Assembly (NCBI RefSeq): GCF_014199255.1
Contig: NZ_JACIJF010000001.1
Location: 372,001-436,000 of the forward strand
Source of the DNA: Sphingomonas xinjiangensis
GTDB lineage: Bacteria; Pseudomonadota; Alphaproteobacteria; Sphingomonadales; Sphingomonadaceae
DNA: 64,000 bases
Direction: 5' to 3'
In this document: positions 1 through 64,000 of the stretch, one piece after another
How positions within the stretch are numbered: position 1 is the first letter of the stretch
How the letters are laid out: each line of letters opens with the position of its first letter
Translations under genes and position numbers: made by a program
The notes under the pieces: generated by a model
Database searches by the model: none
Told to the model about the DNA's origin: nothing
What the model saw: the letters and a program-made list of their open reading frames with translations, nothing else

Positions 1-368
1 ACCGCACCCCCATCGCGGGTACGATCCGCCACGTCATCTACATCTCCGGCAAGTTCATGAACGCCGACTTCGACAAGGCCAGCGACGAGAATGAGCGCCA
101 GCACTTCGTGGTCGAGGACCGGGCCGGGTTGCGCGTCGGCTTCACGCAGATCGCGGGACTGATCGCGCGGCGGATCGTCGCCTTTACCAAGGCAGGCGAC
201 ATGGTCGTCGCCGGGCAGCGGATCGGACTGATCCGGTTCGGCAGCCGAGTCGATGTGTTTCTGCCAGAGGGATATGCCGCCGAAGTGGCACTGGGCCAGC
301 GCGCCATTGCCGGCGAAACGATCCTCGCCCGCCGTAGCGGCACCCAGGCCGTTGGCGTCGCGCAGTGA
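1..368 (+). CDS. psd: Phosphatidylserine decarboxylase, C-terminal part (5' end outside window)
   Basis: The frame is open from the window edge and ends at TGA 366-368. Psd makes phosphatidylethanolamine from phosphatidylserine at the inner membrane, using a pyruvoyl group formed by self-cleavage. The visible 121 residues include the family segment [15 protein letters not shown], a [10 protein letters not shown] segment, and [11 protein letters not shown] near the C-terminus. The Gly-Ser of that last motif is the expected autocleavage site separating the beta chain from the short alpha chain. Only the N-terminal half is missing because of the window boundary. The gene lies 96 bases upstream of pssA, which makes its substrate, so the two probably form one operon. 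Confidence 0.93.
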
Positions 369-464
369 CGCGCGGCGTGCGGCAGTGCCTTTCTGGCTTA
401 TCGAACCGGAGAGCCGAAGCAGGTGACCGGCGACATTCATCGTTGATCCACGGAGCAGATCTGC

Positions 465-1295
465 ATGCGTGAACCCAGGCTCGGCCGCTCGCCACGGGGC
501 ATGCGGTTCGCCAACTCGGCGCGCGGCATTCCCCTGCGCGCCGTGCTTCCCAACACGGTAACCGCGCTGGCGCTGTGTTCGGGGCTGACCGCAATCCGAT
601 TTGCGATGATCGGCAAATGGGAGCTGGCGGTGCTGATGGTGCTGGCCGCCGCGGTGCTGGACGGGGTGGACGGGAAGATCGCTCGGCTCGTGCGGGCGGA
701 GAGCCGTTTCGGCGCGGAGCTAGACAGCCTGTCCGACGCGATCTCGTTCGGCGTGGCGCCGGCGCTAATCCTGTACCTGTGGTCGCTAAACGCGCTTGGG
801 CGCTTCGGCTGGCTGGTGGCGCTGCTTCTTGCGCTGTTCTGCGCGCTGCGGCTCGCGCGCTTCAACGCAAATATCGACCAGAAGCACCAGCCACATAAAT
901 CGGCTGGCTTCCTGACCGGGGTTCCGGCCCCGGCAGGCGCGCTGCTGGCGCTGACGCCGCTGTATCTGTGGCTGTGGACCGGCGAGCCGCGGCTGAACGC
1001 GCCGGCGATCGTGGCGCCCTGGACCGTGATGGTCGCGATCCTGATGATCTCCAGCGTTGCCACCTTCGCGCCGACGATTCGATTGAAGCAAAATGTGCGG
1101 TTCGAAGCGGTGGCGGTGCTGGTGGTGTTCGTCGCGGCGCTGGTATCGGCGCCCTGGCCCACCCTGGCAGTGATGGCGCTCGCCTATCTGGCGGCCATCC
1201 CCTTCAGCATCCGCAGCTATCGCCGGATCAGGCGACTGCGCGCTGTGGTGGGGACGGGCGGATCGGCATCCGTGCCGGCATCGCCCGCACCGTAA
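465..1295 (+). CDS. pssA: CDP-diacylglycerol--serine O-phosphatidyltransferase
   Basis: Integral membrane enzyme that joins serine to CDP-diacylglycerol to give phosphatidylserine, the substrate of the psd product encoded just upstream. The 276-residue protein contains the complete CDP-alcohol phosphatidyltransferase signature at residues 69-91 (DGKIAR, then G83, D87 and D91), followed by several hydrophobic helices. The ATG start at 465 is preceded by GGAG at a spacing of about 8 bases. The last 68 bases overlap the 3' end of a small convergent gene on the other strand. The extension after the last membrane helix is basic and then Ser/Ala/Pro-rich and probably cytoplasmic. Confidence 0.95.
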   Translation: MREPRLGRSPRGMRFANSARGIPLRAVLPNTVTALALCSGLTAIRFAMIGKWELAVLMVLAAAVLDGVDGKIARLVRAESRFGAELDSLSDAISFGVAPALILYLWSLNALGRFGWLVALLLALFCALRLARFNANIDQKHQPHKSAGFLTGVPAPAGALLALTPLYLWLWTGEPRLNAPAIVAPWTVMVAILMISSVATFAPTIRLKQNVRFEAVAVLVVFVAALVSAPWPTLAVMALAYLAAIPFSIRSYRRIRRLRAVVGTGGSASVPASPAP

Positions 1296-1449
1296 CCCGG
1301 CTGAGGCGCGGCGGCAGGGCGGGGAGGATGCTGACCGGCCGCGCCAGTTCGGCGAAACGGTGGAGCTGCGGACGCACGCTTGCGAACAGCGTCCAGATCG
1401 AGGCAGCGAACACCGCCACGAACAGCAGATAAGTACCCAATATAGCCAT
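1228..1449 (-). CDS. Small single-span membrane protein, unknown function
   Basis: A 73-residue reading frame on the reverse strand, ATG at 1447-1449, with GGGAG upstream of the start on that strand. Residues 1-24 form one strongly hydrophobic helix beginning MAILGTYLLFVAVFAASIW. The rest is basic and proline-rich (PRLSRVTVRAMPARMP) and would be cytoplasmic if the N-terminus is outside. No family was recognised. It converges on pssA and overlaps its 3' end by 68 bases. The clean membrane helix, start and ribosome-binding site favour a real gene over an antisense shadow. However, the basic C-terminal part is exactly the part that overlaps pssA, so its true end is less certain. Confidence 0.5.
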   Translation of the reverse strand: MAILGTYLLFVAVFAASIWTLFASVRPQLHRFAELARPVSILPALPPRLSRVTVRAMPARMPIRPSPPQRAVA

Positions 1450-1730
1450 GAACAGACTCCCGTACGCGCGGCGACACGAACCGACCGTGCCAAGAACTTA
1501 ATGATTCCAACGCGCTAGCTTAGAGTGGCGTTCCATACCCCTCATCTGAACTCTTTATGTTCCGTTAACGTTCCTGCTGTCAATGTCTTTGTTCTCTTTT
1601 GTTCTCCTTGCCTGCTGGTAGCGCGTCGGCTAAGGCGCGCGCTTCAACCCGCATGGGAAGCATCATAAGCCGGTGCCAGGAACCCCTGGTCACTCGCTTC
1701 CCAGAGGCTCAACCGGAAGGAGTTATCCCT

Positions 1731-2567
1731 ATGGCGGCACCCGTCGTCTCCATGCAGCAGCTGCTCGAATCGGGCGCGCATTTCGGCCACCAGACGCACC
1801 GCTGGAACCCGAAGATGAAGCCCTACATCTTTGGTGATCGCAACGGCGTTCACATCATCGACCTGTCGCAGACCGTTCCCCTGTTCGCGCGCGCGCTTGA
1901 GTTCGTGTCGTCCACCGTCGCTTCGGGCGGCAAGGTGCTGTTCGTCGGCACCAAGCGCCAGGCGCAGGAGCCGATCGCCGATGCCGCGCGTCGCGCAGGC
2001 CAGCACTTCGTCAACCATCGGTGGCTGGGCGGCATGCTCACCAACTGGAAGACCATCAGCAACTCGATCAAGCGCCTCAAGACGCTTGAAGAGCAGCTTT
2101 CGGGCGACACCGTCGGCCTGACCAAGAAGGAAGTGCTCCAGCTTACCCGTGAGAAGGACAAGCTCGAGATGTCGCTGGGCGGCATTCGCGACATGGGCGG
2201 CGTTCCCGACATCATGTTCGTGATCGACGCGAACAAGGAAGAGCTGGCGATCAAGGAAGCGAACACGCTGGGTATCCCGGTCGTGGCGATCCTCGATTCC
2301 AACGTCTCGCCCGACGGCATCGCGTTCCCGGTTCCGGCGAACGACGACGCCAGCCGCGCTATCCGCCTGTATTGCGAAGCGATCGCCATCGCGGCGACCC
2401 GTGGCGGCCAGGACGCGATGCGCAACTCGGGCTATGACTTCGGTGCTGCCGAGCAGCCCCCGGTCGAGGAAGCGCTGAGCGCGCCGGCACAGAGCGAGCC
2501 GGAAGCACCCGCAGCGGTCACCGAAGTGAACCAGTCGGTGGAAGGTGAGCGTCAGATCGACGCCTAA
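1731..2567 (+). CDS. rpsB: 30S ribosomal protein S2
   Basis: Small-subunit ribosomal protein needed for S1 binding and translation initiation. The 278-residue product starts at ATG 1731 ([20 protein letters not shown]) with GGAAGGAG a few bases upstream. The frame is open further upstream, but that stretch is not protein-like. Family blocks visible include [34 protein letters not shown] and PDIMFVID. The C-terminal tail after about residue 235 is a Glu/Pro/Ala-rich extension common in alphaproteobacterial S2. It is followed by a terminator-like hairpin and then tsf, the usual rpsB-tsf pairing. The 281 bases upstream (1450-1730) hold no other gene, and I saw no convincing promoter or leader motif in them. 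Confidence 0.97.
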
Positions 2568-2592
2568 TCGCCTCGTCATCGAACCGTAATCG

Positions 2593-2632
2593 GGGCGGGG
2601 CAGGGCGCAAGGCACTGCTCCGCCCGAATTTT
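2593..2632 (+). terminator. Intrinsic terminator/attenuator between rpsB and tsf
   Basis: An 11-bp stem (GGGCGGGGCAG at 2593-2603 with CTGCTCCGCCC at 2615-2625, one G-T pair) closes an 11-base loop and is followed by AATTTT at 2627-2632. Its position between two co-transcribed genes suggests partial termination that sets the S2:EF-Ts ratio. Confidence 0.75.
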
Positions 2633-2649
2633 AACTGAAGGATAGAAAC

Positions 2650-3582
2650 ATGGCCGAGATCACTGCAGCAGCCGTGAAAGAGCTCCGCGAAAAGAGCGGC
2701 GCCGGCATGATGGATTGCAAGAAGGCGCTCAACGAGTCGGGCGGCGACATGGAAGCCGCCGTTGACTGGCTGCGCACCAAGGGCCTGGCAACGGCCGCCA
2801 AGAAGTCCAGCCGCACTGCGGCCGAGGGCCTTGTCGGCGTTGAAGTCGCCGGCACCAAGGGTGTCGCCGTCGAAGTGAACTCGCAGACCGACTTCGTCGC
2901 GAAGAACGAGATCTTCCAGACCTTCGTGCGCGACGTGACCGCCGTTGCAATGGCGATCGGCGACGATGTCGAAGCGATCAAGGCCGCCAAGCTGCCCGCC
3001 GGTACCGTCGAAGAAGTGCTGACCAGCAACATCTCGACCATCGGCGAGAACCAGGTGCTGCGCCGCGCCAAGAAGATCGAAGTCAGCAAGGGCGCGGTGA
3101 TCCCGTACGTTCATAACGCCGCCGCTCCGGGCCTCGGCAAGATCGGCGTGCTTGTCGCGCTGGAATCCGATGCCGGTGCCGACGTGCTCGAGCCGCTGGG
3201 CAAGCAGATCGCGATGCACATCGCCGCTGCGTTCCCGCTGGCGCTGTCGGTCGAAACCCTCGACCCCGACGTCGTCGAGCGCGAAGCCGCGATCTTGCGC
3301 GAGAAGAACGCCGAGAAGATCGTCGGCAAGTCCGACGAAGTGGCGCAGAAGATCCTCAACGGACCGATCGAGAAGTTCAAGAAGGAAAACGCGCTGCTGA
3401 CCCAGGCGTTCGTCATGGACGGCAAGACGCCGGTGCAGGACGTGATCGCGCAGGCCGGCAAGGAAGCCGGCACGACGATCACGCTGACCGACTATGTCCG
3501 CTTCCAGCTCGGCGAAGGCATCGAGAAGGAAGAAAGCGACTTCGCCGCCGAAGTGGCAGCGACGGCCGGCCTGACCAAGTAA
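2650..3582 (+). CDS. tsf: Translation elongation factor Ts
   Basis: Guanine-nucleotide exchange factor that regenerates EF-Tu-GTP during translation. The 310-residue product has the N-terminal UBA-like block ([19 protein letters not shown]) and the core block QTDFVAKNE that contacts EF-Tu, followed by the dimerisation and C-terminal regions at the usual family length. Start ATG 2650 has GAAGGA upstream. It follows rpsB by 82 bases that contain a terminator-like hairpin, and precedes pyrH by 141 bases that contain two alternative hairpins. The rpsB-tsf-pyrH-frr order is typical of alphaproteobacteria. Confidence 0.97.
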
Positions 3583-3587
3583 CACCA

Positions 3588-3643
3588 GCATCCTACGACA
3601 GGATGCCGGGGCGGCGCGGCCTGCGTCGGACCTCCCCGGCATC
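3588..3643 (+). terminator. Two mutually exclusive hairpins after tsf
   Basis: GCATCC (3588-3593) can pair with GGATGC (3601-3606). Alternatively GATGCCGGGG (3602-3611) can pair perfectly with CCCCGGCATC (3634-3643). The two stems share bases 3602-3606, so only one can form at a time. There is no long T-run after either, so this may be an attenuator or processing site rather than a full terminator. Confidence 0.5.
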
Positions 3644-3723
3644 TCTGCTTGTTCCGGCGGCGCGGCACCTCTAAGGTTCGCGCCGCTTCGCTATCTGCGC
3701 CCTCCTTCGAATCTAAGGCTCCA

Positions 3724-4446
3724 ATGACCGCTCCGCGCTTCCAACGAATCCTGCTCAAATTGTCCGGCGAGGTGCTGATGGGGCAGGGGCAGTTCGGGAT
3801 CGATCCCGCCACCTGCGACCGCGTTGCCGCGGAAGTGAAGGAGGCGACCGAGACCGGGCTGGAAGTCTGCATGGTCGTGGGGGGTGGCAACATTTTTCGC
3901 GGCCTGGCCGGCGCGGCGCAGGGGTTCGACCGCGCCAGCGCCGATTATATGGGTATGCTGGCAACGGTGATGAACGCACTCGCCATGCAGAACGCACTTG
4001 AGAAAGTGGGCGTCCAGACGCGCGTGCAATCCGCGATTCCGATGGCCAGCGTATGCGAACCCTATGTCCGTCGCCGGGCCGAGCGCCATATGGAAAAGGG
4101 CCGCGTCGTGATCTTCGCCGCCGGCACCGGGCTGCCATTCTTCACCACCGACACCACCGCCGCGCTGCGCGCTGCCGAAATGAACTGCGACGCACTGTTC
4201 AAGGGAACGTCGGTCGACGGCGTCTACGATGCCGATCCCAAGAAAGTGGCCAGTGCGACGCGCTACGACACGCTGAGCTATGATCGCGTGCTTGCCGACA
4301 ATCTGAAGGTGATGGATGCGTCGGCCGTCGCGCTGTGCCGCGACAACCATATCCCGATCGTGGTGTTCAACATCCGCGAGGGCGGCAACCTTGCCGCCGT
4401 GCTGCGCGGTGAGGGCACCTCGACGATCGTCCAAACTCAAGCTTGA
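3724..4446 (+). CDS. pyrH: UMP kinase
   Basis: Hexameric kinase that phosphorylates UMP to UDP in pyrimidine nucleotide synthesis. The 240-residue protein begins [20 protein letters not shown], with the KLSGE phosphate-binding segment near the start. It carries the glycine-rich [10 protein letters not shown] loop and the [20 protein letters not shown] block, both diagnostic for bacterial UMP kinases of the amino-acid-kinase fold. I chose ATG 3724 because family homology begins there; the frame stays open 75 bases upstream without family sequence. No clear Shine-Dalgarno sequence precedes it. It is followed after 17 bases by frr. Confidence 0.96.
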
Positions 4447-4463
4447 ATGAACAGGAGCCGATA

Positions 4464-5021
4464 ATGGCCGCTTACGACAAAGCCGATATCGAACGCCGCA
4501 TGGCCGGTGCCGTCGAATCGTTGAAGCATGACCTGGCGGGTCTCCGCACCGGCCGCGCCTCGGTCAACCTGCTCGATCCTGTGACGGTGGAGGTTTATGG
4601 CGCGCATATGCCGCTGAACCAAGTGGCAACCGTCTCGGCGCCCGAGCCGCGCATGCTGTCGGTGCAGGTATGGGACAAGACTAACGTCGGTCCGGCCGAC
4701 AAGGCGATCCGCTCGGCGGGCCTTGGCCTGAACCCGATCGTCGACGGACAGACGCTCCGCCTGCCGATCCCCGACTTGACCGAGGAGCGCCGCAAGGAAC
4801 TCGCCAAGCTGGCCAGCCAATATGCGGAGAAAGCACGCATCGCGGTCCGCAACGTCCGCCGCGACGCCAATGACAGCCTTAAGACCGACGAAAAGAAGGG
4901 CGTGTTCGGCGAGGACGACCGCAAGCGCCTTGAAACGGAAGTCCAGAAGCTGACCGACGCTACCGTCGCGGATATCGATGCCGCGACTGCCGCGAAGGAA
5001 AAGGAAATTCTCAACAAGTGA
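4464..5021 (+). CDS. frr: Ribosome recycling factor
   Basis: Splits post-termination ribosomes together with EF-G. The product is 185 residues, exactly the usual length of the family, when read from ATG 4464, which has AGGAG upstream. A TTG at 4443 in the same frame would add seven residues and overlap the pyrH stop, and is not needed. Family blocks seen: [10 protein letters not shown] near residue 30, the [14 protein letters not shown] hinge segment, and the C-terminal helix [14 protein letters not shown]. uppS follows. Confidence 0.97.
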
Positions 5022-5060
5022 TGCTCCGGCATCGCCTTGTCTGGTCGGGTGAGGATGTCC

Positions 5061-5792
5061 GTGGCTGTTAAGCCAGCGCCCCAACTCGCCTCCGCTGCCG
5101 TGCCGCGTCATGTTGCGATCATCATGGACGGCAATGGTCGCTGGGCGAAGAAGCGGTTCCTGCCGCGCATCGCCGGGCACAAGCAGGGGGTTGAGGCGGT
5201 GCGCCGGATCAGCCGCGCCGCGCGCAAGCTCGGCATCGAGGCACTGACGCTCTACGCCTTTTCTTCGGAGAACTGGCGCCGTCCCGAAGAAGAGGTCCGT
5301 GACCTGATGGGGCTGCTCCGGCAGTTCCTCGCCAGCGAACTCGAAGAGCTGATCTCCGAAGGCGTGAAACTGCGCGTGATCGGCGACTGGCGGCGGCTTC
5401 AGCCGGATCTGGTGGCGATGATCGACTCCGCGATCGCGCGCACTGCGGACAATCCGGGACCCACGCTGGTGATTGCGCTTAACTACGGCGCACAGGCGGA
5501 GATCCTGGCCGCCGCACGGCGGCTTGCCGAGGAGGTGAAGGCTGGCACGCTGGATCCTTCGGCAATCGACGAGCAGCGGTTCGAGGCGGGATTGGAGACA
5601 GCGGACCTGCCGCCGCTCGACCTTATGATCCGCACCTCGGGCGAACAGCGCTTGTCGAATTTCCTGCTGTGGCAGGCGGCTTATGCCGAACTGCTGTTCG
5701 TCGACACCTTGTGGCCGGATTTCGACGAGGCGGCGCTTGCCGCGGCCATCGAGCAGTTCGGCAAGCGCCAGCGGCGGTTCGGGGGGTTGTGA
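5061..5792 (+). CDS. uppS: Isoprenyl transferase (undecaprenyl diphosphate synthase)
   Basis: Condenses isopentenyl diphosphate onto farnesyl diphosphate to make the C55 carrier lipid for peptidoglycan and exopolysaccharide synthesis. The 243-residue product has the catalytic block HVAIIMDGNGRWAKKR (Asp near residue 23), a YAFSSENWRRP block and the conserved C-terminal DLMIRTSGEQRLSNFLLWQ. Start choice: GAGG at 5051-5054 sits 6 bases before GTG 5061, whereas ATG 5055 directly abuts the GAGG. GTG 5061 is therefore preferred, although ATG 5055 (two more residues) is possible. The stop overlaps the cdsA start by 4 bases. Confidence 0.95.
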   Translation: MAVKPAPQLASAAVPRHVAIIMDGNGRWAKKRFLPRIAGHKQGVEAVRRISRAARKLGIEALTLYAFSSENWRRPEEEVRDLMGLLRQFLASELEELISEGVKLRVIGDWRRLQPDLVAMIDSAIARTADNPGPTLVIALNYGAQAEILAAARRLAEEVKAGTLDPSAIDEQRFEAGLETADLPPLDLMIRTSGEQRLSNFLLWQAAYAELLFVDTLWPDFDEAALAAAIEQFGKRQRRFGGL

Positions 5793-6568
5793 GCAGCAAG
5801 ACGTCTGACCTCGGCACGCGTGCGATTGTCGGAGTAGCGCTGGTCGGCCTGGCGGCTGTGGCGCTTTGGGCGGGCGGCCTCGGCTTCTGGCTGATCCTTT
5901 CAGTGGCCGGCATCCTGATGATGGGGGAGTGGGCCGGCCTGACGGGCGCGACGCCGCGCCAGCGACGCCTGGCGCAATATACGATGTGCGTTCCCTTTGC
6001 GGTCATGGCGCCGGACGTGGCGGCGGGGCCGAGCTTCCTTGCCTTGGGGCTGCTGGTCGGCGCTGTGTTGTTCCTTGGTGCTGCGACGCCGCGGCCGCGC
6101 CTTGCGTTCGGTGCGCTCTATGTGGGTCTGCCGGTGTTCGCGCTGCTGATGCTGCGCGAGCGTCAGGATAACGGACTGCTTCTCACCTTTTGGGCAATGG
6201 CGCTGGTATGGGCGTGCGACACCGGTGCGTATTTTGCGGGGCGTACGATTGGCGGACCCAAGCTTGCACCGCGGATCAGCCCCAACAAGACCTGGGCCGG
6301 CTTCATCGGAGGGCTCATCGCGGGGACGGCGTTCGCCTTTATCTTGGTGCGCTTGTTCGATCTGCCGCTGACGCTAGCGCTCGCGACCCCGCTGCTCGGG
6401 GCGCTGTCCCAGGCGGGCGACCTGTACGAGAGTCATTTGAAGCGCCGGGCGGGGGTGAAGGACTCGAGCAATCTGCTTCCCGGGCATGGTGGCGTTCTGG
6501 ACCGCCTTGACGGGCTGGTGTTCGTCGCGCCGGTCGCCGCTCTGCTGGTGTTCGCGCTCGCCCGATGA
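5789..6568 (+). CDS. cdsA: Phosphatidate cytidylyltransferase
   Basis: Membrane enzyme making CDP-diacylglycerol from phosphatidic acid and CTP, feeding the pssA step encoded upstream. The product is 259 residues with multiple hydrophobic helices. The C-terminal signature S-x-LKRR-x4-KD-x4-LPGHGG (SHLKRRAGVKDSSNLLPGHG) is intact. GTG at 5789 lies inside the uppS stop region (GTGA overlap), which indicates translational coupling. Upstream in-frame sequence has no membrane character and was rejected as coding. The stop overlaps the dxr start as ATGA. Confidence 0.94.
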   Translation: MSSKTSDLGTRAIVGVALVGLAAVALWAGGLGFWLILSVAGILMMGEWAGLTGATPRQRRLAQYTMCVPFAVMAPDVAAGPSFLALGLLVGAVLFLGAATPRPRLAFGALYVGLPVFALLMLRERQDNGLLLTFWAMALVWACDTGAYFAGRTIGGPKLAPRISPNKTWAGFIGGLIAGTAFAFILVRLFDLPLTLALATPLLGALSQAGDLYESHLKRRAGVKDSSNLLPGHGGVLDRLDGLVFVAPVAALLVFALAR

Positions 6569-7722
6569 AAACAGTCACTATTCTCGGCGCCACCGGCTCG
6601 GTCGGAGGGTCAACGCTTGATCTGATCGAGCGCGCGCCCGAAGCGTTCGAAGTGCTGGCGCTTACCGCCAATCGCGATGTCGAAAAGCTTGCCGCCGCCG
6701 CGATCCGCACCAATGCGCGCCGCGCGGTGGTGGCCGATGCCGATTGCCTGGAGTCACTACGGGCGGCGCTCGCGGGAACCAGGATCGAAGCCGCCGGTGG
6801 CGCGGACGCGGTGTGCGACGCCGCGCGTATGGGTGCCGATTGGACCATGGCGGCCATCGTCGGCACCGCCGGGCTGAAGCCGGTCATGGCGGCGCTGGAA
6901 GGGGGCGGCACGATCGCGCTTGCCAACAAGGAATCGCTGGTATCCGCGGGTGCGGTGATGATGGCGGCGGCGCAGCGCTATGGCGCCACGCTGCTGCCGG
7001 TCGATTCCGAACATAACGCCGTGTTCCAGTGCCTCGACCGCAGCGCACCCAAGGCCGTGCGGCGGATCATCCTCACCGCGAGCGGAGGGCCGTTCCGTCA
7101 GACGCCGCTGGAGGGAATGCAGACAATCACGCCGGCACAGGCAGTGGCGCATCCCAATTGGTCGATGGGCGCCAAGATTTCGGTCGATTCGGCGACGATG
7201 ATGAACAAGGGGCTCGAACTGATCGAGGCATTCCACTTGTTTCCAGTGGGCGCGGATCGGCTTGACGTGCTGGTTCATGCCCAATCGGTGATCCATTCGA
7301 TGGTGGAATATGTCGACGGGTCGGTGCTTGCCCAGCTCGGCACGCCTGACATGCGCACGCCGATCGCTTACGCTTTGGCCTGGCCCGAGCGGATGGAGAC
7401 GCCGTGCGAACGGCTGGATCTCGCCAAGATCGGCAAGCTGGAGTTCGAGGATCCGGATTATGTCCGCTTTCCCGCGCTGCGGCTGGCGCGCGAGGCGCTG
7501 GCGGCGGGGGGCGCGCGACCAGCCGTATTGAACGCGGCGAATGAAGTTGCAGTCGCCGGCTTCCTTTCCGGCGCCGTCAAGTTTCTTGAAATTGCCGCAA
7601 TCGTTGCCGATACGCTGGACCGCTACGATCCGGCCGCCCCGGAGACGCTCGACGCAGTACTTGCGATCGACGCCGAGGCGCGCCGCTATGCGGTCGAGCG
7701 TGTGAAGGACTGTGTCGTTTGA
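6565..7722 (+). CDS. dxr: 1-deoxy-D-xylulose 5-phosphate reductoisomerase
   Basis: Converts DXP to 2-C-methyl-D-erythritol 4-phosphate with NADPH, the committed step of the non-mevalonate isoprenoid pathway. The 385-residue product has the N-terminal nucleotide-binding GATGSVGGS, the ALANKESLVSAG block and the catalytic SVDSATMMNKGLELIEA segment. It overlaps cdsA by 4 bases and rseP by 4 bases, so it belongs to the uppS-to-fabZ run. The later pathway steps IspD and IspF are encoded as a fusion at about 61.5 kb. Confidence 0.97.
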   Translation: MKTVTILGATGSVGGSTLDLIERAPEAFEVLALTANRDVEKLAAAAIRTNARRAVVADADCLESLRAALAGTRIEAAGGADAVCDAARMGADWTMAAIVGTAGLKPVMAALEGGGTIALANKESLVSAGAVMMAAAQRYGATLLPVDSEHNAVFQCLDRSAPKAVRRIILTASGGPFRQTPLEGMQTITPAQAVAHPNWSMGAKISVDSATMMNKGLELIEAFHLFPVGADRLDVLVHAQSVIHSMVEYVDGSVLAQLGTPDMRTPIAYALAWPERMETPCERLDLAKIGKLEFEDPDYVRFPALRLAREALAAGGARPAVLNAANEVAVAGFLSGAVKFLEIAAIVADTLDRYDPAAPETLDAVLAIDAEARRYAVERVKDCVV

Positions 7723-8852
7723 TCGAATCGCCCGGCTTCCTGCTCACCCTCCTTGCCTTCGCGCTGGTGATCGGGCCGCTCGTTTTCCTCCACGAGATGG
7801 GGCATTATCTGGCCGGTCGCTGGTTCGGCGTGAAGGCGGAAGAATTCTCGATCGGGTTTGGCCGCGAACTCGCCGGGATCACGGATCGCCGCGGCACCCG
7901 GTGGAAATTCTGCCTGCTGCCGCTGGGTGGCTATGTCCGCTTCGCAGGCGACATGAACCCGGCATCTCAGCCTGCGGCCGACTGGCTGGCGCTGCCGGCG
8001 CATGAGCGGGCCCGCACTTTCCAGGCCAAGCACTTGTGGCAGCGCGCGATCATTGTCGCGGCTGGCCCGATCGCCAACTTCGTCATCGCCATTCTGATAT
8101 TGTCGGCGTTCGCGCTCGCCTATGGCGATAATCGCACGCCGAGCACGGTTGGGTTCCTGTTGCCGGGAAGTGCCGCCGCGCATGCCGGACTTCAGCCCGG
8201 AGACCGGATCACAGCGCTGGGTGGCCGGTCTGTCGCGACCTACACCGACATGGTTAAGTACACCCAGCTTCGCCCCGGCGAAGCGGTAACGATCGACTAT
8301 GAGCGTGCCGGGTCGGCGCGGTCGGTGGATGTCACCATCGGCGTACGGGTCGAACGCGACCGATTTGGCAACGAGTTCCGCATAGGCCGGCTCGGTATCG
8401 GTCCGAGCGACCCCGTGCAGCAACCAGTGAACGTGCTCCAGGCGCCGCTGGTGGGGCTGCGCATGACCGGCGACATCATCCAGATGACGCTGGATGGGCT
8501 GGGCCAGATCATCACCGGCCGCCGCTCGGTGGCCGAGCTTGGCGGCCCACTCAAGATCGCGCAGGTTTCGGGCGAACGGCTATCCATGGGGCCGACCGAA
8601 TTCGTTTTTCTGATCGCGCTCATCTCGATTAATCTGGGATTCATCAACCTGTTGCCAGTGCCGGTGCTGGATGGTGGGCATTTGCTGTTCTATGCAGTCG
8701 AAGCCGTACGCCGACGCCCGATAGAGCCGCGAGTGATGGAATGGGCCTATCGGGGTGGTCTGATCGCAATTCTGGCGCTGATGCTGCTGGTCACGTTGAA
8801 TGATCTTGGAGCATTGGGCTTGTGGAAGAACCTGGCCGGCTTGATCGGCTGA
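7719..8852 (+). CDS. rseP: Site-2 intramembrane zinc protease RseP
   Basis: Inner-membrane metalloprotease that cleaves transmembrane segments of anti-sigma factors and remnant signal peptides. The 377-residue product carries the zinc ligands in FLHEMGHYLAG (HExxH at residues 25-29) inside the first membrane helix, a central PDZ domain (about residues 125-200, beginning VGFLLPGSAAAHAGLQPGD), and the second active-site segment VPVLDGGHLLFY near the C-terminus. The start is TTG 7719, overlapping the dxr stop by 4 bases. Its location directly before bamA is standard. Confidence 0.95.
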   Translation: MIESPGFLLTLLAFALVIGPLVFLHEMGHYLAGRWFGVKAEEFSIGFGRELAGITDRRGTRWKFCLLPLGGYVRFAGDMNPASQPAADWLALPAHERARTFQAKHLWQRAIIVAAGPIANFVIAILILSAFALAYGDNRTPSTVGFLLPGSAAAHAGLQPGDRITALGGRSVATYTDMVKYTQLRPGEAVTIDYERAGSARSVDVTIGVRVERDRFGNEFRIGRLGIGPSDPVQQPVNVLQAPLVGLRMTGDIIQMTLDGLGQIITGRRSVAELGGPLKIAQVSGERLSMGPTEFVFLIALISINLGFINLLPVPVLDGGHLLFYAVEAVRRRPIEPRVMEWAYRGGLIAILALMLLVTLNDLGALGLWKNLAGLIG

Positions 8853-8929
8853 AGCGGTTAAGGCAGGGGCGGTATGTTCCGGCGTCGCATGGGCAGCGGC
8901 ATTTCTCGAAATCCGACTTGGGGTGGGAT

Positions 8930-11722
8930 GTGAATATCAAGACTGGCAATATCGGCACACGCGCAGTGGCGGTGCTTCTCGCGGGCACGATGCTCTCGGG
9001 AACGGCACATGCTCAGGCTGCCGGCCGTCCGGCGCCCGCACGCCAGCCCGCTGCCGGGCAAGCTGCGGCCGCTCCGCAAACGGCGCCTGCCGCCCTTGTG
9101 GTGCCTGTTCAGGAAGTTCGCACCGTCCGCACGCTGCGCGTCGAAGGCTCGCAGCGTGTCGAGCCAGAGACGGTGCTGTCCTATACCCGGCTGCGGGTCG
9201 GCGAGAACTACACCAACGAGACGATCGACCAGGCGATCAAGGACCTGCTCGCCTCCGACCTGCTTGCCGATGTCGAGATCGACGGCGCGCTGAGCGGCGA
9301 CCTCATCATCCGGATCAAGGAGAATCCGGTGATCAACCGGGTGGTGTTCGAGGGCAACAAGCGCCTGAAGGCCGACAAGATCCAGAAGGAAGTGAAGCTG
9401 TCGCCGCGGCAGATCTTCACGCGAACCGCGGTGCGCGCCGATGTCGCGCGCATCGTCGAGCTGTATCGCCGCCAGGGCCGCTTCGCCGCTAACGTGCAGC
9501 CTAAGATGGTCAGCCTGGACCAGAACCGCGTCGACGTCATCTTCGAGATCAACGAGGGTCCCAAGTCCAAGGTCCGCCAGATCAACATCATCGGCAACGA
9601 GGTGTTCTCCGACGGCGCGTTGCGCGGCGAAATGGCGACGAAGACGTCCAGCCTCAAAAACCTGCTGAGCTCGAACACGTCGTACGACCAGGATCGTCTG
9701 GCCTATGACCAGCAGAAGCTGCGTCAGTTCTACCTGACCAACGGTTATGCCGATTTCCGCGTGATCTCGGCCGTGGCGGAGCTCACCCCCGACAAGCGCG
9801 ACTTCATCATCACCTATGTGGTCGAGGAAGGCCCGCGCTATAAGTTCGGCCCGGTGACGGTCGACAGTGCGATCCGCGATTTCGACGACAAGAAGCTCGC
9901 CACCGCGCTAGCGATCAAGGAAGGCGACTGGTACAACGCCAAGGCAGTCGAAGACACGGTCGAACAGCTGAGCGAAACCGCTGGCGCGTTCGGCTATGCC
10001 TTTGCCGATGTTAAGCCCGAGTTCCAGCGCGACCGCGAGAGCCTGACGATGACGATGAACTTTCGCATCGCGGAAGCCAATCGTACCTATATCGAGCGGA
10101 TCGACATCACCGGCAACCGGCAGACCCAGGACAAGGTGATCCGCCGCGAAATGCGCGTGGCCGAGGGCGACGCCTTCAACACCTTCCTGGTCAAGCGTTC
10201 GCAGGACCGCATCAACAGCCTTGGTTATTTCCAGGACAAGTTCGAGATCGAGCGCAAGGAAGGCTCGTCACCCGATCGGATCGTGCTGGCGGCCAATGTC
10301 GAAGAGCGCGCGAACGGTGAACTGACGCTGTCCGCCGGCTTTTCAAGCCTGGAGCAGTTCATTCTTCAGGCCTCGATCCGCCAGCGCAACTTCCGTGGCA
10401 AGGGGCAGACGGTTTCGGCCTCGGTCGATTATTCGAGCTATTCGAAATCGGTCGAGCTGGGCTTCACCGAGCCGTATCTCTTCGATAGCAATGTCGCCCT
10501 GGGCGGCACGCTCTTCCGCCGCGATTACAACGCGTTCAACTATATCGGCAGCGACCGTAATACGACCTACAGCCAGGTCTCGACCGGTTTTCAGATCGTC
10601 GCGGGCGTGCCGCTTACCGAATATTGGACGCTGTCGGGCCGCTACCAGCTTGCCCAGGATAACGTCACACTCGACAAGAGCAGCTTCTATTCGGACACCA
10701 ACGGCGACGGTATTCGGGACACCTGCGATCCGCTGATCGCGGGGCGCTATTATTGCGACGCCGTCGGTAACCGCCTGACCTCACTCGTCGGCGTCTCGTT
10801 GATTTACGACAGCCTCAACAGCCGTTTGCGTCCGACGCGCGGGCAGCGGCTGACGATCGGCGCGGATTTCGCCGGCCTTGGCGGCGATGTCCGTTACCTG
10901 CGTGGCCGTATCGACGGTGATAAATACTGGAACATCGGCAAGGGCTTCATCTTCTCGTTGTCGGCCGAAGGCGGCTACATTCACGCACTCGAGGATAGCC
11001 CGGGGGCGGGAAGGGACCCGATCCGGATCACCGACCGCTTCTATCTGGGTGAACCCCAGTTCCGCGGCTTCGACATCCGTGGTGTCGGCCCCCGCGTGCA
11101 GCGTATCGGCTATACCGGCGATCCGCTTACCGGCACCCAGCTGCTGGTTGATGACCGCGACCGGATCATCGACGATGCCATCGGCGGCAAGGCATATTAC
11201 CTGACCAAGGCGGAGCTTGAGATCCCGCTTGGCGCCGGTGCACGCGAACTGGGCTTGCGGCCGTCGATCTATGTGATGGCGGGCAGCCTGTTCAACATCA
11301 CGCGGCCGCTCAAGACAATCGACTTCACGCAAGCCACGGATGCGGGCGGCAAGTTGCTGTTCAATGCCGATGGTTCGCCGACGTTGCTGCCCAAGGACAA
11401 CTTCCTGAAGGATGCAGCCGGTAATCAGCTGTACTTTGCAGGGGGGAACACGACCGTGACCACCACGTGCCAGGTCGGCTATGCTGCCGCAGCCGGCCAG
11501 CCGTGCGTGGGCACCACCATCAATCCGATCGCGAACAACCCGACGACGCCGTTCTTCGAACGTTATGTCGGTGACTCCGCGCGGCCGCGCCTCTCCATCG
11601 GTATCGGCGTCAACTGGAATTCGCCTTTCGGGCCCTTGCGCATCGACGTCGCCAAGGCGCTGCTCAAGAACGAAGGCGACGATAACAAGCTCATCACTTT
11701 CAACGTAGGGACTCAGTTCTGA
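8930..11722 (+). CDS. bamA: Outer membrane protein assembly factor BamA
   Basis: Outer-membrane Omp85 insertase that folds beta-barrel proteins. The 930-residue product starts at GTG 8930 behind GGGTGGG, with a signal peptide ending at about AHA-QAA. The frame is open further upstream, but that sequence does not resemble a signal peptide. Five POTRA-like repeats follow from about residue 60, then a 16-strand barrel ending in an aromatic residue (NVGTQF), the expected assembly signal. An extracellular loop at residues 589-600 reads as an acidic calcium-type loop (DTNGDGIRDTCD) followed by a second cysteine at 609. The skp-like gene starts inside its stop codon. Confidence 0.95.
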   Translation: MNIKTGNIGTRAVAVLLAGTMLSGTAHAQAAGRPAPARQPAAGQAAAAPQTAPAALVVPVQEVRTVRTLRVEGSQRVEPETVLSYTRLRVGENYTNETIDQAIKDLLASDLLADVEIDGALSGDLIIRIKENPVINRVVFEGNKRLKADKIQKEVKLSPRQIFTRTAVRADVARIVELYRRQGRFAANVQPKMVSLDQNRVDVIFEINEGPKSKVRQINIIGNEVFSDGALRGEMATKTSSLKNLLSSNTSYDQDRLAYDQQKLRQFYLTNGYADFRVISAVAELTPDKRDFIITYVVEEGPRYKFGPVTVDSAIRDFDDKKLATALAIKEGDWYNAKAVEDTVEQLSETAGAFGYAFADVKPEFQRDRESLTMTMNFRIAEANRTYIERIDITGNRQTQDKVIRREMRVAEGDAFNTFLVKRSQDRINSLGYFQDKFEIERKEGSSPDRIVLAANVEERANGELTLSAGFSSLEQFILQASIRQRNFRGKGQTVSASVDYSSYSKSVELGFTEPYLFDSNVALGGTLFRRDYNAFNYIGSDRNTTYSQVSTGFQIVAGVPLTEYWTLSGRYQLAQDNVTLDKSSFYSDTNGDGIRDTCDPLIAGRYYCDAVGNRLTSLVGVSLIYDSLNSRLRPTRGQRLTIGADFAGLGGDVRYLRGRIDGDKYWNIGKGFIFSLSAEGGYIHALEDSPGAGRDPIRITDRFYLGEPQFRGFDIRGVGPRVQRIGYTGDPLTGTQLLVDDRDRIIDDAIGGKAYYLTKAELEIPLGAGARELGLRPSIYVMAGSLFNITRPLKTIDFTQATDAGGKLLFNADGSPTLLPKDNFLKDAAGNQLYFAGGNTTVTTTCQVGYAAAAGQPCVGTTINPIANNPTTPFFERYVGDSARPRLSIGIGVNWNSPFGPLRIDVAKALLKNEGDDNKLITFNVGTQF

Positions 11723-12471
11723 TGATCACCAAGAAGTGCATCCTCGCTGCGATGCTCGCCGCTCCAGCGACTCTTGCCATTGCTGCTCCGGTCCAGGCCC
11801 AGGTCTCCGGCATCGCCTCGGCAAACCCGGCTGCCGTTGTCGCAAGCTCCAAGGCCCTGACCGCCGCCCACCAGCAGATCTCCACGACCTACAAGGCTGC
11901 GTTCGATCAGATGCAGCAGCGCCGCCAGACGCTGGAAAACGAGCTCAAGCCGCTCATCACCCAGATCGACACCAACAAGGACGGTCAGGTCAGCGACGCC
12001 GAGCTGTCTGCTGCGCAGACAGCCAAGAACCCGGTGATCGAGCGTATCCGTACGGCACAGACGAATGCCCAGAACGATCTGTCACGCCTCAGCAACCCGG
12101 CCGCCCGCGCCGAGCTGTTCGCGATCGAGTCTGTTCTGCGCCAGTATGAGCCGGCGATGATGCGCGTCGTCAACGCGCGCAAGATTTCGGTCGTGCTCGC
12201 ACCCGAAGTGTTCCAGTATGCACCGGCCTCGGCGGATATCAGCACCGCTATCACTGCGGAGATCGACAAGACCACCCCGACCGTCAGCATTCAGCCCCCG
12301 GCCAATTGGCAGCCGTCGCGTGACACGATGACGATCCAGCAGCAGATCGCGCAGGCCGCGCAGATCCGCGCCTATCAGCAGCAGGCGGCACAGCAGGGTG
12401 GCGCAGCCCGTCCGGCGGCGGCGCCTGCTGCTCCCGCGGCGAACACCCCGCGCCCGGCTGAACCCCGTTGA
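11722..12471 (+). CDS. OmpH/Skp-like periplasmic chaperone with an EF-hand-type loop
   Basis: Skp-type chaperones hold unfolded outer-membrane proteins in the periplasm for BamA. The 249-residue product has a signal peptide (cleavage near APVQAQ-V) and the helical OmpH region with [16 protein letters not shown]. After a helical middle it ends in a low-complexity Gln/Ala/Pro tail. It is longer than E. coli Skp (about 160 residues). An acidic 12-residue stretch at residues 83-94, [12 protein letters not shown], fits the EF-hand calcium loop at every ligand position and lies where the coiled-coil tentacle would be. ATG 11722 overlaps the bamA TGA by one base. Confidence 0.85.
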
Positions 12472-12947
12472 GCGAAGCGGAAGCGACCGGCGGCACGAAC
12501 ATCGGCCCGCTCGATATCGGGCGGGTGATGGCGGCGCTTCCGCATCGGTATCCGATGCTGCTGGTCGACCGCGTCGAAGAACTCGTTCTCGACGAGCGCA
12601 TCGTGGCGATCAAGGCGGTCAGCATGAACGAGGGATTCTTCCAGGGTCACTTTCCTGGTCGCCCCATCATGCCTGGCGTCTTGCAAGTCGAAGCACTCGC
12701 GCAAGCTGCGGGCGTGCTGGCAGTGGAGAGCCTTCAGCTCTCCGGCTCTGGCAAGCTGGTCTATTTCATGTCGATAGACGGTGTGAAGTTCCGGAAGCCA
12801 GTTGAGCCCGGCGTGCTGCTTCGTCTTGAAGTCAGCTTCATCCAGAAGCGCTCTCGCGTCTGCAAATTCGCCGGCAAGGCATATGTCGAGGGTGAACTCG
12901 CCACGGAGTGCGAGTTTACTGCGATGATCGCCGATCCGCCCAAGTAA
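12468..12947 (+). CDS. fabZ: 3-hydroxyacyl-ACP dehydratase FabZ
   Basis: Dehydrates 3-hydroxyacyl-ACP to trans-2-enoyl-ACP in fatty acid elongation. The 159-residue hot-dog-fold protein has [14 protein letters not shown] and the active-site segment [20 protein letters not shown] with His61 and Glu75. The TTG start at 12468 overlaps the preceding stop by 4 bases. In many proteobacteria lpxD precedes and lpxA/lpxB follow this gene; all three are absent here. A strong terminator-like structure follows. Confidence 0.95.
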
Positions 12948-12964
12948 GCGCATTCATCATGGTT

Positions 12965-13027
12965 GCGCGCGCCGTGGCTCTTTGCTAGGCGCGCGCATCC
13001 GCTGCCGGTCGGAAACCGGCGGCTTTT
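12965..13027 (+). terminator. Tandem hairpins ending in a T-run, between fabZ and rpmE
   Basis: The first stem is GCGCGCGCC (12965-12973) with GGCGCGCGC (12988-12996). The second is GCTGCCGGT (13001-13009) with ACCGGCGGC (13015-13023), including one G-T pair, directly followed by TTTT at 13024-13027. The second has terminator form but ends only 15 bases before the rpmE start codon, so it could also act as a leader that controls rpmE. Confidence 0.7.
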
Positions 13028-13042
13028 CCAAGGAATTCGATC

Positions 13043-13273
13043 GTGAAGACTGACACGCACCCCGACTACCACATGATCAAGGTTCAGATGACCGACGGCA
13101 CCGTGTACGAGACCCGCTCCACCTGGGGCAAGGAAGGTGACACGATGCAGCTGGAAATCGATCCGCTGGCCCACCCGGCCTGGGTTGGCGGGCGCGGTCA
13201 GATGCTCGACCAGGGTGGTCAGGTAGCCCGCTTCAACAAGCGCTTCGGCGGCCTCAGTCTCGGCAAGAAGTAA
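13043..13273 (+). CDS. rpmE: 50S ribosomal protein L31
   Basis: Large-subunit ribosomal protein at the subunit interface. The 76-residue product begins [19 protein letters not shown], the typical alphaproteobacterial form, and contains HPAWVGG and a C-terminal [13 protein letters not shown]. It has no CxxC pair, so it is the zinc-independent type. GTG 13043 has AAGGAA upstream. It sits alone between two terminator-like structures, so it is probably its own transcription unit or controlled through its leader. Confidence 0.94.
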
Positions 13274-13316
13274 TCGGCGGGGCGTTCTCGCCTCTCGGTT
13301 TATTTCGATCCCTGTA

Positions 13317-13360
13317 TCGCGTGTGTTGGCAGCGCCGACCACGCGATGCGGGGATTTTTC
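13317..13360 (+). terminator. Intrinsic terminator after rpmE
   Basis: TCGCGTG (13317-13323), a bulged T, and GTTGGC pair with GCCGAC and CACGCGA (13334-13346), giving about 13 pairs with one wobble around the triloop AGC. A T-run (ATTTTTC, 13354-13360) follows 7 bases later. Confidence 0.75.
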
Positions 13361-13452
13361 GTTTAGAACGTTCCGCAGGTAGGGTCTTCGTGCACGCTTG
13401 CCGATGCGCCACATTTAGGTCATGATCCAAGTCATCGCTGAAGGGACCGGTG

Positions 13453-13932
13453 ATGATCAAGGATCTCCTTGCCTGTGCCATTTCGTTGATGCTGGCGGCG
13501 CCTGCGATCGCAGGTGATCGACCCGGCGAGAAAGTGGCTGTTTCTTCGGGTACAAGCCGTAAGCAATTGGCTTATGCCCAAGCTGAGCGTTTTGCCTTGC
13601 CGCTCGACGTGCGAACGCTGGACGGGCGTTCTTTGGGCAGCAGTGCAGTAATTGCGGCGCCCCGATTTGCAAAGCAGCGATTTGACCTGGCACCTGACGA
13701 TCTTGACGAGCCGTTCGATGCGATACCCCGCATAACGGAGACAACGGCGGACGACGGGGGCCGCTATGCCGTGAGTGATACGTTGTCCGATTACCGCAAG
13801 CCGCGGTTCCGCCGCTCCGCGCTGGGCACGATGCTCACGCTTCGTCTGGACGGAGAGACGGAAAGCCCCGCCTTTAGCGTCGGCGGGGGCGGGGTTGCAG
13901 CGGTGGTATGGCAGGCGATGCCGAAATCCTGA
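13453..13932 (+). CDS. Exported protein of unknown function
   Basis: A 159-residue product with an N-terminal signal peptide (MIKDLLACAISLMLAAPAIA, cleavage after AIA). ATG 13453 is preferred over GTG 13450 because AAGGGA at 13441 is then 6 bases away. The mature part is mixed: a FALPLDVRTLDGRSLGSSAV segment, an acidic stretch near DLAPDDLDEPFD, and a C-terminal beta-like stretch ending FSVGGGGVAAVVWQAMPKS. There are no cysteines after the signal peptide and no recognised family. It follows the rpmE terminator and converges on the small genes on the other strand. Its codon use is like that of its neighbours. Confidence 0.7.
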   Translation: MIKDLLACAISLMLAAPAIAGDRPGEKVAVSSGTSRKQLAYAQAERFALPLDVRTLDGRSLGSSAVIAAPRFAKQRFDLAPDDLDEPFDAIPRITETTADDGGRYAVSDTLSDYRKPRFRRSALGTMLTLRLDGETESPAFSVGGGGVAAVVWQAMPKS

Positions 13933-13983
13933 TCGACGGGATCTGATTGTTCTTATCGCTTTGCGACGGCGGCGCTGGCGCGA

Positions 13984-14235
13984 TCAAGCGTTATCGACCA
14001 AGTCCATGAAGTTGCGCGCCGCGTCACGGTCGGCGGGTTCGGCGAATACTTCATCCAAGTCAGGCGCCGCGCCCAGCATGAACATCAGCGACCAGAGAGC
14101 AAATCGGCGTGCGCGATCCGTTTCCAGGCCCAACTCCACCTGCATCCGCTCCACGCCGGCGTCCAGCGCAGCGGGGGAAAGCTGTTGCAGGTCGGCCGTC
14201 GCGAAGAAGCGGACCATCTGATCATCCAACTGCAT
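13984..14235 (-). CDS. Small acidic alpha-helical protein, unknown
   Basis: An 83-residue product from ATG 14235 (MQLDDQMVRFFATADLQQLS), with a purine-rich GGCGGA upstream on the reverse strand. Predicted helical throughout; the middle has RRFALWSLMFMLGAAPDLDEVF and the C-terminus is acidic. The frame extends upstream to 14355, but that part overlaps the neighbouring gene. The 13-base gap to the upstream gene (stop at 14249) suggests a two-gene operon. No family was recognised. Confidence 0.6.
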   Translation of the reverse strand: MQLDDQMVRFFATADLQQLSPAALDAGVERMQVELGLETDRARRFALWSLMFMLGAAPDLDEVFAEPADRDAARNFMDLVDNA

Positions 14236-14248
14236 GGCGTCGTTCCGC

Positions 14249-14635
14249 CTAACCGCGCGGCTTTGGCCGATTGCCGCCGCCACGAGGGCCTTCCGGTCCG
14301 CGCGGCTTGGGACCGTCGGGACGCCGCGGACGATCTCGCATCGGAGAGCGTCCATCCGCCGCGCGCGGGGCCGGTGCGGGCCGGGCTCCGGCGCTTGCCA
14401 GACCGACCGAGTAGCCTTCCTTCAGCAGCTTGGTGAATGCGCCGCGGACATTGGTCAAAATCGCGTCCTGTACCTCCTTGGGCAGGTCTGCGAAGGTGGT
14501 GTTGCGATGGATGCTGTTGAGCTCGCGCACCAGCAGATTGGGCAAGCCGTTGGATCCTGCCTTCAACGCATCGACCGAGTCGAGAAATGCGGAGAACAGG
14601 ATTTCCTGCATCAATTCGGTGGCTGTCTTGGGCAT
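14249..14635 (-). CDS. Unknown protein with basic Pro/Arg/Gly-rich tail
   Basis: A 128-residue product read from ATG 14635 (MPKTATELMQEILFSAFLDS). Residues 1-83 look like a folded helical domain that includes NLLVRELNSIHRNTTFADLP. From residue 84 onward the sequence is low-complexity and basic, dominated by repeated Pro-Arg-Gly, Arg-Pro and Gly-Gly steps, resembling RG-rich nucleic-acid-binding tails. I recognise no family. The frame is open 30 codons further upstream but without homology-like content. It is followed at 13 bases by the 83-residue gene, with which it is probably co-transcribed. Confidence 0.65.
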   Translation of the reverse strand: MPKTATELMQEILFSAFLDSVDALKAGSNGLPNLLVRELNSIHRNTTFADLPKEVQDAILTNVRGAFTKLLKEGYSVGLASAGARPAPAPRAADGRSPMRDRPRRPDGPKPRGPEGPRGGGNRPKPRG

Positions 14636-14836
14636 AGCTGGTCCAACGCATGGAGGTAGCCGACAGACGCAAGGAAAACCGTCGCAGGCAGGCACGCCGA
14701 CTAGCCGCCTCACATGGGCAGTCAAGCGATGGTAGCCGAGCGGCTGCGCTTACAGAACGGTTCTGCCCCTACACCTATGTAATTTCGACGTAATATCAGT
14801 TGTGTAAATGCCTCTCCACGCTGCGGAGAGAGCCCC

Positions 14837-14995
14837 ATGACGACGCGTACCCCGGCCCAGGATCTGGAAGAATCAGCGGAACGTGCGAAGAGCCTTGCAG
14901 AGGGGCAGGACCTGTCGCTGCGCGCGAGCCAATTGCATCGTATGCAATCCGCCGCCCAATCGTCGCTTCTGCCATTCCCCCTCTTCCGCAACTGA
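14837..14995 (+). CDS. Possible small protein (52 residues)
   Basis: ATG 14837 has GGAGAG six bases upstream. The product is hydrophilic and helical (MTTRTPAQDLEESAERAKSL) and ends in a Pro/Phe-rich stretch that runs into a CCCTC...GAGGG palindrome at 14979-14998. It lies in a 383-base stretch (14636-15018) that otherwise holds nothing I could identify apart from AT-rich, promoter-like sequence near 14780-14810. It may be a genuine small gene or a remnant cut by the repeat. Confidence 0.35.
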   Translation: MTTRTPAQDLEESAERAKSLAEGQDLSLRASQLHRMQSAAQSSLLPFPLFRN

Positions 14996-15018
14996 GGGAG
15001 GGCTAAGTCGCGGTGGCG

Positions 15019-16125
15019 CTATTCGCCGCCAAACAGGTTCTTGAAACGATGCGGCTGTGACCGGAGATATTGATCCGGCGCTTTCACTGTTGCGCCGAGA
15101 TGGGCAGCAGCGTGCCAGGGCCAACGGGGATCGTAGAGCATCGTCCTGGCAAGCGCGATCATGTCAGCCTCGCCCGTGCCCACGATCGCCTCGGCCTGTT
15201 CATAGTCGCTGATCAGCCCGACCGCGATCACCGGCATAGCCGTCGCCTGTTTGATGTCCCGGGCAAGCGGGACTTGGTAGCTCGGGCCGACGAGGATTTG
15301 CTGACGGGGGTCTAGGCCACCGCTCGACACGTGCACCGCGGCGCATCCGCGGGCCTCAAGCGCCTGAACGAAGGCGATCGACTGTTCGACGTCCCATCCG
15401 CCCTCGACCCAGTCCGTTCCGGACAGGCGCATCGTCACCGGACGCTCGGCGGGAAAAGCCGCGCGAACCGCGTCGAACACCTCTAGCGGGAAGCGCATGC
15501 GGTTCTCGAGCGATCCGCCATATTCATCGTTGCGGTAGTTGGAGAGCGGTGAAAGAAACTGGTGGAGCAGATAGCCGTGCGCTCCATGCAATTGCACTGC
15601 GTCCAGCCCCAGCCGGGCTGAACGGCGTGCCGCAGCCGCGAACGCGTCGCGTACCCGCGCCAGGGCGCTGCGGTCTAGCGCCGTTGGCGCGGTCTCTCCG
15701 TCAGAAAAGGGTAGCGCTGAAGGGGCTTCGGTTTGCCAGCCATGGGAATGCGAGGGGCTTAGTTGCTGCCCGCCTTCCCAGGGGCGCGCCGTGGACGCCT
15801 TGCGACCAGCATGGGCCAGCTGGATTGCAATTTTCATCGGCAACCAGCGGCGGATACTTTCGACCACCGTCGCCATCGCGGCTTCGGTAGCGTCGTCCCA
15901 TAAACCGACATCGGCCCATGTGATCCGTCCTTCCGGAACAACGGCCGTCGCCTCAATCGTCAACAGCGCCGCGCCCGAAAGCGCAAGTTGACCGAGATGG
16001 ATCAGGTGCCAATCGGTCATGCAGCCATCATTCGCCGAATATTGGCACATCGGCGCAATGACGATCCGGTTCGGCAACTCCAGGCCCCCGACGGTGATCG
16101 GCTGGAACAGGGCAGGGCGGCGCAT
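15019..16125 (-). CDS. NADH:flavin oxidoreductase, Old Yellow Enzyme family (YqjM-like)
   Basis: FMN-dependent ene-reductase that reduces activated C=C bonds with NAD(P)H; the physiological substrate is not evident. The 368-residue TIM-barrel protein starts at ATG 16125 (MRRPALFQPITVGGLELPNR). The frame continues upstream only because it reads through the tRNA-Ser gene. Seen: APMCQYSANDG with the YqjM-type cysteine near the flavin, AHAGRKAST, the substrate-binding HGAHGYLLHQFLSP with NYRNDEYGGS, and the FMN-phosphate region ending in DMIALARTMLYDP. It lies 78 bases downstream of the tRNA gene on the same strand. Confidence 0.92.
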   Translation of the reverse strand: MRRPALFQPITVGGLELPNRIVIAPMCQYSANDGCMTDWHLIHLGQLALSGAALLTIEATAVVPEGRITWADVGLWDDATEAAMATVVESIRRWLPMKIAIQLAHAGRKASTARPWEGGQQLSPSHSHGWQTEAPSALPFSDGETAPTALDRSALARVRDAFAAAARRSARLGLDAVQLHGAHGYLLHQFLSPLSNYRNDEYGGSLENRMRFPLEVFDAVRAAFPAERPVTMRLSGTDWVEGGWDVEQSIAFVQALEARGCAAVHVSSGGLDPRQQILVGPSYQVPLARDIKQATAMPVIAVGLISDYEQAEAIVGTGEADMIALARTMLYDPRWPWHAAAHLGATVKAPDQYLRSQPHRFKNLFGGE

Positions 16126-16203
16126 CGAGCAGATCCTCTGGTTAGGAGGTGAGAACGCGCTTGCCGCGACAGGGCTTCGCGGGTCAGAAAAGATTCTGAC
16201 CAG

Positions 16204-16293
16204 TGGCGGAGAGAGTGGGATTCGAACCCACGGTGAGCTTCCACCCACGGCGGTTTTCAAGACCGCTGCCTTAAACCACTCGGCCATCTCTCC
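16204..16293 (-). tRNA. tRNA-Ser (anticodon UGA)
   Basis: On the reverse strand the acceptor GGAGAGA (16293-16287) pairs with TCTCTCC (16214-16208), followed by discriminator G and an encoded CCA at 16206-16204. The anticodon loop TCTTGAAAA gives UGA, there is a long class II variable arm, and the T-loop is GGTTCGAATCC. The whole is 90 bases including CCA. Confidence 0.96.
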
Positions 16294-16397
16294 GGGTTGC
16301 CCCCGCTAGCCGCTTCTGCGCCGCGCCGCCACAATTTCTTGGCGGATCGTTGCGCTTGGGGGTTCAGCGGGCGGCGCTGCTGTGCCAAACACGGCTC

Positions 16398-17441
16398 ATG
16401 TTCGGTTGGCTCAGCGCGTTCGGTAGTTCCTCGGCTTTGGCTTTGAGCCTGGTGGCAAGTGCGCCTACGGGGTCCCCGCCCGCGCAGGATGAAGCAGGGT
16501 TCCAGGCCTATCTTGGAACGCTCGCGCGCCAGGCTGAACGAGAAGGAGTCACGCGGCGGACGATCGACTTGGTGATACCGAGCCTGACCTATAACCCACG
16601 CGTGGTCGAACTTGATCGCCAGCAGCCCGATGGCGGGCCGAGCGCGGCCATACCGCCCTTTGCACCTTATCGCATCCGCCATGTCGATGCCGCCCGGATA
16701 TCGCAGGGGCGGACCGCGTATCAGCGCCAGCGCTCACAACTCGCACGCATTGAGCAGGAAAGCGGCGTTCCCGAGTCGATCATGGTGGCGATTTGGGGTC
16801 ACGAGACAAATTATGGACGCGTGATGGGCGGCTTTGACTTGCCGCGCGCGCTTGCCAGCCTCGCCTATGAAGGGCGGCGGCGCGCGTTGTTCTCGAGCGA
16901 GTTCATAGCGACTCTGAAGATGATTGATCGCGGCGTACCGCGCTCCAAGTTGGTGGGAAGCTGGGCGGGGGCATTCGGCGGGCCGCAGTTTCTTCCCAGC
17001 GTTTATCTTCGCCTCGCCCGCGATGGCGATGGTGACGGCACTGCCGACATCTGGTCGAGCGAGGCCGACACGCTCGCTTCGATCGCCGCATATTTCGTTA
17101 ATGCCGGCTGGCGGGCGGGCCAGCCCTGGGGTTTCGCCGTCAGTGTGCCCGCTGGGCTGGACCGCAGCGCGCTGGGTAACCGCACCGCGTCGCCTCGCTG
17201 CCCCCGAGTGCATGAGCGTCACAGCCAGTGGAAGACTGTGGCCGAATGGCGCGCGCTCGGCATCGTGCCCACCGGGCGGGGCTGGCCCGCGGACAATGTT
17301 CAGGCGACGTTGCTTGAGCCGGACGGCCCAGGCAACACGGCGTATCTGCTCACGGGCAATTATCGAGTGATCCTCGATTATAATTGCTCGAATTTTTACG
17401 CGCTGTCGGTAGGATTGCTCGCCGATGAAGTGGAACGCTGA
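16398..17441 (+). CDS. Lytic murein transglycosylase, MltB family
   Basis: Cleaves peptidoglycan glycan strands non-hydrolytically, leaving 1,6-anhydro-MurNAc ends. The 347-residue product from ATG 16398 has a hydrophobic N-terminus that looks like a signal sequence without a clear lipobox. The catalytic glutamate is in AIWGHETNYG (Glu136). GGPQFLPSVYLRLA and DIWSSEADTLASIAAYFVNAGW are further MltB-type blocks. In-frame sequence is open back to 16350, but no ribosome-binding site supports that start. The last 17 bases overlap the next gene, another wall-related protein, which implies coupled expression. Confidence 0.88.
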   Translation: MFGWLSAFGSSSALALSLVASAPTGSPPAQDEAGFQAYLGTLARQAEREGVTRRTIDLVIPSLTYNPRVVELDRQQPDGGPSAAIPPFAPYRIRHVDAARISQGRTAYQRQRSQLARIEQESGVPESIMVAIWGHETNYGRVMGGFDLPRALASLAYEGRRRALFSSEFIATLKMIDRGVPRSKLVGSWAGAFGGPQFLPSVYLRLARDGDGDGTADIWSSEADTLASIAAYFVNAGWRAGQPWGFAVSVPAGLDRSALGNRTASPRCPRVHERHSQWKTVAEWRALGIVPTGRGWPADNVQATLLEPDGPGNTAYLLTGNYRVILDYNCSNFYALSVGLLADEVER

Positions 17442-18333
17442 CACCGCCGCCCTGCTGCCCCTGTTCGCCTTGTGCGCCGGGTCGCCCGCCTATGCTGCGC
17501 AGCGTGCGCCAGCCTTACGCTACGAAGCTGAATTCCCCGGCACTGGCTATGCCCCGCCACAAGCGCAAAACCGTGACGAAGACGGCTTCGCGCCACCAGC
17601 ATCGGAAGGGCCTAGCGGCTCCTCCAGACCACGCGCCGGCGAGTTCCGGTATGACGAGACCGGCTATGCTGGCGTCCGCAGCGTGGAAGGTGAGGGGGCT
17701 GGCGATGCTGCCTCAGTCGCCCGTCACCGATCACTGCCTGGGGGCACTGTGCTGGAGGTGACGTCGCTGGATACCGGCCGCACCATTCTCGTCCTCGTTA
17801 CCGGTCCGTTGCCGCCGGGCGCTGACCATCCGCTCGACCTTTCCGCCGGCGCTGCGGCTCAGCTCGGCTATGCGCACGGTCAGCGGATCCCGGTTCGCCT
17901 GCGCGCGGTGACGCCTTCGGGTCCCGACATGGCCGCGCTTCGATCGGGGACCGCGCCGAGCCCCCGTGCCGACGCCCCCCGGGTGCTTCTTACTGCGCTT
18001 CGCAAGCGCCTGCCCGAGGTGTCGCCGGCGCCCCCGCTTCGCGCGGCGGCGGCGCCCATCCGCACACCACCGGCCACGCCGCAGCGTCGCATGGCGTCCA
18101 CTCCCGTCTCCAAACCGGCAGCAGCCCCCGGCCGCTACGTTGTGCAGGTTGCCGCACTTTCCTCCGCCGGCAACGCACAAGCGCTTGCGCGGAGCATGGG
18201 CGGGTTCGTAAAGCAGGGGGGAGGGCTCCACCGCGTGCAGCTTGGCCCGTTCGCTACGCGAACGCAGGCCGAAGCCGCTCGCGGCAGGGCCGCCCGCGCG
18301 GGTCATCCAGACGCGCGCGTCATCGCTAATTAG
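17425..18333 (+). CDS. RlpA-like SPOR-domain protein with degenerate DPBB domain
   Basis: A 302-residue exported protein: signal peptide (about residues 1-24, ending AYAA), a double-psi beta-barrel-like segment (about 80-165), a Pro/Ala linker, and a C-terminal SPOR domain (about 230-302, from GRYVVQVAALSSAGNAQALA) that binds denuded septal glycan. Compared with active RlpA, the HRSLPGGT block with His101 is kept. The NDRGP catalytic-aspartate motif reads VTGPLP (about 125-130), and the ASGE segment is missing. It is therefore probably a binding or scaffold protein rather than a lytic transglycosylase. It lies between an MltB-like enzyme and a D,D-carboxypeptidase. Confidence 0.8.
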   Translation: MKWNADTAALLPLFALCAGSPAYAAQRAPALRYEAEFPGTGYAPPQAQNRDEDGFAPPASEGPSGSSRPRAGEFRYDETGYAGVRSVEGEGAGDAASVARHRSLPGGTVLEVTSLDTGRTILVLVTGPLPPGADHPLDLSAGAAAQLGYAHGQRIPVRLRAVTPSGPDMAALRSGTAPSPRADAPRVLLTALRKRLPEVSPAPPLRAAAAPIRTPPATPQRRMASTPVSKPAAAPGRYVVQVAALSSAGNAQALARSMGGFVKQGGGLHRVQLGPFATRTQAEAARGRAARAGHPDARVIAN

Positions 18334-18362
18334 TTCTGACCCCCAAGGGGACTGGTACAGTC

Positions 18363-19523
18363 ATGAAGAAGCTCGCCGCCGCCTCGCTCCTCGCGCTCGC
18401 CATCGCGTATCCTACAACCGCGGCAAATCCGCCCTTCGACACGCCGGCACCGATCGCGTATATGGAGGATCTGTCCTCCGGCGCGGTTCTTTACGCCAAG
18501 GATGCCGACAGGCGCATACCACCAGCGTCGATGGCCAAGATGATGACGGTCTACGTCGCCTTTGATCTGGTGAAGAAGGGCGAGATCAAGCTCGATCAGC
18601 CGATCGAAGTTCGGCCCGAGACTTGGAAGAAGTGGCATTCGCAGGGGTCGACCATGTTCCTGGCCGTGGGCGAGAAGCCGACCGTATCCGATCTGCTCAA
18701 GGGGATCGTTACGCTCTCCGGTAATGACGCCTGCGTTGTTCTGGCCGAAGGGATAGCCGGTACCGAAGAGGCATTCGCCAACCTGATGAACCAGCAGGCG
18801 CAGCGGATCGGCCTCGCCAACAGCCATTTCGGGAACTCGAACGGCTGGCCCGACGAAGGGCGCACCTATGTCACCGCGCGTGACTTGGCGCACCTCGCAG
18901 CCGCGACGATCAAGGACCATCCGGATCTCTACAAGCAGTTCTACTCGCTGCCGAGCTTCACTTGGGGCAAGACGCTCGGTGCCGGCGCCGCGATCAGCCA
19001 AGGCAACCGCGATCCGCTGCTTGGCCGCGTCGAAGGCGCGGATGGCCTCAAGACCGGGCACACCGAAGAGGCCGGCTATGGCTTCACCGGCTCGGCCGAA
19101 CAGGGTGGACGTCGGCTGGTGATGGTCGTCGCCGGTCTCGACAGCTATAGTGGCCGTGCCGACGAGTCGGTGCGTTTTATGAATTGGGGCTTCCGCTCGT
19201 GGAAGGCGCGCCCGATCGCGGCCAAGGGCCGCAAGATCGGCGATGTGGACGTGCAGGGCGGAAGCGACACCACCGTTGGCGTGATTGCCCCGCGCGACTT
19301 GAACGCCACGGTGCCCGCCGGCACCTCACCGCAGATGCAAGGCAAGATCGTCTATCAGGGGCCTGTCAAAGCGCCGATCAAGGCGGGCGCCCATATCGCC
19401 GACTTGGTTGTCGAAACGCCAGGTATGCCCACCCAGACGCTGCCGCTGGTCGCGGAAAAGGAAGTTGGCGAAGCTGGCTTCTTCCGCCGCGCCTGGCAGG
19501 GGCTCTGGTCGCTGTTCGCCTGA
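18363..19523 (+). CDS. D-alanyl-D-alanine carboxypeptidase (PBP5/6 type)
   Basis: Periplasmic penicillin-binding protein that trims the terminal D-Ala from peptidoglycan stem peptides. The 386-residue product has a signal peptide (MKKLAAASLLALAIAYPTTA), the nucleophile motif SMAK (Ser56-Lys59), SGN (119-121) and KTG (230-232). These are followed by a C-terminal beta domain and an amphipathic end (FFRRAWQGLWSLFA) that should anchor it to the inner-membrane surface. Start ATG 18363 lies 29 bases after the preceding gene. A strong palindrome separates it from holB. Confidence 0.93.
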   Translation: MKKLAAASLLALAIAYPTTAANPPFDTPAPIAYMEDLSSGAVLYAKDADRRIPPASMAKMMTVYVAFDLVKKGEIKLDQPIEVRPETWKKWHSQGSTMFLAVGEKPTVSDLLKGIVTLSGNDACVVLAEGIAGTEEAFANLMNQQAQRIGLANSHFGNSNGWPDEGRTYVTARDLAHLAAATIKDHPDLYKQFYSLPSFTWGKTLGAGAAISQGNRDPLLGRVEGADGLKTGHTEEAGYGFTGSAEQGGRRLVMVVAGLDSYSGRADESVRFMNWGFRSWKARPIAAKGRKIGDVDVQGGSDTTVGVIAPRDLNATVPAGTSPQMQGKIVYQGPVKAPIKAGAHIADLVVETPGMPTQTLPLVAEKEVGEAGFFRRAWQGLWSLFA

Positions 19524-19530
19524 CCCGGCT

Positions 19531-19554
19531 TTCCTCCCCGCCTGCGGGGAGGAA
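19531..19554 (+). repeat. Perfect extragenic palindrome between dacA-like gene and holB
   Basis: TTCCTCCCCG (19531-19540), loop CCTG, CGGGGAGGAA (19545-19554): a 10-bp perfect stem that starts 8 bases after the carboxypeptidase stop codon and ends 13 bases before the holB start. It has the look of the CCTCCCC/GGGGAGG palindromes often scattered between genes in sphingomonads. There is no T-run, so it is more likely an mRNA-stability or REP-like element than a terminator. Confidence 0.6.
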
Positions 19555-19567
19555 TAGAGGCTTCCTC

Positions 19568-20542
19568 ATGCTGCTCGGCAACCAACCCGCACGCGACGCG
19601 CTTGCCGCAGCAATGGCCAGCGGTGCGCTTCACCATGCCTGGCTGTTCGCCGGGCCTGAAGGCGTGGGAAAGGGCAGCTTTGCCCGTATCGCCGCGGCGC
19701 GCATGCTTGCCGAGGCGCTGGAACCGCAGAAACTGCATTGTGGCTGGGATGTACCGGAGAATAGTCAGACGGCGCACCTGATCGCGTCAGGCGCCCACCC
19801 CGATTTCCGAATCTTGGCAAGGCTCCCCAAAGATCCCGAGAAGCCCGACGAGGCGCTTGCCCGGTCAATCACCATTGCTCAAGTCCGCACGCTCCAGCCG
19901 CTGTTCGCCACCAAGCCGGCGCTGTCGCCCCGGCGGGTCATCCTGATCGATGCGATCGACGATCTGGAGCGCGGCGGGGCCAACGCGCTCCTCAAGAACC
20001 TGGAGGAGCCGCCTCAGGGCACCATCTTTCTCCTGGTTAGCCACGCTCCGGGACGCCTGCTGCCGACGATCCGTTCACGCTGCCGGCTGCTCCGCTTTGA
20101 GGCACTGGAGGAGGGGGATGTCGCGCAGATTTTGCGTGCCAAACTCCCCGACGCGAGCCCCGACGAGATCGATGCACTGATCCGCGCCGGCGAAGGCTCG
20201 CCCGGACGCGCGCTTGGTTTCGCAGGTCTGGACCTTGCTGCGCTCGAAGCTGAGATGGAGAAGCTTGCGACCGTCGGCGACCCGTCCAATGCCGTGCGCG
20301 CCCGCCTCGCCAAACTGCTGGGGCGCAAGGCGGCGCAACCGCGCTACGAGGCCTTTCTGGATCGCGCCCCCAGTTTCATTGCCCAGCGCGCGAAGGTTCT
20401 GGCGGGGCAGCGGTTGCGAATTGCACTGGATGCCCATGGTGCTGCCCGCGACCTGGCTGGTGCTGCCCGCGGCCTGTCGCTCGACGCCGGCGCGACCGTG
20501 TTCGAGATGAGCGGCCTGCTCGCGCGGCTAAGTGGGCGCTAG
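19568..20542 (+). CDS. holB: DNA polymerase III subunit delta'
   Basis: Clamp-loader subunit that opens the beta clamp onto primed DNA. The 324-residue product starts at ATG 19568 with AGAGG upstream; the longer open frame runs into the carboxypeptidase gene. Seen: a P-loop-like GPEGVGKGSFAR (about 33-44), the helix NALLKNLEEPPQGTIFLLVSH and the SRC-type motif TIRSRCRLLRF. A cysteine is present at HCGWD, but the complete zinc-module cysteine set of other delta' subunits is not. In related genomes tmk often lies just before holB; here it is not present. Confidence 0.93.
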   Translation: MLLGNQPARDALAAAMASGALHHAWLFAGPEGVGKGSFARIAAARMLAEALEPQKLHCGWDVPENSQTAHLIASGAHPDFRILARLPKDPEKPDEALARSITIAQVRTLQPLFATKPALSPRRVILIDAIDDLERGGANALLKNLEEPPQGTIFLLVSHAPGRLLPTIRSRCRLLRFEALEEGDVAQILRAKLPDASPDEIDALIRAGEGSPGRALGFAGLDLAALEAEMEKLATVGDPSNAVRARLAKLLGRKAAQPRYEAFLDRAPSFIAQRAKVLAGQRLRIALDAHGAARDLAGAARGLSLDAGATVFEMSGLLARLSGR

Positions 20543-20606
20543 CGGAGAACGCCGTCGGCCTTAGAGGCGTGTTGCCGACATTGCGCGTGATCCCTAAAGC
20601 CGACAC

Positions 20607-22112
20607 ATGGCGAACCCCTTCTACATCAGCACTGCGATCCACTATCCCAACGGTCGGCCGCATATCGGTCATGCATATGAGATGATCGCCGCCGACGCGA
20701 TCGCGCGCTTTCAGCGCCAGCATGGCCGCGACGTCTTCTTTCAGACCGGCACCGACGAGCATGGGCTGAAGATGGTTCAGACGGCTCGCGCCCGGGGGAT
20801 GGAAGCGCGCCAACTTGCCGATGAAATGTCGAGCTATTTCCGCGACATGGCCGATATCCTCGATATTTCTTATGACCGTTTTATCCGTACCTCGGAACCC
20901 CAGCACTACGCCGCGTCCCAAGCGATCTGGAAGGCGATGGCCGATGCCGGCGACCTCTATCTCGATCGATATGAAGGCTGGTACTCGGTTCGCGATGAAG
21001 CCTTTTACGAGGAAAAGGAGCTGAGCGAAGGCGAGGGGGGGCCAAAGTTGTCACCCCAGGGCACGCCAGTCGAATGGACTGCTGAGGAGACCTGGTTCTT
21101 CCGCCTGTCCAAATACCAGCAGCCGCTGCTGGACTTCTACGCGGCCAATCCCGATTTCATTCGGCCTGAATCGCGCCGTAACGAGATTCTTCGCTTCGTC
21201 GAGGGCGGGCTGGTCGACCTTTCCGTCAGCCGGACCAGCTTCGATTGGGGCGTGCCGGTGCCCGACAGCCCCGATCACGTCATGTACGTTTGGGTTGACG
21301 CGCTGACCAACTACATAACCGGCGCCGGCTATCCGCACGATCCGGAACGGTTCGCAAAATTTTGGCCGGCTGACATCCACTTGATCGGCAAGGACATCGT
21401 CCGCTTCCACGCGGTGTATTGGCCTGCCTTCCTGATGTCTGCAAACCTGCCGTTGCCGAAGCAGGTTTTCGGCCACGGCTTCCTGCTCAATCGTGGGGAG
21501 AAGATGTCGAAATCGGTCGGCAATGTCGTCGATCCGATGCAACTGGCCGAACTCTACGGGGTCGACGCCCTGCGCTACTTCCTCCTACGGGACGTCAGCT
21601 TCGGCAATGACGGTACCTTCAGCGACGAGGCGATCGTCACTCGCGCCAATGCCGATCTCTCCAATAGTTTCGGCAATCTGGCCCAGCGCACGCTCGCCTT
21701 TATTGCCAAGAATTGTGAGGGCCAGGTCGAGGAGGGCAGGGCCGATGAGCCCGACGCCGTGCTGTTGACCGAAGTCGACACCGCTTGTGCCGCCTTCAAC
21801 GCCGCGTTCGAGGATCTTGCGCTCAGCCAGGCGCTTGAGGCGTGGATGGTCGGCGTCTTCGCCTGTAACCAGTATATCGACGCACAGGCACCGTGGACCC
21901 TGCGCAAGACCGATCCCGATCGCATGCGCGCGGTGCTCCGTACGCTGATCCGCGCGATCCGCCACCTCGCCACCACGATCCAGCCGGTGATCCCCGGCTC
22001 CGCGGCCAAGTTGCTGGCGCAATTGCCCTCGCGGGACGATGACGCCTTCCGTATCGCGCCGCCCACTCCCATCTTTCCGCGGCTGGAGATCCAGCAGACG
22101 GAGGGCGCGTGA
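20607..22112 (+). CDS. metG: Methionyl-tRNA synthetase
   Basis: Charges tRNA-Met and initiator tRNA with methionine. The 501-residue class I synthetase has HIGH at residues 19-22 (GRPHIGHAYEM), KMSKS at 299-303, a CP domain without zinc-binding cysteine knuckles (WYSVRDEAFYEEKEL), and an anticodon-binding helical C-terminal domain with WTLRKTDPDRM. It lacks the C-terminal dimerisation extension of E. coli MetG, as usual for the shorter alphaproteobacterial form. The stop overlaps the tatD-like start by 4 bases. Confidence 0.96.
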   Translation: MANPFYISTAIHYPNGRPHIGHAYEMIAADAIARFQRQHGRDVFFQTGTDEHGLKMVQTARARGMEARQLADEMSSYFRDMADILDISYDRFIRTSEPQHYAASQAIWKAMADAGDLYLDRYEGWYSVRDEAFYEEKELSEGEGGPKLSPQGTPVEWTAEETWFFRLSKYQQPLLDFYAANPDFIRPESRRNEILRFVEGGLVDLSVSRTSFDWGVPVPDSPDHVMYVWVDALTNYITGAGYPHDPERFAKFWPADIHLIGKDIVRFHAVYWPAFLMSANLPLPKQVFGHGFLLNRGEKMSKSVGNVVDPMQLAELYGVDALRYFLLRDVSFGNDGTFSDEAIVTRANADLSNSFGNLAQRTLAFIAKNCEGQVEEGRADEPDAVLLTEVDTACAAFNAAFEDLALSQALEAWMVGVFACNQYIDAQAPWTLRKTDPDRMRAVLRTLIRAIRHLATTIQPVIPGSAAKLLAQLPSRDDDAFRIAPPTPIFPRLEIQQTEGA

Positions 22113-22891
22113 GGCTAGCCGACAGCCATTGCCACTTGAACTACAAAGGGCTTGTTGAAGAACAGCAGGACGTCCTCGCCCGCGCTCGGGAAAGTGGCGT
22201 CGTGGCGATGCTCAATATCTCCACACGCGAGCGTGAATGGGATGACGTCATCGCCGTTGCCGAGCGGGAGCCCGATGTCTGGGCCACGATCGGCATCCAC
22301 CCGCACGAGGCCGACCAGCATTCGCATGTCGACACTGCGAAGTTGGTCGACCGTGCCCGCCATCCGAAGGTCGTAGGCGTCGGCGAAAGCGGGCTGGACT
22401 ATTATTACGATCACAGCGACCGCGCGCGCCAGCAGGCCAGCTTCCGCGCCCATCTTGCCGCCTGCCGCGAGACCCAGCTGCCGATCATCGTCCATACCCG
22501 CGACGCCGAGGACGACACCGCCGCGATCCTGCGCGACGAGATGGAGAAGGGTGCGTTTCCCGGAGTGATCCACTGCTTCACCGCCAGCGGAGCGTTTGCG
22601 GACACCGCGCTGGAACTCGGCTTCTATATCTCCATCTCGGGAATCGTGACCTTCAAGAATGCCCGTGATCTACAGGAAACCGCCGCGCGCCTGCCACTCG
22701 GTCGGCTTCTGATCGAAACCGACGCGCCATTCCTTGCGCCGGTGCCTCATCGCGGCAAACCGGGTGAGCCCGCCTTTGTCGCTGATACCTGCCGCTTCCT
22801 GGCCGCGCTTCGGGGCGAGGATCCCGACGAGCTGGCAGAGGCTACTCGCCACAACTTCCATCGGCTCTTTGCCAAGACCTTGGCTCGATGA
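22109..22891 (+). CDS. TatD family metal-dependent hydrolase/DNase
   Basis: TIM-barrel metallohydrolase of the TatD/YcfH family, with 3'-5' exonuclease activity known in the family. The 260-residue protein opens with the metal-binding ADSHCHLNYKG, continues with IHPHEA, GESGLDYYYDHSD, IVHTRDAEDD and IHCFTASGAFA, and ends with LLIETDAPFLAP, all expected ligand positions. GTG 22109 overlaps the metG stop by 4 bases. The metG-tatD-MBL order is common in alphaproteobacteria. Confidence 0.93.
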   Translation: MRLADSHCHLNYKGLVEEQQDVLARARESGVVAMLNISTREREWDDVIAVAEREPDVWATIGIHPHEADQHSHVDTAKLVDRARHPKVVGVGESGLDYYYDHSDRARQQASFRAHLAACRETQLPIIVHTRDAEDDTAAILRDEMEKGAFPGVIHCFTASGAFADTALELGFYISISGIVTFKNARDLQETAARLPLGRLLIETDAPFLAPVPHRGKPGEPAFVADTCRFLAALRGEDPDELAEATRHNFHRLFAKTLAR

Positions 22892-22957
22892 GAAAGCGCG
22901 GCATCCGCGTCGACCTGCGCGTACGAGCTGCCTCTACTTCGATGATCCTGAGCTGAC

Positions 22958-23728
22958 ATGCTGAAAATACGGCTATTGGGCTCTGGCACGTCTTCTGGCG
23001 TGCCTCGCATCGGCAACGATTGGGGGGCGTGCGATCCCGCCGAGCCCCGCAACTGCCGCAGTCGCTCCTCCGCACTTGTGTCCACAGAGACGACCACCAT
23101 TTTGATCGACACCAGCCCGGACATGCGGGAACAACTGCTTGCGGCAGATGTCAGCGATGTCGACGCGGTGATCTGGACTCACGATCATGCCGACCACACG
23201 CACGGCATCGATGATTTGCGCCAACTGATGCATCTGCGCGATGGGACGCCCGTCCGCGGCTTAGCGAGACCTTTCACGCGCGCGCAATTGGAAGCCAAGT
23301 TCCATTATGTCTTCCACGGCCGGGGCGGATATCCACCTACTGTAGCGATTGAAGACTTGGCCGACCGTCTGATCATCGGCGACATCGCCATCACGGTCGC
23401 CGACCAACCGCACGGAAGTATTTCCTCCGCAGGCATGCGGTTCGAAAACGGCTTCCACTCAATTGGTTATGCGACAGACTTCAACATCATGACGAGCGAC
23501 ATGCGTGCGCTCTATACGAAATTGGACGTCTGGGTGGTCGACGCGCTGCGCCGCGCCCCGCATCCGACGCATCCACATCTGTCTGAAGTGCTGGGCTGGG
23601 TAGGGGAGTTGGGGCCCAAACGCACTGCGCTGGTTCATATGGACCACAGCATGGACTATATGCGTCTGGTCGCCGAGCTGCCACAGGGTGTCGAGCCAGG
23701 CTATGACGGCCTGGAGATGGTTGCGTGA
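22958..23728 (+). CDS. Metallo-beta-lactamase-fold phosphodiesterase-like hydrolase (PhnP-like)
   Basis: A 256-residue MBL-fold protein with LLGSGTSSGVPRIG at the N-terminus and the dinuclear-metal motif THDHADHTHG (HxHxDH at residues 75-80). Asp/His ligands follow later in DFNIMTSD and HMDHSMDYM. The spaced cysteines at 25 and 33 in the N-terminal insertion also occur in PhnP-type cyclic phosphodiesterases. There is no phn operon here, so the real substrate is unknown. It follows tatD by 66 bases and overlaps the next gene by 4 bases. Confidence 0.87.
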   Translation: MLKIRLLGSGTSSGVPRIGNDWGACDPAEPRNCRSRSSALVSTETTTILIDTSPDMREQLLAADVSDVDAVIWTHDHADHTHGIDDLRQLMHLRDGTPVRGLARPFTRAQLEAKFHYVFHGRGGYPPTVAIEDLADRLIIGDIAITVADQPHGSISSAGMRFENGFHSIGYATDFNIMTSDMRALYTKLDVWVVDALRRAPHPTHPHLSEVLGWVGELGPKRTALVHMDHSMDYMRLVAELPQGVEPGYDGLEMVA

Positions 23729-24378
23729 ACGGCTTCGACAACATCAATGCGCTGTGGCTGATCGGCGGTCTGGTGCTGGTGCTGAGCGCCTTGAGTGCGC
23801 GGCGGCTGAGCTTTGGGTTCATTCTGAGGTCGCTGCTTTCCTGGGCGCTCATTATCCTGATTGCGATCCTGGCAGTGGCGAACCGCAACGAATTGGCTGC
23901 GCTATGGAGTCAGGCGACTGAGCGGCTGGGCATTCAGGATCAACAGGTCGACGGACAGATCGTCCGCATCCGCATGGGTACCGACGGGCATTTCTGGGCG
24001 CGCGTCACTATCAATGGCATCCAGCGGCGCATGCTGATTGACAGCGGGGCCACCATCACGGCTGTGTCCGCCGAAACGGCGCAGGCCGCGGATATCTCGG
24101 TGAGTGCAGGTATTCCAGTGATGATCGAGACTGCAAACGGCACCGTTGCGGCCCAGCGCGGACGGATCAAGCGGCTTTCGATCGGACCGTTGGAAGCCCA
24201 GGACCTGGGCGTGGTAATCTCTGAAAGCTTCGGAAACCTCGACGTGCTCGGCATGAACTTCCTGTCGCGGCTACATAGTTGGCGGGTTGAGAACAACACG
24301 CTAATCCTTGAGCCGACCCGAGGCGCGCCGGACCATGGCAAAACCGAGAGGGTACCTGCGCCTCAGCGTCAGCCCTAG
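23725..24378 (+). CDS. Membrane-anchored retropepsin-like aspartic protease (clan AA)
   Basis: A 217-residue product with two N-terminal hydrophobic helices (about residues 8-22 and 33-52) and a retropepsin-type domain carrying LIDSGATITAVS (Asp106). IETANGTVAAQRGRI and NLDVLGMNFLSRLHSWRVENN complete the one-domain aspartic-protease fold seen in the TIGR02281-type family. Active enzyme would be a dimer on the outer face of the inner membrane; its natural target is not known. GTG 23725 overlaps the preceding stop. Confidence 0.82.
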   Translation: MNGFDNINALWLIGGLVLVLSALSARRLSFGFILRSLLSWALIILIAILAVANRNELAALWSQATERLGIQDQQVDGQIVRIRMGTDGHFWARVTINGIQRRMLIDSGATITAVSAETAQAADISVSAGIPVMIETANGTVAAQRGRIKRLSIGPLEAQDLGVVISESFGNLDVLGMNFLSRLHSWRVENNTLILEPTRGAPDHGKTERVPAPQRQP

Positions 24379-24728
24379 GCTGCTTGTTTAACGGCCTTGA
24401 CGATCAGCTGAAGCACGCGGGCCGCTACATCTGTGAACAGCGGAGTGTCTCTGACGACCGCTGAACGTCTGCAATTGAGTCTTAGTGGACGTGCCATCCT
24501 TCAAAAGCGCCCGGCGCTTTACATAATGTGTATTATCGATCAAGCGGGTTAGAGATGAGACGATCGGTCGCGCTTGATATGAGTCGCTATGTGTCGGGAG
24601 CTTACCTACCGTAAGCTACTCGCACCGACTGTTAAGTCGGTCGAGCACCAGCGCTAATCGCTGATTATCCAAGCACATGCGGCCAGCAGCCGGTGGTCAA
24701 GTCTCCCACGCGCCGCTAAGCGCCGCGC
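24379..24728 (+). other. 350-base gene-free region with five stem-loops
   Basis: No convincing reading frame. It contains AAAGCGC/GCGCTTT (24504-24520), a likely terminator for the upstream genes, and ATAAT-GTGT-ATTAT (24523-24536). Further on are AGCTTAC/GTAAGCT (24599-24617), ACCGACT/AGTCGGT (24624-24641), and AGCG/CGCT (24650-24662). The last three stems lie within 64 bases and could be a small RNA or a leader. Confidence 0.45.
24504..24520 (+). terminator. Hairpin after the aspartic protease gene
   Basis: AAAGCGC (24504-24510), loop CCG, GCGCTTT (24514-24520): a 7-bp perfect stem with A's on one side and T's on the other, a form that can terminate in either direction. It ends the metG-tatD-MBL-protease run. 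Confidence 0.5.
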
Positions 24729-26159
24729 GTGCTATCGATCTCAAATCACGCTCCGCGCCCACTCTCGCGCATCCACGCTCCTCGCGGGCTCCCCTACTTC
24801 GTTACGGGTGATGGTGCTACGTGGACTCCAATCGGGCACAATGACGCAGTGAACTGGCCCGAGCTGGATCCGCTGTTCCGCCGCCGGGATCCCGGCGCCG
24901 TCGAGCGTCATATGATCTGGTTGCGCGATCATGGCGTCACCTGCATTCGATTGATGCTCGAGTATTGCCAAGGCGAACATCGCTATCTCGAGCGATCTGT
25001 CGGCCGCTTCGCGCCGAATATGGTGCAGTTCTGGGACGACTTGTTCGAGTTGCTGGAGAAAGTCGGACTTCGCGTTCTACTGACGCCGTACGACACATTC
25101 TTCATGTGGATCCGGTGGCGGCACCATCCCTACAATCGGGCGAATGGTGGCGCGTGCGCAAGCCAGGCTGAATGGCTTACTTGTCCTGAAATGCGTGCAG
25201 CGATTAAGCATCGCCTCGCCTTTGCCAGCGATCGGTGGGGCGGCAGCCCGGCCTTGTTCGCCTGGGATATCTGGAACGAGATCCACCCAGCGCATGGCGG
25301 CGGGGATCCAGCAACTGCCACGCCGTTCATCGACGACGTTGCGGGCTGGTTGCGGGCTCATGAGATCGAGCGGCGTGGCTACGCAAATCTGCAGACGGTC
25401 TCCGTCTTTGGCCCGGAGTTGATCAACAACCCTAGCTTGGCTGAGGCGATCTTCCGGCACCCAGCGCTCGATTTTGCGAACACGCATCTCTACGAGCACG
25501 GCACGATCGATGCGCCTGCCGACACGGTCACCCCGGCATTGGCAGTGGCGCGCCTGATGGGCACCGCAGTCGAGGAGGCGGGTACCCGGCCGGTCTTCGA
25601 TTCCGAACATGGTCCGATCCACAGTTTCAAGGACAAGAAGCGCACCTTACCAGTCGCATTCGATGACGAGTATTTCCGGCACATCCAATGGGCACACCTG
25701 GCGAGTGGGGGCGCTGGCGGTGGCATGCGCTGGCCCAACCGGCACCCGCATGTCCTTACCCGCGGAATGCGGGAGGCGCAGGGCGCTTTAGCTCGTTTCC
25801 TTCCGCTGATCGATTGGAGTCGTTTCAGGCGCCGCAACCTCTCAAAGGCGCTGCGCTGCGATGACCCCGGGCTTGCCTTGACCGGATGTGGTGATGAGGG
25901 CCAGGCGCTCATCTGGACGGTGCGGACGGACAGCCTTTCTCCCCAAGGCACGCTCGCCTCACGTGAAACTGCGCCACTCACCACGCTGAGCATCCCCGGC
26001 TTAGCGGACGGCAGCTATGCTGTAACGACCTACGACACGCGCCGGGGCGAAAGCACGGCTTGTTTGGAGGCCAATAGCTTGGGCGGAGTGCTGCGGGTGC
26101 CGGTGGGCCCCGTGCATACCGATCTTGCCCTTGCCGTGAGGGCGGTCCAGTTCGCCTGA
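24729..26159 (+). CDS. Glycoside hydrolase, clan GH-A (GH5-like)
   Basis: Predicted retaining glycosidase with a TIM barrel, possibly a beta-mannanase or beta-glycosidase. The 476-residue product has the clan-A acid/base pair in FAWDIWNEIHP (Asn183-Glu184) and a probable nucleophile Glu293 in FDSEHGPIH. The opening YFVTGDGATWTPIG is typical of this clan. A C-terminal beta-sandwich follows from about residue 375. No signal peptide, so it is cytoplasmic as read. The GTG start at 24729 has no Shine-Dalgarno sequence and lies in the right arm of a CACGCG/CGCGTG hairpin (24707-24731); a stop codon lies in frame just upstream. It is the leftmost gene of the glycan region. The exact GH family is uncertain. 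Confidence 0.75.
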   Translation: MLSISNHAPRPLSRIHAPRGLPYFVTGDGATWTPIGHNDAVNWPELDPLFRRRDPGAVERHMIWLRDHGVTCIRLMLEYCQGEHRYLERSVGRFAPNMVQFWDDLFELLEKVGLRVLLTPYDTFFMWIRWRHHPYNRANGGACASQAEWLTCPEMRAAIKHRLAFASDRWGGSPALFAWDIWNEIHPAHGGGDPATATPFIDDVAGWLRAHEIERRGYANLQTVSVFGPELINNPSLAEAIFRHPALDFANTHLYEHGTIDAPADTVTPALAVARLMGTAVEEAGTRPVFDSEHGPIHSFKDKKRTLPVAFDDEYFRHIQWAHLASGGAGGGMRWPNRHPHVLTRGMREAQGALARFLPLIDWSRFRRRNLSKALRCDDPGLALTGCGDEGQALIWTVRTDSLSPQGTLASRETAPLTTLSIPGLADGSYAVTTYDTRRGESTACLEANSLGGVLRVPVGPVHTDLALAVRAVQFA

Positions 26160-26306
26160 TGCGTGGCGCGATGTAGACCCCATCCCTCCTTTCAGCCTTC
26201 GGTGCTTCTGCTGGCAGATGCGTGCGGCACGGCAGGACGTGGTGGAGCGTTGATCGAGATGTAAGTTAGCCCCCCACCCTCAGCTCCGGTTGATAGAACT
26301 GCCCAC

Positions 26307-26326
26307 GGGGCGCCCCCTTGCGCCCC
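26307..26326. terminator. Hairpin between convergent genes
   Basis: GGGGCGC (26307-26313), loop CCCCTT, GCGCCCC (26320-26326): a 7-bp all-GC stem in the 196-base gap where the glycosidase and the isochorismatase-like gene converge. There is no T-run on either side, so termination is only plausible. Confidence 0.4.
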
Positions 26327-26355
26327 CGCGGCGGTTCGGCAAACCATCTTGCATG

Positions 26356-26946
26356 CTACCGCGCGCTCTCCATCCATTGCCCCACGTCGAGTTCCGCAGT
26401 CGACGATGTCTCGGCTTTCATGCTGTTGGCCATGATGTCGAGTGCCCAACGGGTGCGCTGTTCATCTTGGCTAGCGACGCAGTCCGACGGCACCCAGAGA
26501 TCATACTCGCGCATGTGGGCGTCGGCCGCCGTAAACAGGATGCATATGTCGGCAGAGATACCGGTGACGATCAGGCGCCTTGCACCGAGTTTGGGCAACA
26601 GAACGGCGAGGTTAGTCGCATAGAAACCTGAAAACTGCGGTTTGATGACGAAGAAATCATCGTCGTGCGGCTTCAAGCGGTCGACGATTTCTTCCCCCGG
26701 CGTTCCCTGACTAAGATCGACCAGCCGCGAGCGCTCTGAGTGCCACTGCCCGAAGTTGTCGTTCACATAGACGATCGGCACGCCGACTTCCCGACACTTG
26801 GTGCGGAGTCGGTCGATGGCGTTCGCCGCGCGGGCAACAACGGGGAGCATTTCTACGCCGCCAGGGAAGTCGAGGTCGGTAATCATATCAATGATCAGCA
26901 GCGCGCACGAACCGGAAGCAGGAGTTTCGATCTCAGCATTAGCCAT
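26356..26946 (-). CDS. Isochorismatase-family cysteine hydrolase
   Basis: A 196-residue alpha/beta hydrolase of the isochorismatase/nicotinamidase superfamily. The catalytic triad is visible: Asp20 (LLIIDMITD), Lys102 (FVIKPQFSGFY) and Cys135 (GISADICILFTA). The superfamily covers isochorismate, nicotinamide, ureido and biuret hydrolysis. The metal-ligand set of nicotinamidases (DxHxxxH) is not evident, so nicotinamidase is unlikely and the substrate is open. It is downstream of the sugar porter on the same strand, 213 bases away, with no obvious tie to glycan use. Confidence 0.82.
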   Translation of the reverse strand: MANAEIETPASGSCALLIIDMITDLDFPGGVEMLPVVARAANAIDRLRTKCREVGVPIVYVNDNFGQWHSERSRLVDLSQGTPGEEIVDRLKPHDDDFFVIKPQFSGFYATNLAVLLPKLGARRLIVTGISADICILFTAADAHMREYDLWVPSDCVASQDEQRTRWALDIMANSMKAETSSTAELDVGQWMESAR

Positions 26947-27159
26947 TTTTCAAATCCGTGCTTCGCGCGACAGAACGCGGGATCGCGCATGCTGGTCAAC
27001 GTGCTGGGCGTCGCCGTCGTTCCTAAGAACCAATCTTGATCAAGGCTTGAAACACACGGCCGACCGGCGACAGGTTGCACGGCGTGCACTCTTACACCTG
27101 GGAAGAAGGGCGGAGGTTTCAATCCATCACAAACAGCGGCGTTGGACCATATTCCGCAT

Positions 27160-28503
27160 TTAGCGGACGGCCATCTCTTCCAGCGCGACGCCGTTCGTCT
27201 CGGGCATGAACTTCCAGACCCATAGTAGCTGGAGAAGCATCATGGCCCCAAAGAAACCAAATACCCAGCCGCCGAGCCGGGCAGCGAACATCGGGAACGT
27301 CCAGGTAATGGCGGCCGCCATCACCCAGTGCGTCGTGCTGCCAAGCGCCTGCCCCTTGCCGCGGACTGGGCTGGGAAAGATTTCCGCCAAGAACACCCAG
27401 ATCACCGCACCCTGCGAAACAGCGAACGCGGCGATGAAGCCGAGCAGGCCAGCCAGCACTAGCGTCCCGTCAGGGCTCGTGCTTTCCAGCTGCACGCCGA
27501 CCAGGATGAGCGCCAGCCCGGTCAACACCGATCCGACGTAGAGCAGCGGTTTCCTGCCGAACCTGTCGATAAAAAACAGCGCAAGCACCGTGAACGCTAG
27601 GTTCGTTCCGCCGACCGCGACCGATTGCAGCAGCGCGGAGCCCTCTCCGGCCCCCGCCAATTCGAAGATGCGCGGCGCGTAGTAAAGCAATGCGTTGATG
27701 CCGGAGAGCTGATTGAACATCGCGATCACGATCGCGCAGGCGACCGGGACCGAATAGGCAGCCTGGAACAGGCGCGGCGCCGCCGTGTCGGGCGTACGCC
27801 GTGCCGCTTCGCGCATGCCGGCGACCTCCCAGTCCGGGTCAGCAAAGCCAAGCTTGACCATCACCGCGCGTGCGGCGGACTCCTTGTGCCGGACGACCAG
27901 CCAGCGCGGACTCTCCGGCAGCGCCAGCGTTACCAAGAGGAACAGGATTGAGGGCACAGTGACGATGCCGAACATCCATCGCCACGCGGTTTCTTCGGGA
28001 GCTACCGACGCGATAATGTAGTTCGATACGAACGCCAGCATGATGCCCAGCACGATGTTGAGCTGGTTGAGGGCAACCAGTCTTCCCCGGAATGCCGCAG
28101 GCGACACTTCGGCGATATAGATCGGCGTAACCACCGAAGCCGCTCCGATCGCAAGCCCGCCAAGAAAGCGGAACGCGATCAAGGCCGACCATGTCGGCGC
28201 CAGCCCCGATCCCAGCGACGACACGACATAGGCGATTGCGACGGCAAGCAGCATCGGCCTGCGGCCGAACCGGTCGGCAGGCGCCCCCGCGATCAGCGAT
28301 CCGATGACGGTTCCGATCAGCGCCGACGCAACGGTGAAGCCCAGCGCAGCGTCGCTCAGCGCGAACTGGTCCTGCAAAGCCGAAGTAGCGCCGGAGATCA
28401 CAGCGGTATCGAACCCGAACAACAGCCCCCCCAGCGCCGCGCCCGCTGCACTAAAGATCATGGCCAGCGTGACGCGCCCTTGCCCCCGATGTGCTTCAAG
28501 CAT
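27160..28503 (-). CDS. Sugar porter, major facilitator superfamily
   Basis: Inner-membrane proton-coupled sugar uptake carrier with 12 predicted helices, 447 residues. Family signatures: FGFDTAVISGA in helix 1, DRFGRR in the first loop, RFLGGLAIGAASVVTPIYIAE in helix 4, PESPRWL at the end of the first half, QLSGINALLYYAPRIF in helix 7 (hexose-binding QxSGxNxxxYY), and PETNGVALEEM at the C-terminus. ATG 28503 has a strong GAGGGGAG upstream. It is 51 bases downstream of the GH76 gene and likely co-transcribed with it, so mannose or another hexose released by the locus is the likely substrate. Confidence 0.92.
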   Translation of the reverse strand: MLEAHRGQGRVTLAMIFSAAGAALGGLLFGFDTAVISGATSALQDQFALSDAALGFTVASALIGTVIGSLIAGAPADRFGRRPMLLAVAIAYVVSSLGSGLAPTWSALIAFRFLGGLAIGAASVVTPIYIAEVSPAAFRGRLVALNQLNIVLGIMLAFVSNYIIASVAPEETAWRWMFGIVTVPSILFLLVTLALPESPRWLVVRHKESAARAVMVKLGFADPDWEVAGMREAARRTPDTAAPRLFQAAYSVPVACAIVIAMFNQLSGINALLYYAPRIFELAGAGEGSALLQSVAVGGTNLAFTVLALFFIDRFGRKPLLYVGSVLTGLALILVGVQLESTSPDGTLVLAGLLGFIAAFAVSQGAVIWVFLAEIFPSPVRGKGQALGSTTHWVMAAAITWTFPMFAARLGGWVFGFFGAMMLLQLLWVWKFMPETNGVALEEMAVR

Positions 28504-28554
28504 GAATTGCGCTCCCCTCTTGAGTGGCGGTTGAACGTCGGCGCAAGCGCTGCG

Positions 28555-29706
28555 CTAGTAAAGCGCCGCCCATTTTTCCGGAGCCCACCCCAGAACGGCC
28601 TCGATCTGCACCATGGCGGCGGTGTCGATCAGTTCGGCGCGGCCCTTCCGCGGCCGGCAAAGCCCCGTCGCGGCGTCACGTCGATTGCGCCACATATGGT
28701 CGGCATAGGCGCGCATTCGCGCGATATGCTGCTGTCCGCCCGTGGCGCTGTCCAGGAGCAGCAGGTTCTTGAAGTAGATCGCGTTAAACGGGGGAGGCTG
28801 ACGGTCCAACTGCTCGATCGTGAATCGGCCCAGGCTGGCGGCGGCGATCCGACGCGCTTCTTCAAGATACCGCTTCTCGCCGGTCGCGCGCCACAGCAGC
28901 ACGTTCACGCCGACCGGCACGCCCTGGTTATAGGTCCACACGGTCTTCTCGATCGTGCCGTCCAGCTTCAAATGGTCATGGTACAGCCCATCGGGCCGTT
29001 GCAGCACCGCATTGGTCCAGTGATAAAAACGAACGGCATCGTCCAGATAAGCGCGCTCGCCGGTGATCTGATGCAGCCGCAGGCCCAGTTGCGCGCCCGG
29101 CATGTTGGACACCGTATTGCGGTCGACGTTATCCGCCTTTTGCGTCCAACGCACCCCGCCAGGTGACGGCAGGTTCGCGTCGCTCGACCAAGCCGAGCGG
29201 ATCAGTTCGAAGACAGCTTTGGCGCGCGTCAGCGAGGCAGCGTCGCCGCGGAAGCGATGATGCTGCACCTCGGCTAGGCCGACCCATTCATTGTCATCGT
29301 AAAAAAGGTCGTCGCCCGTGCCGAGCGGCGCCACCACCCGCGACAGGTACCCCGGAAGACCTGTGGTGGAGGTTTCTGACCAATATAGCTGCTGCGCCGC
29401 GCGGACCTTTGCCAGCCCGGCATCATAACGGCGCGCGCTCGCCGGACCCGCCATCACCAAATCGAGATAGGCGATATGCGCCTGAGAGAACGGCCACTCG
29501 GTCGCGTATTTGGCGTCTGCGGTTGTCCCGGGCGCATACTCCCGGTAAAGTCCGGTTCCGTCATCTAGAGCGAAACCGCGCTCCATCGCCACGCGCCAGC
29601 CCTCCGCGCGATTGCTGGATGCCGCCGCCCGGCCAACGCGTGGAGCCAGTGCCGCCAGTGCTGCGGCCGCGGCAAAGCCGCGGCGCGATATAGCGAACCC
29701 GCCCAT
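28555..29706 (-). CDS. GH76 family endo-alpha-1,6-mannanase-like protein, Tat-exported
   Basis: A 383-residue (alpha/alpha)6-barrel glycoside hydrolase. The paired aspartates typical of GH76 are in FYDDNEWVGLA (Asp137, Asp138). GH76 enzymes cut the alpha-1,6-mannan backbone of fungal cell walls. The N-terminus SRRGFAAAAALAALA is a twin-arginine signal, so the protein should be exported folded to the periplasm. ATG 29706 shares its A with the TGA of the upstream TonB-dependent receptor gene, which indicates tight translational coupling of import and cleavage. The C-terminus is complete. GH76 versus a neighbouring barrel family such as GH88/GH105 was judged on the DD motif and overall pattern. 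Confidence 0.78.
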   Translation of the reverse strand: MGGFAISRRGFAAAAALAALAPRVGRAAASSNRAEGWRVAMERGFALDDGTGLYREYAPGTTADAKYATEWPFSQAHIAYLDLVMAGPASARRYDAGLAKVRAAQQLYWSETSTTGLPGYLSRVVAPLGTGDDLFYDDNEWVGLAEVQHHRFRGDAASLTRAKAVFELIRSAWSSDANLPSPGGVRWTQKADNVDRNTVSNMPGAQLGLRLHQITGERAYLDDAVRFYHWTNAVLQRPDGLYHDHLKLDGTIEKTVWTYNQGVPVGVNVLLWRATGEKRYLEEARRIAAASLGRFTIEQLDRQPPPFNAIYFKNLLLLDSATGGQQHIARMRAYADHMWRNRRDAATGLCRPRKGRAELIDTAAMVQIEAVLGWAPEKWAALY

Positions 29707-32471
29707 CAGAAGCGGAACCGCGCGCCGAGCGCGAACACACGGCTGTCGTAACGGACGTCGCGCGGATAGCCAGGACCGTCCTGGTCGGGAGAGTCGCGCA
29801 GCGCTCGGAACGGCGTGCCGGTGATGTTGCTGACGTCAAAGGTCAGGGTCACCATCTCGGCCGGGGTTACCGACAGCGAAAAGTCGAGCCGCTCGATCGG
29901 CCGGTTGAACTCGCCCCCGATCAGTTGGCCTTGCCGGTCGGTGGCGAAGAAGTTGGTCACCCGCGATCGCCAATTATAGGCGAGCCGCGCCGAGATCGGC
30001 CCCTTCTCATAAATGCCGACCGCATTGTAGCTCCACTTGGAGACCCCCGGAACGTCGGTATCCTGCCCAGCCTCGCCCAAAGCTGCCGGCAAAGCCTGCG
30101 ACGCATCGATATAGGTGGCGTTCAGCTGTGTGCCGAAACCGCTGAGCCAGCCCGGTAGAAAGTCGAAAAAGGTCTGGAATGCGACTTCGGCACCTTGCAA
30201 CCTGCCGCGTCCGCCATTCTCGGGCCGATTGATCAGCACCTGCCCGTACAGCGGATCGTTCACCGGTACGTTCAGGTTGGTGATGAACCCCTGCACATCG
30301 CGACGGAATATCGCGCCGGTCAGCGAGCCGGTGCGGGTGAAGTACCATTCCAGGGACAGGTCGTAATTCGACGATTGGATCGGTTGCAGGCCGATATTCC
30401 CGCTGTTGCCCGTCAGCGGCGTCGAGTTGAGGTTGATGTTTAGAGCCGGGCTCAATTGGTTGAACTCGGGCCGGGTGCGGGTCTCGGTCGCCGACAGCCG
30501 CAGCTGAAGCTGGTCGGTCAGGTGCGCGCGCATCGAAACATTAGGCAGCACGTCGAGATAGTTCTGTCGAGATGTTGCCGGTGTCGGCACGCCATCGACC
30601 AGTCCGGTTCCCGTCGCCTCGGTGACCGTGTTGACGATACGCGCGCCGATTACTCCGTCGAGCCGCAGTGATCCGAGTTCCATGTCGTAATGGACTTGGC
30701 CATACACCGCATAGGATTGCTCGGTGGCATCGAACTGCTCATTCACGATCTCCGGCGGAATGTCCGGCCCGTATCGCGCAAGTTCTTGAAGCGCATTGGG
30801 CGTCCCGATCTGCGTCAGCCCCGAACGTGCAAGATCGCGAAGCGCGTCGATGTTGCCGAATATCGCGTCGCGGCTCGGCGCGTACCATCGACGGAAAGGC
30901 TGTGCATCGCCGCTGCCGCGAAACCCAGCATGGATGGGTCCGCCGTCGTCGGCGCCCGGCAGCGCAGACAGCCGAATCCCGAGCGGCCGCAGCGTCGCGT
31001 AACGCCCGCCGCTGCGCAGCCGCGCGTCGCGGTCGGTGTAGCGGAATCCGAAGTCCAACTGAGTGATGACCGGCATTTCGGTCTTGATCTTCAGGTCGGT
31101 GCGCCACTGAATCCCGCGACCGCCGGCGTAGGATGTCCGGTCCCAGATACCGCGGAGGATGAAGTTGTTGGGGTTGAGTGCGTTGAACCCGGGGATTGTA
31201 AGCTGCGGCCCACCGTCGCCTCCCGGCACATCGAAGACGATGTCGGCTGACTGACCTGTCGAAGGTGCATAGTCGATATTATGGTCGATATAGGTGGCGC
31301 TGGTGTCGGTGTAGGCAAAGTCCGTCGTCAGCGTCGCGCGATCGTCGATCTCCCAACGTCCGCCGACTGCCGCTTGATAGGTGTTGGTGCGTCCGGCGCG
31401 GGTGCTCCGCGAAAAATCGATGTCCTCACCCCCTGCGAAGTTGGGCGTGGCGGTGACGCTTTGCAGCTGTCCGGGCGCATCGGGGTCGCGGACGATGTTG
31501 GTCAGCGCAGGGTTGCCGTTGACCAGGTCCAACCCGACAAAGTCGTTCTCGACATTGGTGCGCGCCGCTTGCCACAAGCCTTCGGCATAGAGTTCCAGAT
31601 TATGTGCCGGCCGCCACTGCAACGCGCCGTTGATCGAAGGCCGCCAGCGCTTGCCGCGGTCATAATAGACCCCTGCCGATTCTGGCAGAACGAAGTCGCG
31701 CGGACCCGTCACCGACTGCTCGGCGCGCGGGGCGACGATGTTGCCGTTGATGTACCGCGACGACGTCAGATAATGTAGCTGCGTGTACGAGAAGTTCACC
31801 AGCGCGCCGATGTCGCCGATGCCCGTTTCCCACCGGTCGGTTACCAGCACGTTGACGTTGGGATCCAACTTCTGCGCCTGGTCGCCATAGGTGCCCCGGA
31901 ACGCGCCCGCGATCTGGAAGCCGTCGAAATCGAAAGGACGGCGCGACCGCACGTTGATCAGGCCGGCAATGCCACCCTCAATTAGGTCGGCGGTCGTCGA
32001 CTTGTAGACCTCCAGCCCTGCCAGCGCGCCGGCAGGAAAGTCTTGCAGCGCCACGTTGCGCAGTTCGGCCGTGAATACCTCTCGGCCGTTATAGGTCGTG
32101 GTCAGATTGGGAAGGCCGCGTACCTGTACCCCACCCGCTTCGTCGCTGCTGCGGTTGACTTGCACGCCGGTGATCCGCGCAAGCGCTTCTGAGGCGTTGT
32201 TGTCCGGCAGCTTGCCGATGTCCTCGGCTACGACCGCGTCAACAATCTGGTCGGAGTCGCGCTTTATCGCCTGCGCGCTTTGCAAGCTGCGGCGATAACC
32301 AGTGACGACGACATCTTGGTCCGATGAAACGGCAGCTGGACCGGGATCAGTTTCGGTTTGGCCGGAGGCCGTTTGATCCTCTGGAGACCCAGTCTGCGCA
32401 GATGCGGGCAGCGCGCAAAGGATCGTCAGGCTGGAAACAGCAGACAGCAACATGCCCTTGTGCATGGTCAT
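29706..32471 (-). CDS. TonB-dependent receptor (TIGR01782-like), glycan importer
   Basis: Outer-membrane active transporter, 921 residues: signal peptide (ending ALPASAQ), a TonB-box-like DVVVTGYRRSLQSA, a plug domain (AEDIGKLPDNNASEALARITGVQV; LIEGGIAGLINVRSRRPFDF) and a 22-strand barrel ending in FALGARFRF. The GYRxSLxxA start and IGKLPDxNxxEAL plug are characteristic of the Caulobacter/Xanthomonas/Sphingomonas carbohydrate receptors. ATG 32471 has GGAGAGG a few bases upstream. A sigma70-like promoter overlapping a repeated TTACGAA element lies about 55-100 bases upstream. First gene of the receptor-GH76-porter unit. Confidence 0.93.
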   Translation of the reverse strand: MTMHKGMLLSAVSSLTILCALPASAQTGSPEDQTASGQTETDPGPAAVSSDQDVVVTGYRRSLQSAQAIKRDSDQIVDAVVAEDIGKLPDNNASEALARITGVQVNRSSDEAGGVQVRGLPNLTTTYNGREVFTAELRNVALQDFPAGALAGLEVYKSTTADLIEGGIAGLINVRSRRPFDFDGFQIAGAFRGTYGDQAQKLDPNVNVLVTDRWETGIGDIGALVNFSYTQLHYLTSSRYINGNIVAPRAEQSVTGPRDFVLPESAGVYYDRGKRWRPSINGALQWRPAHNLELYAEGLWQAARTNVENDFVGLDLVNGNPALTNIVRDPDAPGQLQSVTATPNFAGGEDIDFSRSTRAGRTNTYQAAVGGRWEIDDRATLTTDFAYTDTSATYIDHNIDYAPSTGQSADIVFDVPGGDGGPQLTIPGFNALNPNNFILRGIWDRTSYAGGRGIQWRTDLKIKTEMPVITQLDFGFRYTDRDARLRSGGRYATLRPLGIRLSALPGADDGGPIHAGFRGSGDAQPFRRWYAPSRDAIFGNIDALRDLARSGLTQIGTPNALQELARYGPDIPPEIVNEQFDATEQSYAVYGQVHYDMELGSLRLDGVIGARIVNTVTEATGTGLVDGVPTPATSRQNYLDVLPNVSMRAHLTDQLQLRLSATETRTRPEFNQLSPALNINLNSTPLTGNSGNIGLQPIQSSNYDLSLEWYFTRTGSLTGAIFRRDVQGFITNLNVPVNDPLYGQVLINRPENGGRGRLQGAEVAFQTFFDFLPGWLSGFGTQLNATYIDASQALPAALGEAGQDTDVPGVSKWSYNAVGIYEKGPISARLAYNWRSRVTNFFATDRQGQLIGGEFNRPIERLDFSLSVTPAEMVTLTFDVSNITGTPFRALRDSPDQDGPGYPRDVRYDSRVFALGARFRF

Positions 32472-32524
32472 TTACCTCTCCTCACATTGTACCTGCTCTT
32501 TGCGGCAGGTGATCAATGTGAGTG

Positions 32525-32570
32525 AGCATAGCCGCCCAACCGAATTCGTAAACCGTTTTTCGTAATTTGC
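32525..32570 (-). promoter_or_regulatory. Candidate promoter and operator of the first TonB receptor gene
   Basis: On the reverse strand, TTTACG (32552-32547) and TATGCT (32530-32525) are spaced 16 bases, resembling -35 and -10 boxes. TTACGAA occurs twice with a 14-base period (32565-32559 and 32551-32545), and AAACCGTTT (32550-32558, + strand) is palindromic. The block begins GCAAAT and contains AAAAACG and TTTACG, elements repeated upstream of the second receptor gene. The whole 389-base gap 32472-32860 holds no gene and nothing else I could support. Confidence 0.35.
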
Positions 32571-32860
32571 TGATGGGCGCTGCTTTACCAGTGCCTGCCG
32601 CCTGTACAGGTGAGCACGAAACACGATTTCACGACTAGATTGGTGGCGTTTCTTGGACGAAAGCTGCGCCAGCCAGCGGCGACTTCGCCCAAGTGCCCAA
32701 GAACAAATCTGCGAGGAAGCAAGCAGCGAACAGGCGCATCCAACATATCTTCGTCGAATGCGCCGGGTCGCTGTTGTAGCAGACAGCGTCTTGCGGATCG
32801 GCCACTGCTACCAAGTGCCGGCGCGGATCTATCGATCGACCGGCGCTGGGTGCATGCGGA

Positions 32861-33640
32861 TCACTTCAGCTCGCGCAACCAGATCGATCGGAAACTGATC
32901 GGGGCGCTAGGATCGCCATGGTCCTGAAGTTTGATCGGCGCGGGGCCATGCGCCGTATAGCGCGGGGCGCCGACATAGACCGTCTCTCCCTTCAGTTCGG
33001 TGTGGTCCTGGACCAGCACGCCGTTCAGGAACACGGTGACCGCCGCAGGACGCTTCAGCGCCCCGTCGGCGGCGAACACCGGCGCCGTCCAAATCACGTC
33101 ATAGCTTTGCCATTCCCCGGGTGCGCGCACCGGGTTCGCCAGCGGCGCGAACTGCTTGTAGATGCTTCCCGCCTGACCGTTGACATAGGTCTTGTTGCGG
33201 AAGCTATCCATGATCTGCAGTTCATAGCCATTGTCGCCGTCTCCCGTTGACGCCAGGAACAGCCCGCTATTGCCCCGCGCCTGTCCTTCACCGGTGATTC
33301 CCGCGGGGATGCGCCATTCCAGGTGAAGCTGGTAGTTGCCGAAGCGGCGCCGAGTCTCGATATTCCCGGTGCCCTTGCGCACCGTCAACACCCCGCCGGC
33401 TACGGTCCAGCGGGCAGCGGACTTGTCCTTTGTCGACACCCATTGGCTCAGATCCTTGCCGTCGAACAGCACCACCGCGTCGGATGGCGCCGGGATGCTG
33501 ACGGCGGGTCCTGGCGTCACCACCGGCACTTCGGGCTGCCACACTTCGGTGTCCTGCGGTTTCGGGCCGGACGCAGTCTGCGACGCCGGCGCGGCTGCGG
33601 CGAAACCAATCAGTGCGATGGTAGTGGCTTTGGCGATCAT
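32861..33640 (-). CDS. DUF1080 (3-keto-disaccharide hydrolase-like) exported protein
   Basis: A 259-residue protein with a signal peptide (MIAKATTIALIGFAAAAPAS) and a jelly-roll DUF1080 domain from about residue 52: VVLFDGKDLSQWV, ARGNSGLFLAS, NGYELQIMDS, GEWQSYDVIW, VFLNGVLVQDHTE and PIKLQDHGDP at the usual spacing. DUF1080 proteins act on 3-keto-glycosides, cleaving the glycosidic bond after oxidation at C3. ATG 33640 is chosen because AAAGG is then about 9 bases upstream and the start forms an ATGA overlap with the oxidoreductase stop. An ATG at 33649 would abut the AAAGG. Third gene of a three-gene exported set. Confidence 0.87.
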   Translation of the reverse strand: MIAKATTIALIGFAAAAPASQTASGPKPQDTEVWQPEVPVVTPGPAVSIPAPSDAVVLFDGKDLSQWVSTKDKSAARWTVAGGVLTVRKGTGNIETRRRFGNYQLHLEWRIPAGITGEGQARGNSGLFLASTGDGDNGYELQIMDSFRNKTYVNGQAGSIYKQFAPLANPVRAPGEWQSYDVIWTAPVFAADGALKRPAAVTVFLNGVLVQDHTELKGETVYVGAPRYTAHGPAPIKLQDHGDPSAPISFRSIWLRELK

Positions 33641-35052
33641 AATGCCCATCCTTTGCGATATTCCCGGTCCAAGAAGCGGTTGGCTTCTGCGACGTTGGTG
33701 ATCCTGCCGCTTGCGCCATCATATTCAATCGGCTGATCCGCGCGCATTGATACCATGCCCAACAGCATGGTCTCGTTTAGCGGCACCGCGACCGAGAACG
33801 GGGACGAGATGGCCTCTTCGCCGCGGATCGCGCGAATCCAGTTCATCTCATGCCCGTCGCGCCCGTCCTGGATGCGCGGCAGCGACACCGGCACCGCGGC
33901 TGCCCGCGCTTCTACGCCGTCGCCGATCAGCACGGGCTTTTGTCCGTACGTGTCGTGCATCAGCATGCCCCGGTCGCCCATATAAAGCACACCGCCATCT
34001 GGGTTCATCCGCGCCGTAGTTGGCATCGCGGGAGGTGTCGGCGGCATCAGTCCGCCATCATACCACGTCATGGTAAGCGGCCCGCCCTTGGCATTGCCGA
34101 ATTGGTAGGTGGTGATGTTGGCAAGCGGATAGCTGCCTAGATCCGCCGGCGGCCTCCCATCCCAGATATTGTCGTCCCCACCCCAACGGCTGTGCCGGGT
34201 TTCAACCCGCGTCGGTGACCCCGGCTCGAGCGCCCAAACCGGAAAGTCGACTAAGTGTGCGCCCATATCGCCCAGCGAGCCGATCCCGAACGGCACCCAG
34301 CCGCGCCAGTTGAAGTGCGCGTAATCAGGGTGATAGCCCCAATCGACCGCCGCTGGCCCAAGCCACACGTCCCAATCGAGGCTCGCCGGCTTCGCAACGG
34401 CAGCAGGACGCGCCTCGCCCTGCGGCCAGAGTGGCCGGTTGGTCCAGGCATGGACTTCGCGTACCCGCCCGATCGCGCCGCCCCGGATCAACTCGACCAC
34501 GCGGCGCCCGTCGTCGCCCGAGTGACCCTGGTTGCCCATCTGCGTCACCAGCTTCGGGTTGCGGCGCGCCAGCTCGAGCAACGTGCGGCCCTCGCGCACG
34601 GTATAGGTCAGTGGCTTCTGGACATAGACATGGATGCCGCGCTCCATCGCGGCTTTTGCCGCGACGGCATGGTGGTGGTCCGGTGTCGCGATCACCACCG
34701 CGTCGATGTCCTTGCGACTGTCGAACATCCGTCGGTAGTCGCTGAACTTAGCGGCACGGTCGTAGGCGGTCTTGAGCGGCTGCATCTCCGGCTTGGGTGC
34801 GCCCTTGCTGTCGACGAACGCCTCGGCGACATGGGCAAGGTCGACATCGGCCAAGGCGACGATGTTCTGGCTGGTGAGCTTCGCCATGTTGTTCGCGCCC
34901 ATCCCGCCGGCGCCGATCACCGCCACGTTGACGCGGTCGCTTGCCGCAATCCGGCGCGCAGATGCCTGACCCGGTATCACCAATACGCCGGCGGTGGCCG
35001 CCGCACCGCCCAGCCAGTCACGCCGCGTCAGGCCGCTTTTCCATGCTTCCAT
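33637..35052 (-). CDS. Gfo/Idh/MocA oxidoreductase, Tat-exported
   Basis: A 471-residue NAD(P)-dependent sugar oxidoreductase of the glucose-fructose oxidoreductase type. The twin-arginine signal LTRRDWLGGAAATAGVL (residues 8-24) predicts export with cofactor bound. The Rossmann motif is VAVIGAGGMGANN (43-55), the catalytic lysine is in VQKPLTYT (QKP at 145-147, where many family members have EKP), and SLGDMGAHLVDF supplies the Asp/His pair. ATG 35052 has AGGGAGAG upstream; the longer frame overlaps the upstream gene and was rejected. Likely role: oxidation of a glycan sugar to the 3-keto form for the DUF1080 protein encoded next. Confidence 0.9.
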   Translation of the reverse strand: MEAWKSGLTRRDWLGGAAATAGVLVIPGQASARRIAASDRVNVAVIGAGGMGANNMAKLTSQNIVALADVDLAHVAEAFVDSKGAPKPEMQPLKTAYDRAAKFSDYRRMFDSRKDIDAVVIATPDHHHAVAAKAAMERGIHVYVQKPLTYTVREGRTLLELARRNPKLVTQMGNQGHSGDDGRRVVELIRGGAIGRVREVHAWTNRPLWPQGEARPAAVAKPASLDWDVWLGPAAVDWGYHPDYAHFNWRGWVPFGIGSLGDMGAHLVDFPVWALEPGSPTRVETRHSRWGGDDNIWDGRPPADLGSYPLANITTYQFGNAKGGPLTMTWYDGGLMPPTPPAMPTTARMNPDGGVLYMGDRGMLMHDTYGQKPVLIGDGVEARAAAVPVSLPRIQDGRDGHEMNWIRAIRGEEAISSPFSVAVPLNETMLLGMVSMRADQPIEYDGASGRITNVAEANRFLDREYRKGWAL

Positions 35053-35063
35053 CGATCTCTCCC

Positions 35064-35990
35064 TCAATCGGTCGGACTGTCCGCCGTGAAGCGCGAGCAG
35101 CAAGGCTCCGCCACCGGCTGCAATTCCATCAGTTCCACGCGGGTCCCGTCCGGATCATACAGGTTGGCCTGCCATTTCCCGTCGCGTCCCATTTGCGGAC
35201 CATCGTGCCGCGGGCTCAACCGGTTCTCGGCTGCGAGCCGCGCCACCGTCTTCTTCATGTCGGTGACCCCCAGCGACAGGTGGTTGAACACCCCCAGCAA
35301 TCGTGCGTCGACACGTTTGGCGTCAACCGTGGAGCCAGCGCCGATCATCATATATTCCAGCCAGTCCCGTCCCTGGGGTACCTGTTGCGAGATCCAGTCG
35401 GTCGCGCCTTCCCTCATCGCGCCGTACCAATAGGGCCGGAAACCCAGCAGCTTGCGATAGAAAGCATCCTGCACCACCCGATCGCGCACGACCTGCCCGA
35501 TATGGATGATCCGTCCGCTGACCACGCCTGAAGACACCGTGGGCGTCTTGATGGAATGCTGAACGAACTGGACCTCATTACCTTCGGGATCGCGGGTGCC
35601 GAACCAGCGCTCCCCACTTGCGCTGGTGGTCAGCGCCGTGGCGTGCTTGGTACCATGGCTCAGCAAATAGCGTCGCAGTGCGGCAGCGTCGGTGGTCGTG
35701 TAGGCGATATGCGCCAGCCGGCTTTCGCCCTGCCCGGCCGGCAACGGCAGCAACTCGACGAACTGGTGGTCGCTGAAGAGATAGCGGACGCCCCGGGGGT
35801 TTTCCGGATCGGCTACCTTCTTCGCGCCGAGCACGCGGCCATAGAAATCCTGCGATGCCGACAGATCGCTGGCATAGACCGCCAGATGCGACACACCCGT
35901 GATCGGCGGGCGTGCGGCCTGTTGCCTGGCCAACGCTGCGGCTGGCCCCACGACCGCAAGCGCCGTCAGCATCAACGCCTGTCGGATCAT
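35064..35990 (-). CDS. Exported double VOC (glyoxalase-fold) protein
   Basis: A 308-residue protein with a signal peptide (MIRQALMLTALAVVGPAAALA). Two consecutive VOC modules follow: residues about 30-145 with HLAVYASDLSASQDFYGRVL, VELLPL, HIAYTT and NEVQFVQH, and about 165-290 with IIHIGQVVRD, HLSLGVTD and TRVELMEL. The His and Glu residues at the ends of the strands are those that bind metal in glyoxalases and extradiol dioxygenases, so both modules probably hold a metal. Function is unknown; fosfomycin resistance and glyoxalase I are unlikely given the export signal. ATG 35990 has AGGAG upstream. First gene of the VOC, Gfo/Idh, DUF1080 operon (11-base gap to the next). Confidence 0.82.
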   Translation of the reverse strand: MIRQALMLTALAVVGPAAALARQQAARPPITGVSHLAVYASDLSASQDFYGRVLGAKKVADPENPRGVRYLFSDHQFVELLPLPAGQGESRLAHIAYTTTDAAALRRYLLSHGTKHATALTTSASGERWFGTRDPEGNEVQFVQHSIKTPTVSSGVVSGRIIHIGQVVRDRVVQDAFYRKLLGFRPYWYGAMREGATDWISQQVPQGRDWLEYMMIGAGSTVDAKRVDARLLGVFNHLSLGVTDMKKTVARLAAENRLSPRHDGPQMGRDGKWQANLYDPDGTRVELMELQPVAEPCCSRFTADSPTD

Positions 35991-36171
35991 GGGCGCCTCT
36001 CCTTTTTCGTTCTGGGCTTCACCTGACACGCGGCGGCGCGACTCACAAGCCGCTGATCGGGCGATCGAGGCCACCCGTCGGCTCGAATAGCTGCCCCACC
36101 ATGGATCGAAGCGAGCGTGGCTTCGCTTAGGTCTCGACTGGCCAGGTTGGCGTTTGCACAAGGGGTGATGC

Positions 36172-37458
36172 GTGAAGGCAGCAGAGGTATTTCGCACTCT
36201 GGATTTGGAGTTGAAGCCCGATCCATCCCGCACGGTGATCCGCCCCTTCAGCTTCGGTTATCCCGAGGCGTTCGCCGTGGAGCGCCCGACCCGCGCCCAG
36301 GCGGTGGCCCGGCGCATGATGGCGCTCGATCCCGCCATGCGCGCGAGGATGCTGGAGGGGCTGCGCGGCGCCATGGAAGCGCGGCATCGCAACGTCGACA
36401 GCGTGTTCCTGCGGCGCTTCGGCGAAGTGAAGAGCGACATCGGCGATATCACGGTCGAAACCACGGAGGACCGCCTGCTGATCGGCGCGTATTTCAGCCA
36501 GGAATATGCCTTCGAGTCCGCGGCACTGTTCAACCCCAGCATCGTCCAGGTCCGCGATCAGGATTCCGACGATGACTCGATCCGCTTCATCCTGTCGCTG
36601 CGCGGGGTGGGCGAAGGGCATATCTCCTCGGTCACGTTCCGCACCGGTACCTGGGACGGCGGCACCGGGCTTGTCATCGATCCGGCGAGCCCGCACGGCG
36701 CGCCGCCCCGGATCGAAAGCGACGATGCCGGCTGGGTGCGCATGCGCGCAGAGGACAGCGAGAATATCTCCGAAACCGTGATCTTCCCGATCCTGCCCAG
36801 CCAGGCACGCGGCGTGGAGGATCTTCGCCTGGTCCATTTCACCGAACAGGATGGCACCAGAAGCGTTATGGGCACCTACACCGCGTTCGACGGTGTCAGC
36901 GCCCGTGCCGAGATCCTGCGCGGCATCGACGCGCGCACCTATGAGATGCGGGCGCTGACCGGCGCCTTGGCCGGATACAAGGGCATGGCGCTATTCCCGC
37001 GCCGGGTCGGCGGGCGCTATGCGATGATCGGGCGGCAGGACAGCGAGAACCTGTGGCTGCTCTATTCGGACGACCTGTTCAGCTGGGAAACCGGCGAGCG
37101 CATCATGGGCCCCAAATATCCGTGGGAGCTCGTTCAGATCGGCAATTGCGGATCCCCCATCGAGATCGAAGAAGGCTGGCTGGTGTTCACCCACGGCGTC
37201 GGAATGGTGCGCGGCTATTGCGTCGGGGCGTGCCTTCTCGACAAGGAGGACCCTTCAAAGGTGCTCGCGCGCACCGCCTCTCCCCTGTTGTTCCCCAGTG
37301 CCGAGCAACGTGGCGGCTATGTCCCCAACGTGACCTATAGCTGCGGCGCCTTGCTGCATAAGCGCAATATCCTGCTCCCCTATGCCATCGCTGACGAGTT
37401 CACTGCGTTCGCCGTCGGCAGCATCGACGATCTGCTCGCGGTGATGGAGCCGCAGTGA
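36172..37458 (+). CDS. GH130 family mannoside phosphorylase/beta-1,2-mannosidase-like enzyme
   Basis: A 428-residue five-bladed beta-propeller enzyme of GH130, which acts on beta-linked mannosides by phosphorolysis or, in one subgroup, hydrolysis. The block ALFNPSIVQVRDQD followed by RFILSLRGVGEGHISSVTFR resembles the beta-1,2-mannosidase subgroup as I remember it. Later blocks YAMIGRQDSENLWLLYSDD, GNCGSPIEIEEGWLVFTHG and YVPNVTYSCGALLH are also family-typical. No signal peptide, so it is cytoplasmic. GTG 36172 has AAGGGG upstream. It is divergent from the VOC operon and precedes the second TonB receptor. Whether it is phosphorylase or hydrolase cannot be decided from the sequence alone. Confidence 0.83.
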   Translation: MKAAEVFRTLDLELKPDPSRTVIRPFSFGYPEAFAVERPTRAQAVARRMMALDPAMRARMLEGLRGAMEARHRNVDSVFLRRFGEVKSDIGDITVETTEDRLLIGAYFSQEYAFESAALFNPSIVQVRDQDSDDDSIRFILSLRGVGEGHISSVTFRTGTWDGGTGLVIDPASPHGAPPRIESDDAGWVRMRAEDSENISETVIFPILPSQARGVEDLRLVHFTEQDGTRSVMGTYTAFDGVSARAEILRGIDARTYEMRALTGALAGYKGMALFPRRVGGRYAMIGRQDSENLWLLYSDDLFSWETGERIMGPKYPWELVQIGNCGSPIEIEEGWLVFTHGVGMVRGYCVGACLLDKEDPSKVLARTASPLLFPSAEQRGGYVPNVTYSCGALLHKRNILLPYAIADEFTAFAVGSIDDLLAVMEPQ

Positions 37459-37520
37459 CGCGCCGGCTCCCGCCGCCGCACGGCAAGCACCAACGTCCGT
37501 TCACCGATACAGATGTCATG

Positions 37521-37551
37521 CAAATGTAAAAAACGTTAGCGGTGACGTCAG
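37521..37551 (+). promoter_or_regulatory. Candidate operator upstream of the second TonB receptor gene
   Basis: GCAAATGTAAAAAACGTTAG (37521-37540) shares GCAAAT, AAAAACG and TTA.CG with the element upstream of the first receptor, and includes the palindrome AACGTT (37533-37538). A second palindrome, TGACGTCA, lies at 37544-37551. The element is about 150 bases before the receptor start codon. Confidence 0.3.
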
Positions 37552-37673
37552 AGATTGGGTACGCTGCGTGTCGCAATCGGCAGGCGACTGCCCCTTGCGG
37601 AAACTAGCGATGGAGTGTGGGAAGACGCTGCAAGGCGCTCCGCACTTCGCATTATGTAAGGGGAGTGTCATAG

Positions 37674-40460
37674 ATGCGTTTGCGCCAGATCATCTTGCTA
37701 ACGACCGCGATGACCGGTTTCGCCGGTGTTGCGCACGCGCAGCAGGATCCTTCCACACCCCCTAGCACCGAGCCTCCCAGTGGCGGCGCCTCCGCTGATC
37801 AGGCCGAGCCGGACAGGGGCGAAGAAGTCGTCGTCACCGGCTACGCCGGCGCCCTGCGTCAGGCCATCGCGGTGAAGCGTAACGCGAACGCAGTCGTGGA
37901 CGCGATCTCGGCCGAAGACATCGGCAAGTTTCCCGACCGCAACGTTGCCGAATCGCTGTCGCACATCCCGGGCGTATCGATCGACCGCCGCTTCGGTGAA
38001 GGCGAAAAGGTCGCGATCCTCGGCACCGATCCTGCGCTCAACCGCATGCTGCTCGATGGGCACGGTCTCGCCTCGGCCGATTGGGGCGGCAACGACAACG
38101 ATCCCAGCAGCCGCACCTTCAACTATTCGCTGCTCGCGCCCGAGCTGGTCGATCGGCTGGAAGTCTACAAGTCGCCCGAACCGCGCCTTGAGGAAGGCAG
38201 CCTGGGCGGTACCGTCATCGTGCGCACCCGCCGCCCGCTGGAGCTGAAAGCCAACTCCGTCTTCGCCTCGGGCGGCTATTCGTACAATGACCGCGCCGAA
38301 AAGGGCAGCATTCGTGGATCTGGGCTCTACAGCTGGAAGAACGACGCCGAGACCTTCGGCATCCTGCTCGCGGCGACCTATGACAAGCAGAATCTGGTAC
38401 GTTCAGGCGTCGAGTTTTTCGGCTATGACAATGCCGACGGTTCGGGCAGTCCGTTCTTGACCACCAATGCGGCGGGCCAGCGCGTGTTGAAGAACCCGGC
38501 GGCAGTTATCACCGGCGGCACGCTGGCCGACCTGGATAAGGCAGCCTCACCCTTCGGCATCAACTACGCCTATTTTCAGCAGCAGCGCGAACGCACCAGC
38601 GTTGCCGGAACCATGCAGTTCCGCCCGTCGAGCGACCTCACCCTGACGCTCAACGGCCTGCACATCAACGGCAACTACAACAACTACAGCCAGTCGATGT
38701 ACACGATTCCGGGCGCGTGGACCGGCGATGTGCTGCAATCCGCCACAGTCGCTAACGGCGTAGTGACCGACGCCAGCTTCGGCGCCGCCACCGGTCAGAG
38801 CGCGCAGCTCGACACGCTGGTCCGCCACACCAAGCTGAAGACCGACAACCTCAACTTCTTCGCCGATTGGGAAGGCGATGACGGCGCCAAGGTCTCCTTT
38901 GCCGGCGGCTGGAGCAAGGCGACGGGCGGGCGCAATCCCGAGTACCTGTTCAATGTCCAAACCCGTCTGCCGTTCAGCTATTCGATCACCCCCACGTCGG
39001 CGGACGTGAACTTCGTTGGCGATCTGACCAACCCGACGAACTATTTCACCAATCCGAACAACAATCCCGCTACGATTGAGGGTCGCCCCGTGCTCGTCGG
39101 CGGCACGGAGCTGGTGGGCGCGCAGATCGGCGGGCTCGACTACAGCGTCACGACCGATGTCGACGCCTTTGGCGGCTTCGATGCGACAGTCCCTGTCGGC
39201 GATGGCTTCTTCAAGCAGTTCCTGGTCGGCTCGCGCTTCACCAACCACATCAACCGCGTCGATTCGCGTGGCGTGAATAGCTACCTTCGGCAGTCGCTGC
39301 TCGGCTCGCAGCTGGGGGTCGAAACCGGCGTCACGCCGGATGGCGTCTACAGCGGCACCGGCGGCAACGGCAACGCCACGCAATATCTCAACCTGCCCGA
39401 ACAGTCGGTGATCGACGTCCTCGAAAACGCGATCAACTCGCCGTTGGTGGAAAAGGTCGGAGCGTCGACGCGTGTGAAGGAAACGACACTCGCCAGCTAT
39501 GCCCAGCTGAACTTCGAAGGCGGCGGGCTGCGCGGCAATATCGGCGGTCGCTTGGTCTACACCAAGGACGAGTCGCAATATGCGCTCTCGCTACCCACCA
39601 CCGCGAATCCCAATCCGGTTCCGGTGCCGACCACGAGCACGTCGAGCTATCTGAAGTTCCTGCCGTCGATCAACCTTGCCTATGAAGCCAGCCCGACGCT
39701 GATCTTCCGCGGCGCGGTGGCCAAGGTGATCTCGCGGCCGCGCTATCAGGACCTTGCTGCATCGATCACGCAGAACGACGTGACCCGTGACGCGGGCGGC
39801 GGCAATCCCAACCTGCGGCCCTATGAATCGACCAACTACGAAGTCACCGCGGAATTCTATCCCCGCCCGGGCGCACTGCTTTCGCTTGAGCTGTATCGCC
39901 GCGAGATCGACAACTACATCATCAACGAGCGCGTCCCCGGCCAGACGCTGTTCAATTCGCTGACCGGTCAGCTTGAGAACAACTACACCGTTCAGCGCCC
40001 GATCAACGCGGGCAAGGGCAAGGTCAACGGAGTCCTGATAAACGGCCAGGCGGAGATTTGGGGCGGCTTCGGCATCCAGGCGAACTATGCCTATCAGGAC
40101 AGCAGCACCTCGACGACGATCAACTCGACGGCGATCCTGAACCTGCCCTATCTCTCGAAGCACACCGTCAACATCATCCCTTATTTCGAAAAGGGGCCGT
40201 TCCAGGCGCGGCTTAGCTACAATTACCGGTCGGCCTATTTCCGCACGATCGGCCGCCTCGGCTCACAGGAAATGGTGGCGCCATACAACCAGCTCGACGC
40301 CTCGATGTCGCTCAAGCTGACTGAGAATGTCACGCTGACGGCGCAGGCGCAGAATCTGCTGGACGAAACGTACCTCCAATATAGCGGCACGCCCGATCGC
40401 CCCTCGGCCTTCTACAAAAACGGGCGCACCTTCGTGGGCAGCATCTCCTTCCGCATGTAG
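37674..40460 (+). CDS. TonB-dependent receptor (TIGR01782-like), second glycan importer
   Basis: A 928-residue outer-membrane transporter with signal peptide (MRLRQIILLTTAMTGFAGVAHA), acidic Pro-rich spacer, TonB-box-like EEVVVTGYAGALRQAIAV, plug (AEDIGKFPDRNVAESLSHIPGV; RLEEGSLGGTVIVRTRRPLE) and a barrel ending in GRTFVGSISFRM. ATG 37674 has AAGGGGAG upstream. It belongs to the same broad family as the other receptor, but the two differ clearly in sequence, so they probably import different glycan fragments. It lies downstream of the GH130 gene on the same strand and is followed by a strong hairpin. Confidence 0.94.
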   Translation: MRLRQIILLTTAMTGFAGVAHAQQDPSTPPSTEPPSGGASADQAEPDRGEEVVVTGYAGALRQAIAVKRNANAVVDAISAEDIGKFPDRNVAESLSHIPGVSIDRRFGEGEKVAILGTDPALNRMLLDGHGLASADWGGNDNDPSSRTFNYSLLAPELVDRLEVYKSPEPRLEEGSLGGTVIVRTRRPLELKANSVFASGGYSYNDRAEKGSIRGSGLYSWKNDAETFGILLAATYDKQNLVRSGVEFFGYDNADGSGSPFLTTNAAGQRVLKNPAAVITGGTLADLDKAASPFGINYAYFQQQRERTSVAGTMQFRPSSDLTLTLNGLHINGNYNNYSQSMYTIPGAWTGDVLQSATVANGVVTDASFGAATGQSAQLDTLVRHTKLKTDNLNFFADWEGDDGAKVSFAGGWSKATGGRNPEYLFNVQTRLPFSYSITPTSADVNFVGDLTNPTNYFTNPNNNPATIEGRPVLVGGTELVGAQIGGLDYSVTTDVDAFGGFDATVPVGDGFFKQFLVGSRFTNHINRVDSRGVNSYLRQSLLGSQLGVETGVTPDGVYSGTGGNGNATQYLNLPEQSVIDVLENAINSPLVEKVGASTRVKETTLASYAQLNFEGGGLRGNIGGRLVYTKDESQYALSLPTTANPNPVPVPTTSTSSYLKFLPSINLAYEASPTLIFRGAVAKVISRPRYQDLAASITQNDVTRDAGGGNPNLRPYESTNYEVTAEFYPRPGALLSLELYRREIDNYIINERVPGQTLFNSLTGQLENNYTVQRPINAGKGKVNGVLINGQAEIWGGFGIQANYAYQDSSTSTTINSTAILNLPYLSKHTVNIIPYFEKGPFQARLSYNYRSAYFRTIGRLGSQEMVAPYNQLDASMSLKLTENVTLTAQAQNLLDETYLQYSGTPDRPSAFYKNGRTFVGSISFRM

Positions 40461-40473
40461 ATGAACGCTGCCG

Positions 40474-40506
40474 GCCAGCACCCCACTCTTGCGACGGGGT
40501 GCTGGC
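40474..40506 (+). terminator. Strong hairpin after the second TonB receptor gene
   Basis: GCCAGCACCCC (40474-40484) pairs perfectly with GGGGTGCTGGC (40496-40506), an 11-bp stem with an 11-base loop beginning 13 bases after the stop codon. No T-run follows. It closes the glycan region; 40507-40741 contains nothing else I could identify. Confidence 0.65.
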
Positions 40507-40741
40507 GCACGGCGTAGCTCGCTGTAATCTCGCTCAGACCGGGCATTCGCATCAACAGCGAAGGCGACACCGAACCTGCGGACATCGCATGTGCCGGCGC
40601 TCTTTTCCGGCACGTCGGGCGGCGCCGCCGTTTACGCCCAACCCGGCGCCCAAAACGAGCGGGCCGCGTCCAACAGCTACCCCTCGGATCTCGCACGCTA
40701 TGGCCGGCAATGGCAGTGCGGGAAGTTCAGCCGAGTGCGGC

Positions 40742-41563
40742 TTACGCGTGCGCTGGTGGCAGGACGAAGCGGTCGATCGCGTCGGCGACACCGTCCTCTT
40801 GGTTCGACCGCGCAACATGCTTTGCGGCCGCCCGCACTTCTTCGGGCGCCTGCCCCATCGCTACGGAGACCGCTGCGCGTGCGAACATCGGCAGATCGTT
40901 GCGCTGATCGCCCAGTGCTGCAACGGCGCTGAGCGGAACGCCATAGGCTTTGGCAAGCCCGGCGATGCCATCGCCTTTGTTGGCAGTGGGTGCCGTGATG
41001 TCCAGATAATAAGGTTGGGATCGGGCCACCGTGGCGCCCTCGCCGAACGCGATTTGCATTTCACCCTCGATCGCTGCCAACAGCTCGTGGTCGTCGCTGA
41101 CACCCACCAGCTTGTCGGCCCGGGCGAGCAACGGCGCGAAGTCCGCATCGAAGACCGCATCGACATTGGCTGCGCGCCGCTCTCGCGGAAGATTGTGGTT
41201 GGTGCGGTCGCGCGCGTACCACTTGCCATCGGCGAACAGCCACGGCGTGACTCCGGGGCGATCGATCTTTTCCAGCGCCCGCGCCGCAATCGCGGGCTCC
41301 AGGCGATCGGCTGCGACGATCCGGCCATCCGGCATGACAACCGTTCCGCCATTGAACGCGCCGATCGGCCCCTTCAGGCCCAGCCGCTCGGCGATCCACA
41401 GCATGCCGCTGGGCGGTCGGGCGCTGATCAGGCTCATCGCGATCCCCGCCTCTTGGATACGCGCCACCGCGGCAATAACGGCGTCGGACAGCGTCTTGTC
41501 GTCGCGCACCAACGTTCCGTCGATGTCGGACACGAGCAGGCGAATGGTATTGTCTTCGGGCAT
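40742..41563 (-). CDS. HAD-superfamily Cof-type sugar phosphatase
   Basis: A 273-residue HAD-IIB phosphatase. Motif I is SDIDGTL (Asp13, Asp15), motif II is the ISARP stretch, the motif III lysine lies in TANKGDGI, and motif IV is ALGDQRNDLPMF. The large cap domain fits the Cof/YbiV group acting on sugar phosphates. ATG 41563 overlaps the zwf stop as TGATG, so the gene is translated as the last member of the pentose-phosphate cluster. It could dephosphorylate an overflow intermediate of this pathway; the actual substrate is unknown. In-frame sequence upstream belongs to the end of zwf in another frame. Confidence 0.88.
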   Translation of the reverse strand: MPEDNTIRLLVSDIDGTLVRDDKTLSDAVIAAVARIQEAGIAMSLISARPPSGMLWIAERLGLKGPIGAFNGGTVVMPDGRIVAADRLEPAIAARALEKIDRPGVTPWLFADGKWYARDRTNHNLPRERRAANVDAVFDADFAPLLARADKLVGVSDDHELLAAIEGEMQIAFGEGATVARSQPYYLDITAPTANKGDGIAGLAKAYGVPLSAVAALGDQRNDLPMFARAAVSVAMGQAPEEVRAAAKHVARSNQEDGVADAIDRFVLPPAHA

Positions 41564-42996
41564 CAGGCGATCTCGTTCCATTGGCGGCCATCCCGCGCGA
41601 TCGATGCATTGGCACTCTTCGGGCCGCTGCTGCCGGCCGGATAGTCGTCGGGCGCTCCCGATGCCCATGCGTCCAGCAGCGGCTGGATCACGCGCCAGCC
41701 GCCTTCGATCTGGTCTGCGCGCTGGAACAGCGTCTGGTCACCGGTCAGCACGTCATAGAGCAAGGTTTCGTAGCCCGTCTGGTGGCCGACATCGAACCGG
41801 TCGGCATACCGGAAGTCCATGCTCACCGGGGCAGTCTCCATCACCGGCCCAGGCTTCTTGGCAACGAACTCGAAGCTCATGCCTTCGTCAGGCTGAAGCT
41901 GAAGGGTGAGGCGGTTGGGCATCATGGGCGCAGCGGCGCCGTTGTCGCGGAACAGCGCGATCGGTACGTCACGAAACTGGACGACGATCTCCGTATCGCG
42001 CGCCTTCAGCCCCTTACCCGTTCGCAGGTAGAAAGGGACACCCGACCACCGCCAGCTATCGACCTCGACCTTCAGCGCGGCATAAGTCTCGGTGTTGCTG
42101 TTCTCGCCCACATCGGCTTCGTCGACATAGGCGGGAACCGTCTTGTCGCCGACCGTCCCCGCCGCATAGCGCCCGCGGACGGCCTGATCCGGCTGCACCG
42201 GCCGAGCAGCGGCGAGGACCTTGGCCTTTTCCGTACGCACGGCGTCGGCGTCGAAGCTGTTGGGGGGTTCCATGCCCACCAGCGCCAGTAGCTGGAACAG
42301 GTGGTTGGGCACCATGTCGCGCAGCGCTCCCGTCGCGTCGTAGAACTTGCCGCGCGTACCCACCGTCACCGCTTCGGCAGCCGTGATCTGGACATGGTCG
42401 ATATAGCGGCTGTTCCATACCGCCTCGAGCAGCGCGTTGCCGAACCGCGCGACCATGATGTTCTGCACCGTTTCCTTGCCCAGGAAATGGTCGATCCGAT
42501 AAATCTGTTGCTCTTCGACTTTCGCCAGCAGGCGCGCGTTGAGCGCTTGGGCAGATGGCAAGTCGGTGCCGAACGGCTTCTCGATCACCAATCGGCGGAA
42601 CCCGTCATCTTCGCGCATCAGCCCTGCCTTGGCGAGCGCGTCGGCAACCGGGCCGAAAAAGGCTGGAGCGGTGGCCAGATAGAAAACCGCATTCCCCTTG
42701 ACGCGCTCGGCGAGCGTGGTGAAGGTCGCCGCCTCCTCGAAGTCACCTTTCATATAGGTGATCCGGTCGCGCAGGCGCTTCCAGCCCTGCTTGTCCTCGA
42801 CAAACTCGTCTAATGCGCCGCGCAGCGCCGCATCATCGGCATCGTGATGGCTGACGCCCAGGATCGTGGTCGCGTCGTCGATGATCCCGGCTTCGACCAG
42901 ATTGACGATCGCCGGCACCAGCAGGCGCTTGGCAAGGTCGCCCATCGCCCCGAAGATCACGAGTGTGGCGGCCGGCGCGCGCGGCGCGTCGCTCAT
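41563..42996 (-). CDS. zwf: Glucose-6-phosphate 1-dehydrogenase
   Basis: Oxidises glucose 6-phosphate to 6-phosphogluconolactone. The 477-residue product has the coenzyme-binding IFGAMGDLAKR, the LVIEKPFGTDL block, the active-site RIDHFLGKETVQN and RTGKGLKARDTEIVVQF. ATG 42996 forms an ATGA overlap with the gnd stop; longer in-frame sequence lies inside gnd and is not family-like. No lactonase gene (pgl) accompanies it, and no edd/eda genes are in the window, so flux is presumably directed by the adjacent gnd. Confidence 0.95.
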   Translation of the reverse strand: MSDAPRAPAATLVIFGAMGDLAKRLLVPAIVNLVEAGIIDDATTILGVSHHDADDAALRGALDEFVEDKQGWKRLRDRITYMKGDFEEAATFTTLAERVKGNAVFYLATAPAFFGPVADALAKAGLMREDDGFRRLVIEKPFGTDLPSAQALNARLLAKVEEQQIYRIDHFLGKETVQNIMVARFGNALLEAVWNSRYIDHVQITAAEAVTVGTRGKFYDATGALRDMVPNHLFQLLALVGMEPPNSFDADAVRTEKAKVLAAARPVQPDQAVRGRYAAGTVGDKTVPAYVDEADVGENSNTETYAALKVEVDSWRWSGVPFYLRTGKGLKARDTEIVVQFRDVPIALFRDNGAAAPMMPNRLTLQLQPDEGMSFEFVAKKPGPVMETAPVSMDFRYADRFDVGHQTGYETLLYDVLTGDQTLFQRADQIEGGWRVIQPLLDAWASGAPDDYPAGSSGPKSANASIARDGRQWNEIA

Positions 42997-43970
42997 TGCG
43001 GCATCTCGACATGCCCGCCAAAGCCGAAGCGCATGGCCGAAAGGAGCTTGTCGCCGAACGTGTGGTCGACTCGGCTGCGATAGCGGGCGAACAGCGCGGC
43101 GGTAAGGACGTTGGCGGGCACCGCCTCTTCCATCGCCGCAACGATCGTCCACTGGCCTTCGCCGGAATCGGCGACATGGCCGCTATAGCCTTCGAGGGCG
43201 TGGTCCTTGGCAAGGCCGATCGCGCACAGGTCGAGCAGCCAGGACGAGATCACGCTGCCGCGCCGCCACACCTCGGCCACGTCGGGCAGGTTGATGTCGA
43301 ACCGTTCTTCGGGCGCCAGCTTTTCGGAGGACTTGCCCTTCAGGATGTCGAAGCCCTCGGCATAGGCCTGCATCAGGCCATATTCGATGCCGTTGTGCAC
43401 CATCTTGACGAAGTGCCCGGCGCCGGCGGGTCCGGCATGGATGTAGCCACGCTCGGCGCGGTCGTCGGCGGCATCGCGGCCGGCCGTGCGCGGTATCGAT
43501 CCATAGCCCGGCGCGAGCGTGTCGAAGATGGGGTCGAGCAGGTCCACCGTTTCCGTGTCGCCGCCGATCATCATGCAATAGCCGCGCTCACGCCCCCACA
43601 CGCCGCCCGACGTGCCGACATCGACATAATGGAGCTGCTTCGCCTTTGCCGCGGCGGCGCGGCGGATGTCGTCCTTGTAGAAGCTGTTGCCGCCATCGAT
43701 GATGATGTCGCCGGGCTCGCACAGTTCGATCAGCTTGCCGATGGTGCTCTCCGTCGGCTCGCCGGCGGGCAGCATGACCCACAATATGCGCGGCGCGGCC
43801 AGCTTGGCGACGACGTCTTCCACCGAACTCGCCGCAGTCGCTCCTTCGCTTGCCAGCGCGGCGACGGCGTTCGCGTCGCGATCGAAGGCGACGATCTCGT
43901 GCTCGCCGCCCATCAGCCGGCGCGCGATATTGGCGCCCATCCGGCCAAGGCCGATCATGGCAAGACGCAT
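42993..43970 (-). CDS. gnd: 6-phosphogluconate dehydrogenase, decarboxylating (short type)
   Basis: Oxidative decarboxylation of 6-phosphogluconate to ribulose 5-phosphate. At 325 residues it is the short form (compare about 470 in E. coli). Seen: MIGLGRMGANIARRL, IIDGGNSFYKDD, the substrate-binding VDVGTSGGVWGRERGYCMM and the catalytic-lysine block HFVKMVHNGIEYGLMQAY. The second beta-strand ends in AFDRD; the acidic Asp30 there usually favours NAD+ over NADP+. ATG 43970 has AAAGGAAA upstream. It lies 16 bases after tal-pgi and overlaps zwf by 4 bases. Confidence 0.94.
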   Translation of the reverse strand: MRLAMIGLGRMGANIARRLMGGEHEIVAFDRDANAVAALASEGATAASSVEDVVAKLAAPRILWVMLPAGEPTESTIGKLIELCEPGDIIIDGGNSFYKDDIRRAAAAKAKQLHYVDVGTSGGVWGRERGYCMMIGGDTETVDLLDPIFDTLAPGYGSIPRTAGRDAADDRAERGYIHAGPAGAGHFVKMVHNGIEYGLMQAYAEGFDILKGKSSEKLAPEERFDINLPDVAEVWRRGSVISSWLLDLCAIGLAKDHALEGYSGHVADSGEGQWTIVAAMEEAVPANVLTAALFARYRSRVDHTFGDKLLSAMRFGFGGHVEMPQ

Positions 43971-43986
43971 TGGTATTTCCTTTCGT

Positions 43987-46791
43987 TTAACGACGGACGG
44001 CGTGGGTAACGGCCGCGACCAGCGCGTCCATGCCGTTCTCGTGTTTCAAATGCACGCGCATCACGCGTTGTCCACGGCTGGCGAGCACGTCCATGTCGCC
44101 GCGCGCCTGGGCGATCTGCACCGTCCCAAAGCTGGCGCGGTGTCCCGGAATGGCCAGGTCGGCCTTTGGCTCGCGCGTGATGACCAGGAAGTCGCCCGTC
44201 GCCGGCCCGCCTTTATATGCCTGCCCGGTGGAATGGAGGAAGCGCGGCCCGAACCCGGCGACCGTCGCCGCCTGCGTTGCATCGCGCACTGCCAGGCGCA
44301 TCGCCTCAATCGCCGCGGCGTTGGCGCCGTTTCGCTCCACATAGGCAAGGAAGCCGGCATAGCGCGGCGGGAACAGGCTGGCGAAGTGCAGCCGCAGCAA
44401 CGCTGCCGGATCGGTCGCCGCGAACTCGGCATCGCCCGGGCCAAAGATCGCAAAGTCTTCGGTTTCGGCGATCGGCGTCGCCGGCTCCAACGCCCCGGTC
44501 TGCGCATAGGCGTCGACCAGCTTGCGCGTCGCGACCTTGGCATCCTCGACATCGGGCTGATCGAACGGATTGATGCCGATCACCGCGCCCGCCACCGCGG
44601 TGGCGACTTCCCAGCGGAAGAACTCCTGCCCGATCAGCTCCCGCCGGGCGATCCGGATCGTGACCAGCGGCTGCCCCGCCTGCGTCAGCGCGGCGAGCTT
44701 GGCCTCAAGCGCGGCATCCTCGTCCCCCTCGAGATGAAGGTGCACGAACAGCCGATCGCTGCCATAGCCAACCGCGTCACCCACCGGCTCCAGGTCGACG
44801 GGAACGATGCCCCTGCCCTGCTTGCCGGTGCTTTCGGCGATCAGCTGCTCGAGCCAGGCGCCGAACGGCACCAGCCCGGGGGAAGGCAGAATGGTGAGCT
44901 TGTCACGCTCCGAGACCGCCGCTTCGCCCAGCACAGCGCCCAGCCGGAAACCCGGATTGGCCGCGGGCGGCACATCGGGGCCACAGGCGAGCACCATCGG
45001 CGCGGCCGCTTCGAAAAAGGCGCGTGTGTCGATGCCCATCGCCGCCGCCGGCACCATGCCAAACGCCGACAGCACCGAATAGCGTCCGCCAATCGCCGGA
45101 TCGCCCGGGAAGATCATCGCGAATCCGTCGGCTTTGGCCGCCGCCTCCAGCTTCGATCCCGGATCGGTGACCGCGACGAAGCGGCTGCCATCCGCGCCTG
45201 CCAGTTCCCAAAAATAGGCGCGCAGCAGCTCGGGCTCCATCGTCGATCCCGACTTGGAGGAGACGATGAACAGCGCCTCCCGGGGATCGATCGCGCCGGC
45301 GACGCTGGCGATCTGCCCGGGATCGGTGGTGTCGAGCACATGCAACCGGGGTCCGCCATTTGCGCTGCCCAGGATCAGCGACAGCACCTCGGGCCCCAGC
45401 CTCGACCCGCCCATGCCGAGCAGCACGACATCCTTATGTCCCCTCGCCAGGGCAGCCAGCTTGGTCAGCGCGTCGGGATCGGTCTGCGTCCCCCGCCCCG
45501 CCGCCAGCCAGCCGAGCCACTTGGCTTCATCTCCACCGGTCCACAGTGACGCATCGCCCTGCCACAGCCGCCGTGGCCAGCCTTGCGCCCGTGCCCTTTC
45601 CAGCCGCGCGTCGACCGCCTTGGCCAGCGGCGCGGGCAAGTCGGCGTCCATGCCGTTCTGCCGGTCGCCCAGGAACGCGGCCCGTTTGCCCGCCACCGCG
45701 CCGAGCAGCGCGTCGGCGGCGTCGGAAAATTGCTGCACGCCCTCGGGCACCAGCCCCTCGGTCACCGTGTCCAGTCCCAGCCCCAGCCGCTCGGCCTCAG
45801 CGATCACATGGCGGGCGCCTTCGATGTCGTCGGTCAGCGTCACCGCCACCGTGCCATGATCACGAAACGCGTCCATCGTCTTGGGCGGCATCGTGTTGAC
45901 CGTGTCCGGCCCGATCAGCATGTCGATATACAGCGTATCGGGATAGGCGGGGTCCTTCACGCCGGTCGAGGCCCAGAGCAGCCGCTGCGGCATCGCGCCC
46001 TTGGCGGCGAGCGCCTGCCAGCGCGGGCTCGTGATCATTTCCTGGTACCAGGCATAGGCCAGCTTGGCGTTGGCGATCGCCACCTTGCCACGCACCGCCT
46101 TCAACGCCTCGCTCTCGGCATCGCCCGCCTCGATCCGCGCGTCGATCGCCTTGTCGATCTTCGCATCGATCCGGCTGACGAAGAAGCTCGCCACGCTGGC
46201 GATCCCGTCAACGCCCAAGCCCTTCTTCACCCGCGCTTCCAGCCCGGCAAGATAGGCCTCAGCCACCACCTGATAGGAGCTGAGCGAAAACAGCAACGTC
46301 ACGTTGATGTTGATGCCGTCCTCAATCAACGTCCGGATCGCCGGGGCGCCCGCCTTGGTGCCGGGCACCTTCACCATCAGGTTGGGCTCGCCGACGGCGG
46401 CCCAAAGCCGCCGCGCCTCCTCGATCGTGTCCTGCGTACCCTCGGCCAGATACGGCGAGACCTCCAGGCTGACATAGCCGTCTTTGCCGCCCAGCCGGTC
46501 GAAGACCGGCCGCAGGTCGGCCGCCGCCGCCTTGATGTCGGCGATCGCCTGGTTCTCATAGGTATCGACTACGCTGGCATCGGCTTTGCCCAGAAAGGTC
46601 TGGAACCCTTCGTCATAGGCGTCGCCATGCCCCATCGCCTTTTCAAAGATCGACGGGTTGGACGTGACCCCGGTCAGCCCGTCCTCCTCGACGAGCGTGC
46701 GCAAGCCCCCTTCGGCCAGGAATTTTCGGTCGACAAAGTCGAGCCACACCGCCTGCCCGGCCTCGCCGAGCTGCTTCAAACGACTGGTCAT
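43987..46791 (-). CDS. Bifunctional transaldolase/glucose-6-phosphate isomerase fusion
   Basis: A 934-residue fusion. Residues 1-about 370 are transaldolase: GLTGVTSNPSIFEKAMG, the Schiff-base lysine Lys141 in NLMVKVPGTKAG and RLLWASTGVKDP. Residues about 395-934 are phosphoglucose isomerase: LLGMGGSRLGPEVLSL, IVSSKSGSTMEPE and GINPFDQPDVEDAK. There is no stop or frameshift at the junction. The protein therefore links the non-oxidative pentose branch to fructose 6-phosphate/glucose 6-phosphate interconversion and can feed glucose 6-phosphate back to zwf. ATG 46791 overlaps the tkt stop (ATGA). From memory, a similar fusion beside tkt and gnd occurs in acetic acid bacteria. Confidence 0.95.
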   Translation of the reverse strand: MTSRLKQLGEAGQAVWLDFVDRKFLAEGGLRTLVEEDGLTGVTSNPSIFEKAMGHGDAYDEGFQTFLGKADASVVDTYENQAIADIKAAAADLRPVFDRLGGKDGYVSLEVSPYLAEGTQDTIEEARRLWAAVGEPNLMVKVPGTKAGAPAIRTLIEDGININVTLLFSLSSYQVVAEAYLAGLEARVKKGLGVDGIASVASFFVSRIDAKIDKAIDARIEAGDAESEALKAVRGKVAIANAKLAYAWYQEMITSPRWQALAAKGAMPQRLLWASTGVKDPAYPDTLYIDMLIGPDTVNTMPPKTMDAFRDHGTVAVTLTDDIEGARHVIAEAERLGLGLDTVTEGLVPEGVQQFSDAADALLGAVAGKRAAFLGDRQNGMDADLPAPLAKAVDARLERARAQGWPRRLWQGDASLWTGGDEAKWLGWLAAGRGTQTDPDALTKLAALARGHKDVVLLGMGGSRLGPEVLSLILGSANGGPRLHVLDTTDPGQIASVAGAIDPREALFIVSSKSGSTMEPELLRAYFWELAGADGSRFVAVTDPGSKLEAAAKADGFAMIFPGDPAIGGRYSVLSAFGMVPAAAMGIDTRAFFEAAAPMVLACGPDVPPAANPGFRLGAVLGEAAVSERDKLTILPSPGLVPFGAWLEQLIAESTGKQGRGIVPVDLEPVGDAVGYGSDRLFVHLHLEGDEDAALEAKLAALTQAGQPLVTIRIARRELIGQEFFRWEVATAVAGAVIGINPFDQPDVEDAKVATRKLVDAYAQTGALEPATPIAETEDFAIFGPGDAEFAATDPAALLRLHFASLFPPRYAGFLAYVERNGANAAAIEAMRLAVRDATQAATVAGFGPRFLHSTGQAYKGGPATGDFLVITREPKADLAIPGHRASFGTVQIAQARGDMDVLASRGQRVMRVHLKHENGMDALVAAVTHAVRR

Positions 46792-48872
46792 TTCTTGCTC
46801 TTTTCAATCAGCTCGCGCGCCACCTTGACTACGTTGTCCACGGTGAAACCGTATTTTTCCTGCAGCTTCGACAAGGGAGCGGAAGCGCCGAAGGTCGACA
46901 TGGTGATCGTCGCCCCGTCGCTGGTCACATAACGGTCCCAGCCCATCGAACCGCCCTGCTCCACGGCAAGCCGCGCCGTGACGCTCGGCGGCAGCACCTG
47001 CTCGCGATAGGCCCGGTCCTGCTTTTCGAACAGATACCAGCTCGGCATCGACACGACGCGCGACTTGATCCCTTGGGCGGTCAGCTTCTCATGCGCATCG
47101 GCCACCATCGGCAGTTCGGACCCGGTACCGATCAGGATCACGTCGGGCTCGCCACCCACGGCATCGGCCAGGATATAGGCGCCCTTCTCCAGGCCCTCGG
47201 CCGAGGCATATTTCTCGCGGTCCAGCGTCGGTATCGCTTGGCGAGACAGGATCAGCGCGGTCGGTTCATGGGTGTGCTCCAGTGCAACCTTCCACGCCAT
47301 CGCCACTTCGTTGGCATCACCCGGGCGGATCGTGTCGAGTCCGGGGATCGCACGCAGCGTGGCGAGATGCTCGATCGGCTGGTGGGTGGGTCCGTCCTCA
47401 CCCACGCCAATGGAATCGTGGGTGAACACGAACACGACCGGCAGCTCCATGATCGCCGCCAGCCGGATCGGCGCACGCATATAGTCGGCGAACACCAGGA
47501 AGGTGGCGGTGTAGGAGCGCAGATAAGACAGCGCCATGCCGTTGGCGATCGATCCCATGGCATGCTCGCGCACGCCGAAATGCATGTTCTGCCCAGCATA
47601 ATTGTCGGGCTCGAACGAAGGCTTGCCCTTGATGTCGGTCTTAGTCGACGGCGACAGATCCGCCGCGCCGCCCATCAGCGCCGGGATCACCGGCGCCAGT
47701 GCGTTCAGCACCTTGCCGCCGCTATCGCGCGAAGCGAGCCCCTTGGCATCCTCGGGAAAGCTGGGAATCGCGTCCTGCCACCCATCCTTGATCTTGCCGC
47801 GGCGCAGATCCTGGAGTTGGGCGGCTTCCTCAGGATACGCCTCGCCATAGCGCGCGAACAGCGCCTCCCAAGCCTCTCGGGCGGGCTTGCCGCGCGCCGC
47901 GATCGCGCCGCCAAATGCTTCCTTGACCCCCTCGGGTACCAGGAACTGCGCGTCCTCGGGCCAGCCATAAGCCTTCTTGGTCGCGCGAACATTGTCCTCG
48001 CCCAATGCCTCGCCATGCGCCTTCTCGCTGCCGGCCTTGGGACTGCCCCAACCGATCACCGATTTGACGACGATGAAGGTCGGACGGTCCTTGGTCGCCT
48101 TGAACGTGTCGAGCGCACGGGCAAAGGCGGCGGTGTCGTTGGCGTCGTCGACATGCAGCACGTTCCAGCCATAGGCTTCGAAGCGCTTGCCGACATCCTC
48201 GTCAAAGGCCAGCGACGTGCTGCCCTCGATCGATATCTGGTTGCTGTCATAGATCCAGCAGAGATTGGACAGCTTCAAGTGACCGGCGGTGGACGCGGCC
48301 TCGCCCGACACGCCCTCCATCATGTCGCCGTCACCGCACAGGACATACACGTCATGATCGAACAGGTCGAAGCCGTCGCGGTTATACTTGGCGGCCAGCG
48401 CACGCTCGGCGATGGCCATGCCCACGGAATTGCCACAGCCTTGGCCCAGCGGACCCGTGGTGGTCTCCACGCCTGTGGTCATCCGGTATTCGGGATGGCC
48501 CGGGGTCTTGGAAGACATCTGACGAAACTGCTTGATGTCGTCCAGGCTCACCGCCTCGGCCCCGGTCGGCTTTCCATCGGCGTCGATCTCGCGGACTCCA
48601 GCTAAGTGCAGCAGCGAATAGAGCAGCATGGACGCATGGCCGACCGACAGCACGAAGCGGTCGCGATTGGGCCAGTCCGGCGTCTCGGGATCGTAGCGCA
48701 GATAATCGCGCCACAGGGTATGGGCGACCGGCGCCAGCGCCATCGGTGTGCCGGGATGGCCACTATTCGCCTTCTGTACGGCATCCATCGAAAGGGTGCG
48801 GATGGTGTCGATCGCCAGGCGCTCGGGTGAGCCGTCTTCGCGCGTGCCGGTTGCAGTGGGAGCTTCGGTCAT
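46788..48872 (-). CDS. tkt: Transketolase
   Basis: Thiamine-diphosphate enzyme that moves two-carbon units between pentose, tetrose and hexose phosphates. The 694-residue product has the N-terminal block RTLSMDAVQKANSGHPGTPM, the ThDP-binding GDGDMMEGVSGEA with downstream NQISIEG, and the C-terminal-half motifs HDSIGVGEDGPTHQPIEHL and LRAIPGL. Length and blocks are full-size. It lies 80 bases downstream of rpiA and its stop overlaps the tal-pgi start. Confidence 0.96.
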   Translation of the reverse strand: MTEAPTATGTREDGSPERLAIDTIRTLSMDAVQKANSGHPGTPMALAPVAHTLWRDYLRYDPETPDWPNRDRFVLSVGHASMLLYSLLHLAGVREIDADGKPTGAEAVSLDDIKQFRQMSSKTPGHPEYRMTTGVETTTGPLGQGCGNSVGMAIAERALAAKYNRDGFDLFDHDVYVLCGDGDMMEGVSGEAASTAGHLKLSNLCWIYDSNQISIEGSTSLAFDEDVGKRFEAYGWNVLHVDDANDTAAFARALDTFKATKDRPTFIVVKSVIGWGSPKAGSEKAHGEALGEDNVRATKKAYGWPEDAQFLVPEGVKEAFGGAIAARGKPAREAWEALFARYGEAYPEEAAQLQDLRRGKIKDGWQDAIPSFPEDAKGLASRDSGGKVLNALAPVIPALMGGAADLSPSTKTDIKGKPSFEPDNYAGQNMHFGVREHAMGSIANGMALSYLRSYTATFLVFADYMRAPIRLAAIMELPVVFVFTHDSIGVGEDGPTHQPIEHLATLRAIPGLDTIRPGDANEVAMAWKVALEHTHEPTALILSRQAIPTLDREKYASAEGLEKGAYILADAVGGEPDVILIGTGSELPMVADAHEKLTAQGIKSRVVSMPSWYLFEKQDRAYREQVLPPSVTARLAVEQGGSMGWDRYVTSDGATITMSTFGASAPLSKLQEKYGFTVDNVVKVARELIEKSKK

Positions 48873-48952
48873 GGTCGTCCTTGATCCAGATAAAACTCAA
48901 ACGAGGAACAGCAGGGAAGGATGCCGCGAAACACTGGGTTTCGGTCGTATGC

Positions 48953-49630
48953 TCAGAACCGCCAGTCGCACCTTTTCAGCCCCGCGGCGGTTGCGAGGTA
49001 GAGTGTGTGAATCTGGTCGACGAACAGTCCGTGCCCCAGCACGCCGGGTATGGTGGACAGGGACAGGGCAAGCGCGTCCGGATCAACGATCGGGCCAAAG
49101 CTGCAATCCAATATCGGGTTGCCCTGGTCGGTTAGGAAAACGCTGCCAGCCTCGGTCAGACGCGCGGCTGCGTTTCCGCCAAGTTCCTGGACGCGCCGCG
49201 CGACAAACGCGCGGGCGAACGGAAGATATTCGATCGGCACGGGGCGCGTTCCAAGCTGCGACACCGACTTCGAACCATCGGCAATGGCGATCATGCGGGA
49301 AGAGGCGGTAGCCACCACCTTCTCCCGAAGCATCGCGCCCCCGCCACCCTTGATCGCGCGCAAATGCGGGTCGATCTCGTCCACGCCATCGATGCACAGA
49401 TCGGTCGCGGCGACGTCGGCGAAATCGAGGACGCGGATCCCCGCTTTCTCTGCCGCTTGCGCGGTCTGTAACGAGGTCGAGACGGCAGTCACCTTAAGCC
49501 CTTCTTCCACCCGCCGCCCGAGTGCGGCAATCGCGAAAGCCGCGGTCGATCCGGTGCCCAGACCGACAAGCATGCCGTCCGCGATCTCCGCCACCGCGGC
49601 TTCCGCCGCGATGCGCTTCAAGGCTTCCAT
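48953..49630 (-). CDS. rpiA: Ribose-5-phosphate isomerase A
   Basis: Interconverts ribulose 5-phosphate and ribose 5-phosphate. The 225-residue product has the phosphate-binding GLGTGSTAAF near the N-terminus, CIDGVDEIDPHLRAIKGGGGAMLREK carrying the catalytic residues, and DGSKSVSQLG, all at expected positions. It is the first gene of the pentose-phosphate run, so any common promoter should lie in the 90 bases 49631-49720. The hexose and pentose phosphate enzymes needed for a cyclic pathway are thus encoded together. Confidence 0.94.
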   Translation of the reverse strand: MEALKRIAAEAAVAEIADGMLVGLGTGSTAAFAIAALGRRVEEGLKVTAVSTSLQTAQAAEKAGIRVLDFADVAATDLCIDGVDEIDPHLRAIKGGGGAMLREKVVATASSRMIAIADGSKSVSQLGTRPVPIEYLPFARAFVARRVQELGGNAAARLTEAGSVFLTDQGNPILDCSFGPIVDPDALALSLSTIPGVLGHGLFVDQIHTLYLATAAGLKRCDWRF

Positions 49631-49720
49631 GGATTCGGTTTCCTCCCGGGCTACAGCAACGCAACGCGCAGGCTAGAGAACGGCTCCGGACGATGGAAGA
49701 ACGGGAGGCCGGGGCTGGTC

Positions 49721-51385
49721 TCACCCGCGATACCGCGCTTCCATCAGGTCCAGCTCGCGGTTGATCTTTTGCAGCGTGGCGCTTCCGATCTTTCGCTCGC
49801 GTGCCAGCCGGACGAGCGTATCGCGTTCGGCACGCACGCCAACCAGCCGCAAGTCGCGCTCCAGCTTGTCCTGAAGCCGCGCCTCGGCTGCCACCTTGGC
49901 GCCCTGGCTGCGGCTCTCGATGCGGTCGCGGTACAGGTCCATTACCCGGCTGCCGGCCGCGGCGTAGAAATCGGCGTCGTCGCGTTCTTCGGCCAGGTCA
50001 TGCTGCGCCCGCTCGATCGCACGGATTGCTGCCTTGGCGGCGGCAACCCGCGCGGCATCGTCTTCCGCTTGTAGCGAAGGCTCGGCGGGCATGGTCAGAC
50101 CTTGAAGCAGCAGCGGCAGCGCGATGCTGGCGATCACCAGCGACACGATGATCACGCCCGCCGCCAGGAAAATGGCCAGGTCGCGTGCCGGGAACGGCGT
50201 GCCGTCGTTCATGGTCAGCGGCAGCGTCAGCACACCCGCCAGTGTGATCGCGCCTCGCACCCCGGCAAAGGACATCGCCGCAACCAGCCGCCAGCCGGGG
50301 CTATGCAGCGGGACGGCCTCCGAGGCACCGGCGCGCCGCCGCAGCAAGGTGAGCTTCAGCGAAACCCAAACCCAGGTGAAGCGCAGCGTACCCAGCCCGG
50401 CGACGATCGCCATGATGTAGATGCCCAGCCAGGCTACACCGTGATGGCCGGTCACCCGTACCGTCTCGGCCGCGCCGGACAGGATCGCCGGCAATTGTTC
50501 GCCCAACAGCACGAAGATGATGCCGTTCAGCGCGAACTGGATGGTGTCCCACACCGAATTGCGCCGCATCCGCGTGCTCGCCATAGCCTGGCGGGAAATC
50601 TCGGCAAAGGTCATCGTCACGCCGGCGGCGACGGCGGCCAGAATGCCCGATGCATGAAGATGCTCGGCGATCAGATAGGCGCCGAAGGGGATCAGCAGGC
50701 TCACCAGGATCTGTGACGCCGCTTCCTCGCCGAACCGGCGCGACACCCATGCCTTGGCGCGGGTCGCGGCTAGAGTCACCACGACGCCCACGACGATTCC
50801 GGCGCCGGCTACCCACAGGAAGTCGAACGCGGCCGCCGACGCGCTGAAGCTGCCCGTCAGCGCGGCGGCGATGGCAAAGCGCAGGCAGACCAGCCCCGAC
50901 GCGTCGTTTAACAGCGACTCGCCCTCCAGGATGTGCATCATCCGTCGCGGGATCGGCACGCGCGCGGCGATGGCGGACACCGCGATCGGGTCGGTCGGGG
51001 AGACCACGGCGGCAAGCGCGAAGGCAACGGCCAGCGGCATCGCCGGGATCATCCAGTGAATGAAGAACCCCATGCCTAGGACGGTGATCAGCACCAGACC
51101 CAGCGCCAGTTCGGCGACGGTGGAAACATCCTTCAGCAGCTCGTCCTTGGGGATGCGCCATCCGTCGAGGAACAGCAGCGGCGGCAGGAACAGCAGCAAG
51201 AACAGCTCGGGGTCCAGCTCGACGCGGTAGGAGGTGGACAGCCCGATCGCCGAACCCAGCAGGATCTGCACCAGGGGCGTCGGTAGCGCCACTGGCAGCA
51301 TGCGCGACGCCGCCCCACTGACGACCACCGCCAGCAGCAGGAACAGGACGATGGAAACAGTCTCCAAACCGGCACTCCCAGCCAC
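49721..51385 (-). CDS. Na+/H+ antiporter, CPA1 (NhaP) type
   Basis: Inner-membrane cation/proton exchanger, 554 residues, with about 12 hydrophobic helices (to about residue 400) and a charged helical cytoplasmic tail. Key elements: LPPLLFLDGWRI, the VSPTDPIAVSAI unwound-helix motif, and the ion-binding Asn-Asp pair in ESLLNDASGLVCLRFA. FAGVRGAITLAGVLTLP is the conserved FxGxRG-type block. GTG 51385 is preceded by GAGGGTG. It stands between rpiA and mazG, with no clear operon partner; the tail may sense pH or nucleotides, but this is inference. Confidence 0.93.
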   Translation of the reverse strand: MAGSAGLETVSIVLFLLLAVVVSGAASRMLPVALPTPLVQILLGSAIGLSTSYRVELDPELFLLLFLPPLLFLDGWRIPKDELLKDVSTVAELALGLVLITVLGMGFFIHWMIPAMPLAVAFALAAVVSPTDPIAVSAIAARVPIPRRMMHILEGESLLNDASGLVCLRFAIAAALTGSFSASAAAFDFLWVAGAGIVVGVVVTLAATRAKAWVSRRFGEEAASQILVSLLIPFGAYLIAEHLHASGILAAVAAGVTMTFAEISRQAMASTRMRRNSVWDTIQFALNGIIFVLLGEQLPAILSGAAETVRVTGHHGVAWLGIYIMAIVAGLGTLRFTWVWVSLKLTLLRRRAGASEAVPLHSPGWRLVAAMSFAGVRGAITLAGVLTLPLTMNDGTPFPARDLAIFLAAGVIIVSLVIASIALPLLLQGLTMPAEPSLQAEDDAARVAAAKAAIRAIERAQHDLAEERDDADFYAAAGSRVMDLYRDRIESRSQGAKVAAEARLQDKLERDLRLVGVRAERDTLVRLARERKIGSATLQKINRELDLMEARYRG

Positions 51386-51546
51386 CAGGTGGCACCCTCA
51401 TTAGGCAGCCAGCCGCCAGCAGGAAACCCGCACCACTTTGTATCCGGCTGCCGCCGCGCTAAGAGATCCACTGCGAACGGCCGATCTTGCGAAACCATTT
51501 CGGCCTGAAATCAATATCTTAGTGCCCCGTCAGGAGCCCTCTCTGC

Positions 51547-52296
51547 ATGACTTTCACCAACATCCAACGCCTCGAACAAATCATGGCCACCCTCCGGAAT
51601 CCGGAACGCGGCTGCGAATGGGACCTTGCCCAAAATTTCGCCTCCATCGCCCCCTACACAATCGAGGAAGCCTACGAAGTCGCCGACGCGATCGAGCGCA
51701 ATGACATGGCGGATCTGAAGGACGAACTCGGCGATCTGCTACTTCAAGTTATCTTTCACAGCCGCATGGCACAGGAAGCCGGTCATTTCGCGCTTCAGGA
51801 TGTAATCGATGCCATCAGCGACAAAATGGAACGCCGCCACCCGCACATCTTCCGCGGCTCGGAAGAAGGCGGTCATCACCGCTGGGAGCAGATCAAGGCT
51901 GAGGAGCGGGAAGCAAAAGGAGCGACCAGTGCGCTGGACGGCGTGGCGGTAACCCTGCCGGCGCTCGTCCGCGCCGAAAAGCTTCAAAAGCGCGCAGCAC
52001 GCGTCGGTTTCGACTGGCCCGACCCAAGCGGTGCGCGGGCAAAGATCGACGAGGAACTCGCCGAAGTGGAAGCGGCAGATGATGCGACTCGCGAGGAAGA
52101 GATCGGAGACTTGCTATTCTCAGTCGTGAACTGGTCTCGCAAACTCGGCATTGATCCCGAAGCGGCGCTTCGCAATGCTAATCGCAAGTTCGAAACGCGG
52201 TTCGCGGCCATGGAAGCGCAGGCTGGCCAAAGCTTTGCCGCCCTGGACCTCAATGCCAAGGAGGCACTCTGGCAACAGGCCAAGCATCGGCGCTGA
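51547..52296 (+). CDS. mazG: Nucleoside triphosphate pyrophosphohydrolase MazG
   Basis: Hydrolyses (d)NTPs to NMP and pyrophosphate, a house-cleaning and stringent-response modulator. The 249-residue protein has two MazG domains. The first, residues about 15-110, carries the EExxE and ExxD metal motifs in TIEEAYEVADAI and DELGDLLLQVIFHSRMA. The second, about 140-235, has KIDEELAEVEAADD and EEEIGDLLFSVVNWSRKLG. C-terminal catalysis is typical for the family. It ends only 4 bases before the convergent hflX stop, leaving no room for a separate terminator. Confidence 0.94.
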   Translation: MTFTNIQRLEQIMATLRNPERGCEWDLAQNFASIAPYTIEEAYEVADAIERNDMADLKDELGDLLLQVIFHSRMAQEAGHFALQDVIDAISDKMERRHPHIFRGSEEGGHHRWEQIKAEEREAKGATSALDGVAVTLPALVRAEKLQKRAARVGFDWPDPSGARAKIDEELAEVEAADDATREEEIGDLLFSVVNWSRKLGIDPEAALRNANRKFETRFAAMEAQAGQSFAALDLNAKEALWQQAKHRR

Positions 52297-52300
52297 TCGG

Positions 52301-53593
52301 TCAGGCGTGCCGCGTCTCGAATCGCTCGAAGTCCTGCGGCGCCATCCGGACTTCATAAACTGCCTTATCGCCTTCCACCCAATGATCGCAGACATCGCCG
52401 TGCTGATGAAGCCAAGCTGCCCCTGCGCCATCGGCCGGATTGAGTTCGATCGTATATCGGCGGTGCCCTTCGGTAAGCCGGCTCGCCACCGTCTTGATCA
52501 GCCGATCAACGCCTTCTCCGGTCACCGCAGAGATCGGCATCACGTTCGATCGCTTCGCCGCTCCCTCCAACACACGCTCGAGTTCAGCCTCCTCCAGCAA
52601 ATCGAGCTTGTTCCAAGCTTCGAAGCGCGGCGTCGCTTCTGCTACGCCCAAGTCGCTCAACACCTTCTCGACGTCCGCCCGCTGCGCCTCGGTATCAGGA
52701 TGGGCGATGTCCCGCACATGGATAAGCAAGTCCGCCGAAACGACTTCTTCCAGCGTCGCTTTAAAAGCCGCCACAAGCTGCGTCGGAAGCTCTGACACAA
52801 AGCCCACCGTATCGGACAAAATGGCCTTGTCGATGCCAGGCAAGGAGATCTGACGAAGGGTGGGATCCAGGGTGGCGAACAGCAGATTCTCGGCCATCAC
52901 TCCGGCCCCGGTCAGCCGATTGAACAGCGTCGACTTGCCGGCATTGGTGTACCCCACCAACGCCACGACGGGCCACGGGGCACGCTGGCGCCGATCGCGG
53001 TGCAGGGTCCGCGTACGGCTTACCTGATCAAGCTCCCGCCGCAGGCGTGCCATGCGATCACGGATAAGCCGGCGGTCAGCCTCGATCTGGGTTTCCCCCG
53101 GCCCGCCTAGGAACCCGAAGCCACCCCGTTGCCGCTCAAGGTGAGTCCAGCTTCGAACAAGCCGTCCAGCCTGATAGTCGAGGTGCGCGAGTTCGACCTG
53201 TAGACGGCCTTCTGCCGTGCGTGCGCGCTCGCCGAAAATTTCGAGAATGAGACCGGTGCGATCAATAACCTTGCACCCAAGCGCAGTCTCAAGATTACGC
53301 TGCTGCACCGGTGTCAGTGCAGCATCGAACACTGCAAGCTGGAGTTCTCGATCGCGCACAGTCTCGGCCAGCGCTTCAACCTGACCCGAACCAATCAGTG
53401 TGCCTGGCTTCGGTTGTCGCAGCTTGATCGCCACTTTCTCTCGAACTTCGACGCCAATCGCTGCCGCCAGCCCGGCGGTCTCCTCGAGACGCGCCTCGGC
53501 GTCTCGGGAGCTAGCCCCCATGTCGGGATAGACGACAGCTGCTTTTGCCCCCCGCGTGTATTCGTCGGGATCGCGATCGAAACCAGTGCTCAT
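52301..53593 (-). CDS. hflX: Ribosome-associated GTPase HflX
   Basis: GTPase that rescues stalled or heat-damaged 70S ribosomes. The 430-residue product has the N-terminal HflX domain (KLRQPKPGTLIGSGQVEAL), the coiled linker GGPGETQIEADRRLIRDR, and the G domain with GYTNAGKSTLFNRLTGAG (G1), LSDTVGFV (G3) and AWNKLDLLE (G4). It lies 6 bases downstream of hfq, the usual hfq-hflX pair, so the two are co-transcribed. Confidence 0.95.
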   Translation of the reverse strand: MSTGFDRDPDEYTRGAKAAVVYPDMGASSRDAEARLEETAGLAAAIGVEVREKVAIKLRQPKPGTLIGSGQVEALAETVRDRELQLAVFDAALTPVQQRNLETALGCKVIDRTGLILEIFGERARTAEGRLQVELAHLDYQAGRLVRSWTHLERQRGGFGFLGGPGETQIEADRRLIRDRMARLRRELDQVSRTRTLHRDRRQRAPWPVVALVGYTNAGKSTLFNRLTGAGVMAENLLFATLDPTLRQISLPGIDKAILSDTVGFVSELPTQLVAAFKATLEEVVSADLLIHVRDIAHPDTEAQRADVEKVLSDLGVAEATPRFEAWNKLDLLEEAELERVLEGAAKRSNVMPISAVTGEGVDRLIKTVASRLTEGHRRYTIELNPADGAGAAWLHQHGDVCDHWVEGDKAVYEVRMAPQDFERFETRHA

Positions 53594-53599
53594 GCGCTA

Positions 53600-54091
53600 T
53601 CAATCGTCGTCAGAGCCGTTCGTTTCCTCGGCAAGATTTAATGGGTGCGCCGGCTGGATCGTCGACACGGCGTGCTTATAGACAAGCTGCGCCATGCCTT
53701 CGCGCTGCAACAACATGCAGAATAGATCGAACGCAGCGATCTGCCCTTGCAGCATCACGCCGTTCACCAGGAACATGGTCACGTTTTCCTGCTGCCGGCG
53801 GACGGCGTTCAGGAAAATCTCCTGCAACACGGGGTTCTTGTGCTGATATTCGCCCGCCGCTTCGAGCAGCGAGGTGAGATCCATGGGGCCGGCCGGCATG
53901 ATCGTCGAAATCGCATGCTTGTAGATAAGCTGCGATTGCCCGTCGCGGCGGAGCAGTACGGAAAAATTGTCGAACCAGGTGACGATGCCCTGAAGCTTCA
54001 CACCCTTCACTAGGAACATGGTCACCGGGACCTTGGAGCGACGTAGCGAATTGAGGAAAAGATCCTGGAGCGAGGTTTGCTTCTCGGCCAC
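53600..54091 (-). CDS. hfq: RNA chaperone Hfq, tandem two-Sm-domain form
   Basis: RNA chaperone that pairs small RNAs with mRNAs. At 163 residues it is about twice a normal Hfq: two Sm domains in one chain (about residues 7-66 and 88-147). Each has the LQ(D/E)xFLN helix, the TMFLVxGVxLQG Sm1 strand pair and a YKHAxSTI Sm2 motif (YKH at 57-59 and 138-140). The acidic tail ends GSDDD. The proximal-face Gln (9, 90) is kept in both. The distal-face lysine is kept in the first copy (Lys32) and is Met113 in the second. GTG 54091 has GAAGGA upstream; a TTG at 54100 abuts it. Three chains would make a pseudo-hexamer. Confidence 0.94.
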
Positions 54092-54133
54092 TGGCTGCAA
54101 GTCCTTCTATTTTTGGCGGAGTTTGTCCGCTTT

Positions 54134-54174
54134 GCGCCGTTTCCCGGCGTCAGAGTCCGCGCCACCTTGGCGCG
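54134..54174 (-). terminator. Two GC-rich hairpins between ntrX and hfq
   Basis: CGCGCCA/TGGCGCG (54158-54174, loop CCT) and CGCCG/CGGCG (54135-54149, loop TTTCC) stand side by side in the 123-base gap between ntrX and hfq. Neither is followed by a T-run on the reverse strand. They may reduce read-through from the ntr genes or stabilise the hfq leader. Confidence 0.4.
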
Positions 54175-54214
54175 TGCGCGTACCTTAGTTTCTTAGCAGC
54201 CCTTCGTCCACGCG

Positions 54215-55594
54215 CTAATCCTCGCGCGTTTCCGTGATGCCGAGCAGCTTGAGCTTACGATGCAGCGCCGATCGCTCCATCCCGATGAAGCTCGCCGTGC
54301 GGGAAATATTGCCGGAGAAGCGCCGTATCTGGACCCGAAGATACTCGCGCTCAAAACTTTCTCGCGCCTCCTTCAGCGGCGTGCCCATGATGGCACTTGC
54401 CCCCATGCCATTGCCGGCGTCACCGGATCCGCCGAGCACTTCAGGCGGAAGAAGGTCGAGGTCGATCCGACCGATGCGATCCCCGGGGGCGAGGATCACC
54501 GTTCGCTCGACGATGTTGCGCAACTGGCGAACATTACCCGGCCATTCATAGCTTTGCAGTGCCACCATCGCGTCCGGCGCAACCTCTGGCGTCGGCACGC
54601 GGCGCTCGTTCGCATAATGCGCAACGAAGTGCTCTACCAACACCGGGATGTCTTCGCGCCGGTCGGTGAGCGACGGGATCAATACCGGCACGACGTTGAG
54701 CCGGTAATAGAGATCTTCACGAAAGCGACCTGCCACGATCTCGCCTTGTAGGTCGCGCGAAGTGGCAGACACAACCCGCACATCCACTTTTACCGTGCGC
54801 GTACCGCCGATCCTGCTGAAGCTTTGATCGGTCAGCACCCGCAGAATCCGGGCCTGGGTGGCAAGCGGCATATCGGCAATCTCGTCCAGGAACAGCGTGC
54901 CGCCATGAGCTTGTTCCAAAAGACCGGTGCGAATCAGGTCCCCGCCCTCCTCGACGCCGAAAAGGTCTTCCTCGCCGCGTTCCGGCGTCATCCGCGCCGC
55001 ACTCACGATCACGAAGGGCGCGGTGGTTCTCTGGCTCCAGCCGTGGAGCAGGCGCGCCGCGACTTCCTTGCCGACTCCTGGACCCCCGGTGATCAGGACG
55101 CGGCTGCCCGTCGACGCCACTCGCTTCAGCGTTGCCCGGACCGAGTTGATCGCGGCTGAATTGCCGGTCAGGTCGTTGTTACGCCCTACCGAAGCACGCA
55201 ACGATGCCACTTCCTGACGAAGCCGCTCGGTTTCGGTGGCGCGCTCGACCAGCAGCAGCAGCCGCTCGGCTTCAAAGGGCTTTTCGATAAAATCCGACGC
55301 GCCGCGGCGGATCGCAGCCACGGCAGTGTCGATATTGCCGTGTCCGGAGATCACGAGCACCGGAATAGAGGCATCGCGGCGCTTGATCTCGTCTAGCAAC
55401 TCCAGGCCGTCGAGGCGCGAACCTTGAAGCCAGACGTCGAGCAACACTAGGCTGGGCCTACGTTCGGCGATCGCTTCCAACGCCGCGTCGCTATCCGCCG
55501 CGCCGCGCGTGGCATAGCCCTCGTCCTCCAAGACACCGGCAACCAGCTCGCGAATGTCGCGTTCATCATCGACAACAAGGATATCGAGACTCAT
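54215..55594 (-). CDS. ntrX: NtrX response regulator (AAA+ type lacking GAFTGA)
   Basis: Response regulator of the NtrY-NtrX pair, linked in alphaproteobacteria to nitrogen, redox and envelope control. The 459-residue product has a receiver domain with phospho-acceptor Asp53, an AAA+ domain with an altered Walker A (GGPGVGKE at 170-177), Walker B (FLDEIAD) and R-finger region, and a C-terminal Fis-type helix-turn-helix (FSGNISRTASFIGMERSALHRKL). The L1 loop that contacts sigma54 is replaced by EEGGDLIRTG (about 215-224), so sigma54 activation is not expected. Its start overlaps the ntrY stop by 4 bases. Confidence 0.93.
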   Translation of the reverse strand: MSLDILVVDDERDIRELVAGVLEDEGYATRGAADSDAALEAIAERRPSLVLLDVWLQGSRLDGLELLDEIKRRDASIPVLVISGHGNIDTAVAAIRRGASDFIEKPFEAERLLLLVERATETERLRQEVASLRASVGRNNDLTGNSAAINSVRATLKRVASTGSRVLITGGPGVGKEVAARLLHGWSQRTTAPFVIVSAARMTPERGEEDLFGVEEGGDLIRTGLLEQAHGGTLFLDEIADMPLATQARILRVLTDQSFSRIGGTRTVKVDVRVVSATSRDLQGEIVAGRFREDLYYRLNVVPVLIPSLTDRREDIPVLVEHFVAHYANERRVPTPEVAPDAMVALQSYEWPGNVRQLRNIVERTVILAPGDRIGRIDLDLLPPEVLGGSGDAGNGMGASAIMGTPLKEARESFEREYLRVQIRRFSGNISRTASFIGMERSALHRKLKLLGITETRED

Positions 55595-57843
55595 GATCTA
55601 CGGCTTCCACTAGAAATAACTGCTGTCGGGCGAGCATCGCCACCGTCGTCAGGGGCAGTCGTCACACGGTCGAGCATCTCGGTATCGAAGCAGAGTGTCA
55701 CCACTGTCCCGCCCCCGGTCCGATCGGTAAAAGCGATGGTGCCGAAATGTTCTTCGACGATCTTGGTCACGATCGCGAGACCCAGCCCGGTGCCCCGGCT
55801 CCGCGTCGTCATGTAGGGTTCAATTATCCGGTCGCGGTCAGCCGGAAGTCCGACTCCGTTGTCGGATACCGTTAGCAGCACCCGATGGTCCGCCTTGGGA
55901 TGAAGCGTGAGCACGACCTCGCCGGTGCCCCCCTCGCCCTTTTCCAGCCGCGTATCGATCGCCTCCACTGCGTTTTTGACAATGTTCGTGAGAGCCTGCC
56001 CAATCTGGCGTCGGTCGCAAACGATGCTCGGGGCTTCACCAGGCTCATCCAGCAAGAAGCGGATCCCGGGATGCGCGACTTCGTGCAGGAACATAGCCTG
56101 GCGTGCGATGTCGAGTAATGACTCTTCGCGAAACACCGGCTTGGGCATGCGCGCGAAGGACGAGAATTCATCCACCATCCTCCGCAGATCGCCCACTTGA
56201 CGCACGATCGTCTCGGTCAGCTTTGAGAATGTCGGGTCCGCAGGATCGATCTGCTTGCCATACCGCCTCTGTAGCCGCTCGGCTGCGAGCTGGATCGGCG
56301 TAAGCGGGTTCTTGATTTCATGCGCGATCCGCCGGGCCACGTCCGACCAGGCGGCCCTGCGTTGATCGTTCAGCTGTTGGGTAATGTCGTCAAAGGTCAG
56401 TACGCGCCCCTGCTCGTCAGACGTGACCTTGACGGCGAGAGTGCGTGCGTCACTGCCTTTGCTGATCTGAACAACCGCCTCCCGCTCTTCTCCATCAAGA
56501 AGCGCATCAAGTTCCGGCACGACATCGCGCAGGGAACGCCCTACCGGATCCTCTTCGCCGCGGCCCAGCAGTGATCGGGCCGAGGCGTTCATCAGCCGGA
56601 TGCCTCGGTCGGCATCGATTGCGACCACACCGGCCGAGACTCCCGAGATCACAGCTTCGATCAGAACGCGTCGGCTTTCGGCCTGCGCATTCGCAGACAC
56701 CAACGCTTCGGTCTGGGCTTGCAGACGCTCGGTCATTCCGTTGAAGGCGCTGCCAAGCGTGGCAATCTCATCGGCGTTCTTCGCCACGGCGACGCGGGCG
56801 CCTAGATTGCCCTCCGCGACGCGGCGAGCTGCATCCACCAATTCGTTGATCGGCCTAACCAACCTGTCCGCTGCCGTGATGGCAAAGAATACCACCAGTG
56901 CGATGATTATCAGCGAGATGACGAACAGGACGATGTTGAATCGAAGCTGGATCGCCCGAGAGCGCGATAGCAAGGCATTGTAATCGGTGAACACCGACTT
57001 CACACGGCCCAGCCGCACCGCCATCTCGTTCGCATACGGTTCGCGATAGGAATAGAGATACAGGTCCGTCTCGGGAACGCGGGTGAGCGAATAGGTGAAC
57101 TTCGGGTTGGTGCCAACAACACTCAGCTTCCCCTCGCTCAGCTTTCGAACGTCCGCCGGGCTCACGTCGAGCATCAGGTTGCGGTCGGAGTTGTTGACCA
57201 ACGCCTGAGTCTGAATCTCGCCCTTGCTCGACAAGGAGAACAGCAGGCTGCTCGACAAGCTGCGCTGGAATACCGTCCATGAGAAGCTGGCCTTGAACTC
57301 CGGCGTGTCGATCACATAGCCCGAATTCAAGGCGCGATTAACGTCCCGCGCCAGCGCTATGTTCTCGTTGTCGACATATTGCAGAAGCTGGGCGTAAGAT
57401 TCCTCGGCAAGCCCGCGCGAATTTTCCAGCAGTCCTTGCGCGCGACCGGTGAACCAGAACTCGGCGACGAACTGGAACAGGATGGACGCGACCACCGCCA
57501 GCAGAACCGTCGGCACTGCCGCTAGAACCGAGAAGATCGCCACGAGCCGAAGGTGCAGCTGCGCACGCCCGCCCCCTGGCAGGCGTGCCGCTCGTCTTAG
57601 GGCAACCCGCCGTCCCACCAGCACGATCAGCGACCCGCAGGTAATGAGGTTCGCGACCAGAAGAGTCGCGACGAGCGGAGGCGTGAGCAGGCGCTGCGGC
57701 GTACCCTGTCGCGTGACGACCAGGTACGTCGCGACCGCGGCAATCACTGCTACTGCAAGGACGAGGAATTCGATTGTTGGCGTGACAACCAAGCGCCGCT
57801 CGCGCGGTCGGAGATCGGCAGTCTGCTTGGAGGCCACATCCAT
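55591..57843 (-). CDS. ntrY: NtrY membrane sensor histidine kinase
   Basis: Sensor kinase for NtrX, 750 residues from ATG 57843. Three N-terminal membrane helices (about 23-43, 58-77, 100-127), a periplasmic domain (about 128-300), a fourth helix (302-322), HAMP (LVRPINELVDAARRVAEG), PAS (about 390-490) and the kinase. The H-box RIAHEIKNPLTPIQLAAERLQ has His508, followed by N, G1 (DNGVGLP) and G2 (GTGLGLAIV) boxes. The start is uncertain: GTG 57882 would add 13 residues; neither has a good ribosome-binding site. It is 59 bases from ntrC. Confidence 0.93.
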   Translation of the reverse strand: MDVASKQTADLRPRERRLVVTPTIEFLVLAVAVIAAVATYLVVTRQGTPQRLLTPPLVATLLVANLITCGSLIVLVGRRVALRRAARLPGGGRAQLHLRLVAIFSVLAAVPTVLLAVVASILFQFVAEFWFTGRAQGLLENSRGLAEESYAQLLQYVDNENIALARDVNRALNSGYVIDTPEFKASFSWTVFQRSLSSSLLFSLSSKGEIQTQALVNNSDRNLMLDVSPADVRKLSEGKLSVVGTNPKFTYSLTRVPETDLYLYSYREPYANEMAVRLGRVKSVFTDYNALLSRSRAIQLRFNIVLFVISLIIIALVVFFAITAADRLVRPINELVDAARRVAEGNLGARVAVAKNADEIATLGSAFNGMTERLQAQTEALVSANAQAESRRVLIEAVISGVSAGVVAIDADRGIRLMNASARSLLGRGEEDPVGRSLRDVVPELDALLDGEEREAVVQISKGSDARTLAVKVTSDEQGRVLTFDDITQQLNDQRRAAWSDVARRIAHEIKNPLTPIQLAAERLQRRYGKQIDPADPTFSKLTETIVRQVGDLRRMVDEFSSFARMPKPVFREESLLDIARQAMFLHEVAHPGIRFLLDEPGEAPSIVCDRRQIGQALTNIVKNAVEAIDTRLEKGEGGTGEVVLTLHPKADHRVLLTVSDNGVGLPADRDRIIEPYMTTRSRGTGLGLAIVTKIVEEHFGTIAFTDRTGGGTVVTLCFDTEMLDRVTTAPDDGGDARPTAVISSGSRRS

Positions 57844-57902
57844 CGTGGCCAGGATACAACGCAACCGTTGCCCCGAAAACACATAATTTCGTTTAACGGT
57901 GC

Positions 57903-59339
57903 TTAATCACTGGTCGGAGGCGCACTCTGATCCCTGGAAGGGATGTTCAAGCTGTCCAAGCGTTTGCGCAGCGTGTTGCGATTGATCCCGATAGCACGTG
58001 CTGCCCGGAGCTGATTCCCGCCATGGCGGATCAGCATCACCTCGATCAACGGCCGCTCCACTTCTTCGATCAGCCGGTCGTACAAAGTGCCGTCGTTCAT
58101 CGCCTGTGGCGCGTCGATCGCGACTTCGGCGAGCCAAGCCTTTACTGCCGCCTCCAGCGTTGCAGTGCCCGCCGGGGCATAGAGCCGCCCCGAACCTAGC
58201 ACATCCTTAACCGCCTGGCCGTCGATCCGCTCGTCTCGCGTCAACGCCGACAGCCGACGCATCATGTTCTCGAGTTCGCGTACATTTCCAGGCCAATGAT
58301 GTGCCTGCAGTGCACTTAGCGCATCCTGCTCTAATCGCTTGCGTGGAAGGCCATCTTTCACCGCGCGATCCAAGAAGTGGTGCGCCAGCAGAGGAATGTC
58401 GCCCCGCCGATCCCTCAACGCCGGCAGCGCAATGGGAACGACGTTCAGGCGGTAGAACAAGTCTTCGCGGAACTGCCCGGTTTGCACGAGCTGGGGCAGC
58501 TCCTTGTTGGTGGCAGCGACAATACGCACGTCGACTCGGATCGTTCGATTTCCACCAACCGTGGTGAACTCCCCGGACTGAAGGACACGCAATAGCCTCG
58601 TTTGCGCATCCATTGGCATGTCGCCGATCTCGTCCAGGAACAGGGTGCCGCCAGAAGCCTGTTCAAACTTGCCGGCTACGCGGGCCTGGGCGCCGGTGAA
58701 TGCCCCGCGTTCATGGCCGAACAGCTCCGCCTCGATCAGTTCACGGGGAATGGCAGCCATGTTGAGCGCAATGAACGGCGCGCGCCGGCGTGCACCCAAG
58801 TCGTGAATCGCCTTTGCGACGAGTTCCTTGCCGGTGCCTGACTCCCCCGTGATGAGCACGGTAAGGTCGTTCGACACGACGCGCGCAATGACGCGGTACA
58901 CGTCCTGCATCGGCGGCGAGCGCCCGATCAGCGCTCCCGCACCGTCCTCGTTGGCAATCAGCTCATCCGCGCCGCCCTGCCTCCGCGACAACGCGCCGCA
59001 CACCGCTTGGCTCAGCACGTCTAGGTCGAACGGCTTAGGCAGATAATCAAAGGCGCCAACTTCCGTCGCCCGCACGGCGGTGGCCAGCGTATTCTGGGCG
59101 GAGAAGATGATGACTGGCAGGTCGGGGTGGCGCCCCAGCACGGACGTCACTTCTTCAAGGCCGTTCCCGTCGGGCAGCACGACGTCGGTTATCAGCACAT
59201 CCGGCGTCTCGGCGTTCAAGTTCCGGCGGAGTTCGGCGATATTCTGCGCCAGCACCACGCGGTGCCCCTCACGCTTTAGAGCGGCAGCCACCACCGTCCG
59301 GATCGCGGCATCATCATCGACCACGAGTATAGTTGCCAT
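57903..59339 (-). CDS. ntrC: Nitrogen regulation response regulator NtrC
   Basis: Sigma54-dependent enhancer-binding activator of nitrogen-scavenging genes. The 478-residue product has a receiver with Asp52 ([10 protein letters not shown]), an AAA+ domain with intact GESGTGK (165-171) and GAFTGA (212-217), [16 protein letters not shown], and a Fis-type DNA-binding helix pair ([23 protein letters not shown]). ATG 59339 has AAGGG 7 bases upstream and overlaps the ntrB stop by one base (TGATG). Unlike its neighbour NtrX it keeps all sigma54-contact residues. Confidence 0.95.
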
Positions 59340-60415
59340 CACATTGCCCTTGGCAGCAGCAGGCGAAGTACGGTCGCCTCCGGGCCGCGTTCACGTGAGT
59401 ACTGCACGATGCCGCCCATGTCCCGCATCAGCTTGTCAACCAACGGCAGACCTAGTCCCTTACCTTCCGGCTTACTCGATACAAAGGGTTCGAACAGATG
59501 GTCCAGTATATCGTCTGGAGCGCCGGGACCGTTGTCCGTCACAGAAATCTCGATTGGCAAAGGCTGACGGGGGCGCCCTGCAGCGCTGCTGACCGACACT
59601 CCGTGGCGATAGGCTGTGGCAAGCGTGATCCGCGGCTCGGTCGTTCCTTGTAGCGCTTCCGACGCATTTTTGATGAGGTTCAGCAGTACCTGCAGCAGGG
59701 CATCGGGATCGACCAAGACCTCCGGCAGTGAAGGATCGAACTGCTCTTCGACGATGATATCACGTGCAAACCCGGCCGAAGCAACGCGACGGGCGTGGTC
59801 CAGCAGGGGATAGATGTTCGTGGGCTGAAGCGTCAGGGGACGTGTGTCGGTGAAGTCCTGCATTCGGTCGATCAGCGCAGCGATGCGATCTACCTCCCTG
59901 GTGATTAACGTGGTCAGCCCGTCATCCTCTTCACCGCTTTGCAGCAGTTGGGCAGCGCCCCGGATGCCGGACAAGGGGTTTTTAACCTCATGTCCTAGCA
60001 TCGCGGCAGCACCGATCGCCGCTCGAGCACCCGCAGACCGATCGGCACCCTGGGTCATGCGGCGCGACTGTGCGGCATGATGCAGCACCAATACGCGCCA
60101 TCCTGCGAATTCGTTGACGGGGGTTTCAAGAAGGTCGACTCGAACTCTCAAGCCGCGGCTCGTCTCGACCTCGACATCGAAGGCAGCGAAGCCATGACCG
60201 TTCTTGCGATCGACATAGTCTTGAGGCGGGCGCAGCACCGCCTCAAAGGCTTGGCCGACCATGGCCGACTCACTCAGATTCAGCAGCAGCTCGCATGCCG
60301 AGTTCGCGTGCGTGATCCGTCCCTCCGCATCCAAAACCAACACCGCGACCGGGATGGCCGAGAATAGATCGGCGTGGCTTGGCCTTGCTGTGAAAGGTAC
60401 GACCTCGGGGCTCAA
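59339..60415 (-). CDS. ntrB: Nitrogen regulation sensor kinase NtrB
   Basis: Cytosolic histidine kinase/phosphatase that controls NtrC in response to PII. The 358-residue product has a PAS domain (about 15-120), the H-box AMLGHEVKNPLSGIRGAAQLL with His142, N box NLIKNASEAL, G1 DNGPGAP and G2 GKGLGLPLV. No membrane helices. The TTG start at 60415 overlaps the dusB stop (TTGA). The dusB-ntrB-ntrC order, known as nifR3-ntrBC, is standard in alphaproteobacteria. A glnB/glnK gene is not in the window. Confidence 0.94.
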   Translation of the reverse strand: MSPEVVPFTARPSHADLFSAIPVAVLVLDAEGRITHANSACELLLNLSESAMVGQAFEAVLRPPQDYVDRKNGHGFAAFDVEVETSRGLRVRVDLLETPVNEFAGWRVLVLHHAAQSRRMTQGADRSAGARAAIGAAAMLGHEVKNPLSGIRGAAQLLQSGEEDDGLTTLITREVDRIAALIDRMQDFTDTRPLTLQPTNIYPLLDHARRVASAGFARDIIVEEQFDPSLPEVLVDPDALLQVLLNLIKNASEALQGTTEPRITLATAYRHGVSVSSAAGRPRQPLPIEISVTDNGPGAPDDILDHLFEPFVSSKPEGKGLGLPLVDKLMRDMGGIVQYSRERGPEATVLRLLLPRAM

Positions 60416-61413
60416 GCCGCCGCGCGCTCACGCCATGGCGCATAGAATTCGTCTAGCATCACAAGCACCTGCTTGGGATTCGCAACTTGGTTGACTTTGT
60501 TCCGGAACTCGGCCGAACCGTGGATCCCCTTGGTGTACCAGCCGATGTGCTTCCGCATCATATTCACGCCAACCTCGTCCCCATAGTGCGTGAGGGTGTC
60601 CACATAATGCTCTACGATGACGCGATATTGTTCTTCCAAGCCGGGCTCGGCGCGATTGCTCTTACCGGCAAGGGCATCCATAACCTGCCGCAGGACCCAT
60701 GGCTTGCCATAGGCGCCACGGCCGATCATCACGCCATCCGCGCCGGACTGCCGGAGTGCCTCCTGCGCGTCCTCCACCGTGCAAATGTCGCCATTTGCGA
60801 TAACCGGAATTGTTACGGCATCCTTGACCTTGCGGATAAAGGCCCAGTCTGCAAAACCCTTGTACATCTGGTTGCGGGTGCGACCATGAACCGTGACGAG
60901 CTGCGCACCCAGGTCCTGCGCGATCCGCGCGAGTTCGGGCGCGTTGAGGCTGTCATGGTCCCACCCCATGCGCATCTTGACGGTGACAGGGACCGTCACC
61001 GCTTTCACGCAGGCGTCGATCAGCGCCGCCGCTAGCTTCAGGTCGCGCATCAGCGCGGAGCCGGCGTCGCCGTTCGTGACCTTTCGCACTGGGCAACCCA
61101 TGTTGATGTCTATGATCGCAGCGCCGCGATCCTCGTTCAGCCTGGCAGCCTCACCCATTTCATAAGGCGTGCATCCGACCAACTGCATCGACACGGGCTC
61201 TTCGATCGGATCCCACGCGGCTTTTTGGATCGACTGACGGGTTTCACGGATCGCCGCCTGGCTGGCGATCATCTCAGTCACGTTCAGACCCGAGCCATAG
61301 CGGCGCACGGCGCGGCGAAACGGCAAATCGGTCACACCAGTCATCGGCGCCAGCAGCACGGGCGCTTCGATCCGCACGGGACCAATCTGGATGGGGGCAA
61401 GTTCGCGCATCAT
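60412..61413 (-). CDS. dusB: tRNA-dihydrouridine synthase DusB (NifR3)
   Basis: FMN-dependent enzyme that reduces uridine in tRNA D-loops. The 333-residue TIM-barrel protein has LLAPMTGVTDLPFRR, INMGCPVRKVTNGDAGSAL with catalytic Cys107, VTVHGRTRNQMYKG and the flavin-phosphate block VIANGDICTVEDA...GVMIGRGAYG. ATG 61413 is followed at once by a second ATG (61410). Weak AGG sits upstream. It is divergent from ispDF across 79 bases, which must hold both promoters; I found no strong consensus there. Confidence 0.95.
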   Translation of the reverse strand: MMRELAPIQIGPVRIEAPVLLAPMTGVTDLPFRRAVRRYGSGLNVTEMIASQAAIRETRQSIQKAAWDPIEEPVSMQLVGCTPYEMGEAARLNEDRGAAIIDINMGCPVRKVTNGDAGSALMRDLKLAAALIDACVKAVTVPVTVKMRMGWDHDSLNAPELARIAQDLGAQLVTVHGRTRNQMYKGFADWAFIRKVKDAVTIPVIANGDICTVEDAQEALRQSGADGVMIGRGAYGKPWVLRQVMDALAGKSNRAEPGLEEQYRVIVEHYVDTLTHYGDEVGVNMMRKHIGWYTKGIHGSAEFRNKVNQVANPKQVLVMLDEFYAPWRERAAA

Positions 61414-61492
61414 CTGCCTGGAAACTAAGCACTGGCCGCTACGCGGACAAGCCGCGATTGGCAAGCGCGGCGTCGCGGGCTAGGCGGCGGGT

Positions 61493-62659
61493 ATGGGGCA
61501 TCCAACAACCGTCGCGCTGGTCGTGGCTGCAGGAAACGGCACGCGCACTGGGGCAGCGTTGCCCAAACAGTTCGCTTCGCTGGGAGGCAGGCCGGTTCTA
61601 GCGCATAGCTACCGCGCCTTTGCCTCCCATCCACAGATCGACCGCGTCCTGGTGGTGATCGGCCAAGGGCAGCAGGCGCTGCTTGCTGCGGCATTGGGGG
61701 ATGTTGAATGCGTAGTGGGCGGCGATACGCGGCGGGAGTCGGTCCTTCGAGGGCTGGAATATCTGAAGAACGACGGAATATCGCGGGTGCTGGTGCATGA
61801 TGCTGCTCGGCCTTTGCTGCCGCATGCGGTGATCGATCGGTTGCTGGCTGCACTGGATGAGGATGTTGCTGCGTTGCCGGTTTTGGGTGTGGTGGACACT
61901 ATCTTGTCGACGCGGAAAACGCATGCGGGAGACGTGGTGCCGCGGGCAGGTTTGGCGCGGGTGCAGACGCCGCAAGCCTTTGATTTCCCAACTCTATTTG
62001 CCGCCCACCAAGCGTGGCCAGCCGAGCGCGAAGCCACCGACGACGCGCAGATGGTGCGCGCGGCCGGCAGCGACGTTCGCCTGGTCGAAGGAGACCCGAT
62101 GCTGGAAAAGATCACGGTTGCCAATGACTTCGCCACCGCCGAGCTGCGGCTGAACGGCGCGATGCAGGTCCGCAGCGCGCAGGGGTTCGACGTCCATCGC
62201 TTCGAAACGGGGCAGGAACTGTGGCTGGGCGGCATCCTGATCCCGCACGACAAGGGGCTTTCGGGGCATAGCGACGCGGATGTCGCGCTCCACGCGATCA
62301 CCGACGCGCTGCTCGGCACGATCGCCGCGGGCGATATCGGCATGCATTTCCCGCCGAGCGACCCCAAATGGCGCGGCGCAGCCTCTGCCCAGTTCCTGCG
62401 CCATGCGCTCAGCCTGCTCAACGACCAGGGCGGCGTGCTCGACTTCGTGGACGTGACGGTGATGTGCGAAGCGCCCAAGATCGGCCCGCATCGCGACGCG
62501 ATCCGCGCGAGCATCGCCGAAATCCTTTCGCTCCCCATCGCGTCCGTCAGTGTCAAGGCGACGACCACCGAGCGGCTGGGCTTCACCGGCCGCGGCGAAG
62601 GCATGGCCGCGCAGGCGATCGCGACGGTGCGCGTGCCCGTCCCTGCCCCGCTGCCGTGA
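61493..62659 (+). CDS. ispDF: Bifunctional IspD/IspF (isoprenoid biosynthesis)
   Basis: A 388-residue fusion. IspD, the MEP cytidylyltransferase, occupies about residues 1-220: AAGNGTRTGAALPKQF, DAARPLLP and ALVEGDPMLEKIT-like end. IspF, the ME-cPP synthase, occupies about 225-385: GFDVHRFETG with metal ligands Asp and His, SGHSDADVALHAITDALLG, IGMHFPPSDPKW and KATTTERLGFTGRGEG. With dxr (about 6.6 kb) it supplies several steps of the MEP pathway. Codon use shifts inside the gene: the first half uses many A/T-ending codons, and from about 62,050 codons are strongly G/C-ending. Confidence 0.96.
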   Translation: MGHPTTVALVVAAGNGTRTGAALPKQFASLGGRPVLAHSYRAFASHPQIDRVLVVIGQGQQALLAAALGDVECVVGGDTRRESVLRGLEYLKNDGISRVLVHDAARPLLPHAVIDRLLAALDEDVAALPVLGVVDTILSTRKTHAGDVVPRAGLARVQTPQAFDFPTLFAAHQAWPAEREATDDAQMVRAAGSDVRLVEGDPMLEKITVANDFATAELRLNGAMQVRSAQGFDVHRFETGQELWLGGILIPHDKGLSGHSDADVALHAITDALLGTIAAGDIGMHFPPSDPKWRGAASAQFLRHALSLLNDQGGVLDFVDVTVMCEAPKIGPHRDAIRASIAEILSLPIASVSVKATTTERLGFTGRGEGMAAQAIATVRVPVPAPLP

Positions 62660-62708
62660 GCGCGATGACTCGCGTCGCGGTGCCGAAGGTGGCAGAGGCA
62701 GTCACCTG

Positions 62709-63236
62709 ATGGATACGATTCTTCCCGCCGAACTCGTCGAGTCCGCCCGCAAGGTCCTGGAAGCCAACCGCGCGCTGGGGCGCAGGATCGCCGTCGCGGA
62801 AAGCTGCACCGGCGGACTGGTATCGGCCGCGCTGACCGAATTGCCGGGATCGTCCGACGTGTTCGACGTGGGGTTCATCACCTATTCCAACGAAGCCAAG
62901 ACCGAGGCGCTGAAGGTCAGCACCGACGTCCTGGAAACCTTTGGCGCGGTGTCGATCGCCGTGGCGTGGAGCATGGCGCAGGGCGCGCTCAAGCGCTCCA
63001 ACGCCGATGTCGCCGTGGCGATCACGGGTATCGCGGGACCTGAAGGCGGATCGGAGAAGAAGCCGGTCGGGACGGTCGTGTTCGCGCAGGCCGAGCGCGG
63101 CGCCGATCCGCAGCACATCGTGGCCGACGCGCGCCATTTCGAGAATAGTGGCCGGGGCGGCATCCGCTTGCAAGCGGCGCTGTGCGCGCTCGAACTGCTG
63201 ATGCCGGGGGCACCGGGCAGAACGCCCGGCGAGTAG
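62709..63236 (+). CDS. CinA C-terminal-domain protein (nicotinamide-nucleotide amidase type)
   Basis: A 175-residue stand-alone CinA C-domain, which in PncC-type proteins deamidates NMN to nicotinic acid mononucleotide. Seen: RRIAVAESCTGGLVSAALTELPGSS, VGFITYSNEAKTEAL, WSMAQGALKRSNADVAVAITGIAGPEGG and KKPVGTVVFA. ATG 62709 has AGAGG upstream. The N-terminal MoCF-like domain of full-length CinA is absent, as usual in this group. It is 49 bases after ispDF, a common pairing in alphaproteobacteria. Confidence 0.92.
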   Translation: MDTILPAELVESARKVLEANRALGRRIAVAESCTGGLVSAALTELPGSSDVFDVGFITYSNEAKTEALKVSTDVLETFGAVSIAVAWSMAQGALKRSNADVAVAITGIAGPEGGSEKKPVGTVVFAQAERGADPQHIVADARHFENSGRGGIRLQAALCALELLMPGAPGRTPGE

Positions 63237-63301
63237 CCCAGACCCATCGCACGGCCGCCAACGGTGCGCGGCGGTGCGCCCCTATCCGCAGCTAACCGCA
63301 G

Positions 63302-64000
63302 CTATCCGCAGGCCCAATCGAACTTCAGATCGCGAAGATCGAGTTGGGCGTTGCCGCCGCCGAAATTATACCCGCCAAGCCCTTCTTCGAACTCGATGTA
63401 ATAAGGGCTGAACGCAGGTGTGGCCTGGCAGGGTTGCATGGTGCCGCCGAGATGATTGGCGGCGTGCCCTTCGGACCAGGGCTGGGGATGCCACTCTCCG
63501 TCGGCATCGGTGAAGAAGCGCGCGGTGTAGCCGTTTTCGGCATCCTGATTGTCCCATGTGTCCTGCGGGGCGATGCCGGCATTGGGATCGTCGGTGCGCT
63601 GGATCAGGCGCAGCGGGCAGTGGATCGACCATGGATCGGGAGGCACTTGCACGAAAGGCGATCGACCGCTGAACCGTTCGAACGCCACGGCCGCGCCCTC
63701 CCCCAGCCATGCCGGTGCGGCGGCTGGATTGGGTGCGTCGACCGGCGGCGGCGGCGGGCAGGAAGGGCCGTCATATTCCGCCTGGGTGAGCAGCACCGCG
63801 GCATAGCCATAGCCGAGGATGTCCTCCATCCGGGCAGTCCGGGGGTGCACGAGTCGGGCGCGTTCCCACCAGGGCAGCAGCGCAGGGTCGCCGGGCGGCG
63901 TATTGCCGGGGGCAGCGATCAATGCTGACACCGCATCGTTCCATGGCGCCGCGCCGCCGTCATTGCTGTCAGCGGGTGTGGCGAAGAACGAGACCGCGAC
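63302..64000 (-). CDS. Unknown protein, N-terminus outside window
   Basis: The reverse-strand frame is open from the window edge to a stop at 63302-63304, so at least 232 residues are present. No signal or membrane segment is visible. Features: a Pro-rich SCPPPPPVDAPNPAAAP stretch, a Trp/Asp/Asn-rich second half (DTWDNQDAENGYTARFF), NHLGGTMQPCQ, and an end GYNFGGGNAQLDLRDLKFDWACG. The NHLGG...Q segment and WACG end weakly recall DUF1963/YwqG-type proteins, but I cannot assert that. Convergent to the CinA-domain gene across 65 bases. Confidence 0.6.
   Translation of the reverse strand, partial: VAVSFFATPADSNDGGAAPWNDAVSALIAAPGNTPPGDPALLPWWERARLVHPRTARMEDILGYGYAAVLLTQAEYDGPSCPPPPPVDAPNPAAAPAWLGEGAAVAFERFSGRSPFVQVPPDPWSIHCPLRLIQRTDDPNAGIAPQDTWDNQDAENGYTARFFTDADGEWHPQPWSEGHAANHLGGTMQPCQATPAFSPYYIEFEEGLGGYNFGGGNAQLDLRDLKFDWACG

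Follow-up and report, generated by a model that had tools for sequence, protein, structure and literature searches.

A predicted EF-hand-type calcium loop at the tentacle tip of the Skp/OmpH-like chaperone of Sphingomonas xinjiangensis

The Skp/OmpH-like chaperone encoded in the 64,000-nucleotide stretch of the Sphingomonas xinjiangensis genome analyzed here (referred to as the window) carries an EF-hand-type loop that is predicted to lie at the tip of its tentacle hairpin. In the reading that we favor, with a probability of about 0.6, the loop forms one calcium site per tentacle tip that is mainly permanently filled and has a structural or electrostatic role. Computation yielded four things, namely, the presence of the loop, where it is predicted to lie, its maintenance by selection, and a constraint on the charge of its ligands.

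Skp, an escort of newly made outer-membrane proteins, is a model ATP-independent chaperone, and it is an open question how, with no energy source, it opens, grips its clients, and releases them. A naturally occurring Skp with an apparent metal site, found beside close relatives that lack the loop, is a ready system for the study of cavity opening and client release. If the predicted site is real, outer-membrane biogenesis would join the bacterial uses of EF-hands. The initial annotation of this DNA had remarked that calcium binding is not a known property of Skp, and consistent with that remark, no paper on Skp or OmpH with an EF-hand or calcium was found in the open-access (CC-licensed PMC) literature. 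The papers that did appear were irrelevant as far as their available text goes, because it mentions calcium solely through a calcium ATPase named in a legend (PMC4262575) or treats Skp as a lipase helper (PMC13028581), or Skp as a fusion tag (PMC3928792). Neither Skp nor OmpH occurs as a word in the main text of PMC3123361, which surveys calcium loops of the Dx[DN]xDG type.

A Skp/OmpH-like chaperone with an EF-hand-type loop

The skp/ompH gene (positions 11722 to 12471, forward strand) encodes a protein of 249 amino acids. The initial annotation had called this protein a Skp/OmpH-like chaperone, and this identity was confirmed by a match to PF03938 above the cut-off (38.2 versus 32.4 bits) and by the solved structures nearest to its predicted fold, 4kqt and 1sg2. 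PF03938 also matched all 31 rows of an alignment of diverse relatives (alignment A1) at an E value of ≤0.1, and the window gene was the sole OmpH match of the genome at ≤0.001; an NCBIfam search gave no match over the cut-off. Foldseek searches with the predicted structure returned 4kqt (E value, 5.4e-5; TMt, 0.57) and 1sg2_A (1.1e-3; 0.72). In VIA comparisons 4kqt (Z, 10.1; rmsd, 7.7 over 155 residues) and 1sg2_C (Z, 9.0; rmsd, 5.9 over 139 residues) stood above the best row other than Skp or OmpH (Z, 6.7), although Z values below about 13 can arise by chance for long helices. The protein is a member of the Skp fold as judged from its predicted model, which has a small beta body and a long helical hairpin. 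Among the matches listed, the nearest named relative was Sphingomonas sp. IC-56 (96% over the matched segment).

A signal peptide (11722 to 11799, forward strand; read by eye) is probably cut after A26, at an AQ junction, and both A26 and Q27 were invariant in 31 diverse relatives. The family model, the predicted fold, the adjacency to bamA, and the signal peptide are shared with the known Skp/OmpH systems (E. coli Skp, 1sg2 and 1u2m; the Caulobacter OmpH-like protein, 4kqt). The window protein differs from these systems in having an acidic EF-hand-type loop and a short extra helix at its tip, and a long C-terminal tail rich in Pro, Gln, and Ala.

Translation of the open reading frame placed the putative Ca2+ loop at residues 83 to 94 (11968 to 12003, forward strand), exactly where the initial annotation had located it. 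Its claim of an EF-hand consensus also held, with D83, N85, D87, S91, and E94 filling loop positions 1, 3, 5, 9, and 12. Scores of the window protein against EF-hand_5 (17.5 bits; cut-off, 25.9) and EF-hand_1 (13 bits; cut-off, 25.4) did not reach the curated Pfam cut-offs, which are a rule for detection rather than a definition of an EF-hand. When the whole assembly was scanned with EF-hand_5, the Skp loop ranked third of the 12 stretches found at an E value of ≤1 (20.5 bits; E value, 0.0026). The same model matched 13 of the 31 rows of alignment A1 at ≤0.1, though 26 of the 31 bear the loop. A profile of the family, in which those 26 rows are loop bearing, matched calcium-binding proteins in the PDB through the loop segment; the match to 2jnx had an E value of 0.0016 for the whole sequence, with single stretches weaker.

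Canonical EF-hands of the calmodulin type (PF00036 and PF13202) share with the Skp loop a length of 12 residues, ligands at positions 1, 3, 5, 7, 9, and 12, hydrophobic residues at positions 8 and −1, predicted flanking helices, and an exit helix that starts at position 10. Glu at position 12 is the Ca2+-type ligand of EF-hands, most of which work in pairs. In contrast to the canonical form, the Skp loop is single, lies inside a coiled-coil hairpin, scores below the Pfam cut-offs, and often has Gly6 replaced. We describe it as an EF-hand-type loop that, judging from its sequence, would work like an EF-hand, and common descent with EF-hands is not claimed.

Stand-alone calcium loops in otherwise unrelated proteins have precedents among the Dx[DN]xDG loops of other folds, and the available text of the survey of these loops cites the insertion of a loop into CD2 as enough to create a Ca2+ site (PMC3123361). 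The Skp loop differs from the loops described there in its predicted helix-loop-helix setting and in keeping Glu12. A periplasmic EF-hand in an alphaproteobacterium is likewise found in CaBP of Caulobacter, but that protein, as described in the available part of its report, is a dedicated 133-amino-acid protein with three EF-hands and no chaperone of outer-membrane proteins (PMC13171946).

The proposal that the loop lies between two helices was borne out in AlphaFold2 predictions, at moderate pLDDT. In the full model (28 alignment rows; mean pLDDT, 71) the tentacle hairpin turns at the loop. The loop is flanked by an incoming tentacle helix corresponding to EF-hand helix E (residues 58 to 81; 11893 to 11964) and a short exit helix corresponding to helix F (residues 92 to 100; 11995 to 12021), which begins at loop position 10 and is followed by the long return helix of the tentacle (residues 104 to 152; 12031 to 12177), all encoded on the forward strand. 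Confidence at the loop was modest, with a mean pLDDT of 58 for residues 81 to 90 and 62 for residues 91 to 100. A 61-amino-acid fragment modeled alone (pLDDT, 74) reproduced this arrangement, and its exit helix again starts at residue 92, which is position 10 of the loop and thus the usual point for an EF-hand; the loop occupies fragment residues 28 to 39, and the pLDDT averaged 73, 69, and 68 over fragment residues 21 to 30, 31 to 40, and 41 to 50. Foldseek gave no significant match for the fragment (best E value, 2.8). The best VIA row for the fragment was an EF-hand, 5xop (EhCaBP1; Z, 4.8; rmsd, 2.5; 47 aligned residues), a weak match tied with unrelated rows.

With cleavage after A26 the loop spans mature residues 57 to 68, and by residue count the stretch KAGSDRTKLEK of E. 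coli Skp spans mature residues 55 to 65, so that the distance from the mature N terminus to the tip is similar in the two proteins. Because hhalign aligned the family with E. coli Skp over the C-terminal part alone, the tip was placed by this residue count and by the predicted helices. The tip at that place is basic in E. coli Skp, whereas the window Skp has the EF-hand-type loop there. The net charge of residues 70 to 110 had a median of −2 in loop-bearing and 0 in loop-less members of the family; the loop-less Sphingomonadaceae proteins thus do not have the basic E. coli tip either. The mature window protein is basic overall (pI, 9.3).

Conservation and history of the loop

After the merging of identical proteins, which reduced 263 sequences to 244 overall and 212 to 193 in the family, the 193 distinct Sphingomonadaceae Skp proteins fell into 104 in which each of the five ligand positions is filled and 89 with no loop, and none was intermediate in ligand score. 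The loop-less proteins scored 4.0 or less, like shuffled tips, which reached 4.8. This two-peaked distribution, with nothing between the peaks, indicates that loops do not persist in a decayed form. The proteins were sampled at the genus level (30 of 129 matches taken as loci, plus 60 of the remaining 99) and at the family level (30 of 173 matches as loci, plus 40 more). Among the first 57 loci, 56 had the loop, the exception being a Stakelama locus (L057), but this set is biased toward the loop, since 27 of its members came from a search that included the pattern DTNKDGQV.

Among 62 loop-bearing rows less than 75% identical, position 3 was N or D, position 5 was D or N, position 9 was S, T, D, N, or E, and position 12 was E, with positions 1 and 12 partly set by the search pattern (D at 1, E or D at 12). 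Position 8 was I, L, or V in 61 of these rows, and positions 2, 4, 6, 7, 10, and 11 varied. Column entropies were 0.40 and 0.55 bits at positions 3 and 5, compared to a median of 1.95 bits for the protein. When all 48 loops from a held-out set (described below) were added without thinning, the resulting 110 loops all had oxygen ligands at positions 3, 5, and 9 and Glu at position 12; Asp1 and I, L, or V at position 8 were each present in 109, and Gly6 in just 66. The codons of the ligands varied synonymously across 104 loops (position 1, GAC in 69 and GAT in 35; position 12, GAA in 55 and GAG in 49).

The ligand positions also compensated for one another. In the first 104 loops Asp3 occurred solely alongside Asn5 (6 of 6), and Asn3 together with Asn5 occurred solely with an acid at position 9 (3 of 3). 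Every loop thereby kept three or more acids among positions 1, 3, 5, 9, and 12. As this rule was conceived after the first set, four predictions were written down, and then new Skp proteins were read (n = 49, found by profile rather than by pattern, and including nine loci of a family search of 397 genomes). The loop was present in 48 of the 49, and the one without it (L409) was, together with L408, below the threshold of 200 bits named in the prediction; all 47 rows above the threshold carried the loop, with Asp1 in 46 and Asn1 in one (L399). Over the held-out loops Asp1 was found in 47 of 48 and Glu12 in all 48. The prediction of at least three acids held in 48 of 48, and the fourth preset prediction held in 3 of 3.

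Two stricter rules failed. The rule that Asp3 never occurs with Asp5, the third of the four preset predictions, was true of the first 104 loops and was withdrawn after both held-out loops with Asp3, L402 and L406, proved to have Asp5, and a strict requirement for Asp1 was broken by L399, in which Asn1 is accompanied by acids at positions 5, 9, and 12. In column shuffles that ignore kinship, loops with fewer than three acids were expected 2.4 times in the held-out 48 and observed 0 times (419 of 20,000 shuffles as low; P ∼0.02). For all 110 loops, with kinship again ignored, 8.1 were expected and 0 observed (0 of 20,000 as low). We read this compensation as a constraint on the charge that a bound cation would need. 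The held-out loops of L402 and L406, DTDGDGQLSQEE and DTDGDGQLNQTE, have acids at positions 1, 3, 5, and 12.

The initial annotation had staked its proposal on conservation of the ligands among close relatives. This expectation was exceeded in that the ligands are kept wherever the loop is present, more widely than proposed, but the 89 of 193 family proteins that have no loop count in part against it, so that conservation among sphingomonads is all-or-none and does not extend to every member. The doubt that a single genome would have left about the loop is removed by conservation; together with synonymous codon change and ligand compensation, it rules out a chance motif. That nearly half of the family does without the loop indicates that it is dispensable for Skp function as such.

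In the search of 397 family genomes, 375 had a match and the loop was present in at least 93, namely, all 92 rows at ≥200 bits, every one of which has it, and L408, with lower rows read in part. A table of 58 genus codes, drawn up from loci other than L031 to L057, listed 18 with loop-bearing proteins alone, 33 with loop-less proteins alone, and 7 with both. Outside the family, in samples ranked by similarity rather than taken as a census, no tip loop was seen in 24 Skp proteins from the order's other families (24 of 56 genomes with a match), in 67 from the class (27 plus 40, drawn from the 110 matching genomes that lie outside the family), or in 16 loci from a search of the phylum. A loose form of the pattern occurred away from the tip in two class rows (L191, in the first helix; L314, at residue 158), and one phylum locus (L290) had a pattern hit at residue 128.

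A tree of skp from which the loop columns had been left out (141 rows; quick search) showed two changes of the loop, and rooting on the outgroup resolved them as one gain (branch SH-aLRT, 99) and one loss within a Sphingomonas/Stakelama clade. On a tree of BamA plus FabZ (98 rows; FastTree, with long-branch warnings) the loop changed 10 times, 9 of them forced by starred branches. Grouping loop-bearing and loop-less skp of the same genus as one clade was rejected in all four finished tests, for groups that were named after the tree had been seen. The simplest reading is that lineages exchanged skp itself, with the locus fixed and the neighboring genes staying in place (L131, L136, L181, and others). 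An old duplication with differential loss is an alternative. The genus and family match listings contain one skp match per genome, some genomes in the search of 397 have a second match that is not among the matches listed, and the second matches listed for family genomes in the order-level and phylum searches are partial.

Predicted action of the site

Binding of Ca2+ by the loop is very likely. Calcium is taken to be the metal because Glu12 is present throughout and because Ca2+ is normally abundant in the periplasm, and we infer further that the chaperone forms trimers, so that the site would bind one ion per protomer and three per trimer in that compartment. The ligands would be Asp83, Asn85, Asp87, the carbonyl of Gln89, Ser91 (directly or via water), and a bidentate Glu94. 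Filling would neutralize the acidic tip, fasten both tentacle helices together as a fixed helix-loop-helix, and present a small hydrophobic face (Val90 and its neighbors). Calcium would thereby determine how stiff, how charged, and how sticky the cavity mouth is where unfolded outer-membrane proteins enter, and so affect the uptake of clients. The tentacles of Skp are highly dynamic and become more rigid with clients, as stated in the available part of a review (PMC8573040); a metal staple would act on this part of the protein. The upkeep of the ligands in loop-bearing relatives suggests that calcium may shape the working of the chaperone.

The initial annotation had gone further and proposed that periplasmic calcium could set the opening of the chaperone. 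In such a gate the site would fill and empty with periplasmic Ca2+, and the resulting tip states would open or close the cavity and regulate the uptake or release of clients. Loop conservation and ligand compensation fit a gate as they fit a permanent site, and an acidic tip is one that Ca2+ would neutralize. In E. coli Skp, according to the available text of PMC3458824, clients enter via the open bottom of the tentacles, where charge matters, and a periplasmic EF-hand sensor exists in Caulobacter (available part of PMC13171946). Millimolar Ca2+ could, however, saturate the site at all times, and related Skp proteins without the loop exist; a permanently filled tip with a structural or charge-neutralizing role is at least as likely, and we consider gating unlikely. 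Pairing of tips is quite improbable. Here EF-hands of two tentacles or two trimers would pair through position 8 when Ca2+ is bound and either close the mouth or form a two-trimer capsule for large clients, an idea that draws on the near invariance of I, L, or V at that position (109 of 110 loops) and on the single EF-hand per Skp chain, given that EF-hands normally pair; lone EF-hands too have a hydrophobic position 8. It is unlikely that tentacle tips turned into EF-hands in many sphingomonads so as to put Skp under calcium control, with Ca2+ switching the mouth between one state that is acidic and flexible and another that is neutral, rigid, and self-pairing and making outer-membrane assembly calcium responsive in bacteria that lack lipopolysaccharide (LPS).

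The remaining alternative, which we regard as very improbable, is that the loop binds no metal and is an Asp/Asn-rich helix-capping turn that merely resembles an EF-hand. The Pfam scores below the cut-offs, the moderate AlphaFold2 confidence at the loop, and the lack of a significant Foldseek match for the fragment would all agree with a capping turn. Such a turn would need neither the Glu12 nor the oxygen ligands at positions 3, 5, and 9 that are present in 110 of 110 loops, and it would need no compensation between positions 1, 3, 5, and 9.

The bamA-skp-fabZ locus

The skp gene lies directly downstream of bamA (8822 to 11722, forward strand; POTRA repeats and an Omp85 barrel from domain matches), as it does in E. 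coli. It is followed directly by fabZ (12468 to 12947, forward strand; FabA-like domain match), whereas lpxD follows skp in E. coli. The stop codon of bamA and the ATG of skp overlap (TGATG; 11720 to 11722), as do the stop codon of skp and the TTG start of fabZ (TTGA; 12468 to 12471), and translational coupling is therefore probable. PF13720, the LpxA C-terminal family, had no match in the genome and matched 4 of 14 control genomes, including E. coli and Caulobacter. Its absence here fits the absence of LPS from Sphingomonas, as reported in the available text of PMC2635482.

BamA has a Dx[DN]xDG-type loop of its own beside two Cys in the barrel (residues 625 to 636; 10694 to 10729), DTNGDGIRDTCD. 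In relatives this loop varies in length and acidity (SDLDGDG..CDP, TN-G-CDP) and is often just TNG or TDG before the Cys, and we therefore do not count it as a Ca2+ site that is conserved and linked to Skp. The bamA gene is listed from a GTG codon, and about 40 residues precede an apparent signal peptide (8822 to 8990, by eye), so that its true start may lie downstream.
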